A stretch of DNA of 39,626 nt from a virus. Position 1 is the first letter of the stretch; each line of letters begins with the position of its first letter. The notes beneath the pieces are model-generated. The model was not told the DNA's origin. It saw only the letters and a program-made list of their open reading frames with translations, and did no database searches. Positions 1 through 39,626 of this stretch are shown here, piece after piece. The stretch is taken from positions 1-39,626 of the IMG/VR virus record IMGVR_UViG_3300013306_000031, one strand, 5' to 3'. Both the position numbers and the translations under genes were made by a program.

Positions 1-123
1 CAGAGGTCAAACTCGATGGCCTCGCCGTGGCGCTCTAGCTCTCGGCAGAGGCCAATTCTTCCCCCAGGCCGATATGCGCGCTCCAACCCTGCAGGAGTGA
101 CTTGATCGCCGTCATGGATCGCA
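1..123. repeat. Terminal direct repeat, left copy
   Basis: The first 123 bases are identical to 39504-39626. An exact end repeat of this length usually means that the assembled molecule is circular or terminally redundant and was cut at an arbitrary place. The cut runs through the tail assembly chaperone gene, whose frameshifted extension continues at the far end of the window, so joining 39503 to 1 restores it. The 123 bp look like assembly overlap rather than a biological repeat. Confidence 0.95.
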
Positions 124-400
124 GTTGCTTGCGGAGTTCTTCCGGGATGATGTCCTTCATGAACACCGAGAGCAGTTCGGCGCCGAGACGGTTCTTGACT
201 TCGGCATCCTCTTCCTTGTCTGCGTCGATGGCGATCATGAGGAAGTCGGGCGTGCACTCGCCGGGGAGGTCGTAGCTTTTGCCCTTGTACGTGACGGGCC
301 ACGGTGCGGCTTCCGCGCCGTCGTCAACGACGAACGGGGCGTTAGCCTTGGGCTTGCGGTCGGCGGGTGCCTTGGGGGCTGCGGTACGGGCGGTAGTCAT
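35..400 (-). CDS. Tail assembly chaperone, short form (G-like)
   Basis: This 121-residue protein is the short tail assembly chaperone, which coats the tape measure protein in the cytoplasm while the tail tube forms. Identification rests on position (between major tail protein and tape measure) and on a frameshift site near its end. The start at 400 is chosen over an upstream ATG at 433 because AAAGGAG lies nine bases before it. A basic, Ala/Lys-rich N-terminus is followed by an acidic helical part. Near the stop, the sequence GGGGGAA at 65-59 lets some ribosomes slip back one base and continue into the extension at 39503-39179, giving a 241-residue fusion once the circle is closed. Confidence 0.85.
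   Translation of the reverse strand: MTTARTAAPKAPADRKPKANAPFVVDDGAEAAPWPVTYKGKSYDLPGECTPDFLMIAIDADKEEDAEVKNRLGAELLSVFMKDIIPEELRKQLRSMTAIKSLLQGWSAHIGLGEELASAES
59..65 (-). promoter_or_regulatory. -1 ribosomal frameshift slippery site
   Basis: On the minus strand the bases read GGGGGAA, with zero-frame codons CTG GGG GAA. Slipping back one base gives GGG GGA AGA, which enters the frame that stays open to 39179. The P-site glycine tRNA re-pairs perfectly; the A-site pairing is imperfect. The same heptamer occurs at 39562-39568 in the end repeat. Such sites are a conserved feature of the chaperone genes of long-tailed phages. Confidence 0.8.
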
Positions 401-457
401 TTGCACTGGCTCCTTTAGTTCACGGGTTTGCACTGGCTGTTTTTGGGTACGAATGAG

Positions 458-506
458 GGCCCTGCCTGGCGCGCCAGTGCAAGTGGTTTAGAAACCAGGC
501 AGGACC
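458..506 (-). promoter_or_regulatory. Hairpin between major tail and chaperone genes
   Basis: Arms 461-469 and 495-503 pair perfectly over 9 bp, with 2 further pairs outside a mismatch. A competing 12-bp palindrome, CTGGCGCGCCAG (466-477), shares its left arm, so two folds exclude each other. No T-run follows on the minus strand, so this is not a classical terminator. It may slow or attenuate transcription, or protect the abundant upstream message from decay. Confidence 0.5.
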
Positions 507-517
507 CAGATCAGGGG

Positions 518-1093
518 TTAGGCGAACACGCCGTCGTTGAGGTACTCGTAGTACGGGTGGCCGGTCGCGTCCTCGAAGCACTCAATGGTTGCCTCGTACG
601 CGATGATGTCGCCGGAGTCATAAACCACGTCGCCAACTTCGGTGATCTGCGCATTGGGCAGTACGTGGCGGGTCTTGGCCAGTCCGTCGAACATTTCGAA
701 GATCCACGAGTTGCGGGGGAGTGTCGCGCTGTTGCCCGCAATGGCAATCTTGGTACCGGTGGACACGGTGGCCGCGGTGATGGTGACGTTGCCGGCGCCG
801 TGAATGGAGGTCTGCACGTCCGGGTTGTAGTGCTCGATGAGGATCACCTTGTAGGTGACGCCATACTCGGTCTGGACGGTCTTGACGATGGATCCGCCCC
901 ACGCCTTTTTCTTGTCGCTCGAGCGCGACTCGGAGCGGGTGACGCCACCCTCGCCCGCGTAGCCGAGCGACTTGAATGCGACGTTCGGGGCCGCGGCCTC
1001 ATCGGTCGGGAGTGCGGTGCCAAGCGGTGCCACCAGGACGCCGCCAGTAGCGGCGGGCTTGGCAGCGGCAACGTTGGAGACTTTGTTAGTCAT
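518..1093 (-). CDS. Major tail protein
   Basis: This 191-residue protein is the likely tail-tube subunit. It has the form seen in actinophage major tail proteins: a flexible Ala-rich N-terminus, then a predicted beta-rich core including GEGGVTRSESRSSDKKKAWGG near residue 45 and an aromatic, acidic C-terminus ending GHPYYEYLNDGVFA. It lies between the tail-terminator gene and the chaperone gene, its usual place. The start at 1093 has AAAGGG upstream. A terminator lies before the gene and a hairpin after it, suggesting that its expression is set apart from its neighbours, as fits a protein needed in hundreds of copies. Confidence 0.88.
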   Translation of the reverse strand: MTNKVSNVAAAKPAATGGVLVAPLGTALPTDEAAAPNVAFKSLGYAGEGGVTRSESRSSDKKKAWGGSIVKTVQTEYGVTYKVILIEHYNPDVQTSIHGAGNVTITAATVSTGTKIAIAGNSATLPRNSWIFEMFDGLAKTRHVLPNAQITEVGDVVYDSGDIIAYEATIECFEDATGHPYYEYLNDGVFA

Positions 1094-1136
1094 GGGGTGC
1101 CCTTTCTAAGGCTCTTTGCACTGGCGCGGGGAATAG

Positions 1137-1168
1137 AAAAGCCGGGCCGCCTAGATGGCTTGCCCGGC
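1137..1168 (-). terminator. Intrinsic terminator before major tail gene
   Basis: On the minus strand GCCGGGC (1168-1162) pairs with GCCCGGC (1147-1141), and TTTT (1140-1137) follows at once. It overlaps the last codons of the tail-terminator gene. As it sits inside the late operon, it probably acts partially or is bypassed by anti-termination. Confidence 0.65.
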
Positions 1169-1558
1169 TATATCGAGGTAGACGCTGAACTGATATCTGG
1201 ATTGGGATGTGTCGGGGTCTGGGAACGACTTGGGGCCGCTGAACTCGGTGCATCCGATGATGGTTGCCCCGCCGATAATCTGGCCCGACATGGCGCCCAC
1301 CAGCGCCCGGGAGACGCGCGCCAAGTTCGACGCTGATGGCTCGTCTGCGTCCCAGCATTCGAAGGTGACTTGTGGGGAGTCCACCTTGATGTTTTTCTGG
1401 GCACCGCCAGTGCGCGTGACCTTCACGAAACGATCCGGCCGCGGTGATGGGATCTTGGTTCCAACGCGCGCCACGATGGACCGCGACGCAAGCTCGGACT
1501 CCAGGTGCGGGCCGCATATGGCTTCGATGTCCGGGAACGCGATAACCTCAGCGGCCAT
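1151..1558 (-). CDS. Tail terminator protein
   Basis: This 135-residue protein is the likely tail terminator, the ring that caps the finished tail tube and docks it to the head. Evidence is size, a mixed alpha/beta pattern, and location as the last connector gene before the major tail protein. A beta-rich middle (FVKVTRTGG, VTFECWDAD near residues 44-70) is followed by helix SNLARVSRALVGAMSG and a C-terminal YQFSVYLDI strand, typical of this family. It starts inside the preceding gene (11-base overlap) without a clear ribosome site, so translational coupling is likely. Confidence 0.7.
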   Translation of the reverse strand: MAAEVIAFPDIEAICGPHLESELASRSIVARVGTKIPSPRPDRFVKVTRTGGAQKNIKVDSPQVTFECWDADEPSASNLARVSRALVGAMSGQIIGGATIIGCTEFSGPKSFPDPDTSQSRYQFSVYLDIAGQAI

Positions 1559-1793
1559 GATCGACCGACTTCACCAGCGTGTTGTTCTTGGCGTTGTCGC
1601 GCTGGGCACGCTTGGTCCGGGCAAAGATGCTGGCACGGTGACGGGTCTTGCCGTCGTAGGGTGATGCCTCGTAGCCGTCACCCGCGGCGGTAGCGATAGC
1701 CTCAGCGCGCCTATTGATGTCCTCTGCGACTCCAGGGAGTCGGCGGACGGCCTCGAATCCCGCCATGTTCCATTTGAACTTGATCTTGGCCAT
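1548..1793 (-). CDS. HK97 gp10-like neck / tail completion protein
   Basis: This 81-residue protein resembles the short HK97 gp10-like proteins found between head-closure and tail-terminator genes. It starts MAKIKFKWNMAGFEAVRRLPGV, then a helix that includes NRRAEAIATAAGDGYEAS, and a basic end with RASIFARTKRAQRDNAKNN. The start at 1793 is preferred to 1859 because the ATG overlaps the upstream stop in TGATG and GGCGGTGGG lies upstream. It probably helps to join head and tail. The family assignment is from pattern only. Confidence 0.65.
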   Translation of the reverse strand: MAKIKFKWNMAGFEAVRRLPGVAEDINRRAEAIATAAGDGYEASPYDGKTRHRASIFARTKRAQRDNAKNNTLVKSVDHGR

Positions 1794-2131
1794 CAGCCCA
1801 CCGCCTTTTCGATCTTCAGTACGACGCCGGGCTCCCAGTTTGAAAACAGGTGCTTCCAAGCGAACGCTGGGCCAACCGCCTCGTACGTTTCGCCGCGCAC
1901 AATCACGCGGTCCCGGTAGTTGGCAACCATGTTTGATGGGCCGATGATCGTTAGCGCCGTGACGCTCAGATCCCGGTTCGGCTGGTTCGGCTCAAGATCG
2001 GACGTCAGCGCAACGCCGCAATGCTCATATGGCACCGCGGTTCCGTAAGTCGCCGTCTCATTGCCGTGAGCATCACGCGCGCCCGCGATCCGGGGGACAA
2101 CCTGGACCGTCTCGCCGGCCGCCCAGCTCAC
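1793..2131 (-). CDS. Head closure / head-tail stopper protein
   Basis: This 112-residue protein lies third among the connector genes and has the look of a head-closure protein: an N-terminal GETVQVVPRIAGARDAHGN strand-turn, a central ALTIIGPSNM, and a strand-rich end with DRVIVRGETYEAVGPAFAW. Such proteins plug the portal channel after packaging. Translation begins at GTG 2131, overlapping the previous stop as GTGA. It overlaps the next gene by one base. Function is inferred from order and pattern. Confidence 0.65.
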   Translation of the reverse strand: MSWAAGETVQVVPRIAGARDAHGNETATYGTAVPYEHCGVALTSDLEPNQPNRDLSVTALTIIGPSNMVANYRDRVIVRGETYEAVGPAFAWKHLFSNWEPGVVLKIEKAVG

Positions 2132-2523
2132 GACACCCCGCTAGGCATGATCGTGAACGCCGCCCGCTTCGACCGACCGGCACTCAGCAGCGCCTTATCC
2201 GACTTGGATAGGTACACGTTGCCGTCCGGGTTGGTGAAGCTGAACGTCTGCCCGAACGGGCCCGCCGTGTTCTGGATCTGGCCGACGCCAGCAATCTGGT
2301 TATCCGGAGCGTCCATGGACCGCTTGACCATCCGGCACACCACAAGGCGCGGAATATCTGGGTCAAGCTTGGCCATTGCAATGCGGCCGTCAATGTCCGG
2401 GTAAAGTGCCCTGATCTCGGTGGACGCCTCTACAAGCTTCTGCGTGGCTTCGGCCTCACGATCCACCGGGAGAGCGGCCCAGTGCGCACGGAGGTCTGTC
2501 AGTGTCGCGTACGGGGCCGCCAT
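2128..2523 (-). CDS. Head-tail adaptor, Gp19/Gp15/Gp42-like
   Basis: This 131-residue protein fits the Gp19/Gp15/Gp42 family of actinophage head-tail adaptors. An N-terminal helical part (ATLTDLRAHWAALPVDREAEATQ) is followed by the helix RLVVCRMVKRSMDAPDN near residue 60 and the signature region TAGPFGQTFSFTNPDGNVYLSKSD (about 85-110). It forms the ring directly under the portal. It ends in a four-base overlap with the head-closure gene and starts four bases after the preceding small gene. Confidence 0.82.
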   Translation of the reverse strand: MAAPYATLTDLRAHWAALPVDREAEATQKLVEASTEIRALYPDIDGRIAMAKLDPDIPRLVVCRMVKRSMDAPDNQIAGVGQIQNTAGPFGQTFSFTNPDGNVYLSKSDKALLSAGRSKRAAFTIMPSGVS

Positions 2524-2526
2524 GGC

Positions 2527-2805
2527 TTAGCTCCGGGCGCGGCGCTGAGCCTGAGGCTTAGCACCAGTGAAGTCAGGAACGGCAGTCGCTTCCGGATCGA
2601 CGGGCGGCGTGACGACGGGCTCGACGGGTGGTTCAGCAGGCGGAACGGCAGTCGCTTCCGGCTCCGGTTCTACCTTGGCCCGCGGCTCGGTCAGGCAGTG
2701 GTCACCAACGAGTCCGTCAGCCCACTCCGGAACGTCGTCGCCGGGAGCGAACTGGACGGGGCCGGACTCGCCATGGACGATTACATATGCGGCGAAAGTC
2801 GCCAT
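2527..2805 (-). CDS. Small head-module protein with Pro/Val repeat tail
   Basis: This 92-residue protein has an N-terminal domain (MATFAAYVIVHGESGPVQFAPGDDVPEWA) of a type common after actinophage capsid genes, then a low-complexity tail in which EPEATAVP and DPEATAVP repeat. The DNA under the tail carries a 19-bp direct repeat (about 2578-2596 and 2643-2661). The start at 2805 is set by AGGAG six bases upstream, not the longer frame from 2847. Function is unknown; a head-tail interface or capsid accessory role is likely from its place. Confidence 0.7.
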   Translation of the reverse strand: MATFAAYVIVHGESGPVQFAPGDDVPEWADGLVGDHCLTEPRAKVEPEPEATAVPPAEPPVEPVVTPPVDPEATAVPDFTGAKPQAQRRARS

Positions 2806-2831
2806 CTTGACTCCTAAAGATTGGGGCCAAA

Positions 2832-2861
2832 CGGCGCCCGAGCTCATGGCTCAGGGCGCCG
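2832..2861 (-). terminator. Hairpin after major capsid gene
   Basis: Arms 2832-2839 and 2854-2861 pair over 8 bp and GAGC/GCTC continue the stem inward. On the minus strand only TTT follows, so it may be a weak terminator or a 3' stabiliser. It sits directly downstream of the capsid stop codon, which would lower expression of the connector genes relative to capsid. Confidence 0.6.
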
Positions 2862-2873
2862 CCCAGCGGTCAA

Positions 2874-3890
2874 CTAGAGAACCTTGGCCACGAATGACAG
2901 GTTCGCGTTTGCCAGCACGGGAAGTGCGATGGCATCCGAGACAACCTCCGCGATCATCGGCGGCTTCTCGTTCTTGTACGCGCCGACGACAACGCCGGGC
3001 TGTTCAGACGGCTCGATGGCGTAGCTCGAATCCATCGAGGTCAGCGTCTGACCCCAGAACGTCGAGCCCATCTCAGACTGGCCGGACTGCGGATCCACCG
3101 GAGCCGGCAGGAACAGCAGGCGGTCATCCGGGAGCACCTTGCCGGACTTGGTAGACCGGTCGTAGATGTACAGCTCCGGCAGGCCCGCAGACGTCAGGAG
3201 ACCGCGCACGTCAGCTTCAAGACCCGGGCGGGTTGCGCCGTTGGCCAGCAGCGTGGCGAACTCATTGCCGGAAGCCAGAGCACGGAAGGCGCGGCGGGAT
3301 ACGAGGATCGCGCCCGGAGCCGTGCCGCCGTTGGACGCCTGGTAGACATCAGACCATGCAGCCAGGTCAGTCAGGCGAGAGACGGACGCGGATGACCAGA
3401 GTGACGCCGCCGTGACGTTATGGGTGCCGGAGCGCCCAAAGTCGTCATCAGAGACGTAGTTGCCCTGCGCGATGGTCGCCTTGCCCGTGTTCAGCACAGT
3501 GCCGCGCAGTCGCTCGATACGGTCAGCCACGGCGCGGGCCGCGTTCTTGATCTCCTTCAAGATCGAATCGCGGATCACCTCATCCGGAGCGTTACGCAGC
3601 CGGAGCTGGTCATACTCGGAAACCGGGCGATTCTGGCCCAGAGCGGGAAGCTCAAGGGTGATGCGCTGTCCGGAAGATGATCCGGCGACGCTCGGCTCAG
3701 CGTCGAATGCGCGGAACTCGGCTTCCTGAATGAAGCCATTCTGGCCCTTGACGAATCGAACGGTGATGTCCGAGACTTCAACGTTCGGCAGCCAGCGAGC
3801 AAGCGACTGGTTGTTGATTTCGAGGTCAGACAGTGCGGCGCGAACGTAGCCTGTAGCCTCGGCGGGGGTGATGAGATCAGTCCAAAGCAT
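2874..3890 (-). CDS. Major capsid protein, lambda gpE-like
   Basis: This 338-residue protein is the major capsid subunit of the lambda gpE type. Supporting patterns are the N-terminal LITPAEATGYVRAAL, the E-rich acidic strand GFIQEAEFRAFDAEPS, a long helix with RDSILKEIKNAARAVADRIERLRG (about 108-131), the PGAILVSRRAFRALA segment, and the beta-rich end PPMIAEVVSDAIALPVLANANL. The gpD-like gene directly upstream supports the assignment, because D and E are usually paired. AAGGAG stands nine bases before ATG 3890. The protein assembles on the scaffold and expands during DNA packaging. Confidence 0.9.
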   Translation of the reverse strand: MLWTDLITPAEATGYVRAALSDLEINNQSLARWLPNVEVSDITVRFVKGQNGFIQEAEFRAFDAEPSVAGSSSGQRITLELPALGQNRPVSEYDQLRLRNAPDEVIRDSILKEIKNAARAVADRIERLRGTVLNTGKATIAQGNYVSDDDFGRSGTHNVTAASLWSSASVSRLTDLAAWSDVYQASNGGTAPGAILVSRRAFRALASGNEFATLLANGATRPGLEADVRGLLTSAGLPELYIYDRSTKSGKVLPDDRLLFLPAPVDPQSGQSEMGSTFWGQTLTSMDSSYAIEPSEQPGVVVGAYKNEKPPMIAEVVSDAIALPVLANANLSFVAKVL

Positions 3891-3907
3891 AATCAGTCAC
3901 TCCTTTC

Positions 3908-4294
3908 TTAGATGTAGACGATGGTCGTAGCGGACAGCTTTGCGGCCGCTGCGGGCTTGGCGAACGTGCCCGGAACATTGGCGACGATGACGCGGCCGTG
4001 ATCCATGAGCGGGGCGGGAACGTTCACCGAGCCCTTTACCTTCACGTCGAAAAGAACGTGACCGGCGAGGATGCCGGCGCCAGTGACGGTGCCTTCCGTT
4101 GCGTCGTAGGCAACGAGAACGCCGCCCACCTTCGCTACGGGCTGGCCGGATCGGATAAATCCGTCCGGGTAGTGGGTTGCTTCAACGAATCCGGCGACAC
4201 TGATGGTCTCGGTCCGGGCATTGCCAAGGGCATGTCCGGATCCGATCCACTTGAGGTCGCCACTGCCGTAAGTTTCAGTAGTAAGACGGGGCAT
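3908..4294 (-). CDS. Head decoration protein, lambda gpD-like
   Basis: This 128-residue protein is the likely capsid decoration protein that stabilises the expanded shell against internal DNA pressure. The pattern is that of the gpD-like family: an N-terminal DLKWIGSGHALGNARTETI, PDGFIRSGQPVAKVGGVLV, a hydrophobic AGHVLFDVKVKG and the C-terminal VNVPAPLMDHGRVIVANVPG. It lies between scaffold and capsid genes, as in lambda-type head modules. The start at 4294 has AAGGA eight bases upstream. A 12-bp perfect palindrome (4303-4314) covers that leader and the end of the scaffold gene. Confidence 0.82.
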   Translation of the reverse strand: MPRLTTETYGSGDLKWIGSGHALGNARTETISVAGFVEATHYPDGFIRSGQPVAKVGGVLVAYDATEGTVTGAGILAGHVLFDVKVKGSVNVPAPLMDHGRVIVANVPGTFAKPAAAAKLSATTIVYI

Positions 4295-4306
4295 TATGGA
4301 TCCTTC

Positions 4307-4849
4307 CTAGGAAGATTTGGGGTGCTTGGATGCGTACAGGTCGCGGCCTGCGGAAATGGATGTTCCCGCGCCACCGCCACCGTCGCCATTGCGGTTGCCG
4401 GAGTCGTGGACCGGGGCGCCCTTAGTGGTGGGCGACTTACCCTCGGCGCGGGCTGCGAGCTCGGAGATCTTCTTGGCAGAGGCGAGGTAGCTGGCCTCGT
4501 CGGTCCCGGTCACCAAGTCCTGGTAGTCCTTGGGTACGGGATGCTCTGCCAGTGCTGCGAGACGGGCATTGGTGGCTTTGAGCTTCGCGTTCTCGGCCGC
4601 CTGATCATCCCGCTCCTTCTGGGCGCGTTGGATGTCGGACAGCTTGGCGTCCTCGGCGGCCTGAATCTTGGCTTCAGCATCGGCGGCGCGCTTCTCGGCA
4701 GCTTCCCGAGCGTCGCGCTCGGCCTTCAGCGCCTTGATGCCACCTTCGCCAAGCTTCTCGTCAGCCTTAGCGGCTTCAGAGGCAGCGTCAGCCGCGGCCT
4801 TTGCCTCGGCGTCTGCGGCAGCCTTCGCGGCGATCTCTTCTTCGGTCAT
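4307..4849 (-). CDS. Capsid scaffolding protein
   Basis: This 180-residue protein is the internal scaffold for procapsid assembly. Residues 1 to about 115 are almost wholly Ala/Glu/Lys/Asp coiled coil (AAADAEAKAAADAASEAAKAD and following), after which come PVPKDYQDLVTGTDEASYLASAKK and a Gly/Asn-rich tail ending in a basic SAGRDLYASKHPKSS that could contact capsid protein. No protease signature is seen. The start at 4849 has AAGGAG upstream; the frame open from 4903 lacks one. Composition and position make the assignment firm although such proteins diverge strongly. Confidence 0.85.
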   Translation of the reverse strand: MTEEEIAAKAAADAEAKAAADAASEAAKADEKLGEGGIKALKAERDAREAAEKRAADAEAKIQAAEDAKLSDIQRAQKERDDQAAENAKLKATNARLAALAEHPVPKDYQDLVTGTDEASYLASAKKISELAARAEGKSPTTKGAPVHDSGNRNGDGGGGAGTSISAGRDLYASKHPKSS

Positions 4850-4871
4850 TTGGTTGACTCCTTCAGTGGAT

Positions 4872-4910
4872 GCCGCATCGCACGGCGAAAGACCCCGCCG
4901 CATCGCACGG
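4872..4910. repeat. 14-bp direct repeat in scaffold leader
   Basis: GCCGCATCGCACGG occurs at 4872-4885 and again at 4897-4910, between the MuF-like gene and the scaffold gene. No function is evident; it could be a slippage duplication or part of a leader structure. Confidence 0.7.
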
Positions 4911-4938
4911 AAGGGAGTGAGTGGGGCCGCGAGCGCGG

Positions 4939-5679
4939 CTAGTGGGTGTGGACGCCGTCAGTTACGGCGTCGGGGTGAATCATGCGGAAGGCTGCGGCGA
5001 TGTCGTTTAGATCGCCGGACTGGGCCTCATCACGGGCCGACTGGTACATGGAGTAGTAATTTTCGGGCAGGTAACCGGATGGATAGTCGGACGCCTTGGC
5101 TATGCGTGTCGGGATGCAGTCGCACTTGCCGTGATAGCGCTCGCCATCAGCGCGAATCGACGCCGACTTCTCAGACAGGTAGACGGCATCCCGAGAGGCG
5201 AGAATGAGGCACCAGGCGCACGTCTTGGCGCCGGACGGCACGCGGGCCCACGCGACACCCTCACGGTCAGCGTTGTGCGCTATGGCGTCCCGGCCCGGCT
5301 GCTTCACATACTTGTCGGCAGCCAGTAGTAGGCCGCCAAGCATTGACGCCGGGTCTGGGGTCCAGAGTTGGCTGGCAAGGTATCGCACCTTGGATTCGAC
5401 GGCCACAGCGGGAACTCCGGGGACGCCGGCAGCGGAAGCCCGGAACACTCCAGCCGCGCCGGCCGCCGCCCGCAACTCGTTGTAGTAGTCCAAAGCCAGC
5501 GACTCGGCCACCGAGCCATACTCGGACACCAGTAGCGGCATGAACTCCAGCAGCGCATCACGGACGGCTTCCGGCTTAGCCAGATCCAGCGTGCCGAAGA
5601 ATCCCGCCATCTCATCACGGACCAGCTTGGACAGTCCGGCATTAGCAGCCCGGAACTGCTCAATGACCGGATCAGCCAT
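4939..5679 (-). CDS. MuF-like minor head protein
   Basis: This 246-residue protein follows the portal gene by two bases and matches the MuF-like minor head proteins of actinophages. The mark is the cysteine pattern C-A-W-C near residue 155 and YHGKCDC near 185, with an N-terminal helical bundle that includes EAVRDALLEFMPLLVSEYGSVAESLALDYYNELR. Family members sit with the portal inside the head and some are ejected with DNA or carry toxin domains. No extra C-terminal domain is seen here; the end is DAVTDGVHTH. Confidence 0.8.
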   Translation of the reverse strand: MADPVIEQFRAANAGLSKLVRDEMAGFFGTLDLAKPEAVRDALLEFMPLLVSEYGSVAESLALDYYNELRAAAGAAGVFRASAAGVPGVPAVAVESKVRYLASQLWTPDPASMLGGLLLAADKYVKQPGRDAIAHNADREGVAWARVPSGAKTCAWCLILASRDAVYLSEKSASIRADGERYHGKCDCIPTRIAKASDYPSGYLPENYYSMYQSARDEAQSGDLNDIAAAFRMIHPDAVTDGVHTH

Positions 5680-5681
5680 CG

Positions 5682-7280
5682 CTACGGATTCTCACGGATC
5701 GTGATAGGCGAGCCCGGCATGAACTTGACACCGACAAGGCCCGAACGTTCGGCGGCGTCGCCAGCATCAACACCAGCGCGACGGAGAACACCAAGCGCGT
5801 CAGCCCGCGCCTTGAGGATCTGCGCATTCTTGAGCTCATCGACACCTCCTGCAACCTGCTGGCCATCACTGAACACTGGAGCGGCGGACGACTTGGAAGC
5901 CGCAACGAGAGCATCAAGACGCTGGCTGGACTGTGTGCGCTTCACATACGCGAGGTTCCGCTCGATCTGCGACTTCGACAAGCCGTATTCCTCCATGGCA
6001 ACCTCAGGATCACCATTCGGGAAAGCCGTCGTGTACTTCATGGCCGCATCGGCGCGCGCCGCACGAGTAGGTGTGCCAGCGTTCGCAAAATTGGCAGACA
6101 GTCCGCGCAACTCAGCCGCCATGCCATCCGAGATCCCGTCATACTTGACGGCAAGGATCGTCCGGGCCAGCTTCTCGTGAGCGATCTTGTAACTCAGATC
6201 CCGCTCATACTCGACCATCGCAACCATGTCCGACTCGCTGGCCAGGATCGCATCAGCAGAAGACGGATTGTCATGGATGATGCCGAGATAGCCAACCGGG
6301 ATGGATAGCTCACTGGAGACCATTAGGCCGATGGTTCGCATCATCTCGGAGTGTGGCTGCATCGAAGCCTGCTGAAGCTGCTTGATATCCGGGCGGACAA
6401 GCTTCTGCTCATCCTCATCAAACACGTCAGGCAGAGCCCACATGCCACCAATCAGCGCCTCAAGCGGCGAAATGCGCTTACCATCCGGGCCAGTGAAGTG
6501 CGCCTCGTCAGCGCCAAGCAATGCCCTTTGCGGGGCAGAGAAGAACTCGGCAGTAACTTCCTGCCGGAGCATCGTCCGGACACCCTTGTCGATGTAACCC
6601 ATCAGCGGGCGCGTAACACGTGAACGGCCGAACTGGCGGGACAATGACCATCCCCAGATGTACGGGATGCAAGGAATCAGGCCGGACAGGTTATCAACCT
6701 CGCGTGTGACCATCCAGCCATCCCGGCCAGACTCCACACGCAACGTCTTGCCTGGAACGTACAGCAGGCCCTTGACAGCCGAAACCATCTCAAGGGCCAA
6801 GGTGACACGGTTTGTCCGGGCATCAACCTCGGCAGTAGCCTCAAGCGCCGTCCGAGCCGCAACAATCACGTCAGGCTCGCCAAGTGTCGTATCGCCCGGG
6901 GTCACGAAAACGAAAGCCACCGAATGCCACAACGATGACTCAATGGCCATCCGCTCAATCGCGGCAAGATAGTTGTCCTCGAACGTCTCATTGACTTCAT
7001 CGAGCAGAGTGGACGGCCGGGGGAGCGTGAACCCGTCGGGGCGGATCCGGGCAGCCGGGACGCTGATACCCTTAGCCGCCCAACCAATCGGGGTCTGAAA
7101 GTCAATCATGTGTGGCGGAACAGAGAACCCGATCTTGTCCAGACGCTTCTTGGATTCAACATACGAATCCCGAAGCTTATTACGGGATCCCTTGCGCCGA
7201 ATCGTGGAAAGCATCCGGTAAAACGCCGCGGACTCTTCAAATGTGAGCTTCCGGAGAATGTCAGTAGCCAACAGCGTCAC
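5682..7280 (-). CDS. Portal protein, SPP1 gp6-like
   Basis: This 532-residue protein is the portal, the dodecameric ring through which DNA enters and leaves the head. It resembles the SPP1 Gp6-like family: an N-terminal helical part, a central mixed region with PCIPYIWGWSLSRQFGRSRVTRPLMGYIDKGVRTMLRQEV, the stem/clip region SELSIPVGYLGI-HDNPSSADAILASESDMV (about 325-355), and a helical C-terminus. It lies directly between the large terminase and MuF-like genes with gaps of only two bases, which shows tight coupling. The length is normal for the family. Confidence 0.92.
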   Translation of the reverse strand: MTLLATDILRKLTFEESAAFYRMLSTIRRKGSRNKLRDSYVESKKRLDKIGFSVPPHMIDFQTPIGWAAKGISVPAARIRPDGFTLPRPSTLLDEVNETFEDNYLAAIERMAIESSLWHSVAFVFVTPGDTTLGEPDVIVAARTALEATAEVDARTNRVTLALEMVSAVKGLLYVPGKTLRVESGRDGWMVTREVDNLSGLIPCIPYIWGWSLSRQFGRSRVTRPLMGYIDKGVRTMLRQEVTAEFFSAPQRALLGADEAHFTGPDGKRISPLEALIGGMWALPDVFDEDEQKLVRPDIKQLQQASMQPHSEMMRTIGLMVSSELSIPVGYLGIIHDNPSSADAILASESDMVAMVEYERDLSYKIAHEKLARTILAVKYDGISDGMAAELRGLSANFANAGTPTRAARADAAMKYTTAFPNGDPEVAMEEYGLSKSQIERNLAYVKRTQSSQRLDALVAASKSSAAPVFSDGQQVAGGVDELKNAQILKARADALGVLRRAGVDAGDAAERSGLVGVKFMPGSPITIRENP

Positions 7281-7282
7281 TC

Positions 7283-8752
7283 CTAACCAACAATTGCGTG
7301 TCTTTTCTTCCTGCCAGAAGCAGGGAGGCGACGTTTAGCGAACTTCAGCGCCCCGAAGTGGGCGCATGTGATGGAGACGATGGGAGATAGATCAACGTCA
7401 AGGCTCAGGCGGTTCCATTTGAACGAGCCCGGACGATTCTTGATCTGGTCTTGAACCGTATTCTTTGCCGAAAGATCAAGATGCTCCTGCCCAAAATGCG
7501 TGATCGAAGGGTGCTTCTCGACGGCCTCACGCAGCAACACGCAGGCCTGGGAATACTCATTGGCATCGAGAATCCGAACAAGCATCTTCTTGTTCTTCAA
7601 TGCGGCCTCCAATATCGGACGGGCCGGAGAGTATGCATCGATCACGACCGGGACGTGGCGTTTGGCGCGCGTCCATAGCCACTCCACAAGAGCAGTCGTG
7701 CCGGCCTCATCAAACGGCGCATCAGCGGCGACCTCAAGGTGCACGCCGCTATCATCCGAGAATGTCGCAACACCTATCGAGACCTTCGTGCGCTCCGGAT
7801 TCATATCCACGCCATAGGCAGCCACCGGCCACTCGGGATCAGGATGCTCGATGGCTAGGTCATCCCATTTCTTCGGAGTGAACGCCAGCTTGCCAAGCTG
7901 GATCTCATCCCAAATGCCAAGCGCCTCACGCATGAACGAATCAGGAGAAAGCTTCCGGCGCATGCGAAGCATCGCTGCTTCCTTCGTGCGCTGAGGGTAC
8001 GAAGGATTTGCCTTCCGCCATTGGGCGCGATCATCGGGATCAGCCTTAGGGTCGGCGCTGAATTCGATATACAGGGCATCAGGAGCTTCCCCATTCAGGG
8101 CAGCGCGGCGTGCATCCTGAAATATCTCAGACGGATCAATCGGCTTCGGCGGAGTGCCGATCATAATTGTCAACGCATTAGACGAAGCGTTCTGCGCTGG
8201 AATCATGTCGTCAATAGAGCGCTCAGTGAGAATCTGCGCCTCGTCAAAGACCACAACGTCAAGCTTCGTGAAACCACGCCCAAAGCCGCGCTCCCGGGCC
8301 CCAAAAACGACGCGTGAGCCGTTCTTGAACTCGATCTTCTGCTCACTGCCGTTATCCGGAGTGCGGTCAATATGCGGCGCCATTGTCGGCGTCGCAGCCA
8401 TCGACTTCATGCCATCGAAAGTCTCATCAGCAGTCGAAGCGCGGTGCGCCGTCCAAACCACCGTCAAGCCGGGATAGATGATGCACAAGGCAAAAACAAT
8501 CCAGCCGATCATGAACGTCTTGCCAACCTGGCGAGGAATGCTGATCGTCACGCCGCCGACAGTCGTCGCATACAGCCCATCAGCACCCTTGGACAGAATC
8601 AGTTGAGCCGAGCCCTGCTGCCACGAATCAAAGGTAATTCCGAGCTCGCGGCACGTATCCCGAACCGCCGGCCAACCTGTTGAAACAATTCCTTCCGGCA
8701 CAATCACATGCCGGGCAGACTCAAACAGCGTAGGGGTCGAACTCCTCGTCAT
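7283..8752 (-). CDS. terL: Terminase large subunit
   Basis: This 489-residue protein is the packaging motor and nuclease. The ATPase part shows Walker A IPRQVGKT (residues 72-79), Walker B LDVVVFDE (164-171) and the coupling motif IGT (198-200). The C-terminal RNase H-like nuclease part shows acidic residues in GVDMNPE (D316) and VVIDAYSPA (D372), with a further Asp cluster LDVDLSP near 455. It overlaps the small terminase gene by 32 bases and is followed after two bases by the portal. With an HNH endonuclease gene close upstream, a cohesive-end packaging strategy is likely. Confidence 0.95.
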   Translation of the reverse strand: MTRSSTPTLFESARHVIVPEGIVSTGWPAVRDTCRELGITFDSWQQGSAQLILSKGADGLYATTVGGVTISIPRQVGKTFMIGWIVFALCIIYPGLTVVWTAHRASTADETFDGMKSMAATPTMAPHIDRTPDNGSEQKIEFKNGSRVVFGARERGFGRGFTKLDVVVFDEAQILTERSIDDMIPAQNASSNALTIMIGTPPKPIDPSEIFQDARRAALNGEAPDALYIEFSADPKADPDDRAQWRKANPSYPQRTKEAAMLRMRRKLSPDSFMREALGIWDEIQLGKLAFTPKKWDDLAIEHPDPEWPVAAYGVDMNPERTKVSIGVATFSDDSGVHLEVAADAPFDEAGTTALVEWLWTRAKRHVPVVIDAYSPARPILEAALKNKKMLVRILDANEYSQACVLLREAVEKHPSITHFGQEHLDLSAKNTVQDQIKNRPGSFKWNRLSLDVDLSPIVSITCAHFGALKFAKRRLPASGRKKRHAIVG

Positions 8753-9026
8753 CAGTCTCAGCCGCCTTGCTCAGGTCATCACCCTCGGCCGCCTTCGATA
8801 GCTGATCAATCTCCTTCGAGATCTCACGCACCTGACGCGTCAAAGCAGCCAGGTCGCGGGCCAACGTATTTTCGCTCTCCATATGCGTCACCAAAATCAG
8901 GCGCATAGCCTTCAACTCATCAAGGCGCGTCCCAAACTCCGTAGCCTCACGCAAAGACATCGCCCGCGCAGGGACGTCATCCTCAGTAGCAATCCGCACC
9001 GGAGACAACTGCCTTTTTCCAGCCAC
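8721..9026 (-). CDS. terS: Terminase small subunit (probable)
   Basis: This 101-residue protein precedes and overlaps the large terminase gene. It has a basic N-terminal AGKRQLSPVRI, then a helical core (SLREATEFGTRLDELKAMRLILVTHMESENTLARDLAALTRQVREISKEIDQLSK) and an acidic end. The segment ARDLAALTRQVREISKEID matches the helical oligomerisation core seen in short actinophage small terminases. GTG 9026 is chosen because AGGTGG lies eight bases upstream; GTGs at 9038 and 9035 have none. It should recognise the packaging site, which may lie just upstream. Confidence 0.75.
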   Translation of the reverse strand: MAGKRQLSPVRIATEDDVPARAMSLREATEFGTRLDELKAMRLILVTHMESENTLARDLAALTRQVREISKEIDQLSKAAEGDDLSKAAETDDEEFDPYAV

Positions 9027-9120
9027 GTGAACCACCACCTAACTGATGAGACACCGCCGGCCATCTGTGGAAAACGGCGCATGAGTGAAACTGGCACTAT
9101 GCCAGTGGGTGGGCTAAGCC

Positions 9121-9155
9121 GGGGGTGGGGAGGGGACCCTCCCCACCCCCTTTTT
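9121..9155 (+). terminator. Near-perfect G-rich palindrome with T-run (terminator or packaging site)
   Basis: Bases 9121-9134 and 9137-9150 are perfect 14-bp complements separated by two bases, and TTTTT follows on the plus strand. In form it is a plus-strand intrinsic terminator, but no plus-strand gene leads into it. On the minus strand it stands in the leader of the small terminase gene. The left arm with upstream GGGTGGG also offers several runs of three or more G, enough for a G-quadruplex. A part in packaging (cos or terminase binding) is an alternative reading. Confidence 0.6.
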
Positions 9156-9189
9156 GGGGTTTTGGGATAAGAAAAAGCTTTATTTGGGG

Positions 9190-9432
9190 TTATCCACAGG
9201 CCGCAAACGCCTCATATGCCCTTGTGGCAACGTCTGAATCGTTGGCTTGCCGGTTGCCCCTTGCGCTATTGCACCATCTATGGGCCAGCCTGAGGGCTTC
9301 TGGGGAGTGATCTGGAGCCGACTGATGCGACTGCGGCACGATGTGGTCAAGCGATGCAGCCCAGTTGTCCTGATGATGGAGCGTCGAGTCCACTGGCATT
9401 AGACATATCTGGCATGTCCACTCTCTATTTGG
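9190..9432 (-). pseudogene. HNH endonuclease remnant without a start codon
   Basis: The open frame 9432-9190 encodes an HNH core: C-Q-I-C, then SLDHIVPQS, LRLAHRWCN and SARGNR. A TAG at 9435-9433 closes the frame upstream, and no ATG, GTG or TTG precedes the first cysteines; the only ATG (9399) lies after C-Q-I-C and has no ribosome site. It follows the intact HNH gene and could be a decayed second copy, or a fragment left by recombination. Its stop codon overlaps a sequence identical to the consensus DnaA box (9190-9198). Confidence 0.6.
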
Positions 9433-9440
9433 CTATTGGG

Positions 9441-9743
9441 TCACCATTGGCGACTGGTCTTGATCGGCTTTAGTGCCACTACTTTCGAGTGGCCTGGCAT
9501 CTTATTCCCGCGCTTCTGATTGCACAGCCTGTGAGCCAGTCGGCAGTTCTTACGATCGAACGGTGAGCCGCCCCGAGATACCGGGATGACCTCGTCAACC
9601 TCTGGCGAGCCTGGCTGGCCATGCGGAAGCGTTTTATCCACCACGACGCTGCACAACCAGCAGTGCGTCTCTTCTCTGAGTACGCACGCCCTGATCTTGT
9701 CCCTCAGGCTGCCATTGGATCGGCGCGGGTTAGCCTTCGTTGC
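9441..9743 (-). CDS. HNH endonuclease (terminase-linked)
   Basis: This 100-residue protein is an HNH nuclease of the kind found next to cohesive-end terminases, where it takes part in genome end cleavage with the terminase. Motifs: zinc pair C-W-L-C near residue 29, VDEVIPVSRGG (about 50-60; Glu replaces the usual first His, as in many relatives), and NCRLAHRLCNQKRGNK (67-82). The ATG at 9743 lies inside the end of the SH3-like gene (14-base overlap), so coupling is likely. The longer upstream frame to 9857 is a shadow of that gene. Confidence 0.87.
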   Translation of the reverse strand, partial: ATKANPRRSNGSLRDKIRACVLREETHCWLCSVVVDKTLPHGQPGSPEVDEVIPVSRGGSPFDRKNCRLAHRLCNQKRGNKMPGHSKVVALKPIKTSRQW

Positions 9744-9906
9744 CATGCTCGGCGTCGATCTGATCGAGCAACGCAGTGCGCACAGCCCCGTCAGCGTCAC
9801 GCACAGTGAGCACATGGCCTTCAACCTCGGTAACGGTCCACGGCTGCCCGGCCGCACTAACGGTGTCGCCTACCTTGACGGCGGGCTCAGTGTCTCGTGC
9901 TGCCAT
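9730..9906 (-). CDS. Small SH3-like protein
   Basis: This 58-residue gene was read directly from the sequence. AAAAGGAG lies eight bases before ATG 9906. The protein has an SH3-like strand pattern: AVKVGDTVSAAGQPWTVTEV, then EGHVLTVRDADGAVRTALLDQI. Proteins of this form, often seen in actinophages, carry a KOW-like beta barrel and may bind nucleic acid or protein, but no role is established. It overlaps the HNH gene, and the gene-free structured region lies upstream in the same transcript. Confidence 0.8.
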   Translation of the reverse strand: MAARDTEPAVKVGDTVSAAGQPWTVTEVEGHVLTVRDADGAVRTALLDQIDAEHGNEG

Positions 9907-9959
9907 GGTGTGCTCCTTTTGGTTGGCGATCTACTAACTAGGCCGCGTTCTCGATTGTT

Positions 9960-10380
9960 GACCGGCAGTGCGTTCGATCTGGTGGGCTGGGGCGGCTTTG
10001 CACCGCCGACGATTTCAGGTCGCCCTCATTTATCCAGCCCTCCCGCGTTCATGTCCGCGGGCTATTCAGTTATGAGCGTGTTGTGCCAGGCCCCGGCTCG
10101 GCGCGCCTTACCGGGGTCCAGCGTTGCGATAGTCACCAGCTACCGCGCTTGCTTTCCCGCTATGCGGGGAAGTTTGCTCCTGCATGGAGTAGGCGCGTAG
10201 CGTCGCCTCGTTCTTAGACCGCCGTCAAGCTCGGTTCTCCGCAGTCCACCTAAGGACTACATCACCCGGCTTGCCGTTCGCCAGCACGTTTAGGAAACTT
10301 GCCCTAGTACCTGACAGCAGCCTCCATGCAGGAGGGTGTGTTGAGGCCGCGACGCATGGGGGTTGTCGCGGCTTCAAGAA
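9960..10380 (-). ncRNA. Candidate large structured RNA, unassigned class
   Basis: About 480 bases (9907-10391) hold no credible gene but contain a dense series of stems. From the minus-strand 5' side: 10341-10353/10365-10377 (13 pairs, one mismatch on minus); a long-range perfect 13-bp pair 10322-10334/10177-10189; inside it 10266-10270/10280-10284, 10241-10247/10254-10260 and 10191-10195/10204-10208; then 10156-10160/10164-10168, 10126-10132/10140-10146, 10091-10096/10111-10116, 10042-10047/10056-10061, and a three-way junction closed by 10034-10040/9984-9990. In four stems one pair is G-U only in the minus-strand RNA and a mismatch in the other, which supports minus transcription. No tRNA, tmRNA, RNase P or intron core was recognised. 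Confidence 0.5.
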
Positions 10381-10391
10381 TGTGGGGGGCG

Positions 10392-10871
10392 CTATGCGGC
10401 GCGGTCGGCGGCGTTGTGGGTGAACAACTCATTCCGCTTAGCGATCACCGCGGCCTCTGCTTCGTCAATGCTTGCGAATAGTCCAACATGAAACTTTCTG
10501 CCATGGTGGGTAACCTCAGCTCTCCACTTACCCCGAGTCTTCATCCATACGACTCCACGCACGCCAGACTTACTTAGCGCGGTTGCGCCTCGCCTATTCT
10601 GGCGATTTTGACTCGGCGTCGCTGGTCTCAGGTGGGCTGGATTTACGCACGATGTATTGAAGCATGTATGGTCAATCTCCATCAATGGGTCGATGGACCC
10701 GCGGTCAATAAGGTATGACACCCTATGCGCGCCAATCATTCGCCCGAGAATTCTGAACCGGCCATAGCCGCCTCGGTCGGCGTCAATCTTCGCGGTCCAC
10801 GTCCAGCAGTCGCCAGACTTATCTACCTTCGCCCAAAATCGTTCAATGTCCGCGGGAGATGTGCCATGCAT
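10392..10871 (-). CDS. HNH homing endonuclease with AP2 DNA-binding domain
   Basis: This 159-residue protein is a homing endonuclease of the HNH-AP2 type. The HNH part has AHRVSYLIDRG (48-58) and MEIDHTCFNTSCVNPAHLRPAT (64-85) with H68, C70, C75, N77 and H80; the AP2-like part is GVRGVVWMKTRGKWRAEVTHHGRKFHVGLFASIDEAE (about 103-139). The ATG at 10871 is preferred; AGGAGGA lies about 12 bases upstream, a rather long gap. That ribosome site can pair with an upstream loop. It is free-standing rather than inside a split gene. Such genes are mobile and need not serve the phage. Confidence 0.88.
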   Translation of the reverse strand: MHGTSPADIERFWAKVDKSGDCWTWTAKIDADRGGYGRFRILGRMIGAHRVSYLIDRGSIDPLMEIDHTCFNTSCVNPAHLRPATPSQNRQNRRGATALSKSGVRGVVWMKTRGKWRAEVTHHGRKFHVGLFASIDEAEAAVIAKRNELFTHNAADRAA

Positions 10872-10882
10872 GTCCAAGCGAT

Positions 10883-10930
10883 TCCTCCTAGGAATGCGAA
10901 AGGCCCGCACCTAGGAGGATGCGGGCCTTT
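10883..10930 (-). promoter_or_regulatory. Hairpin whose loop can mask the HNH/AP2 ribosome site
   Basis: On the minus strand an 11-bp stem (10930-10920 with 10909-10899) encloses a ten-base loop TCCTCCTAGG (10919-10910). This loop is the exact complement of CCTAGGAGGA (10892-10883), which holds the Shine-Dalgarno site of the next gene. The two pairings could form a pseudoknot or two alternative hairpins, hiding or freeing the ribosome site. The TTT after the stem also gives it a weak terminator look in both directions. Confidence 0.55.
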
Positions 10931-11063
10931 CTGGCCGGGGTAATTAGTCCCGGATTCTTTTATGCAGATTGTGGGCCGGCGCCATCCCGGCGAGCGGCAG
11001 TTGTCCGTAGGCTGGACTGCCAGATGTTGACCCTCCATGGTCCGGGTGGAAGTTCCGGGACAT
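10931..11063. other. Gene-free region at early/late boundary
   Basis: No gene is seen between the early terminator and the HNH/AP2 leader. Short stems are present: 10935-10939/10949-10953, 10975-10979/10987-10991 and 10996-11001/11016-11021. A late promoter is expected here because the minus-strand late genes start just downstream, but no clear -35/-10 pair was found. Confidence 0.4.
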
Positions 11064-11092
11064 AAAGAAAGGCCAGTCGCGTGGACCGGCCT
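11064..11092 (-). terminator. Intrinsic terminator closing the early operon
   Basis: On the minus strand AGGCCGGTC (11092-11084) pairs with GACTGGCCT (11079-11071 region, one G-U), loop CACGC, followed by TTCTTT. It lies 54 bases after the last early gene and separates early from late transcription. Confidence 0.8.
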
Positions 11093-11145
11093 GATTGAGA
11101 GTTCTTCCCTCGATTTGACACACTATCTTATTTAACCGGGTCGTG

Positions 11146-11736
11146 CTAGTTCCCGGCGCGCGTGTCGTGCCATGCGTCGAGCACTTCATGCGGGTGATAG
11201 GTGGGCTGTGGGTGGGTGGTGTGCGGTTTGAGCTTCCCACGCCTCGCCCAGTTGCGGATGTCCATGCTTGTGATTGCGATCTTGGCATGGGTGCGGAGCC
11301 ATGGCAGTAGCTCGCGGGTTGGCATAGGTGGTGCGATGTTGCGGACGCGTTCGCGTAGCGCGGCGATATTGATGGGCGGATCTTCGGGGCCGCTGACTAG
11401 GTGCTCGGCTTTGGTTACCCAGTCTTGGATGATCCATGCGAGTCCCGCGGCCCGTTCGTCCTCTGCGTAGGTTTTCGCGTTCCATCCCACGCTCCGGAGG
11501 TTAGCTTGCAGTTGGAGCGCGTCAAGGTTGAGCGGTGCGGCGCTAACTGGCTTGCCACCACTGTTCCATCCGCCACCAACGGGCCTGACGTTATCGAGCT
11601 TGGAGATGGTCACACCAAGCGCTTGGATGAGTGCCGGAACCTGATCAAGCCATGCTTGCAAGTCCCGGACACATTGCGTGCACAGGTAAGTGCTCGTCAT
11701 GTTGCGGCAATCCTCGGTGGTGCATTCGAGCGTCAT
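11146..11736 (-). CDS. Zinc-ribbon and helix-turn-helix protein
   Basis: This 196-residue protein has an N-terminal zinc ribbon (C-x4-C-x8-C-x2-C in ECTTEDCRNMTSTYLCTQC) and a C-terminal MerR-like helix-turn-helix (SMDIRNWARRGKLKPHTTHPQPTYHPHEVLDAW). The middle is helical, with AGLAWIIQDWVTKAEHLV. Proteins with this layout end the early operons of many actinophages and are often annotated as DNA-binding; control of late transcription is a reasonable guess because it is the last early gene, but nothing here proves it. The ATG at 11736 overlaps the previous stop (ATGA). Confidence 0.7.
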   Translation of the reverse strand: MTLECTTEDCRNMTSTYLCTQCVRDLQAWLDQVPALIQALGVTISKLDNVRPVGGGWNSGGKPVSAAPLNLDALQLQANLRSVGWNAKTYAEDERAAGLAWIIQDWVTKAEHLVSGPEDPPINIAALRERVRNIAPPMPTRELLPWLRTHAKIAITSMDIRNWARRGKLKPHTTHPQPTYHPHEVLDAWHDTRAGN

Positions 11737-11930
11737 TCGGCCGCCTCGCAATCGCACGGCTTTGTCAGCCAGCATCTGGTGCAGACATCGGCCTTGCGTA
11801 CGGGTCGAGTGGATCCCTCGCAGTCAACATGCACGATGGCATCATCTGCGTAGGTGGCCAGGTCGCCAACGTGGATGCGGTCATCACAAGCGCCGCATGT
11901 CCCGGTGTACTTTGCTTCGAACTGGATCAT
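11733..11930 (-). CDS. Small zinc-ribbon protein
   Basis: This 65-residue protein has two cysteine groups, T-C-G-A-C near residue 12 and C-T-R-C-W-L-T-K-P-C-D-C near 50, with a strand region VGDLATYADDAIVHVDC between them. A structural zinc ribbon is likely; partner unknown. It overlaps the genes on both sides by four bases (ATGA), so it is part of the coupled early transcript. Confidence 0.65.
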   Translation of the reverse strand: MIQFEAKYTGTCGACDDRIHVGDLATYADDAIVHVDCEGSTRPVRKADVCTRCWLTKPCDCEAAE

Positions 11931-12148
11931 CCCCTCACCTCCCGCACGTCAAACGCCTTAGTCCCGAGCGCCAGCACCCTCTCGTCCCCGTCGTCGTCCC
12001 AGAATCCAATCCGGCCGGCGTCGTAGATGTAGATTTCGTGGGCACTGATTTCGCGTTCGGGTGCGTCGGGATAGGTGCGGTAGATGAACTTGCGGCGCGG
12101 GCGTGGTTCGGGCGGCTGCTTGGCGGTCATGTCGTCGAAGAGGCTCAA
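11927..12148 (-). CDS. Small hypothetical early protein
   Basis: No family is recognised for this 73-residue protein. It has a Pro/Arg-rich N-terminus and a strand-rich, acidic C-terminus (EIYIYDAGRIGFWDDDGDERVLALG). TTG 12148 is chosen because it overlaps the preceding stop as TTGA and GGGAGG stands four to five bases upstream; ATG 12130 is an alternative without a ribosome site. Confidence 0.55.
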   Translation of the reverse strand: MSLFDDMTAKQPPEPRPRRKFIYRTYPDAPEREISAHEIYIYDAGRIGFWDDDGDERVLALGTKAFDVREVRG

Positions 12149-12348
12149 GATTCCTCCCAAAATACGATGACGCTTTCATCGTCCGAGTCCACTCGGATCA
12201 CGTCATCCCAGTCATTGCTGAGACCGGAAGCTTCCCGATCTCCCGCGGCCATGCGCATGGCCAGCTTCACGTCAGACCAGCAGGCGGGCGCGGTGATGTA
12301 GTACTCGTGGCGGGTGGTTACTCTCGTGCGCTGCTCAACTGCGCTCAT
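12145..12348 (-). CDS. Small hypothetical early protein
   Basis: This 67-residue protein is unrecognised. It begins MSAVEQRTRVTTRHEYYITAP, contains a helix CWSDVKLAMRMAAGDREA and ends in a strand with DDVIRVDSDDESVIVFWEES. The ATG at 12348 overlaps the RusA stop (ATGA) and is preceded by GAGGAG, itself within the RusA coding end. Confidence 0.6.
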   Translation of the reverse strand: MSAVEQRTRVTTRHEYYITAPACWSDVKLAMRMAAGDREASGLSNDWDDVIRVDSDDESVIVFWEES

Positions 12349-12716
12349 GCCAGCTCCTCGATTGTGAATGTGATTGAGTCCGGCGCAGCAGTTCCGCGTC
12401 GATGATCCGGGCCCACGACTTCCCGCCACGAGTCGTCAGGGATCACCCCGGCGTCAACGATCCCGTCAACGCACGCTTTCGTCGTTGGTGCCAGGTTGTT
12501 TGGATCCCAGCGCCGATTGCCCGGCTTGTTGATCGCGGCAGTGATCCGCACGGGGATGGTGAGTTCGATTCCGGCGATTACGCGTCTGGCTTCGTTCGCG
12601 GCAGCTTGCCGCCATGCTCGCGTGAGTTCGGCCTTCGCGTGGTGGTGCAATCGGTCGTTCGAGTTGATGAACTTGCACGGTGCCGGGACGGTGAAGATGA
12701 ACGTTCGCGGTGTCAT
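12345..12716 (-). CDS. RusA-like Holliday junction resolvase
   Basis: This 123-residue protein matches RusA-family endonucleases, which as dimers cut four-way DNA junctions. The key region is RRWDPNNLAPTTKACVDGIVDAGVIPDDSWREVVGPDHRRG (about 68-108), holding the conserved Asp/Asn and the Lys, Asp and paired Asp residues of the family. An N-terminal strand FIFTVPAPCKFINSNDRLHHHAK is also usual. The enzyme should resolve replication or recombination branches before packaging. Coupled to both neighbours by four-base overlaps. Confidence 0.88.
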   Translation of the reverse strand: MTPRTFIFTVPAPCKFINSNDRLHHHAKAELTRAWRQAAANEARRVIAGIELTIPVRITAAINKPGNRRWDPNNLAPTTKACVDGIVDAGVIPDDSWREVVGPDHRRGTAAPDSITFTIEELA

Positions 12717-13246
12717 GCGCGCTCCCGTTTCTGGATCTCGCGCTTGATGTAAAACTCGGCTTTCCTCAAGTCCTCTATGGCGTCATTCTTGAGGTCGGCC
12801 CGCCATATGTACTTGATGGCGTTTCCGAGATTGAAGCCCATGTGCTCAGTGATCTGGATGCACTCGACGCCGGATGGATGGCTGACGTAGTGAGGCGGAT
12901 GGTTCACGGCGTCCATATAGTCGGCCGCAAGTTTCTTGGCGATCCCGCTGAGGGTTGATGCATGGTCGTCCGGATCGCTAGGCGCCTCTCTGAGCGCCCC
13001 AAATTCCCCTCCCGGCACTTCCACCCCTTCAGCCACTCCCGTAGCGCCCTGCGTGGAAGTCTGCGGCTCCGGTTCGGCAAGGATGAGTTCGTGGGCGGCG
13101 TACCAGAGCGGATATCCGGCAAACAGGCCACTAACGCGGAATGGCCGGTCCGGTGCGGCGTCGATCTCCACCACCATGCCCACCTCATCGAAGTAGCGAT
13201 CCGTGCGGCTGATGACGCGGACGTGATCACCGATTTTGAATTTCAC
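12713..13246 (-). CDS. KOW-like domain fused to DUF3310
   Basis: This 177-residue protein has two parts. Residues 1-55 (KFKIGDHVRVISRTD, GMVVEIDAAPDRPFRVSGL) look like a KOW/SH3 barrel. Residues 110-177 match DUF3310, with NHPPHYVSHPSGVECIQITEHMGFNLGNAIKYIWRADLKNDAIEDLRKAEFYI. DUF3310 genes are very common in phage early regions; a role near nucleotide metabolism has been proposed but not shown. Start is GTG 13246 with AGGAG close upstream. An acidic, low-complexity linker joins the two parts. Confidence 0.82.
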   Translation of the reverse strand: MKFKIGDHVRVISRTDRYFDEVGMVVEIDAAPDRPFRVSGLFAGYPLWYAAHELILAEPEPQTSTQGATGVAEGVEVPGGEFGALREAPSDPDDHASTLSGIAKKLAADYMDAVNHPPHYVSHPSGVECIQITEHMGFNLGNAIKYIWRADLKNDAIEDLRKAEFYIKREIQKRERA

Positions 13247-13252
13247 GAGCTC

Positions 13253-13492
13253 CTACTTCCGGAGGTTGGCGAGGGTGCGGGTGAGGTCCATCGACTTGCG
13301 GCGTAGCGTGCCTGACTCGGGTGAGCCGTACGAGTAGTCGTTGGCGGTCGATGCCCGGATGTCGTACTGCTTCGAGTGGTAGTTGTACGTGGCGCGTTCG
13401 CCGTCGAGTCGCTCAAGTAGCGCCTCGCACGCAATGACGAGTTCCCTTGCTTCGGCTTTCGTGCGTTCGATCTTGCCTCGGGTCATACTCAT
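13253..13492 (-). CDS. Small hypothetical early protein
   Basis: This 79-residue protein is mainly helical (KIERTKAEARELVIACEALLERLDGE; GTLRRKSMDLTRTLANLRK) around a Tyr/Ser-rich stretch. No family is recognised. ATG 13492 overlaps the upstream stop as ATGA, and AAGGGA lies upstream. Confidence 0.65.
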   Translation of the reverse strand: MSMTRGKIERTKAEARELVIACEALLERLDGERATYNYHSKQYDIRASTANDYSYGSPESGTLRRKSMDLTRTLANLRK

Positions 13493-13923
13493 TGGTTGTT
13501 CCCTTCGGATGTGTGTGAAGCCGCCCCGGTTGGGACGGCTTCGATGGGTGGTTGGTTTGGCTCTTCGGGTACTGGTCGCAGTTCGCCAGCCCGGTCACGC
13601 CAGTTATCACGGAAGTGCTGGGCCATACGGAATAGCCCAAGCCGCTGCTCCCAAGTCATACCGGGCATGTCGCCAGCCGCCCAGTAGTTATTCGCTACCC
13701 ATTCCCCGGCGCCGCCGTAATAGCATTCGTTGTAGTAGCCGTCAGCGGCGTTGATGTGCTTGCGGAAAACGTTGCAGTGTGTGCACGCGATATTCGTGAA
13801 GAAGTCGCCTTCCCAACTGCCCGCCGTTCGGTGGTAGGTCTCTCCGGGGTCGATGCTGCGAAAGCACTCTTCGCAGATGTGCCTCTTTCGGGCCCTGCCC
13901 GTTTTCGTGCTTGCAAAGCTCAT
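13489..13923 (-). CDS. Zinc-ribbon phage protein
   Basis: This 144-residue protein belongs to a zinc-ribbon group common in actinophages: basic N-terminus, then HICEECFRSIDPGETYHRTAGSWEGDFFTNIACTHCNVF (about 15-54) with two C-x2-C pairs, a Tyr-rich stretch, and a helical region with MTWEQRLGLFRMAQHFRDNWRDRAGELR. Role unknown. ATG 13923 overlaps the previous stop and has GAGGA upstream; the open frame extending to 14229 is not used. Confidence 0.72.
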   Translation of the reverse strand: MSFASTKTGRARKRHICEECFRSIDPGETYHRTAGSWEGDFFTNIACTHCNVFRKHINAADGYYNECYYGGAGEWVANNYWAAGDMPGMTWEQRLGLFRMAQHFRDNWRDRAGELRPVPEEPNQPPIEAVPTGAASHTSEGNNQ

Positions 13924-14306
13924 GGTTCCTCGCTTTCTGGTTCGTGGTGTTTGCCGATGCGGTCGGCGGGGCGGATGCCTGCTTTGACGTCCGCCCAGCA
14001 TCCGGAGCAGTTTGGCGCTTCCTTGCCGATGTGGTCCGGGCAGTCGGGCGCTCGTGGTTTCTTGCCTTTCACTTCCGGAACATCCCAGTGACTCCCTGCC
14101 ATGAAGATCACAGCGGGCGACTTGACTGCCGGGTTCAATGCCGCCTTCACCGCAGCGAACACGAGATCCCGGTATGGATGCTCGGCGCGGTGATCCCACA
14201 GGAGTTTGAGCAGTTGAGGAGGCTTCCAATCTCCTGGTCTGATTTCTGCGAGTACAGCGGCCAGCGCGTTGGCTTGTGCGTTGGTCATGGGCTCGGTGGC
14301 TGTCAC
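13920..14306 (-). CDS. Hypothetical early protein beside replication gene
   Basis: This 128-residue protein starts at GTG 14306, with AAAGGA five bases upstream, rather than at ATG 14321 or further out. It has helices NAQANALAAVLAEIRPGDW and PQLLKLLWDHRAEHPYRDLVFAAVKAAL, then AVIFMAGSHWDVP and a C-x6-C-x8-C-x2-C cluster (PDCPDHIGKEAPNCSGCW). Similar proteins follow replisome-organizer genes in other actinophages, so a replication role is possible. A terminator separates it from that gene. Confidence 0.62.
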   Translation of the reverse strand: MTATEPMTNAQANALAAVLAEIRPGDWKPPQLLKLLWDHRAEHPYRDLVFAAVKAALNPAVKSPAVIFMAGSHWDVPEVKGKKPRAPDCPDHIGKEAPNCSGCWADVKAGIRPADRIGKHHEPESEEP

Positions 14307-14332
14307 GGCATTCCTTTGCATTTTGTCGAGGT

Positions 14333-14395
14333 AAAAAAATCGTCGTCGAACGTCGCGGCCTTGCGCGTTACCCAACTGGACGATTCGACGATTTT
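14333..14395 (-). terminator. Intrinsic terminator after replication gene region
   Basis: On the minus strand AAAATCGTCGAA (14395-14384) pairs with the segment 14350-14336, which carries a three-base bulge, and seven T follow (14339-14333). The loop is 33 bases. It should end or attenuate transcripts from the replisome-organizer gene. Confidence 0.7.
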
Positions 14396-14399
14396 CCTT

Positions 14400-14550
14400 A
14401 CCCCTGATTCTTTAAAAGCCAACCCAAAGCTCAAGGTGAGGGGAGAGTGTTAATGGTTATGGTTATGGTGCTTATTTTGGGTTACACGTTTGTTATCCGT
14501 TTGCTATAGCGTTTTGTAAGCGGCCGCTTATCGCTTGGTTACGGTTTCGC
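14400..14550. other. AT-rich repeat region, candidate replication origin
   Basis: No gene is present. This is the most AT-rich stretch of the early module and lies between the replisome-organizer-like gene and a terminator. It holds GGTTAT repeats near 14454-14466, CGTTTG(T/C)TAT twice (about 14487-14509), CGCTTAT twice (about 14525-14553) and the perfect 14-bp palindrome 14517-14530. Short iterons beside an initiator gene are typical of phage origins; the role is inferred. Confidence 0.45.
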
Positions 14551-14961
14551 TTATGCTGCGTCGGGTGGCAGGTTGCATAGTTCGCAGTCGTCCTTGAACA
14601 TGCCGCGGTCAACATGCCATCGTTTGTGGGCTGATTCCTTGCCCCCGCGGCTGCCTCGTTCTGCCTTCTCTGTCTTCAATTTGTGGATCTGCTCTTTCGA
14701 GTTCTGATGGCTGAGGTAGTCGTGAAGCTGGTAGCCGCCGTCAACCTCTTCGACCAGGCCCTTGGCAATGAGCTCCTTTCCGGCACTTATCCCGCGCATA
14801 TTGAGCTCATCCTTGGAGAATCGCCCGTCACTTTGCGCTTCGTTGCAGTCGGCAATGAGCTCGACGTGCAGCCGGAACGCTTTGTCACTCAGCGTCCGGA
14901 TCTTGCGGTGCCGTGGGTATTCATTCGTCACGGTGAAGTAGGGGCGAGTGTCCTTCGCCAA
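14551..14961 (-). CDS. Replisome-organizer-like protein
   Basis: This 136-residue protein looks like the winged-helix N-terminal part of phage replication initiators. The pattern is RPYFTVTNEYPRHRKIRTLSDKAFRLHVELIADC, DGRFSKDELNMRGISAGKELIAKGLVEEVDGGYQLHDYLSHQ, then a basic linker and a Cys pair (DDCELCNLP). Such proteins bind the origin and recruit helicase; the usual C-terminal helicase-loading part is short here, and no helicase or primase gene was found in the window. TTG 14961 is the start, with AAGGAG six bases upstream. Confidence 0.72.
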   Translation of the reverse strand: MAKDTRPYFTVTNEYPRHRKIRTLSDKAFRLHVELIADCNEAQSDGRFSKDELNMRGISAGKELIAKGLVEEVDGGYQLHDYLSHQNSKEQIHKLKTEKAERGSRGGKESAHKRWHVDRGMFKDDCELCNLPPDAA

Positions 14962-14990
14962 CGGTTACTCCTTTCTTGTATGGATCGTGG

Positions 14991-15314
14991 CTACATCTCC
15001 GCCAATGCCTTATTGAAGTCCACTGCGCTGCCGGGGCGCGGCTTTTGCGTTCGGTCGATGGCGGTGGGGAATGTCGGATCGTAAATCCGCGGGTAGCCGT
15101 AGGACTCGCGGCACGTGCGGCAGTAGGCGAAGTAGAACGATTCCTTTTCGTCCCGCGGATTACGCGTTGCACCGCCGCCGTCGTAGCCGTTGCCGCCGCA
15201 CCATCCGCAGCTTTGCCCAGACGCCCATACGCACGTGTGCACGGTGAATGGTGGGCTAGGTTCAGGTGTGCCAAGTTCGGCAAAGATGTCCACCTGCCCG
15301 GCGATCTGCTCCAT
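14991..15314 (-). CDS. Small zinc-binding hypothetical protein
   Basis: This 107-residue protein has cysteines arranged as in a zinc ribbon: HTCVWASGQSCGWCGGNGYD and YCRTCRESYGYP. The N-terminus (MEQIAGQVDIFAELG) resembles that of small actinophage proteins placed near replication genes, often found before a DnaA-like or helicase gene. Start at 15314 overlaps the previous stop (TGATG). Function unknown. Confidence 0.65.
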   Translation of the reverse strand: MEQIAGQVDIFAELGTPEPSPPFTVHTCVWASGQSCGWCGGNGYDGGGATRNPRDEKESFYFAYCRTCRESYGYPRIYDPTFPTAIDRTQKPRPGSAVDFNKALAEM

Positions 15315-15619
15315 CACGCCGCCCTCTTCCTGGTCCACCATCCGGCAGCTTCCCTAGCCGCCGCTTCTAGCCCCTCACGCCCGCCGTGCACAATCGGTGG
15401 CAGCGCTAACTGTCCCCGCGCCGTGGTGGTCCGTTCGCGTGCTTGCTGGAGCTGCATAGTGACCAGTTCCTTGCGGCGCTTGAGTCGGTGGAGGTCCTGC
15501 TCGACGTCGCAAAGATCGGCCAGTTCCCGTTCGGCGCGTTCAAGTTCAGCCGCCGCGATCTGCTGGCTGATCCGGAGCGCGTCAAGGTGGGCGCGCTTGG
15601 TGTTGTGGGTGTAGGTCAT
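15314..15619 (-). CDS. Coiled-coil hypothetical protein
   Basis: This 101-residue protein is nearly all helix, with a heptad-like run from about residue 10 to 70 (AHLDALRISQQIAAAELERAERELADL, LHRLKRRKELVTMQLQQARER). It directly follows the sliding clamp gene with a four-base overlap, so an accessory role with the clamp is possible but unproven. Confidence 0.65.
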   Translation of the reverse strand: MTYTHNTKRAHLDALRISQQIAAAELERAERELADLCDVEQDLHRLKRRKELVTMQLQQARERTTTARGQLALPPIVHGGREGLEAAAREAAGWWTRKRAA

Positions 15620-16746
15620 GACGGCATCCGGACGGGCATGATCAAGTGCTTGGGCGACTCGGGATCATTGATCTCAAGGCCGCCCGACGTGAACAGGAAC
15701 GGCTTCGGCAGGGTGGTGTATGAGATGCGAACCCTGTCAGTAGCTATCTGCTGGAGGGCTTCCGCGAGGTAGCGCGGATTGAAGGCGCACTTGATCTCGT
15801 CCGCGAGTCCGGCGATAACTCCACCGGCAGCAACCGGGGCCTTCGCCGGGCCGAATAGCCCGTAGCTGAAGGTCACTTCAGCCCCACTTGCGGACATGCT
15901 TATGATGCAGGGCGCATGCTGCTCGTTCATCCTTTGTGCCACGCGGGTGGACTCCAAGAGCACTAGCCGGTCGAACTCGAAAGACGCCGTGACGGTCTCC
16001 GGAAATAGGGTCTTGATCTTGGGGTACGTGCCATCAATGGCCATGGCGGTGAATGTTGCGGCGTCAGTCTTGATGATGATGCGACCATCGCCAATGCCAA
16101 GCAGGATCTCGCCGCCAATCAAGAATCGATCTATCGCTTTGACGGCCCTGCGCCCAAGTATGAACGCGCCGGAGCCTTCACCTTTGCCGCTCGCGTGATC
16201 CTCGGCCAGCCTGTAGCGGTCGGTGGCCAGGAACTCGGCAGCTCCACTAGATAGCGACACCTGGACACTTTCGAGGATTGGCGTCGTCTCATCCATGGAT
16301 GCGGCGATGGATACCCTGCGCAGCGCATTCCTAAGCTCACCGGCTGGCAGTATTGTGTACGCTTCGAGCTCAGGTGCGGGGATCTCTGGATAGTCAGCTA
16401 TGGGCATCGTCTCGGCGTGGAGTTCATACCCACATGCGGAAACCGTTACCTTCTCGCCATCCAAGGAGACCGTCACGGGCGCGGTCTTCACCTTGCCTGT
16501 CGTGGTTCGGATTGCGTCCATCAGCCAGCGGTAGGAGACGAGAAGTGGGGCACCTTCTCCGGCCGATTCGGTAAGCGTAGTCACTGCCGATGTCTCGAAG
16601 TCGCAGCCGGAGAGGGCGCCGGTTGCGGGGTCGATGTGAACGCTGTAGAGGATGGCTATGGACTTCTTGCCAGCCATCGCTGGGGAAAGTCGCGTCAGTG
16701 CGGCGATCCAGTCTTTAGCTGATGCGGTGATTGATTGCGTGCTCAT
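15616..16746 (-). CDS. dnaN: DNA polymerase III beta sliding clamp, phage-encoded
   Basis: This 376-residue protein is a beta-type sliding clamp, close to the full length of bacterial DnaN. The three-domain order is visible: LVSYRWLMDAIRTT near 70, GYELHAETMPIADYPEIP near 107, an ATDRYRLAE motif near 175, FNPRYLAEAL near 325 and the C-terminal PFLFTSG and HLIMPVRMP. It should tether the replicative polymerase to phage DNA. The phage has no polymerase gene in this window, so the clamp must serve, or divert, a host polymerase. Overlaps both neighbours by four bases. Confidence 0.93.
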   Translation of the reverse strand: MSTQSITASAKDWIAALTRLSPAMAGKKSIAILYSVHIDPATGALSGCDFETSAVTTLTESAGEGAPLLVSYRWLMDAIRTTTGKVKTAPVTVSLDGEKVTVSACGYELHAETMPIADYPEIPAPELEAYTILPAGELRNALRRVSIAASMDETTPILESVQVSLSSGAAEFLATDRYRLAEDHASGKGEGSGAFILGRRAVKAIDRFLIGGEILLGIGDGRIIIKTDAATFTAMAIDGTYPKIKTLFPETVTASFEFDRLVLLESTRVAQRMNEQHAPCIISMSASGAEVTFSYGLFGPAKAPVAAGGVIAGLADEIKCAFNPRYLAEALQQIATDRVRISYTTLPKPFLFTSGGLEINDPESPKHLIMPVRMPS

Positions 16747-16949
16747 TGCTTGCTCCTTGGGTTCTGGTGTCCGCGTCGTTCGCGGGTGATGTTTCCGATT
16801 GCTTCATTTGCGGTCGGGTCCCGATGCGTGATCACGGCGCCGCTACTTGGCGCGGCTACCTTGAGCCAGTCGCCCCAGTGGCAGGCGCATGTGCCGGACA
16901 GTGCGCAACCGTAGGGCGACCAGCAGCAGCCGCGGGAGCAGGGGCTCAT
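16743..16949 (-). CDS. Cys-rich small protein
   Basis: This 68-residue protein opens with six cysteines in MSPCSRGCCWSPYGCALSGTCAC, suggesting a metal site, and ends in a basic tail with THRDPTANEAIGNITRERRG. Short proteins of this shape are frequent in actinophage early regions, without a known role. ATG 16949 overlaps the NrdH stop (ATGA). The frame open to 17006 is out of place with that gene. Confidence 0.65.
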   Translation of the reverse strand: MSPCSRGCCWSPYGCALSGTCACHWGDWLKVAAPSSGAVITHRDPTANEAIGNITRERRGHQNPRSKQ

Positions 16950-17242
16950 GCGGCCCCGGAGTGCGTGATGTGGCGTTCGATCTCGTTCACGTCGTAGCCG
17001 CTCCAATGCACGTCGCCCTCGATGGTGGATACGTAGACGACCGGGGCCGCTGAGAATCCGAGCCCCTTGATGAATTCGAGTGCGCCACTGTCTTGGGAGA
17101 CGTCAACCTTCGTGAATTCGACGCCCTCCTTCTTGAATTTCCGCTCGATTGCAGTGCATTGGACGCAATCGGGCTTGCCATACAGGACGACAGCGGCGGA
17201 ATTGCGGGCGTGGATGCGTGGTGACAGGTCGGTGATGGTCAT
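16946..17242 (-). CDS. nrdH: NrdH-like redoxin
   Basis: This 98-residue protein is a glutaredoxin-fold NrdH redoxin. The active site C26-V-Q-C29 follows the strand AVVLYGKPD, and FIKGLGFSAAPVVYV holds the cis-proline loop. NrdH passes electrons to class Ib ribonucleotide reductase; phage copies probably boost host dNTP supply, since no reductase gene is present here. Start 17242 has AAAGGA seven bases upstream. The leader contains a strong hairpin and follows a terminator. Confidence 0.88.
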   Translation of the reverse strand: MTITDLSPRIHARNSAAVVLYGKPDCVQCTAIERKFKKEGVEFTKVDVSQDSGALEFIKGLGFSAAPVVYVSTIEGDVHWSGYDVNEIERHITHSGAA

Positions 17243-17263
17243 GGGAGTCCTTTGGGTATGAGT

Positions 17264-17291
17264 GCGGCGCCCGACATGTGCCAGGCGCCGC
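17264..17291 (-). promoter_or_regulatory. Leader hairpin before nrdH-like gene
   Basis: GCGGCGCC (17264-17271) and GGCGCCGC (17284-17291) pair perfectly over 8 bp with a 12-base loop, between a terminator and the NrdH ribosome site. It has no T-run; mRNA stability or processing is the likeliest role. Confidence 0.5.
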
Positions 17292-17303
17292 GTTTGGGGC
17301 ATG

Positions 17304-17324
17304 AAAAAACCGCCTATGTGGCGG
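17304..17324 (-). terminator. Intrinsic terminator after ssb
   Basis: On the minus strand CCGCC (17324-17320) pairs with GGCGG (17314-17310), loop ACATA, followed by six T (17309-17304). It ends or attenuates the recombination gene transcript. Confidence 0.8.
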
Positions 17325-17346
17325 CATGGGATTTAGTGCAGTCGTG

Positions 17347-17820
17347 CTAGAACGGTGCTGAACTGTCGGCAGGTGGCCATCCGCCCGCATTGGTTTGCGG
17401 TGCGGCCCACGGATCTGACGCTTGCGGACTAGAACGAGGCTGGGTCGCGTTCCATTCATTGCCGCCTTGACTAGAACCGGCCAACTTTTGCCGATCCTTG
17501 TTGCTGGTGAGGATTTCAATTGCGGACGCCTTGACGTCAAGCGATACGCCAGGTCCATTGGTGCCGTCATAGTCGCGCTTGTAGAACTGGCCGTAGACCT
17601 TGACTCGGACGCCGGACTTGAGATGGTCTGCCAGGAACTCGGCAGTGGATCCCCAGAGCTCGACGCGGAACCATTGTTCGGTAACTTTCTCCCATCCGCC
17701 ATTGCCGTCCTTTTTGGACTTGGTATCGGCGGCGCGAAAGTTCAGGACCGGGGAGCCGCTGACTGTATAGCGAATCTCGCTGTCAGCGCCAAGGTTGCCG
17801 GTGAATATGATTTCGGCCAT
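17347..17820 (-). CDS. ssb: Single-stranded DNA-binding protein
   Basis: This 157-residue protein is an SSB with one OB fold (residues 1 to about 105: IIFTGNLGADSEIRYTVSGSPVLNFRAADT, TEQWFRVELWGSTAEFLADHLKSGVRVKVYGQFYKRDY, VSLDVKASAIEIL). A Gln/Gly/Pro-rich linker follows and the tip ends SSAPF, a shortened form of the acidic tip that recruits partner proteins in bacteria. It starts one base into the previous stop (TAATG). Confidence 0.93.
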   Translation of the reverse strand: MAEIIFTGNLGADSEIRYTVSGSPVLNFRAADTKSKKDGNGGWEKVTEQWFRVELWGSTAEFLADHLKSGVRVKVYGQFYKRDYDGTNGPGVSLDVKASAIEILTSNKDRQKLAGSSQGGNEWNATQPRSSPQASDPWAAPQTNAGGWPPADSSAPF

Positions 17821-19034
17821 TACGCGCGCACCGCCCCGTCCTCGATAACAATCCCGCGGCCATCTCCGTCGCCCACCATTTCTATCCAGACTTGGAAATC
17901 GTTGGACTTGGCAACTTCCTCCACAAGCGCGAGGTTGTCCGAGTCCAGCAGCGAGCCGTCCGCGATACGGATTACCCGCAGCTTCGGATTCAGCGCGATT
18001 GCCATAGCCAGCGAGACGCGCAACTGCTCGGCGCCGGATGCCTGCTTGAACGGCACGCCCTGATAGGTCACGCCCGAATCGTCAAAGCCGAGTCCTTCGA
18101 TTGGGAAGACGGCGGCGGCGAGTCCGCCCGCTTTCTGATAGTCGATCTCTGTCAGCGCGTCCGTGAGTTCAGCGGCTTCGTGCTTGGCAGCATCAAGGCT
18201 TGCGTGGACATCCATGCCAGTCTTGTGGTGGCGGATGGCGGCGTTGACATCTTCGGCGCCGTCGATCTGAGCCTGGATCGCGTCAATGTCTACTTTGGGC
18301 GGTGCTGAATCGGCGCGGTCTATTGCGTCGGCAAGCTGTCGCTCGGCGTCCACAAGCTCGCGCTTGACGCGCTCCACCTTTTCCGCCCATCCGTCGCGAG
18401 CCGTTCGGGCTACGTCGATGTTGTGATTGAGCGACTGTCCGTCGCGGTAGGCAGTAATGAGCGCGGATACGCTGACTTCTTCCTTGGGCAGGTCAGCCAG
18501 CGAGCCGGTGAACTCGGATGCACGGGCTGCCAGTTCCTTGACGCGGCGGTTGGCGTCAGTGCGCCGGTCGAACAATTCCTTGCGCTCGGCTGCCAGCTCG
18601 TCAATGTCGAACGGCAGGTCAACGAGATCCAGCAGCGTGGCGAGCTGGTCGCGGTCGGACAACTGAGTGAATGCCAGCGGGTCAAGGGATAGCTTGCCGA
18701 GTAGGTCGTCAAGCTTGGCCTGCCCCTTGGAGTACACGGCGCCATCATGAGACTTCACCGTGAGCGTCGATCCGGAGGCGGTGAATTTGCGGGTGACGAT
18801 CAGATCCTCAGTTTCGAGGACGATCTCTGCGCGGTCCTCACCATCCCGAATCGGCTTCGGCGTGGTCTTGGCATTCACTCCACCAAGGGCCGCGGTGATG
18901 CTATCGAGGATGGACGTCTTACCCTGCCCGTTCTTGCCCGCGACGATAACAAGGTTGCCGTCCGGGTCCGGGGCGATCTCCACGGCTTTGAGCCTTTTGT
19001 AGTTGGTCGATTCGAGTCGGATAATCTTGCTCAT
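17820..19034 (-). CDS. SbcC/RecF-like AAA ATPase
   Basis: This 404-residue protein is an SMC/RecF/SbcC-type ABC ATPase. Walker A is GKNGQGKTS (33-41), the middle is coiled coil (LAAERKELFDRRTDANRRVKELAAR; RVKRELVDAERQLADAIDR), and the ABC signature SGAEQLRVSLAMAIAL leads into a Walker B-like VIRIADGSLLDSDN near residue 365, where Ala/Asp take the place of the usual final Asp-Glu. It probably works in recombination with the nearby YqaJ exonuclease. ATG 19034 overlaps the previous stop. Confidence 0.87.
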   Translation of the reverse strand: MSKIIRLESTNYKRLKAVEIAPDPDGNLVIVAGKNGQGKTSILDSITAALGGVNAKTTPKPIRDGEDRAEIVLETEDLIVTRKFTASGSTLTVKSHDGAVYSKGQAKLDDLLGKLSLDPLAFTQLSDRDQLATLLDLVDLPFDIDELAAERKELFDRRTDANRRVKELAARASEFTGSLADLPKEEVSVSALITAYRDGQSLNHNIDVARTARDGWAEKVERVKRELVDAERQLADAIDRADSAPPKVDIDAIQAQIDGAEDVNAAIRHHKTGMDVHASLDAAKHEAAELTDALTEIDYQKAGGLAAAVFPIEGLGFDDSGVTYQGVPFKQASGAEQLRVSLAMAIALNPKLRVIRIADGSLLDSDNLALVEEVAKSNDFQVWIEMVGDGDGRGIVIEDGAVRA

Positions 19035-19600
19035 GCTTGCGATTCCTTTGCTGCTTGTACGTATTCGAGGATGTGACTTGGCGCGTTCTGCCCGGTCAGC
19101 CATGCGAGGTATTCGGCGGTCTTGCCCTCGGTGACGGCGCGCTTTGTCTGGGCCACGACGTCGGCGGGGATCTCGTTGGATGGGGCGGCTTGTGTGGGTG
19201 CGGCGTCAGGGAGGGGCTGGACGGTGAACATTGCGCTGCGGCCCTTCTTGATGAGCAGCGGCACCTTCAGCGGCTTATCGATGCCGGACATGTGGCTGAT
19301 ACGAGATCCGCCAACAGCAGCGCCGCCGAACTCTACGGACGGATCGCAGTAGAGCGTGACGCGCTGACCGACGTAAGCGGTAGTCTTGCCGCCCCATGCA
19401 GCCACGATCACCCTCCGCATTGATTTACCCGGCCGCCATACTCGGGGGAAATCGGCAAGGTGGAAGTTGAACGGTTGCTCTGCGTTGTACTTGCTGACCC
19501 TTTCGATGGTGAAGGTGCGCGGGCCGCCTAGCAGGTCCACGGCGTCCAGCTGGTCGCTCTTTGGCGCCAGGCTGTCTGTCATGTCGAGGTCCATCGTCAT
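19031..19600 (-). CDS. Conserved actinophage protein of recombination cluster
   Basis: This 189-residue protein is of a type repeatedly found between the exonuclease and ATPase genes in actinophages. Its recognisable stretches are SDQLDAVDLLGGPRTFTIERVS, FHLADFPRVWRPGKSMRRVIVAAWG and YCDPSVEFGGAAVGGSRISHMSGID. The C-terminal quarter is variable and helical. No enzyme motif is seen. A mediator or annealing role would fit the place, but is inference. A homing endonuclease gene separates it from the exonuclease. Confidence 0.7.
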   Translation of the reverse strand: MTMDLDMTDSLAPKSDQLDAVDLLGGPRTFTIERVSKYNAEQPFNFHLADFPRVWRPGKSMRRVIVAAWGGKTTAYVGQRVTLYCDPSVEFGGAAVGGSRISHMSGIDKPLKVPLLIKKGRSAMFTVQPLPDAAPTQAAPSNEIPADVVAQTKRAVTEGKTAEYLAWLTGQNAPSHILEYVQAAKESQA

Positions 19601-20109
19601 GCTGCCTTCCTTAGGGCTCGTGCCTTGCGGCGCTTGTTTTCGGAGTGGCGCCTACCGCATTCGCGACAGAGTCGGTGTTGTCGTCCACTCGGGTATACGT
19701 AGGTGTTCTCGATGTTGTACGGGTGCCCTGATGGGCAGTGGGTCACGCCTGCATTGCCGCCTTCATTGCGCGACATATCCCGCATGTTGTCCGTGCGGGT
19801 GCCCCAGCGGAGGTTGCTTAGGTGGTTGTTGTTATGGTCGTCATCCCAATGCAGTGACTCCATGCCTTCGGGGCAGGGGCCTACGAACGCCTCAAGAACC
19901 AACCGATAGGGGTATGCGTCAACCGTCCTTGCGTTATACGCCAGGCTTACGCGAGGGCGACCGTTTGGCAGAGGTCTTTCCTTGAGGATCCGCCCGCGGA
20001 GCCTGTTGCCGTGCGACGTCTTCCTGTCGAGACTGCGCACCCTGCCGTGATCCGATACGTCATAGACGCCTACGTAGCCAACTACGGGGAGCCAGCGTTC
20101 CTCCATCAA
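19597..20109 (-). CDS. NUMOD4/HNH homing endonuclease
   Basis: This 170-residue protein has an N-terminal NUMOD4 motif (EERWLPVVGYVGVYDVSDHGRVRSLDR) and an HNH core (YRLVLEAFVGPCPEGMESLHWDDDHNNNHLSNLRWGTRTDNMRD, about 68-112), then a Cys/His region (HCPSGHPYN, CRECGRRH) that may bind zinc. It sits between the exonuclease and its usual partner genes with four-base overlaps at both ends, as expected of a cleanly inserted mobile gene. Confidence 0.88.
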   Translation of the reverse strand: MMEERWLPVVGYVGVYDVSDHGRVRSLDRKTSHGNRLRGRILKERPLPNGRPRVSLAYNARTVDAYPYRLVLEAFVGPCPEGMESLHWDDDHNNNHLSNLRWGTRTDNMRDMSRNEGGNAGVTHCPSGHPYNIENTYVYPSGRQHRLCRECGRRHSENKRRKARALRKAA

Positions 20110-20786
20110 AAAATCTCCATCTCAGGGAATAGGTCAATGCGCTCAGTTGCGGGCAGTCCTGCGACGCGGGCGCGGTACGAGGCGATCATTACCTCAGCTA
20201 CGGCCTCGAGAGCTTCCACGGCCTCTTTGATCGCCGCCTGCCATTTCTCGTCAGGCTCTACGCGCTTGCTCCACAGCGGCATCCCGCCGTTGTAAGAGAT
20301 GAAGTCAAGCCATTCACGGCCCGACACCAGCAGGCCCGTTTGGCACTGAGCCATGTACTCAAGCGGGACCTCGTCGGCCAGGATCGTTGCAAGGTGCTTC
20401 TTCTGGCGCGGTGACTTGATCTCAATCAAGCCGTCGTCGCCTATCAAGCCATCGGGGGAAAACCCAATCGTGTAGCCGCCGAAGTCGCGGGTCATGAATC
20501 CGACTTCGGTAGCGGGCGCGTAGTTCTCGCTGTAGATGTCACGGGCGAACGGCTCTGACATTGTGCCGCGCTGCATATCGGCGTTCGGGTATACGGGCTC
20601 AACATGGCCCGTGATTCGCTCTGCTACGAGCGTCATCACCAGCGCCCGTGACGTTTCGTTGGCGGCAACCTTCAGTGTCTTGGCCGTGATCAACTGCCCG
20701 ATGACTGATGCTGTCGGCATGCCGCATCGTGCGGCCAGCCATTCCGGCGATCCCTGTTCTAACTCTGTGAATATTTCCAAGCTCAT
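20106..20786 (-). CDS. YqaJ/RecB-like exonuclease
   Basis: This 226-residue protein is a PD-(D/E)xK exonuclease of the YqaJ (lambda Exo) family that resects double-stranded ends. Motifs: QGSPEWLAARCG (11-22), MQRGTMSEPFARDIY (71-85, E78), GFSPDGLIG (108-116, D112), LIEIKSPRQKKH (120-131, E122, K124) and the YMAQCQTGLLV helix. ATG 20786 has GGGGACG upstream; longer frames to 20891 run into the terminator. No annealing protein of known type is next to it. Confidence 0.92.
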   Translation of the reverse strand: MSLEIFTELEQGSPEWLAARCGMPTASVIGQLITAKTLKVAANETSRALVMTLVAERITGHVEPVYPNADMQRGTMSEPFARDIYSENYAPATEVGFMTRDFGGYTIGFSPDGLIGDDGLIEIKSPRQKKHLATILADEVPLEYMAQCQTGLLVSGREWLDFISYNGGMPLWSKRVEPDEKWQAAIKEAVEALEAVAEVMIASYRARVAGLPATERIDLFPEMEIF

Positions 20787-20806
20787 TGCGTCCCCAATCT
20801 GGTCAT

Positions 20807-20830
20807 AAAAAAGGAGCCCGTTTAGGCTCC
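20807..20830 (-). terminator. Intrinsic terminator before exonuclease gene
   Basis: On the minus strand GGAGCC (20830-20825) pairs with GGCTCC (20818-20813), loop TAAACG, and six T follow. The stop codon of the 45-residue gene lies in the loop. It separates the small-gene block from the recombination block. Confidence 0.85.
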
Positions 20831-20959
20831 GTCGTGGTGGCATTCCGTGCCGGTCAGTATTTGTTTGAGTCTGCCGAGGTCGATAACCCACGTCCCGGCC
20901 ATTTGTTCGATGGCGAACACGGCGCGGCGGTTGCGTTCCTCAGCTTCACAGTCAGGCAT
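20822..20959 (-). CDS. Small hypothetical protein, 45 aa
   Basis: This gene was read directly from the sequence; ATG 20959 lies three bases after the previous stop, with AGGGA upstream. The product is MPDCEAEERNRRAVFAIEQ followed by MAGTWVIDLGRLKQIL and TGTECHHDGA, ending inside the terminator loop. It has two Cys and a paired His, but no known family. Confidence 0.65.
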   Translation of the reverse strand: MPDCEAEERNRRAVFAIEQMAGTWVIDLGRLKQILTGTECHHDGA

Positions 20960-20962
20960 CAC

Positions 20963-21148
20963 TCATTCCCTGCCCCGTTCAGCCGCAGGTAGTTGGGCGG
21001 TGCGCTTGTCCTCGTGGTTGAACGGGCCGCCGCAGAACAGTGTCCCGTCCTCGTGCTGCACGGTGGTCAGCACCTTGCCCGGGAACAGGACGGACTGGGA
21101 GACGAACTCCCCGACCTTCAGTTGCTTGTCACAGTTTCGGCACTTCAT
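20963..21148 (-). CDS. Small zinc-ribbon protein, 61 aa
   Basis: The protein begins M-K-C-R-N-C and has a further Cys in LFCGGPFNHED, with a strand stretch LKVGEFVSQSVLFPGKVLTTVQHED. A half zinc ribbon is likely. ATG 21148 overlaps the previous stop (ATGA). Role unknown. Confidence 0.62.
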   Translation of the reverse strand: MKCRNCDKQLKVGEFVSQSVLFPGKVLTTVQHEDGTLFCGGPFNHEDKRTAQLPAAERGRE

Positions 21149-21456
21149 AATGACCCACCCCGTTCAGCCGCAGCCCGCGCACGGAGGTAGTCACGCAGGA
21201 AGTCAGCGCCCGGAACGGAGCGTGTTGCGCGAGCGTGGTCAAGTAGCGCCTGCCAGCCCTCTTCCGCCGCCTCCTCCAGCGCTTCGGCCCGGATGATCGG
21301 AGCCGCAGCCGCAAGAGCCGCACGGGCTTCGGCTCGGTACTCGTCCTTCCCGTCGTCGAACTGGACGTTCCACGCGTAGCTGTCACTGACGTCCGGGAAC
21401 TGGGCCGCACAGATTGCCCGCGCTGACGCTTCCACGGCTTCGTTGCTGATCGTCAT
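21145..21456 (-). CDS. Helical hypothetical protein, 103 aa
   Basis: The sequence is mainly helical and Ala/Glu/Arg-rich, with an opening NEAVEASARAICAAQFP and a central EYRAEARAALAAAAPIIRAEALEEAAEEG. This pattern is common among small actinophage early proteins without a known role. It starts in an ATGA overlap. Confidence 0.65.
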   Translation of the reverse strand: MTISNEAVEASARAICAAQFPDVSDSYAWNVQFDDGKDEYRAEARAALAAAAPIIRAEALEEAAEEGWQALLDHARATRSVPGADFLRDYLRARAAAERGGSL

Positions 21457-21731
21457 GATGATGCCTCTCGGTAGGGATTCGTCACGTCGCCGAACGCGAC
21501 GCCTACGGGGTCATTGAATGTAGCCGCCCGGCCCTCATCCCACGCGACTTCCCGCGCTTCCCGTACCGGACCAAACCCCGCAGCGGTGAGTTCTGCTTCG
21601 ACGTGCAAGTTGTGCTCCTTGACGGACTCGCTGTGCAGTTCCCGCGTGTCGTAGAAGATGCCCTCACAAGCGCAGCATCGGTCGGCATATCTGAACTGGT
21701 GCTCCGCGAGCACGTCTGCCATGTCGCTCAT
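21453..21731 (-). CDS. Small hypothetical protein, 92 aa
   Basis: It contains a C-C-A-C cluster near residue 17, a His/Glu-rich helix (RELHSESVKEHNLHVEAELTAAG) and EAREVAWDEGRAATFNDP. ATG 21731 overlaps the previous stop (ATGA); the frame open to 21842 has no ribosome site. No family recognised. Confidence 0.62.
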   Translation of the reverse strand: MSDMADVLAEHQFRYADRCCACEGIFYDTRELHSESVKEHNLHVEAELTAAGFGPVREAREVAWDEGRAATFNDPVGVAFGDVTNPYREASS

Positions 21732-22159
21732 GCGCCCTCCCCAGTGATCGCGGCAATGGTTTCGCAGGGCCAGAGCGATTCGCGGTAGGACCAGTCGCCG
21801 TCGCCAGCTTCGCTCAACTGCTCCGACTCGACGCGTCCACACTCGGCGCAGACCTCGAAGAACTCCACCTGGCTCTTCTGGTCGTCGCCCATGGCTTCGT
21901 CGTAGTCGTACTCGGCGGCCTCTTCGCGGGTGTCGAAACTGCCGGTCCAGTCAGGGTGGGTCCAGCGCTTCTCCGGCTTGTGCAGCGCCTCCACCCGGTC
22001 CAGCGCGGCCCGCTGCTCCCGAACCATGGTGAGGAGGGCCGGGATGTCCCGGGCTGAGTCCCACGCCATCTCCGCGTAGTCGGACGCTGCCAGACTCTCG
22101 TGCGTCATGGCATAGTCGCTCCGGGCTTCGATGGCGGCGAGCTGGTCAGGGGCCGTCAT
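21728..22159 (-). CDS. Hypothetical early protein, 143 aa
   Basis: A helical N-terminal part (DQLAAIEARSDYAMTHESL, DIPALLTMVREQRAALDRVEALH) resembles the Ala-rich helices of many small actinophage proteins; the C-terminal part is acidic, with C-A-E-C near 108 that could hold a metal. ATG 22159 overlaps the previous stop. Role unknown. Confidence 0.62.
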   Translation of the reverse strand: MTAPDQLAAIEARSDYAMTHESLAASDYAEMAWDSARDIPALLTMVREQRAALDRVEALHKPEKRWTHPDWTGSFDTREEAAEYDYDEAMGDDQKSQVEFFEVCAECGRVESEQLSEAGDGDWSYRESLWPCETIAAITGEGA

Positions 22160-22395
22160 GCGGTCACTTCGCATTTGCTGTGTGTGAAGTCAGGTTCCCA
22201 CATGACTGCCTTTGCGTTGGCCTGAGCCATCACCTCAAGGAACGTCAGCGGTGTCCCGTCCGGCCAAACATTGAACGGGTTCTGCGTGCACTCAAAGACT
22301 CGGGTGCGCTGGACTGTCTTGCCGCACACCGGGCACTCGCCCTTGCGGCGCGCCTGATGCTTCGCGACGGGGAAGCGGTAGGTCATGGTGCTCAT
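22156..22395 (-). CDS. Small zinc-ribbon protein, 79 aa
   Basis: It has C-P-V-C near residue 21, then FECTQNPFNVWPDGTP, and a final Cys near 75. A single zinc ribbon with an aromatic extension is likely. ATG 22395 overlaps the previous stop (ATGA). Confidence 0.62.
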   Translation of the reverse strand: MSTMTYRFPVAKHQARRKGECPVCGKTVQRTRVFECTQNPFNVWPDGTPLTFLEVMAQANAKAVMWEPDFTHSKCEVTA

Positions 22396-22688
22396 GTGTT
22401 CGTTTCCTTTTCGTCATAGTGGGGGAGTGTGGCGAAACGGGTCCAGACCTCGACTTCGCGCTCCATGATCAGCTCGATGCACGATTCGCCGCGCACTGCC
22501 CTCTCATGGAAGGCGTGCGCCTGCCAATACTCGGCGGCCAGTTCGGCGTCCGTGAGGCGCTTGCCCTGTGCGTATCCGTCCGCGTGCGAGGCAGGGTAGG
22601 CCCAGAATCCATCAGGGCTGTTGTAGGTAGATTCCCTGCCGTACCGTCCGGGCTCCTTTTTGTACACGGTCAGTTCCAGTGCTTTCAC
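22392..22688 (-). CDS. Hypothetical early protein, 98 aa
   Basis: The start is MKALELTVYKKEPGRYGRES, followed by SPDGFWAYPASHADGYAQGKRLT and a helix AELAAEYWQAHAFHERAVRG. No family is recognised. Both ends are four-base overlaps with neighbours. Confidence 0.62.
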   Translation of the reverse strand: MKALELTVYKKEPGRYGRESTYNSPDGFWAYPASHADGYAQGKRLTDAELAAEYWQAHAFHERAVRGESCIELIMEREVEVWTRFATLPHYDEKETNT

Positions 22689-22909
22689 TGCTCGGCCCTC
22701 TCTTCCTCATTCAAATCCCGGTAGTGTCGTGCGGCGGGTTCCCAGGATCTGGCCCGGTAGTCAGGCATCGGCGGCAACGGGGCCATGTGGTCGTAAGCTT
22801 CGGCGGCTGCGACGATGCCCCGTAACAGGACCTGCGCTGTGGTGGCCTCCACTGTCACGGTGTCCTGCCCGGCCTGTATGGCGAGGGCCTGATACTCGGC
22901 GGACGTCAT
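22685..22909 (-). CDS. Hypothetical early protein, 74 aa
   Basis: The protein has a small strand-helix core (DTVTVEATTAQVLLRGIVAAAEAYDHM) and a Pro-rich, then acidic end. It is unrecognised. ATG 22909 overlaps the previous stop (ATGA). Confidence 0.6.
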   Translation of the reverse strand: MTSAEYQALAIQAGQDTVTVEATTAQVLLRGIVAAAEAYDHMAPLPPMPDYRARSWEPAARHYRDLNEEERAEQ

Positions 22910-23259
22910 GGCTGGGGCTCATGCAGGACGGTGGCGGGGAGGATGGAGCTTCCGTCCTTGGTCGAGCGAACGAACCCGCCGTCACCGCACTTCCATTGCT
23001 GATACTCACCGAACGGCGCCGGGTGCGCTGGGTAGTGCTGGAAGGCGCGGCCATTGCGGAGCACGACACTCCCAACCGGCAGCGCGTCCAGTTCCTCCAC
23101 GGTGGTGATGGCGCGCGGCTTGGAGTAACCGGCGGCGAGTAGCGCGTCGGCTACTCCGCCCGCAACGTGAGTGACAATCTCGGCGGCAGTCTCCAAGTGG
23201 AGAGCTTTCATGTGCCGCGTTGCGAGGATGGTTCCTGCCAGCTCATCCCGTGCCGTCAT
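22906..23259 (-). CDS. Hypothetical early protein, 117 aa
   Basis: A helical half (ETAAEIVTHVAGGVADALLAAGYSKPR) is followed by the stretch ITTVEELDALPVGSVVLRNG, which recurs in many small actinophage proteins and looks like an SH3-like strand hairpin, and an aromatic end. ATG 23259 overlaps the previous stop (ATGA). Function unknown. Confidence 0.63.
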   Translation of the reverse strand: MTARDELAGTILATRHMKALHLETAAEIVTHVAGGVADALLAAGYSKPRAITTVEELDALPVGSVVLRNGRAFQHYPAHPAPFGEYQQWKCGDGGFVRSTKDGSSILPATVLHEPQP

Positions 23260-23564
23260 GCCCCCACAACCTTCCATGCGATGTTTTCGCGTGCGTCTTT
23301 GCGGGCCAGTTCGGGGAGTGCTGCCCACTCGGGCTGAGTGATCCGCCGATCAGCCTCAGCAAGCCAGCCACCACGCAGCATGGGGGAATGGTCGTAGTCG
23401 AGCATGTCCAGCTTCGAACCCTGGACGGACTCATAAAACAAGGCACGCGCCACAGCCTCACGCCCGGACATGACAGCCGGTGATTGGCGCTTGATCGGCC
23501 GGGCGAACACGTCAGCCACGAACTGGCGGAGAGTCCACGGCGCGGCATGGGAGTTGGTGGTCAT
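23256..23564 (-). CDS. Hypothetical early protein, 102 aa
   Basis: It contains WTLRQFVADVFARPIKRQSP, a helix SGREAVARALFYESVQG and a C-terminal RITQPEWAALPELARKDARENIAWKVV. No family is recognised. AAAGGAAAG lies upstream of ATG 23564, which also overlaps the previous stop as ATGA. Confidence 0.65.
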   Translation of the reverse strand: MTTNSHAAPWTLRQFVADVFARPIKRQSPAVMSGREAVARALFYESVQGSKLDMLDYDHSPMLRGGWLAEADRRITQPEWAALPELARKDARENIAWKVVGA

Positions 23565-23731
23565 GATTCTTTCCTTTGGTCTTCGCGGAATCGCTCGTAA
23601 GCGTCGTCGCTACGGTCGTCTTCTTCGTGGGCGGGGCAGAGGTCGCCTACGTTAGGCACGTCGTTGTCGCAATATTCAGCGGGATTGTCGCGGGTCTGGC
23701 GGTAGGTTAGTGCGCAGCAGAAGCTCGTCAT
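23561..23731 (-). CDS. Small Cys-containing protein, 56 aa
   Basis: This gene was read directly from the sequence and overlaps both neighbours by four bases. The product starts MTSFCCALTYRQTRDNPAEYC, has LCPAHEEDD near residue 33 and ends in a charged helix. Its Cys pairs and His suggest a small zinc fold, as in other members of this block. Confidence 0.65.
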   Translation of the reverse strand: MTSFCCALTYRQTRDNPAEYCDNDVPNVGDLCPAHEEDDRSDDAYERFREDQRKES

Positions 23732-23871
23732 TTCCCCTCACACTCCACGCAGCCGGAAGTGGGCCCGTGCATCAGGTGGTACTCGTCGGCACGGTCAAGG
23801 GCCAATGCGCGCAGCGAGAGAGTGGCGAACACTGCGGCGAGGACTACGCACAAGAGGGTGGGCCAGCTCAT
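23728..23871 (-). CDS. Small membrane-associated protein, 47 aa
   Basis: This gene was read directly from the sequence. Residues 3-25 (WPTLLCVVLAAVFATLSLRALAL) form one likely membrane helix; the rest holds DEYHLMHGPTSGCVECEGK with a C-x2-C. It lies in the ATGA chain. Role unknown; small membrane proteins in early operons sometimes affect host membrane functions or superinfection. Confidence 0.65.
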   Translation of the reverse strand: MSWPTLLCVVLAAVFATLSLRALALDRADEYHLMHGPTSGCVECEGK

Positions 23872-24143
23872 GATTGGATTCCTTCTCTAATCCGGCGCTG
23901 CCAAACTCTCAGCACGCCGTTCTTGCGGGATTTGGATGTTGAGGTCTGGTAACCCACGGCCTCGATGAACCCGAGCGAACGGGCCCGGGAGAATGCTTGA
24001 CCCGCCCAGTTGGCGACAGGTGGCCGGCGCAACTCTCGGGTGAGGTCATCGGCGGTCACGATGGTCTGCATGTGCGACAGGCCGATAATCGTGTTCAGGG
24101 CGTCTTCTGGCCACGAATCGTCCTCCATGACCATGGCTTTCAC
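23868..24143 (-). CDS. Winged-helix-like protein, 91 aa
   Basis: The core TADDLTRELRRPPVANWAGQAFSRARSLGFIEAVGYQTSTSKSRKNGVLRVWQR has the helix-helix-wing look of small phage DNA-binding proteins. GTG 24143 is the start, overlapping the previous stop as GTGA; ATGs at 24134 and 24128 are alternatives. Target unknown. Confidence 0.6.
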   Translation of the reverse strand: MKAMVMEDDSWPEDALNTIIGLSHMQTIVTADDLTRELRRPPVANWAGQAFSRARSLGFIEAVGYQTSTSKSRKNGVLRVWQRRIREGIQS

Positions 24144-24277
24144 GGTCGCGGCCTAATCGGGTGGTGCACGATAATGTTGCCGGTTCGCTCGATGCGGTAC
24201 TTGATCGGCGCGGCAGGAGGCGCGCACCACTTGGCGTGCCCGCCGCCGATCCTGGCGCAGTGCTGGCAGACGCTCAT
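24140..24277 (-). CDS. Small zinc-binding protein, 45 aa
   Basis: This gene was read directly from the sequence. The product MSVCQHCARIGGGHAKWC has four potential zinc ligands in its first 18 residues, then a basic end YRIERTGNIIVHHPIRPRP. It lies between two four-base overlaps. Confidence 0.62.
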   Translation of the reverse strand: MSVCQHCARIGGGHAKWCAPPAAPIKYRIERTGNIIVHHPIRPRP

Positions 24278-24336
24278 GCGCAGCTCACCCGGAGCTCTTG
24301 AAGAATGCTGTGCACGCCTCGGTCATCGCTGGTCAT
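24274..24336 (-). CDS. Micro-ORF, 20 aa
   Basis: This very short frame (MTSDDRGVHSILQELRVSCA) starts in an ATGA overlap with the helix-turn-helix gene and ends in an ATGA overlap with the next gene. It may serve only to carry ribosomes between the two, and the case rests wholly on the overlaps. Confidence 0.4.
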   Translation of the reverse strand: MTSDDRGVHSILQELRVSCA

Positions 24337-24693
24337 GGGGTCCTCGCAATCTGGGATAGTCGGTCAATGTCGGTCCGATTTGGTTGGCCATTTTCCGAGC
24401 GGACTTTTCCGGACTCGATCAGCCGGGAGATAAAGGACGGCGACACGTTCAACTCGCGTGCTGCGTCGTCCGTGGTCATGGCGTCGGCCGGGATCTCGCC
24501 ACGGTGCGCGGCTCGGTCCTTATTCCCATGCCAGCCGCCCTGGTGGAAGTAGCCGCACTCGCACTTGTAGACGGCGAGCTTTAGATTGGTTTGCCGTAGG
24601 TTGTGCTTGGCTTGCGTGCGCGTATCGAAACAACGTGCGCGACGTCTTGATGCCTTGGCGGACGGCTACCTTTATCGTATTGTCGGGGATCAT
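24333..24693 (-). pseudogene. Zinc-ribbon/HTH gene split by a frameshift
   Basis: The start (24693, ATGA with the previous gene) and stop (24333, ATGA with the next) fit the coupling chain, but the span is one base longer than whole codons. The first frame runs MIPDNTIKVAVRQG to a stop at 24520. The second frame, open from 24665 to 24333 but without a start codon before its conserved part, encodes RCFDTRTQAKHNLRQT, a zinc motif YKCECGYFHQGGWH and an HTH, MTTDDAARELNVSPSFISRL. A mutation, an assembly error or a +1 frameshift could explain it. The HTH part (24479-24333) might also be made alone from ATG 24479. Confidence 0.6.
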
Positions 24694-24920
24694 GCGGCCA
24701 ACCGCTCAGCGTCGACGTTGGCCGATGCATCTTCGCCAGTGTTGTCCGTGTACTGGATGAACCGAACAAGCATCGGGTCGAACTCGCCACGCTTGAACTT
24801 GACGGCCAGCTTGTCAGCGCGGGACTTGGATAGGACCTCGCCATTCTCAGCGGCGATGTTTAGCAACGCGTCACGGATGTCGTTCTTATCGGCGGCGCGG
24901 TCAACGAATTTGAAAAACAC
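24690..24920 (-). CDS. Small hypothetical early protein, 76 aa
   Basis: This is the first gene of the small-gene chain. Start GTG 24920 has GGGAG seven bases upstream. The product is mostly helical (MFFKFVDRAADKNDIRDALLNIAAENGEVLSKSRADKLAVKF) with an acidic C-terminal half. No family recognised. Confidence 0.65.
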   Translation of the reverse strand: MFFKFVDRAADKNDIRDALLNIAAENGEVLSKSRADKLAVKFKRGEFDPMLVRFIQYTDNTGEDASANVDAERLAA

Positions 24921-25050
24921 AGAGTTCTCCCTAGGAAACTCGAGTCTCGAAAGACAAGAGGGGTCGGAAAGGGGCGGGGTGTTTGCCCTGAGTGGGCGAG
25001 GTGGTGCGGGTGGCCGGCGCTATGCGCTGCGGCTAGGGTGGTGCTGGGTG
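24921..25050. other. Gene-free leader between excisionase-like gene and small-gene chain
   Basis: This 130-bp gap has no gene. It contains a GCGC-TAT-GCGC hairpin (about 25018-25028) and a C-rich, minus-strand leader before the ribosome site of the next gene. No convincing promoter was found; read-through from the Cro-like promoter is assumed. Confidence 0.4.
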
Positions 25051-25233
25051 CTACTTGGGTGCGTCGGGGAGTGCTTCGAGCCAGGCTTTCAACTCGTCTG
25101 CGAGGATGACTGGCTTGGTGCCGATGTATCGGACGGTTAGATCATTGTTGGCGATCTTGCGGCGGAGTACGCTCACTGATGTGGATGCGACGTCGGCGGC
25201 TTCGGGGATGGAGTATGCGAGCTTCCCGCTCAT
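25051..25233 (-). CDS. HTH protein, possible excisionase
   Basis: This 60-residue protein is a helix-turn-helix of the MerR/HTH_17 type: LAYSIPEAADVASTSVSVLRRKIANNDLTVRYIGTKPVILADELKAWLEALP. This form is used by many phage excisionases and by other small regulators. As the second gene of the early operon of an integrating phage it is a good candidate for the directionality factor of the integrase. ATG 25233 overlaps the previous stop (ATGA). Confidence 0.75.
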   Translation of the reverse strand: MSGKLAYSIPEAADVASTSVSVLRRKIANNDLTVRYIGTKPVILADELKAWLEALPDAPK

Positions 25234-25487
25234 GCCGCTGACCGCTTCATTGCGAGGTCGGCGGGAACGAGTTCTGAGGGCCATACTTCGAGTGCTGCGG
25301 CGATTTTGCGGAACTCGATGAAGTTGAGTAATCCGTCGCCGTCAAGCCTGCGGCATAGTGTCTTGTAGGGTATTCCGGTCTGGTCTGCTAGGGAGTTCTT
25401 ACTAACCCCCTTCGCGTCGATTGCCTGGTTGATGAGGTCGATTTCGGTTCGGGGTGAGGGCTGCTTCGCCGTCATTGTCTTAGCCAT
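25230..25487 (-). CDS. Cro-like XRE-family regulator
   Basis: This 85-residue protein has an XRE helix-turn-helix: IDLINQAIDAKGVSKNSLADQTGIPYKTLCRRLDGDGLLNFIEFRKIAAALEVWPSELV. It is the first gene of the leftward early operon, divergent from the plus-strand repressor gene, with operator-like repeats between them, so it is the likely Cro. No ribosome site precedes ATG 25487 (or the second ATG at 25475), which suggests a leaderless message. Confidence 0.8.
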   Translation of the reverse strand: MAKTMTAKQPSPRTEIDLINQAIDAKGVSKNSLADQTGIPYKTLCRRLDGDGLLNFIEFRKIAAALEVWPSELVPADLAMKRSAA

Positions 25488-25489
25488 GT

Positions 25490-25585
25490 GACTAACTGTA
25501 CTTAGTCATTCGACTAAGCGCAAGCCCAAATCCAAGTAGCTTTCAGACGTGTAATTCGAGTACCGTTCGGCTTACCGGATTAGTC
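25490..25585. promoter_or_regulatory. Operator array between divergent regulators
   Basis: Half-sites GACTAA (25490-25495), TTAGTC (25502-25507), GACTAA (25512-25517) and TTAGTC (25580-25585) lie in the 140-bp gap. The middle two form the dyad CTTAGTC-attc-GACTAAG (25501-25518), and the first two a wider dyad with a 6-bp spacer. They cover the expected leftward promoter. For the plus-strand gene, TTGCAA and CATAAG, 16 bp apart (about 25593-25619), could be its promoter, giving a nearly leaderless transcript. Confidence 0.7.
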
Positions 25586-25627
25586 GATCTATTGCAAACT
25601 TGATCCAAATGACCATAAGCTAGCCAT

Positions 25628-25885
25628 ATGAATAACGCATTCGAGGGTTTAGAAGCTGCCTTGGCAACGCAAATCAAGGTGGAGCTTGTGGAGCGCGGGC
25701 TTGATCAGAAGACGCTAGCCGAGCGCGTAGGTATCCATCCGGTCACGATGACCAAGTACCTGAAGAATCAGCGGAGCATGCCCATGCCGGTCCTGATTGA
25801 TATTTCAGCCACATTCGGCATCAGCCCTCGCGTATTGATGCAGCGAGCCGAAGCCAGGCTTCAGTCATCAGCTCGGACGGCGTAA
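25628..25885 (+). CDS. XRE-family repressor-like regulator
   Basis: This 85-residue protein is an XRE helix-turn-helix: TQIKVELVERGLDQKTLAERVGIHPVTMTKYLKNQRSMPMPVLIDISATFGISPRVLMQRAEARL. It is transcribed away from the Cro-like gene, with shared operators, so it is the best candidate for the immunity repressor. It is short and has no peptidase or oligomerisation domain, unlike lambda CI, as is common in small actinophage repressors. No ribosome site precedes ATG 25628. Confidence 0.75.
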   Translation: MNNAFEGLEAALATQIKVELVERGLDQKTLAERVGIHPVTMTKYLKNQRSMPMPVLIDISATFGISPRVLMQRAEARLQSSARTA

Positions 25886-26018
25886 CTCCACCCGTCGTCG
25901 CCTGAATGCACAAGTCACGGACCGTTAATCCAGACATGACGGCGTGATGGATGACGTGGATGGTATGCACTGCGGTTGCCCCCAAGCTAAGAACACATAT
26001 TCGTTTCCTTGAGACCAT

Positions 26019-26055
26019 AGCCCACCCCTCTGACATTCAGTCGGGTGGGCTTTTT
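26019..26055 (+). terminator. Intrinsic terminator after repressor-like gene
   Basis: AGCCCACCC (26019-26027) pairs perfectly with GGGTGGGCT (26043-26051), followed by TTTT. It ends the plus-strand repressor transcript 134 bp after the gene; the intervening stretch holds no gene. Confidence 0.85.
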
Positions 26056-26146
26056 GGTGGAATCTGAAAGCCAGATTACCCCATATGCACGCGATTTATT
26101 AATCCGGCATCCTACTTGTGGGTATCCCTGAAGTGCGGTGGATTCT

Positions 26147-26183
26147 GCGCATATGGACTAGTCCAGCGCATATGCGGTATAAC
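26147..26183 (+). promoter_or_regulatory. Promoter/operator of second plus-strand regulator
   Basis: TGGACT (26154-26159) and TATAAC (26178-26183), 18 bp apart, make a plausible promoter. The perfect palindrome GGACTAGTCC (26155-26164) covers the -35 box, and GCGCATATG is repeated at 26147-26155 and 26166-26174. These repeats look like a regulator binding site, perhaps for self-control. Confidence 0.5.
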
Positions 26184-26222
26184 TGCTGGTCAAGGGGTTT
26201 TCTGCCCCATAGGAGCCATACA

Positions 26223-26486
26223 ATGACGATCATGCCCTCTGGATCTGAGCCGCCCCCCGGCCCGTTCGCTCGCGCCGTCTCGGATGAGATACGGCTTGCC
26301 ATGGCCCGGCATCGGGTGAGTGGTACGCGACTCGGGGAAATGATCGGACGTTCACAAAGCTATGTCTCAAAGCGACTGAATCACGGCGCGGCGTTCACGG
26401 CCAACGATGTCGATCTGAGTTGCAAAGTCTTAGGTGAGGATCTACTAACGCTGGTCACCGCCGCGGTCAGAGCTGCGCGGCGCTAG
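26223..26486 (+). CDS. Second HTH regulator
   Basis: This 87-residue protein has an XRE-like helix-turn-helix: DEIRLAMARHRVSGTRLGEMIGRSQSYVSKRLNHGAAFTANDVDLSCKVLGEDLLTLV. It starts at ATG 26223 with AGGAG eight bases upstream. It has its own promoter and terminator between the repressor-like and integrase genes, pointing to expression in the prophage. It could be the true repressor, a control of integrase, or a lysogeny-expressed exclusion factor. Confidence 0.75.
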   Translation: MTIMPSGSEPPPGPFARAVSDEIRLAMARHRVSGTRLGEMIGRSQSYVSKRLNHGAAFTANDVDLSCKVLGEDLLTLVTAAVRAARR

Positions 26487-26492
26487 AACACG

Positions 26493-26526
26493 AAAAAGGC
26501 CCCCACCCGGAATGAGTGGGGGCCTT
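26493..26526. terminator. Bidirectional terminator between regulator and integrase
   Basis: GGCCCCCAC (26498-26506) pairs with GTGGGGGCC (26516-26524); AA/TT extends the stem. AAAAA before the stem gives TTTTT on the minus strand, ending the integrase message, while the plus strand ends with only TT. It serves two convergent genes. Confidence 0.82.
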
Positions 26527-26537
26527 CTGTCTGGGCG

Positions 26538-27758
26538 TCACGCTTCGATCTGCGGCCGCAGCAGCGCGGACAGTGACTCCATGCCTTCATTGAGTCTCGC
26601 GGAGTCCGTGCGCGTCCGGTATGACCGCGTCATCTGCCGCGTGCTGTGTCCGACAATGGCCTGGATGATGTCTTCGGGGACGCCGGCCGCGTAGAGCAGA
26701 TCCACGGTAGTGTGTCGGGCGCCGTGCAGCACAACATCTTCCGGGAGTTTCGCACCCACCATGAGCTTCTTCCATGCCTTGGTGACACGGTCTGGGTCCC
26801 ATGGCCGGCCGTCCTCGCGGAACACGAGACCATCCGGAGCGTCCTGTCGATGCAGTTCAAGGATGGACTTGAGCGGTTCCACGAGCGGGATGACGCGCCA
26901 GCCAGAGCTCGACTTGGGCCGGGTTAGGTACAGCGTGGACTTGACCTGCCGGTACTCGAAGTCGTCCGGTGCCTTGGTGATGTCAGTGATCCGCTGCATC
27001 TGCCATGACAGGTCAATCTCATCCGTGACACGATCCCATTCAAGCCCGATGATTTCACCGCGGCGGGCCCCGGTCAGCAGGTACGTTGCCCAGAGCGCCC
27101 GGTCGGCACGCGGGGCCAGGTGCGCGAGTAGCTGGATGGATTGCTCAAGTGTGAGCGCGGACTGTTCGGTGACGCGCTTTCGGGGCCGAGACACCATGTC
27201 GCACGGGTTCGCGCTGATCTTCCCTTCCTGCATGGCGGCGGCGAGCATGACCGAGAGTGCGTTGTGCGCGAGTAGAACGTAGGTGCTCGACAGCATCACG
27301 GTTTCATCGGGGAGTTCGCGGCCGTCGCGCAGTTTGGGATCCTTGGGCGTGGTGGCCATGACCTCATGCAGGCGGCGGACATCCTGCGCGTTGATCTTCC
27401 CCAGCATCTTTTTGCCAAGGACGGGAATTACGTAGCCGTCGATGACCGTGCGGTATCCGGCTAGGGTGCGCGGCTTGATGTCCTTGGGCGCGATCCGGTC
27501 CATCCAGTGCGCTGCCCACTTTGCGAGCGTGATGCTCGACGTCGGTAGATCGCCCTGCTTTGCTAGCTCGGCCTGGATCTTCCGCAGCTCGTCAATGACG
27601 TCCTGCTTGACCTTCCGGCATACGACTTTGCGGCGCCGCTTCCCATCCAGTCCCGCGGGGAGCTCGATGGCGGTACACCATAGCCCATCGGCCCGCTTGT
27701 AGACCGCACCTTCCCCCTTGCCGCGGGTCTTCGGTTTACGGGCGGCAGGCTTAGCCAT
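26538..27758 (-). CDS. int: Tyrosine integrase
   Basis: This 406-residue protein is a tyrosine recombinase that integrates the phage at a host tRNA gene. An N-terminal arm-binding part (GEGAVYKRADGLWCTAIELPAG) and a core-binding part (KWAAHWMDRIAPKDIKPRTLAGYRTVIDGYVIPVLG, about 80-115) precede the catalytic domain: R232 in TGARRGE, K282 in RPKSSSGW, H345 and R348 in LHGARHT, H371 in GHSTRQ and nucleophile Y380. The start overlaps a small gene by eight bases. attP lies about 500 bp upstream, as usual. Confidence 0.95.
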   Translation of the reverse strand: MAKPAARKPKTRGKGEGAVYKRADGLWCTAIELPAGLDGKRRRKVVCRKVKQDVIDELRKIQAELAKQGDLPTSSITLAKWAAHWMDRIAPKDIKPRTLAGYRTVIDGYVIPVLGKKMLGKINAQDVRRLHEVMATTPKDPKLRDGRELPDETVMLSSTYVLLAHNALSVMLAAAMQEGKISANPCDMVSRPRKRVTEQSALTLEQSIQLLAHLAPRADRALWATYLLTGARRGEIIGLEWDRVTDEIDLSWQMQRITDITKAPDDFEYRQVKSTLYLTRPKSSSGWRVIPLVEPLKSILELHRQDAPDGLVFREDGRPWDPDRVTKAWKKLMVGAKLPEDVVLHGARHTTVDLLYAAGVPEDIIQAIVGHSTRQMTRSYRTRTDSARLNEGMESLSALLRPQIEA

Positions 27759-27948
27759 GGGTGATCCACCTCAGCAGTGCAACGGCGGGCTTGGATACTT
27801 CGGCGCGTATGCGCTTGATGGCTACGTAGGCATTGAAGTTCACATCGCGCCCACTGCGACGCGCTGCGCATAGAGCACGCTTAGCCCGCGGCAGTTCGTC
27901 CTCAAGGATTACGCAGGCGTGCACGAGGTCATCAGCACGCCAACTCAT
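27751..27948 (-). CDS. Small helical protein upstream of integrase, 65 aa
   Basis: The product (MSWRADDLVHACVILEDELPRAKR, then AYVAIKRIRAEVSKPAVALLRWITHG) is basic and helical. ATG 27948 overlaps the previous stop (ATGA); the frame from GTG 28002 is less likely. It overlaps the integrase start, so it is made with the integrase. A recombination helper is possible; no family is recognised. Confidence 0.6.
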   Translation of the reverse strand: MSWRADDLVHACVILEDELPRAKRALCAARRSGRDVNFNAYVAIKRIRAEVSKPAVALLRWITHG

Positions 27949-28097
27949 GAACGCGCCGACTTCCGGCGTGCGCTGAGTTCGCGATACTCGGTAGTCAGCC
28001 ACTCGGAAGGCTGTTCGCCGCGGGCCTTGATCTTGCGGAGCGCGGCGCGATCTGCCTTCCAGTTAAGCTCGTCAACTTCGGTCCATTTGGATGTCAT
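27945..28097 (-). CDS. Small charged protein at head of integrase operon, 50 aa
   Basis: This gene was read directly from the sequence. MTSKWTEVDELNWKADRAAL and KIKARGEQPSEWLTTEYREL form a charged helical protein. It has no ribosome site, but TATAGT lies eight bases before ATG 28097, which fits a leaderless transcript starting at the ATG. The promoter overlaps one of the repeats flanking attP, so integrase binding could control it. Confidence 0.6.
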   Translation of the reverse strand: MTSKWTEVDELNWKADRAALRKIKARGEQPSEWLTTEYRELSARRKSARS

Positions 28098-28103
28098 GTA
28101 TCT

Positions 28104-28124
28104 ACTATAGCCATAACTGTAGCC
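28104..28124. repeat. Candidate integrase arm-type site, left
   Basis: A 21-bp sequence here (CTATAGCC...CTGTAGCC, with the half CT(A/G)TAGCC itself repeated) recurs at 28360-28380 with one mismatch, on the same strand, 256 bp apart. The two copies bracket the tRNA-derived core, the layout expected of arm-type integrase sites. It also overlaps the promoter of the integrase operon. Confidence 0.7.
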
Positions 28125-28175
28125 ATTCCTAGAAGTTTCAGGGAGTTTCTTGGGTGACGGAAGGGGTCGAACTTT

Positions 28176-28201
28176 CCCTAGATTCCGCGTGTTCTAGGGG
28201 T
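28176..28201. repeat. Hairpin, partial copy of the post-tRNA terminator
   Basis: The segment CCCTAGA...TCTAGGGG is a slightly degraded copy of the terminator stem at 28297-28324, placed on the other side of the attP core. It may reflect old recombination at attB, or a bound site near the crossover. Confidence 0.5.
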
Positions 28202-28238
28202 CTACTGATTCGTAAAACGAATGGATTAATTATAACCG

Positions 28239-28288
28239 CACGACTCATAATCGTGAGGTCGGGAGATCGAGCCTCCCCACCGCTACCA
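28239..28288 (+). other. attP: attP core: 3' half of a tRNA-Met(CAU) gene
   Basis: The plus strand reads as the 3' half of a tRNA: anticodon stem-loop CACGA-CTCATAA-TCGTG (anticodon CAT, 28239-28255), variable AGGTC, T-arm GGGAG-ATCGAGC-CTCCC (one change from the usual TTCGA loop), acceptor strand CACCGCT, discriminator A and CCA (28286-28288). The 5' half is absent. Phages that integrate into tRNA genes carry this half so that the target gene is rebuilt. Elongator Met, or tRNA-Ile2 with CAU, is the likely target. Confidence 0.88.
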
Positions 28289-28293
28289 GATAT

Positions 28294-28327
28294 AAACCCC
28301 TAGAATCCGCGGGATTCTAGGGGTTTT
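28294..28327 (+). terminator. Intrinsic terminator after tRNA half
   Basis: Arms 28294-28308 and 28312-28326 pair perfectly over 15 bp with a three-base loop, and TTTT ends the structure. Being six bases past the CCA end, it is probably the host tRNA gene terminator carried with attP, restoring the full 3' end of the tRNA unit after integration. Confidence 0.85.
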
Positions 28328-28359
28328 CTGCATCCTCGGCGGGTGCCCATTTCGGCCCA

Positions 28360-28380
28360 ACTATAGCCATCACTGTAGCC
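28360..28380. repeat. Candidate integrase arm-type site, right
   Basis: This is the second copy (20 of 21 bases) of the sequence at 28104-28124. The stretch 28381-28452 beyond it holds nothing recognisable. Confidence 0.7.
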
Positions 28381-28452
28381 GATCATCATTTTATTGCCGT
28401 GGATCGCATGAGACTTTCAAGGACGCCCGCAGACCGAGGGGCACCAACGACG

Positions 28453-28485
28453 AAACGCGCCCGCCCACCGGAGTGGACGGGCGCG
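28453..28485 (-). terminator. Terminator closing the late operon
   Basis: CGCGCCCG (28456-28463) and CGGGCGCG (28478-28485) pair perfectly, with an inner CCAC/GTGG stem. On the minus strand TTT follows. It lies 45 bases after the last late gene and insulates the attP region. Confidence 0.75.
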
Positions 28486-28530
28486 AACGTAGCATTTTCA
28501 GTTGGGGAACTTAACCGGTCTTACCTGCCC

Positions 28531-30405
28531 CTACACGGCGAGGATCTTTACCTCATCGAACGCCACGTCGCCTGTGTAGGCGTCGGGGAAGCGGGAGACG
28601 CGCAACATGAGGTTGGTGCAGGTCTTCGGGATGCAGAAGGGCACCCGCACCTTCGTCCACGCCTGTCCCGGTGTCAGCGTGATGCGCTTGTCGATGATGA
28701 ACAGGGGCGTGCTGCCTGAGTTGTCCATCAGGTAGAAGCGGACCGTGCCTGAACCGACGCCGTCAGGCTGCTTTACCCATGCTTCGACTTGGAACGCGGC
28801 ACCCTTGATCCCGGCCTCACTGGTGTAGGTGTAGGGCTGGTAGAGGTAGTTCGCGCCGGATGCTGCGGAGAACTTCAGGAAGTTCGTGCCGCTGTGACCG
28901 CCTGTCGTTTCGATGGTCACGCCGGTAGCGTTGTTCGCGGTCCACTTCCCGTACAGCGTCCCGGCAGGGACGATCCCTTCAAAGTCGGACTGCAGCAGCA
29001 GGTTCATGCGGTTGGTGCTGGACGGGTCAGCGAACGCCAGCCCTGACGGTGTGAGGACTTCCAGCACTCCGGCGTCCCGCTTGGTCACTGCGTAGTCCAC
29101 CACGGCGGTGAAGTCAGCAATCGTCATGTAGCCCGGGAGCCCGATGTACTTGGGGTGGAACATCAGCTCCACACCGCCGACGTAATCGACGGCGAAGTCG
29201 ATGTTTGCCTTCGCCTGGGCAAGCGTCATGGTGTCGAGCGTGGCGTGGCTGAGCATGAAGCAACCATTGGTGGGCAGGCGGCGGCGTGCGCCTTCTGCGC
29301 CACGGTCAATTTCGAGCAGACCATAGTTTGCCAGGAGCATCTGCCCGTTGGCCGAACTCATCTGCTCAATGGTTGTGAAGTTGGCGGAGTAGTTCGGGTC
29401 AAGCACACCAGTTACGCCGGGCATCTGGAATCCCATGACGTGGAGGTTCTGCGCATCAAGGTCGATGCGCGGCTGGACGATCTCGTTGTAGGCAGACAGT
29501 CCGCCCGTCGCCCCGTAGGGTGCCGGGTCTTTGTGCGTGGCGGAGTGTGCCCAGATTTCACAGCCCTCCCAGTGCATCATTCGTAGCTGGTCCCACGTTG
29601 TGGTGGTGGGCTCAATGTCGAGGGTGTTGCCGATAGCTCCGGTTACGACGCCAAGACCGCAGGAGATGCCCCGGTCACGGAGGATCGGCCATGTGGTGGA
29701 GCGGTGCTGGTCTAGCAAGTGGTCAACGCGGAACGCCACTACGCCCTTGCCGTTGGTTCCGATGACTCCGCCCTTGGCGCGGCGGACGTCTGCCACCCGG
29801 CCATGATGGATGCCCATCGTGTCGGCAGTCTTGCCCGCATAGAGCGGTGTGGTCTGGTCAAGAATCGTGGCAGATAGTGCCGCATTGAGAGCCGTCCCGC
29901 CAGTGGTCGCCTTGGCTGCCACATCAGCGTCCAGCGTGCTCACATTCTGCTTGCCGGTCAGGCTTACGATGCCCGTTGCCCCGTCCACGGATAGCACAGC
30001 AGCAGCCGGCGCGGTTACCGGGATGCTGATGGGCCCGCTCACGATGGCGTCAAGGTCAATCGTGGTCTGACCAACGAGTGGCGCAAAGTTCTTCTTGACC
30101 TCGCGGGTTTCGCCAGTCTCCACGGACCTGTATCGGATGATCGCGGTATAGGCCCAGTTCTTGAACGAGTTGCCGCCGGCGTCCGTGAACCCGTCCTGAT
30201 CAACGTGAGGGACTGAGAACTGACCGGGAACGTCAGCCGATGCGGAACGGTTGGACGCGAACGCCAGGACCGGAGCGCCCGTTGCCGCCCACGTAATGTC
30301 GTGCGTCGGAATGAGCTGCAAGGACGTGATTACGTCGCCGCCAAGGAAGTCCTTCGGCACGCCATACGTGATCGTGCACTGTGAAATACCAGCGTCAAGA
30401 GGCAT
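28531..30405 (-). CDS. Tail protein with polysaccharide deacetylase-like domain
   Basis: This 624-residue protein has three parts. Residues 1 to about 190 resemble the mounting domain of minor tail proteins. Residues about 215-450 resemble a NodB-type polysaccharide deacetylase: VAFRVDH with D228, EIWAHSATH with H287 and H291 (metal-binding motif HxxxH), FQMPG near 326 and a late His in MFHPK (417). Residues about 465-624 look like a beta-sandwich carbohydrate-binding module. It probably trims host surface polymers during adsorption. It is the last late gene, after the lysis genes. Confidence 0.8.
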   Translation of the reverse strand: MPLDAGISQCTITYGVPKDFLGGDVITSLQLIPTHDITWAATGAPVLAFASNRSASADVPGQFSVPHVDQDGFTDAGGNSFKNWAYTAIIRYRSVETGETREVKKNFAPLVGQTTIDLDAIVSGPISIPVTAPAAAVLSVDGATGIVSLTGKQNVSTLDADVAAKATTGGTALNAALSATILDQTTPLYAGKTADTMGIHHGRVADVRRAKGGVIGTNGKGVVAFRVDHLLDQHRSTTWPILRDRGISCGLGVVTGAIGNTLDIEPTTTTWDQLRMMHWEGCEIWAHSATHKDPAPYGATGGLSAYNEIVQPRIDLDAQNLHVMGFQMPGVTGVLDPNYSANFTTIEQMSSANGQMLLANYGLLEIDRGAEGARRRLPTNGCFMLSHATLDTMTLAQAKANIDFAVDYVGGVELMFHPKYIGLPGYMTIADFTAVVDYAVTKRDAGVLEVLTPSGLAFADPSSTNRMNLLLQSDFEGIVPAGTLYGKWTANNATGVTIETTGGHSGTNFLKFSAASGANYLYQPYTYTSEAGIKGAAFQVEAWVKQPDGVGSGTVRFYLMDNSGSTPLFIIDKRITLTPGQAWTKVRVPFCIPKTCTNLMLRVSRFPDAYTGDVAFDEVKILAV

Positions 30406-30414
30406 TGCGGTCTC

Positions 30415-30675
30415 CTACTTCTTATCGGGCGCGAGCCACGGGGCGAACTGGCGGATGAGGGAATCGACAACTGGGAGCGCCATGACGCGGGTGATGCCCG
30501 CGGCGACGAGTAGCGACGTCGCAACCCATGGGATGTCCGGGCCGAGTCCGAGGGTCTGGATGATGAGCGCCCAGGCGGCAGCGAGTCCCACAAGGAACGC
30601 GAACAGTGTTCGGATGGTTGCTCGCCACGGGTTGGCGGTCTGGGTGGACTGAGTAGGGGAGTGGTCGCCCATCAT
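30415..30675 (-). CDS. Holin
   Basis: This 86-residue protein has two likely membrane helices (TIRTLFAFLVGLAAAWALIIQTLG and WVATSLLVAAGITRVMALPVV) and a charged C-terminus ending LAPDKK. Size, topology and its place directly after the endolysin gene (four-base overlap) make it the probable holin that opens the membrane at lysis. Confidence 0.82.
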   Translation of the reverse strand: MMGDHSPTQSTQTANPWRATIRTLFAFLVGLAAAWALIIQTLGLGPDIPWVATSLLVAAGITRVMALPVVDSLIRQFAPWLAPDKK

Positions 30676-31412
30676 TTGCCGCCCACTGTGACATCCACGT
30701 GCACGCCGGATGCTAGCCCGTCCGCGACCGCCTTGGTGACAGCGTCCTGCAATGCAGTTTCCAGCTTGCCCGAGTCGATGCCCGGGGTGAACGCTGCAAG
30801 CGTGGCCACGGCCGTACGGATCACGTCCCGCGTTACCACGGCCCGCGCCTCAACTGCTTCCTGGATGAAGACCTTGTTCTCGAACGAGAACCCTGATGCT
30901 TGGATCAGTTCGCGGGTCACGACGTGCCGGCGCTCGATCTCTTCCTGAATGAATAGCTTGTCTTCGGTCGTGAGTGCCATGTCGTCTTCCTCCAAGGGTG
31001 TGATTGGTCCGCCCGCGTAGGACAGCGAGTCGAGCTCGATTACGGGGGTGCCCTCAACGTCCTCAGTCCAGCCGAGGTACGTTAGCGGGTTGTAGCGGGC
31101 GTAGGCGCGGATCAGGTCCGCCATGTCCGGGTGATGGGTTGGTGTCGTGGCGGTGGGGTGAGTTGTGGAGTACACGCTGCCGTCGGGCGCCCGGAGCGCC
31201 ACATGACCATTAGGTTCAGTGGCCAGTGAGAACCACACCGGAACCCATGCGCCCGCGGGGAAGTCAGGGTTTCGATGCTTGGTGGCCGATCCATTCCAAG
31301 CCGCCGTCGCGGATCCGAACCTTTTGGGGACGGCAAATGCCTCATTGACATACGCCAGACACCAGCCCGGCTTGCATGGGATGTTCGGATTGGGGGTGAT
31401 TAGCTGCTGCAT
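30672..31412 (-). CDS. CHAP-like endolysin with repeated C-terminal helix
   Basis: Residues 1 to about 120 form a CHAP-like cysteine amidase/peptidase: PGWCLAYV with C18, ATAAWNGS, PAGAWVPVWF and NGHVAL with H70, then YNPLTYLGWTEDVEG. The remainder has no cell-wall-binding domain; it carries two copies of a 19-residue segment (K152-I170, KLFIQEEIERRHVVTRELI, and K180-I198, KVFIQEAVEARAVVTRDVI), spaced by 28, then a helical end. The C-terminal part could mediate oligomerisation or holin contact. Confidence 0.83.
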   Translation of the reverse strand: MQQLITPNPNIPCKPGWCLAYVNEAFAVPKRFGSATAAWNGSATKHRNPDFPAGAWVPVWFSLATEPNGHVALRAPDGSVYSTTHPTATTPTHHPDMADLIRAYARYNPLTYLGWTEDVEGTPVIELDSLSYAGGPITPLEEDDMALTTEDKLFIQEEIERRHVVTRELIQASGFSFENKVFIQEAVEARAVVTRDVIRTAVATLAAFTPGIDSGKLETALQDAVTKAVADGLASGVHVDVTVGGK

Positions 31413-31421
31413 GCCAGCCTC

Positions 31422-31823
31422 CTAGCTTTCGAGTTGTTCGCTGAGCCGCTGGGCAACCGGCAGTATGTCGTCCTGCACGGTGCGGGTTAGGACATCCGCC
31501 CGTTCACGCCGCTCAGCCGTCTCGGCAATGTGACTCTTGAGGGTCTTCTCGATCCGGTTTGTCTGGTCTCGCAAAGAAAGCCCGGAGTTGGCGAACAGTT
31601 CGTGCCGGATGGTCCCGAGCTGCGCCATGACGCCGGGCCGGGCCGCTTCGATCACGGCTCCGGATTCGTCCCTGCGTTCCGCAGCGCCGGACCAGTCGGC
31701 AGCAATGGTCTCCATGAACCTCAGGACCTTCCGCACCGGCTTCCAAGCCACCGCGATCACGGCCAGGCCAACGAGCGTGGCGGTCATGTCTCCAATGGTT
31801 AGGTTCGCCATCCACCCGGGCAT
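31422..31823 (-). CDS. DUF2746-like membrane protein
   Basis: This 133-residue protein has one membrane helix (TATLVGLAVIAVAWKPVRKVLRF) followed by a long coiled coil (LSLRDQTNRIEKTLKSHIAETAERRERADVLTRTV), like the DUF2746 proteins near actinophage lysis genes. It may regulate the holin or act as a second membrane-active lysis protein. It lies ten bases before the endolysin gene. Confidence 0.7.
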   Translation of the reverse strand: MPGWMANLTIGDMTATLVGLAVIAVAWKPVRKVLRFMETIAADWSGAAERRDESGAVIEAARPGVMAQLGTIRHELFANSGLSLRDQTNRIEKTLKSHIAETAERRERADVLTRTVQDDILPVAQRLSEQLES

Positions 31824-31824
31824 A

Positions 31825-32892
31825 TCAGGGCCGCCTAGCGATGTTCACGGATCCGGTGACGTTGACGGTCCCGACCGACTGGAATAGCTGTGGATAGACG
31901 GTCTGCCCGGCCGCCACGGTGATGTTGACAGAGAGTGTCGTCGTGTCCTCGTTGATCCCAAATGGAACCCGGGCATGGGCTGTTGCGCCGAGCCCCGAGG
32001 TAGCGTCCAACGAGATGAACGCCCGGCCATTGCTGACATTCGCGGAAAACTTCTGCGTGATGACAACGTCGTAATTACCGGCATCGCGGAACGTGATCCC
32101 GCCACCGCCGACGGTGACAAACGCGGCGTCCGTTGTCTTCGATGGAACGGCCGTGTGCGCACCAAGGTTCCAGACGGCACCGGCCGCGAGCCCGTTGGAT
32201 GCGGTAGTCCACCCGGCGATCCCGAAGTGATCCCACGTGGCGCCATTCCACCGTTCGACCACTCCAGACGCGCCGGCCTGCGTGAGGTCGGTTCGCAGGA
32301 TCTCCATACCCTTCGCTGGGCTGGTAATCTCTGCGCGCTCATCGGCGCTGCGGATGACGACCCTTGACCCGCGGGCCGCGGTGTGTCGCCATACCTGTGT
32401 GATGGTGTTCGATCCGCCAGACGTGCCGGTGGTGCTATTGAATATCTGCGCCTCAGCGAGAACGTAAGCACCTGCCGGGACGGTGCCATAAGGCTTAGAC
32501 GGGGTTGCCGAAGCAAGGCCTTTTTCGACACCCATCACGGCCGCATTGTCAGCGTCGCCCTTTGCGGTGTCGTTCTGCTTCACCCATACAAGGTCCCAGC
32601 GCGAACCGGAGCCTGGCGCTGCGTCGGTGGTTACGTTCGTGGTCCCGGTCGTCGTCGGCGTGTAGACGCCTTCCTGGGCCGTCCGGCCAATGACGAACGG
32701 GGCTGGTCCGATGTCGTAGGACATCGTCGTCTTGCCTACTACCAGTAAGTCCGCGGCCTGCGCGAGGACGCCCGAGCGTGGGACTCCTGGCGCGTTCTCC
32801 GCATACAGGCCCGCCAGCATAAGCCGATGCTCCAGAGTGGTGGTGCCAACGGCGCCAACCTTGCTGACTCCTACGCCGCGATTCACTGTCAT
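31825..32892 (-). CDS. Minor tail protein, receptor-binding candidate
   Basis: This 355-residue protein has a conserved-looking N-terminal tail-attachment part (residues 1 to about 110, LEHRLMLAGLYAENAPGVPRSGVL), a middle rich in Thr/Gly, VERWNGATWDHFG near 215, and a C-terminal beta-sandwich (GGGGITFRDAGNYDVVITQKFSANVSNGRAFISLDA, VPFGINEDTTTLSVNITVAAGQTVYPQLFQ) like the C1q/TNF-type knobs of some tail proteins. This makes it a candidate for host binding. The gene on its other side runs in the opposite direction. Confidence 0.7.
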   Translation of the reverse strand: MTVNRGVGVSKVGAVGTTTLEHRLMLAGLYAENAPGVPRSGVLAQAADLLVVGKTTMSYDIGPAPFVIGRTAQEGVYTPTTTGTTNVTTDAAPGSGSRWDLVWVKQNDTAKGDADNAAVMGVEKGLASATPSKPYGTVPAGAYVLAEAQIFNSTTGTSGGSNTITQVWRHTAARGSRVVIRSADERAEITSPAKGMEILRTDLTQAGASGVVERWNGATWDHFGIAGWTTASNGLAAGAVWNLGAHTAVPSKTTDAAFVTVGGGGITFRDAGNYDVVITQKFSANVSNGRAFISLDATSGLGATAHARVPFGINEDTTTLSVNITVAAGQTVYPQLFQSVGTVNVTGSVNIARRP

Positions 32893-32906
32893 TGGTTGCT
32901 CCTTGG

Positions 32907-32935
32907 TTGAGTGATATGCATCACTGCGCTATTAA
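32907..32935 (+). promoter_or_regulatory. Promoter with internal dyad for plus-strand gene
   Basis: TTGAGT (32907-32912) and TATTAA (32930-32935) lie exactly 17 bp apart. The spacer holds the dyad GTGAT-atgc-ATCAC (32911-32924), an operator-like site. It can drive the plus-strand gene against the direction of the late operon, so the gene need not wait for late transcription. Confidence 0.65.
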
Positions 32936-32965
32936 TTCGTTGACGTCCGGCCTATGCTTGGGCAC

Positions 32966-33391
32966 ATGGAACTCAAATCAGCCTTATTGGGGGCCGGTGC
33001 TGCTGTCGTGGTAGCCGGTGGGTTGTTCTTCGCATCAGCCGCATCGAACGCTGACAACTCAGCGCCCGAACCCTTGCCCGTCATCACCACCGATGCGCCC
33101 GCTATCGTGGCGCCAACACCAACCCCGGAGCCCGTTGTGACCGTTACGCCAGAACCTGTAGTTGTCGCTCCCGTAGTTGAGGCGCCGGTTGCTGAACCCG
33201 CGCCCGTTACGCCCGTTGCAGTCGAGCCAGCGCCGGTCTACGTTGCGCCCGCACCGGTTCCGGTTCCGGCTTACGTGGCACCCGCTACGCCTCCCCTGAC
33301 GTTCGATGCTCCGGCCGCAGCGGGCCCCGGCATGCCCAACCCGATCCCGCCAGCACTCAAGCCCGGTCAGGTCATCGACGCCAGGAAGTAG
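32966..33391 (+). CDS. Secreted or membrane-anchored Pro/Val-rich protein (moron)
   Basis: This 141-residue protein is encoded on the opposite strand within the tail genes. Residues 5-30 (SALLGAGAAVVVAGGLFFASAAS) form a signal peptide or anchor, and the rest is a Pro/Val/Ala-rich extended chain with repeats such as APVVEAPVAEPAPV and YVAPAPVPVPAYVAP, ending PPALKPGQVIDARK. No enzyme domain is seen. With its own promoter it has the marks of a moron, possibly expressed in lysogens; superinfection exclusion or a change to the host surface is conjecture. An earlier ATG at 32954 would add four residues. Confidence 0.72.
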   Translation: MELKSALLGAGAAVVVAGGLFFASAASNADNSAPEPLPVITTDAPAIVAPTPTPEPVVTVTPEPVVVAPVVEAPVAEPAPVTPVAVEPAPVYVAPAPVPVPAYVAPATPPLTFDAPAAAGPGMPNPIPPALKPGQVIDARK

Positions 33392-33395
33392 ATCG

Positions 33396-34109
33396 TCAGC
33401 GCAGGTATAGCGCCGTTGCGTAGATGTTGGCCATATTCGACGCGGAAGCGGCCCACGTGGCGGTGCTTGTCCGGGTTGTAATGCTTACGGTAATGGTCTG
33501 CCCATCGGTTAGCCCGGTCAGTGTGGTATGGAATGGCGACGCAAGCCCGACGCCAAGCCCAGCGCCTGCCGCGGAGTAGAGCTCACCGCCGCCCACCCCC
33601 TGCACCACGGCCTGCACGTATAGATAATCGGATGCGGCAGTGTTGTTGTACCCCATGGCGCTGGCATTGGCAATCACTACCGCCTGCGTGAATCCAGTCG
33701 GCACCGTCAAGGTAATCGACGCTCGGACTGTCGTCGCTGTCGTGATCGCATAGCTACTGAGGTAGTTGCTTGCCGTGTCAGTAAGGATCGGGTTGGCCAG
33801 CGCATCATTACCGATGATCCCGGCAGGCAGGTCCAGTGTCCCGCCGATCTTCACGGGCCCATTGAACGTGGCGGAACCGTCCGCTGTGCTGAGGCGGAAT
33901 ACCTCGTTCCCGGCCGGGTCGAAACCTGCCATGCGGATAGGGTCAAAACTCAGCACGGCACCGGTCGCCGGGTCTGTGATCGAAAAGAACTTCGGCGCTG
34001 CCCGCTCCATCACGTCAAGGCGCTTCGAGATGGCCTTGATCATGTTCATGAGTTGGGCGCTGGGGTCTGTCTCTACTGTGCGGCGGGGTACGCCGTCGAG
34101 GTCATCCAC
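33396..34109 (-). CDS. Minor tail protein
   Basis: This 237-residue protein begins with a short helical, probably trimerising part (SAQLMNMIKAISKRLDVMERAA), then SITDPATGAVLSFDP and GNEVFRLSTADGSATFNGPVKIGGTL, typical of actinophage tail-tip proteins, and a Thr/Ser-rich beta C-terminus. It ends four bases from the convergent moron gene. A fibre or tip role is likely. Confidence 0.7.
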   Translation of the reverse strand: MDDLDGVPRRTVETDPSAQLMNMIKAISKRLDVMERAAPKFFSITDPATGAVLSFDPIRMAGFDPAGNEVFRLSTADGSATFNGPVKIGGTLDLPAGIIGNDALANPILTDTASNYLSSYAITTATTVRASITLTVPTGFTQAVVIANASAMGYNNTAASDYLYVQAVVQGVGGGELYSAAGAGLGVGLASPFHTTLTGLTDGQTITVSITTRTSTATWAASASNMANIYATALYLR

Positions 34110-34112
34110 TGG

Positions 34113-35255
34113 CTACGCCCTTCCTTGGATCGGTGCGAGTGATATTTTGACCGTGCTGGTATGGTCGCCATCGATGGCCATCATGCGAGTGCGGAATGGG
34201 CCCGGCACTAGGATCGGGTGATCCTTGGGGATGATCGCCTGCGCCCACTCGCCCGGGGAGTACGATCCGAGTTTCGGGTCGCTGTCAGCGCGGACCGAGA
34301 CGGACCAGTTCTCCACCGGATACTTAGCCGCCGCCATGGCCTCATCCGCACCAGCTTGGAGGATAGTCAGATCAAGCACGTCCTTTGACGCCGCGTCCTT
34401 CTCGGTCCATGGGTAGCCGGCGTTTACCAGCGTCTTGTCCTGCGCCGACTTCAGCAGCATGGCCGCCTCATTGCCGGCGCCCGGCTGGTAAACCTTCGCG
34501 GCCATCCCGGTAGCGTCCTCAGTGGCGCCGAAACCGACGACGCCGGACTTCTCTACCCTGCCGTCCCATATCCAGTCGGGACCGGCCTGAGTAAGCAGCG
34601 GGTTAGCCTCGGTGCCGTGAGTCATAACCCACTCAACCTTTGTGGCATCCGCGCCGTTGAAACGTGGCCGGAACGCAATGTCAGGACCGCGCTGCACCTT
34701 CGTCAGGTTCCGCAGCAGGTCGCCCACCCAAGATAGTTGATGGCCCGGGTAATGGCGGAAATTGGTACTCGGAATAATGTCCGGCAGCACGAGTGGCAGG
34801 CCGGGATTGTCCGGGTTGGTCTGGATGCTGATGCGCACCAGCTCGCGCGCGATACTTCCCAGCGACTTGTCCACAATGTCAAGGCTCACCGCCGCGGGTG
34901 ATACGCCACCAGCGAGTGCAACCCATGGGAGCGACTTCACCGCATCAAGGATTGACCAGATGCCGGCGCCAGCGATCTGCAACGTCTCAGACTTCGGATC
35001 GTAGGTGCGCTTCCAGATCGGCCCGGCCTCAAGAATCGTACTGCCGTAAGAGCATCCAATGAATTGCTTCAGCGGCGCTGTAGCGGCCCGTATTTCAAGC
35101 CGCGACACTTCCCTTGACCGAACCTTCACCGTGGCGTCCAGCGGCCCGGCATCATTCAGCCGCATACCCCATGACATCGCAGACACTGGCAGGTCCGTAG
35201 TGATGCGGCCCGTGACCATATCACCAACGAAAACGCGGAAGTTATCTACCACCAT
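34113..35255 (-). CDS. Minor tail protein, baseplate hub candidate
   Basis: This 380-residue protein follows the distal tail gene, where phages encode the tail hub. It has VFVGDMVTGRITTDLPVSAMSWGMRLNDAG at the start, the IWSILDAVKSLPW region near 100, and a C-terminal GSYSPGEWAQAIIPKDHPILVPGPFRTRMMAIDGDHTSTVKISLAP. This layout matches long minor tail proteins of Siphovirus ReqiPepy6 gp37 type. It overlaps the previous gene by ten bases. Confidence 0.75.
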   Translation of the reverse strand: MVVDNFRVFVGDMVTGRITTDLPVSAMSWGMRLNDAGPLDATVKVRSREVSRLEIRAATAPLKQFIGCSYGSTILEAGPIWKRTYDPKSETLQIAGAGIWSILDAVKSLPWVALAGGVSPAAVSLDIVDKSLGSIARELVRISIQTNPDNPGLPLVLPDIIPSTNFRHYPGHQLSWVGDLLRNLTKVQRGPDIAFRPRFNGADATKVEWVMTHGTEANPLLTQAGPDWIWDGRVEKSGVVGFGATEDATGMAAKVYQPGAGNEAAMLLKSAQDKTLVNAGYPWTEKDAASKDVLDLTILQAGADEAMAAAKYPVENWSVSVRADSDPKLGSYSPGEWAQAIIPKDHPILVPGPFRTRMMAIDGDHTSTVKISLAPIQGRA

Positions 35256-36112
35256 GCAGGCCTAACCTCCGTCGTGAGTTGCAGCCCGGTAGAGCCGACC
35301 GATTCAAGGAGCCACGTTCCGGACTCGCCACCATTGAGGCGCACCCATTCGCGGCGGGTCAGTGACGTGGATCTGTTCGCATAACCGTCAAGCATCACGG
35401 CGCCGTCGTCGCTATCGAGTACGAGCGACTGGCCCGCAATCAGCGGAGCCGAGTAGATGAGCCGGGATCCGGACTGCCTGTGTGTGATCGTGAAGCCGCT
35501 CGGAGCTACGCCGGTCAGCGTGTGCTTGACCGACGTATCAGCGGTGCCAACGTTCGCCAGCGTGAGCGTGCCAGGGTTGCCGCCCGCGCCATAATCCAAC
35601 GGATCATCGAGCGGGTACTCAAGCGCGCCGCCAGCAGTTGCCACGCCAGTCGATGCGGCGACCGTGGCACCGTACTTGCGCGGGTCCGGGCATTCAATGT
35701 CGATCCCGAACGTAAGGTCAAGATTCCCGTCCCACTGCACATCCGGGGTGCCCGTCAGGACGCACACCGCCGTCCGGGTGCCAAGGTCCGGGTCAATGAC
35801 CGTCAGTAGCCCCGGCGTCCCGTCCGCAAGCGTGGCGCTCAGCTCGTCCGTCAAGGCAGCAGCCCCGGCGCGGGTGGAGTCCCACGCGAAACCCTCAATG
35901 GATACCAGCCGGGCACCACGCGTGCCGGACTCCGTGAAGTCGCCATGACCCCAGAGCCGTTCCGTCTTGGCGCGCCGAACCTCCACCCCGCCGCCAGTCC
36001 ATCCCGGCAGTCCCTTACTGCCGAGCACCACGCCGCGGCCGTCGATACTCACGGCGTTAGTCCGGAGATCGACGACCAGCGACAGGGCGCCCGTCTGAAT
36101 CGTAGGGATCAT
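35246..36112 (-). CDS. Distal tail protein (Dit-like)
   Basis: This 288-residue protein follows the tape measure gene and matches distal tail proteins that start the tail tip. It has VVLGSKGLPGWTGGGVEVRRAKTERLWGHGDF at 29-60, a strand-rich middle with LTGTPDVQWDGNLDLTFGIDIECPDPRKYG, and a second beta domain from about 160 with GVAPSGFTITHRQSGSRLIYSAPLIAG. The order tape measure, Dit, hub is standard. Confidence 0.82.
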   Translation of the reverse strand: MIPTIQTGALSLVVDLRTNAVSIDGRGVVLGSKGLPGWTGGGVEVRRAKTERLWGHGDFTESGTRGARLVSIEGFAWDSTRAGAAALTDELSATLADGTPGLLTVIDPDLGTRTAVCVLTGTPDVQWDGNLDLTFGIDIECPDPRKYGATVAASTGVATAGGALEYPLDDPLDYGAGGNPGTLTLANVGTADTSVKHTLTGVAPSGFTITHRQSGSRLIYSAPLIAGQSLVLDSDDGAVMLDGYANRSTSLTRREWVRLNGGESGTWLLESVGSTGLQLTTEVRPAWW

Positions 36113-36121
36113 ACGAGCCTC

Positions 36122-39100
36122 CTAGGCGTAGCGCAGCAGCTTGCGGGATGCGATGTCAGCCAGTCGTTGCTCCGACATTTCTTCCCGCGGGTAGATGTGT
36201 TGATTGACTATCGCGCCGGAACCGAGTCGGGAACCGCTGGCCCCAGCATCGAACGCCGGGGCTGATGGGACCATGCCAACAGCCATGCCAGTCGTGAGCC
36301 CGCCAAGTGACGACGCAACATCCGGGTACTTGGATTCGAGTCCATCAATCAGGCCGCCAATAATCAGCCGTCCGTTACCCTTCAGCAGCACCTTGTCCCG
36401 TGACTCCGGGCCCTTATTCTTGGGGATGAGGTCGGTTAGGAACTTCAGGGAATTGGTGACGTCATTGACCATGCCCATGAATCCGTCAATGAGGCCCTGG
36501 ATGATCTTGCCGCCGATATCAACCAGCCATTGGCCGGCGCCCGCAAAGGCGTTCATCACGGCATCCTTGATCCCGGTTACGAATCCGGTGATCTGGGATA
36601 TCTTGTCCCGGATTACGCCAACGATCATCTCGAACGCCACGCGGACACCGGACGAAATCCCGTTCCACGTATCAGCGAAGAACTGCCCGATGGAACCAAG
36701 GATTGAGGTCACGAAGGACCACGCCTCATACAGTGGCCCGGAGACTGCGTTGACAATTGCCGTGCCGACTACGGTTAGGAATGAGACGATCCCATTCCAT
36801 ATGCCCATGAAGAAGTCGGAGATGGCTGTCCATATGGCCGTCCAGATGGCAAGCACCATGTTGATGTATGCCGAGATGATGGCAACGACGAAGTTGATGA
36901 TCACGGTCAGGAATGCAACAATCGCGTTCCATGCCGTCGTGACCACGGCAACTACGGCATTCCATAGCGCGGACCACGCGGACGAAACGGCAGTGCTGAT
37001 GACGGTGAATATGAGCGCAATCCACTGCCATGCGTAATTCAGGATCGCAAACACCAGGCCGAACGCCGCTTGAATGAGCTGCCCGAATGGTCCGTTCCAG
37101 AATCCAGCCCAGACTGCGAGTATGAACCCGACGACGGCCGTGATGATGGAAAGTACCACGTTGATGTAGCCGGTCACGTACGCAACAATCAGGCCCCAGG
37201 CGAAACCGATGACTGCGGAGATCCCACTCCATACGCCATTCCACCAGCTCGCAAAGCCGGAAACGACAGCAGCGATCCAGCCCATGAACCCGCCCCAGAC
37301 TGAAACGATCCAGTCCGCGGCCCCGCTAATTACCGTCACGATGAACGAGAACGCGGCATCGACGGCGTCCTTGAACCAGCCAATCCGGTTGTAGGCGAGT
37401 ACGAAAATGCCTACCAGTAGCAGGATTCCGGCAATAACCACGCCGATTGGGCTGAATGCCCACGCCGCGTTCAGGAGGCCTTGAGCGACAGCCATGCCCT
37501 TGGTTACGCTGGTCCAGACCTTCCCGACGCCAAGCCCGAACTTCCCGGCATTGCCTTGCGCGTAGGTTGCCGCTGCCGCCCCGTATGATGCTGCCGCGAA
37601 ACCAAGTTGAGCCGCCTGCGTGCCGAGCATGACGGCCTTGAATCCGGCCATGATGCCAGTGACCAGGCGGAACCCCGCGTAGGCCGCCAGCAGGACAATC
37701 ACGATGTCCGTGTTGTCTTTCATCCAGCCAGCCAGCCCGGCAATGAGCGGGACAAGGACCTGGATTGTAGGCACAAGAACCCCTGCCACGATGCTTGCCA
37801 GTGACTCAAGCAGTGGTGCGGCTGCGGTCAGGGCAACATTGAGGATTGTCGTCACGACAGTGGCGAGCATCCCGGCAATTTCGGCCAGCTGCGGCAGGAC
37901 AGGGAGTAGCGCCGTGAAAATGATCTGTAGAGGCGACAGTGCAGAAATGAGGCCCAGTACGCCGGGCATGAGAGTTACGAAGGACTGGGTAAGCGGCCCG
38001 TCAAAAAGCTGACGGACCTTGGCGCCGGCAAGAACCCACCCGTCAAGCTGCCCTGCGAACTGCTCTCGGGCGGCGGCGCCCATTGTCAACCCGGACGCTA
38101 TCTGAACAATTGCGTCACGGATGCTGAGGATGACATCGACAACCTTGCTGTCTTCCTCGATGTGGAACGCCTGCGTAAGTTTGCCGGTGAAGTCGCCTTT
38201 GAAGATCAGGTCAGACAGCCCGGACACCGCGGCGCCCACGGTAGAGAAGGCGGCCAGGGCTTTGGTGGAGAACCCGGCAATTGCCGGGCCAGCGATACCC
38301 TGGAACCATCCGGCGAACTGGGCAAGGAACGGCTTTACCTTTGTGGCAACGCCGTCAACCGTCGTTGTGATCTGCCCGAAAACGTCCTTCATAAGGGGCA
38401 TGAAAACGCTGGCAGCGTCAGCCCCGAGTCGGGAGAATGACGCCCGCATGTTGGCCAGCGAACCACGCACGGTATCGCCAGACTTCAGTGCTGCGCCGCC
38501 AAGACCGTTTTCCATGGCGTTGGCGAAGGTCTCGAAATCAACCTTGCCCTCAGACGCCATCTTGGACGCCTCGGCAGCGGTGACGCCCATTTCCTTGGCA
38601 ACCATTTGCAGGATCGGCACACCGGCATCCTGGAGCTGGGCGATCACGTCGCCCTGCAACTTGCCTGAAGCGGCAACCTTGTTGAAGATTGAGCCCATTT
38701 CGCCGAGCCCGGTACCCGCAATGGTTGCCGCGTCGCCGGTCAGCCGGAGAACCCTTTCAAGCTCCTTGCCCGGCTTGATGCCAGCGGCGACGGCACCAGC
38801 CGCGACAGTGGCAGCGTCGCCCATGCCGAACGCGGCACCCTTCACAGCGGCGAGCGCGTTATTCATGATCGACTTCACGTCATCAGCGGAGTTGCCTAGC
38901 CCGGTCAGCTTGGCTGTGGCGTCCTCGATATTCAAGAGCCGGTCAATGCCGCCCTTGAGTGACAGCCCGGAGATGATGCCGCCAACTGCGGAGATGGCGC
39001 CAGCGGCGATGCCACCAACCTTGATCGCAGCGCCACCAAGGCCGGACAGCAGGCCCTTGCTGGCTTCCTTGCCGCCCACGTCCCCAGCATCACCGAAGGC

Positions 39101-39175
39101 CTGCTTGATGGTTCCGGCGATTTTCGAGGTCTCCGGGATGATACTGAGGTAGCCGACGCCAAGTTCAGCGGACAT
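36122..39175 (-). CDS. Tape measure protein
   Basis: At 1017 residues this is the longest gene. It sets tail length and is ejected during infection. The N-terminal region (ELGVGYLSIIPETSKIAGTIKQAFGD) and the TMP domain with LTGLGNSADDVKSIMNNALAAVKGAAFGMGDAATVAAGAVAAG (about 90-135) are typical. Several hydrophobic segments follow (about 430-480 and 520-790, with Trp-rich repeats such as AWNAIVAFLTVIINFVVAIIS), and the end is helical. Expected tail length, using 0.15 nm per residue, would be about 150 nm. Confidence 0.95.
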   Translation of the reverse strand: MSAELGVGYLSIIPETSKIAGTIKQAFGDAGDVGGKEASKGLLSGLGGAAIKVGGIAAGAISAVGGIISGLSLKGGIDRLLNIEDATAKLTGLGNSADDVKSIMNNALAAVKGAAFGMGDAATVAAGAVAAGIKPGKELERVLRLTGDAATIAGTGLGEMGSIFNKVAASGKLQGDVIAQLQDAGVPILQMVAKEMGVTAAEASKMASEGKVDFETFANAMENGLGGAALKSGDTVRGSLANMRASFSRLGADAASVFMPLMKDVFGQITTTVDGVATKVKPFLAQFAGWFQGIAGPAIAGFSTKALAAFSTVGAAVSGLSDLIFKGDFTGKLTQAFHIEEDSKVVDVILSIRDAIVQIASGLTMGAAAREQFAGQLDGWVLAGAKVRQLFDGPLTQSFVTLMPGVLGLISALSPLQIIFTALLPVLPQLAEIAGMLATVVTTILNVALTAAAPLLESLASIVAGVLVPTIQVLVPLIAGLAGWMKDNTDIVIVLLAAYAGFRLVTGIMAGFKAVMLGTQAAQLGFAAASYGAAAATYAQGNAGKFGLGVGKVWTSVTKGMAVAQGLLNAAWAFSPIGVVIAGILLLVGIFVLAYNRIGWFKDAVDAAFSFIVTVISGAADWIVSVWGGFMGWIAAVVSGFASWWNGVWSGISAVIGFAWGLIVAYVTGYINVVLSIITAVVGFILAVWAGFWNGPFGQLIQAAFGLVFAILNYAWQWIALIFTVISTAVSSAWSALWNAVVAVVTTAWNAIVAFLTVIINFVVAIISAYINMVLAIWTAIWTAISDFFMGIWNGIVSFLTVVGTAIVNAVSGPLYEAWSFVTSILGSIGQFFADTWNGISSGVRVAFEMIVGVIRDKISQITGFVTGIKDAVMNAFAGAGQWLVDIGGKIIQGLIDGFMGMVNDVTNSLKFLTDLIPKNKGPESRDKVLLKGNGRLIIGGLIDGLESKYPDVASSLGGLTTGMAVGMVPSAPAFDAGASGSRLGSGAIVNQHIYPREEMSEQRLADIASRKLLRYA

Positions 39176-39178
39176 GGA

Positions 39179-39568
39179 TTAGGTCCTTCCTAGGAGCTTG
39201 TCCATCTCTTCGATGGGCACTGCGCGGCCCACGGTCTGCTTGACCGATGGCTTAGTGCCAGGTCGCGGGATCGGCTTGGGCCGGTTGGATGACTTCGCGC
39301 CGGCATGGATCCAGTTGCCAACCCGGACGTCATCAATGAGCGCGGCAATGAGCATGGGGAGTGATTCGGCGGACTCCCAGATGATTTCCGGGTTACTTAC
39401 CTTGCGGTACGCCGACGACGCCGGGAGGTATTGCAGGATCACACGGAGACGCCGCCACGAAAGTGACGGCGTCCCAAGGTCCTGGATGTCATACCCGCGC
39501 TCCCAGAGGTCAAACTCGATGGCCTCGCCGTGGCGCTCTAGCTCTCGGCAGAGGCCAATTCTTCCCCC
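39179..39568 (-). CDS. Tail assembly chaperone, frameshifted extension (T-like)
   Basis: This is the second frame of the chaperone gene. Read from the slip site (39568-39562, or its copy at 65-59) it gives GRIGLCRELERHGEAIEFDL, then WERGYDIQDLGTPSLSWRRLRVILQYLP and a Pro/Lys-rich end, RPKPIPRPGTKPSVKQ. The T-like part is made only as a fusion with the short form and recruits tail-tube subunits to the tape measure. An ATG at 39589 is incidental. It stops three bases before the tape measure start. Confidence 0.82.
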   Translation of the reverse strand, partial: GGRIGLCRELERHGEAIEFDLWERGYDIQDLGTPSLSWRRLRVILQYLPASSAYRKVSNPEIIWESAESLPMLIAALIDDVRVGNWIHAGAKSSNRPKPIPRPGTKPSVKQTVGRAVPIEEMDKLLGRT

Positions 39569-39626
39569 AGGCCGATATGCGCGCTCCAACCCTGCAGGAG
39601 TGACTTGATCGCCGTCATGGATCGCA
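39504..39626. repeat. Terminal direct repeat, right copy
   Basis: This is identical to 1-123. It contains the end of the short chaperone frame and the slippery site in their proper context with the extension. Confidence 0.95.

Follow-up and report, generated by a model that had tools for sequence, protein, structure and literature searches.

A predicted minus-strand three-way-junction RNA with an exchangeable domain, from a widespread and apparently undescribed superfamily of phage-encoded structured RNAs

The window analyzed here is the complete stretch of 39,626 nucleotides in the viral record IMGVR_UViG_3300013306_000031, which represents a phage of the Arthrobacter type. Near its terminase genes, approximately 485 nt carry no gene on the minus strand, extending from the stop of an HNH/AP2 endonuclease gene at position 10392 to the start of a small open reading frame at 9906. 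A plus-strand open reading frame (9586-10200, 204 amino acids) overlaps this stretch, and comparison with PHROG matched it to no family. The neighboring genes and the RNA elements described below are listed in Table 1. The RNA and the terminase and portal genes are all encoded on one strand of the window, and the closest terminase found was that of phage ArV2.

Table 1. Genes and RNA elements at the locus (window positions; all features are read from the minus strand).
Feature	Position	Strand	Basis or remark
HNH/AP2 homing-type endonuclease, upstream neighbor	10392..10910	minus	Pfam HNH_3, weak AP2; PHROG 3593
HNH endonuclease, downstream neighbor	9441..9857	minus	
Terminase small subunit	8721..9038	minus	PHROG 1459
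Terminase large subunit	7283..8752	minus	PHROG 9; 76% identity to ArV2 terminase
Three-way-junction RNA core, 158 nt	10177..10334	minus	z -6.86; 18-sequence covariation; R1 match
P1 5' strand, CUCCUGCAUGGAG	10322..10334	minus	Perfect 13-bp complement of 10177-10189
P1 3' strand, CUCCAUGCAGGAG	10177..10189	minus	Covariation and exact pairing
P2 5' strand, base of exchangeable domain	10312..10321	minus	Double-sided changes in 9/10 pairs
P2 3' strand	10218..10227	minus	Covariation with 10312-10321
P2.1 element, GGUACUAGGGCAAGUUUCCUAAACGUGC, strongly conserved in A1 subtype	10284..10311	minus	Alignment; columns 25-32 and 19-48 covary
P2.2 hairpin; loop 10276-10274 is one pseudoknot strand	10267..10283	minus	Pair 50-63 with double-sided change in 9/18
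Pseudoknot partner of 10276-10274	10232..10234	minus	90.7% of cells paired
P2.3 variable hairpin, UAGUCCUUAGGUGGACUG	10242..10259	minus	Predicted fold; homologues differ in sequence and length
Conserved linker preceding P3, AAGAACGA	10208..10215	minus	122-locus comparison
P3 universal hairpin, AGGCGACGCUACGCGCCU	10191..10208	minus	Common to all subtypes
Separate hairpin element, AACGCUGGACCCCGG..CCGGGGCCUGGCAC	10073..10127	minus	Kept near right genome ends of many other Arthrobacter phages
Hairpin just 5' of tRNA-like fold, CCCGCGGACAUGAACGCGGG	10042..10061	minus	Similar leader before a tRNA in phage Hestia
D-armless tRNA-like fold, 61 nt	9980..10040	minus	Arms kept in Elezi homologue

Folding energies were compared with those of dinucleotide shuffles and expressed as z-scores. 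The whole region of 501 nt scored -4.38 on the minus strand versus -1.54 on the plus strand, the core scored -6.86 versus -3.36, and the 199 nt downstream of the core gave a z-score of -3.30. In homologues, many of the pairs that covary are G-U when read from the minus strand. The original prediction had described about 480 bases without a gene, an RNA folded from the minus strand and a 13-bp long-range pairing, and these points were borne out, the pairing being exact (CTCCTGCATGGAG with CTCCATGCAGGAG). What it had overlooked were the 10-bp helix P2, the pseudoknot and the division of the region into separate modules, namely the three-way-junction RNA, a hairpin element and a tRNA-like fold. 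Judged from these sequence data, the gene-free stretch almost certainly encodes a real minus-strand structured RNA that is a member of a shared family.

As modeled from the homologues, three elements of the RNA meet in a three-way junction: the closing helix P1, the conserved hairpin P3 and the exchangeable domain P2. Covariation was assessed in 18 aligned sequences of the window's subtype. In this set 88.9% of the cells of the tested structure (P1, P2, the inner hairpins, P3 and the pseudoknot) pair, and double-sided changes occur in 23 of 39 pairs. Double-change cells numbered 99, versus 35 in shuffles, and none of 500 shuffles reached the observed value; when partners were slid by one to three columns, pairing was only 32-43%. 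Changes on both sides were found in all nine aligned pairs of P1, in all except one of the ten pairs of P2 and, for the middle pair of the pseudoknot, in six sequences, so that the covariation through which the original prediction could be checked is present in both long helices and in the pseudoknot. RNAalifold found the same three-way junction when given no structure, and the scores of the subtype covariance model grade smoothly from close to distant relatives. The R1 model of the RNA scored the window at 158.6 bits, but the window belongs to the R1 training set. The window's copy has the features that mark the three-way-junction RNA, namely the helices P1 and P2, which change compensatorily among homologues, and the P3 core. 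Among the 122 distinct loci discussed below, the loop-closing positions of P3 are U-A in 73 and A-G in 48, which suggests a fixed non-canonical pair. Since the search pattern fixes most letters of P3, the conservation seen within it partly reflects how the loci were selected; two linker positions outside the pattern are more than 90% conserved in the 122 loci.

The remaining modules lie downstream of the core. The hairpin element often immediately precedes an HNH gene or a small gene, and in BenchScraper the order of modules is swapped relative to that in the window. The tRNA-like fold, which was called by neither ARAGORN nor Rfam, comprises a 7-bp acceptor stem, a T-arm and a 5-bp anticodon arm whose loop reads CCUGAAA, and its ACCA end is encoded. 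The homologous arms in phage Elezi stand alone upstream of the DNA polymerase gene, and the acceptor stem is changed compensatorily relative to that of the window.

By blastn, Arthrobacter Gordonvirus phages carry the core in unannotated DNA close to their left genome ends (75-82% identity), and Acinetobacter phages SR and NL have it at 73% identity. It was also located in Microbacterium phages and, in a shorter form, in phages of Rhodococcus, Stenotrophomonas, Serratia, Erwinia, Pantoea and Achromobacter. The P3-core pattern ACRAGGCGWCNNYRCRCGCCTA matched at least 120 IMG/VR stretches versus 6 with its letters reversed, a control by which about 6 per 120 matches are likely to be due to chance. 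A longer pattern matched 14 times in 84,980 genomes, with Arthrobacter, Microbacterium, Brevibacterium, Enterococcus, Dyadobacter and Rhodanobacter among the matches. Altogether, the core was recorded in phages or prophages of Arthrobacter, Rhodococcus, Acinetobacter, Serratia, Erwinia, E. coli, Enterococcus and others, with kinship between distant subtypes resting on P3, the linker, P1 pairing and the shared architecture rather than on end-to-end alignment. A plasmid search returned a single weak match, located inside a coding gene. E. coli prophages and phage CUS-3 have a related copy, placed between the Q and holin genes; the CUS-3 copy is downstream of a promoter-like site after Q and folds no better than shuffles (z -0.51).

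The distribution of the RNA is patchy. Kumotta carries it, and searches with the R1 model detected no copy in its genus mate MargaretKali or in ArV2; in one host genus, it was detected in only one or two of 18 genomes. This pattern fits accessory cargo. It also bears on the packaging role that had been called conceivable by analogy with phi29 pRNA, which contains a junction of helices. A packaging RNA of this kind, or a terminal packaging signal acting at the level of DNA, would be in keeping with the position of the RNA close to a genome end in several actinophages and near the terminase genes in the window. However, the RNA goes undetected in the close relatives just named, and several other carriers hold it away from the terminase genes, in tRNA clusters or beside lysis genes between Q and holin. 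Consequently the packaging analogy found no support, and we regard a packaging function as exceedingly improbable.

Over approximately 700 bp at their left genome ends, the sister phages Teacup and Tenno are nearly identical; the exceptions are a replaced P2 and a short differing stretch at alignment columns 72-80. P3 and the linker are unchanged between them, and in P1 one or two positions vary. By this comparison of sequences, the P2 domain has been swapped between close relatives. The whole of Teacup's first 720 nt (L002 1-720) gave a z-score of -9.9 against shuffles, indicating that the junction can form one domain of a larger RNA; the same 720 nt fold as a chain of long helices and are apparently one large RNA.

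Comparison of the 122 loci revealed that pairing of at least 7 bp between the bases following P3 and upstream sequence, as expected for P1, is possible in 62%, versus 17% in a mismatched control. A tRNA lies within 300 nt of the RNA in 41 of the 122, compared with 13 expected at random positions, and of 161 tRNAs within 1 kb all except one (160) are on the strand of the RNA; this link has to be read with the caveat that unrelated cargo, too, is drawn to tRNA clusters. The window has only the tRNA-like fold near its core. Among the loci P2 can take one of several compact folds, and in the folds predicted for Faunus, Kashira and AAS21 it encloses a tRNA-like sequence. A circularly permuted order was predicted for L056 and L059, where the tRNA-like sequence immediately precedes P2 on the 5' side and a loop closes P1. 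As read from the sequences of L060, L140 and others, P1 appears to be rooted in a tRNA-like fold, where it replaces the anticodon arm. Several side observations concern related sequences. In phage tRNA-like genes at L064, L103, L109 and L137 a long insertion replaces the anticodon loop and CCA is not encoded, and the core lies directly 3' of them. In the Achromobacter phage JWDelta (L016 2284-2668) the core is inside a match to permuted tmRNA, and just downstream of the core in Stenotrophomonas phage Jojan60 (L012 2581-2663) is an 83-nt tmRNA-like sequence with no tag frame, which may be compared with the tagless tmRNA known from phage DS6A (PMC11915505). The tRNA-His of Bauer (L182 341-418) is annotated as likely to contain an intron (aaacac).

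One reading of this variability is a decoy against host defense, in which P2, as a tRNA with an altered anticodon arm or a compact mimic, would soak up or block host nucleases or sensors that attack tRNA in the course of infection, and its exchange would mirror an arms race. The wholesale replacement of P2 between near-identical phages that keep P3 and the flanks, the odd or enlarged anticodon arms of many associated tRNA-like folds, and the accessory, patchy occurrence of the RNA are all consistent with such a decoy. However, P3 is kept from actinophages to E. coli phages, which a decoy alone would not need, and no matching defense system was identified; we therefore consider the decoy reading unlikely.

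The positions of the RNA could instead suggest a cis-acting element of the late transcript, through which antitermination, processing or translation of the late genes downstream would be controlled. In several temperate phages the RNA is near the start of the late genes, as with the Q/holin copies of CUS-3 (with its upstream promoter-like site) and the E. coli prophages, and in Elesar, Aeromonas 62AhydR11PP and the window it precedes terminase genes. Elsewhere, however, it is found in tRNA clusters with no common downstream gene, and a fixed role in cis is hard to square with circular permutation. Moreover, terminator-like hairpins with T-runs, read by eye, apparently follow the type-B copies L051, L057 and L150, which suggests that these are discrete RNAs. 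A cis-acting role thus appears quite unlikely, and an origin of the RNA from the late transcript is plausible, because it shares a strand with the terminase and portal genes in the window and lies behind the promoter-like site in CUS-3.

Scans with 4227 Rfam models, at both gathering and permissive thresholds, covered the window together with over 40 related loci. None of the models matched the core, and the only matches across these sequences were to tRNA, tmRNA or at chance level; the search of Rfam that the original prediction had left to be done thus places the RNA class outside that database. Specifically, there was no match to HDV-like ribozymes, group I introns or any other Rfam intron or ribozyme in the window or the related loci, and the readings as a permuted group I intron or a theta ribozyme were dropped for want of a supporting match. 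A catalytic RNA might nonetheless be imagined in which the invariant junction is the active site and the permuted forms represent different open stems, in the manner of hammerheads; the conserved junction nucleotides, the pseudoknotted domain, the permuted forms and the independence from host phylum would all suit it. Against this stand the unmatched ribozyme and intron models, an arbitrary P1 sequence and the fact that no conserved cleavage site was recognized, and we hold catalysis to be very unlikely. A search of open-licence papers (preprints lying outside it) yielded no description of this RNA. Considered together, these sequence-based results place the RNA in a widespread superfamily of structured RNAs encoded by phages, one that has apparently gone undescribed. 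An almost invariant core that turns up in actinobacterial, proteobacterial, Enterococcus and other phages without matching any of the 4227 families suggests that a common phage tool has been overlooked.

The function most likely to account for this RNA would be that of a trans-acting accessory phage RNA tied to tRNA or translation biology. Constancy of the core across bacterial phyla calls for a universal partner or an intrinsic activity, and the association with tRNAs points to the translation or tRNA machinery as that partner. We propose that the RNA may share a transcript with late genes or tRNA genes, owe part of its trimming to the tRNA-processing enzymes of the host, and act in trans. 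By comparison of the loci, P1 can stand free or arise from a tRNA-like fold, the whole RNA can occur in circularly permuted form, and P2, which differs between subtypes, can be a compact pseudoknotted fold, as in the window, or enclose a tRNA-like sequence. The constant P3 and linker would dock on a host component present in all bacteria, most likely in the translation or tRNA machinery, and P2 would be the swappable part that sets the effect. Our compromise estimate for this explanation as a whole, superfamily membership and action in trans combined, falls a little short of probable. The more specific idea of a phylum-crossing plug-in platform, in which a universal docking hairpin carries a cassette (tRNA mimic or compact fold) that is exchanged by recombination and retunes the effect, is a serious if tentative possibility, and an action linked to translation is possible but somewhat doubtful. 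The association with tRNAs, the presence of tRNA-like domains and the clean exchange of a domain between sister phages make both partner and role directly testable.

Several known RNAs invite comparison. The Pas sRNAs of E. coli prophages were set aside, since they are described as small RNAs that carry a terminator hairpin at the 3' end, and the description mentions none of the core's features. The phi29 pRNA resembles the window's RNA in being a phage RNA near packaging genes; it had no Rfam match in the window, and elsewhere the RNA described here shows no tie to terminase genes. Theta ribozymes, which are HDV-like and occur beside phage tRNAs (PMC10879173), are likewise phage RNA elements next to tRNAs. 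The tmRNAs, among them tagless ones of the DS6A type and permuted ones, share a tRNA-like fold in which other structure replaces the anticodon arm, as well as the existence of permuted forms; however, many core loci lack a tmRNA, and neither ARAGORN nor Rfam found one in the window. RNA C and RNA D of T4 (species 1 and 2) are similarly stable phage RNAs beside a tRNA cluster, and RNA C ends in a T-arm-like sequence. They were rejected as homologues, as neither has the AACGAGGCG..CGCCUA core and R1 finds nothing in the T4 genome.

The closest parallels in habit are GOLLD and ROOL. GOLLD is phage-encoded, is often near tRNA islands, can carry a tRNA and is bound by ribosomes in pull-downs, and ROOL is a phage or prophage RNA with pseudoknots near tRNA islands (PMC12286853). 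With GOLLD our RNA shares its proximity to tRNAs, well above the random expectation, the ability to hold a tRNA inside, as in the nested tRNAs of the predicted folds, and the combination of a 3' module that stays constant and a 5' part that varies; however, members of GOLLD are often longer than 800 nt and assemble into cages, as opposed to a core of approximately 150 nt here, and cmscan with the GOLLD covariance model gave no match in the window or related loci. The suggestion of a GOLLD-like or wholly new class, the better half of the earlier interpretation, therefore stands as regards the GOLLD-like habit and the absence from Rfam, and by Rfam the RNA is not GOLLD itself. ROOL is likewise a pseudoknotted RNA of phages and prophages near tRNAs, and differs in that the RNA here, which no Rfam model matches, carries an exchangeable domain on a small constant junction. 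The resemblance to GOLLD and ROOL is thus one of habit and not of membership: it is the RNA class that appears new, and as an orphan phage RNA near tRNAs it has company in GOLLD, ROOL and RNA C and RNA D of T4.
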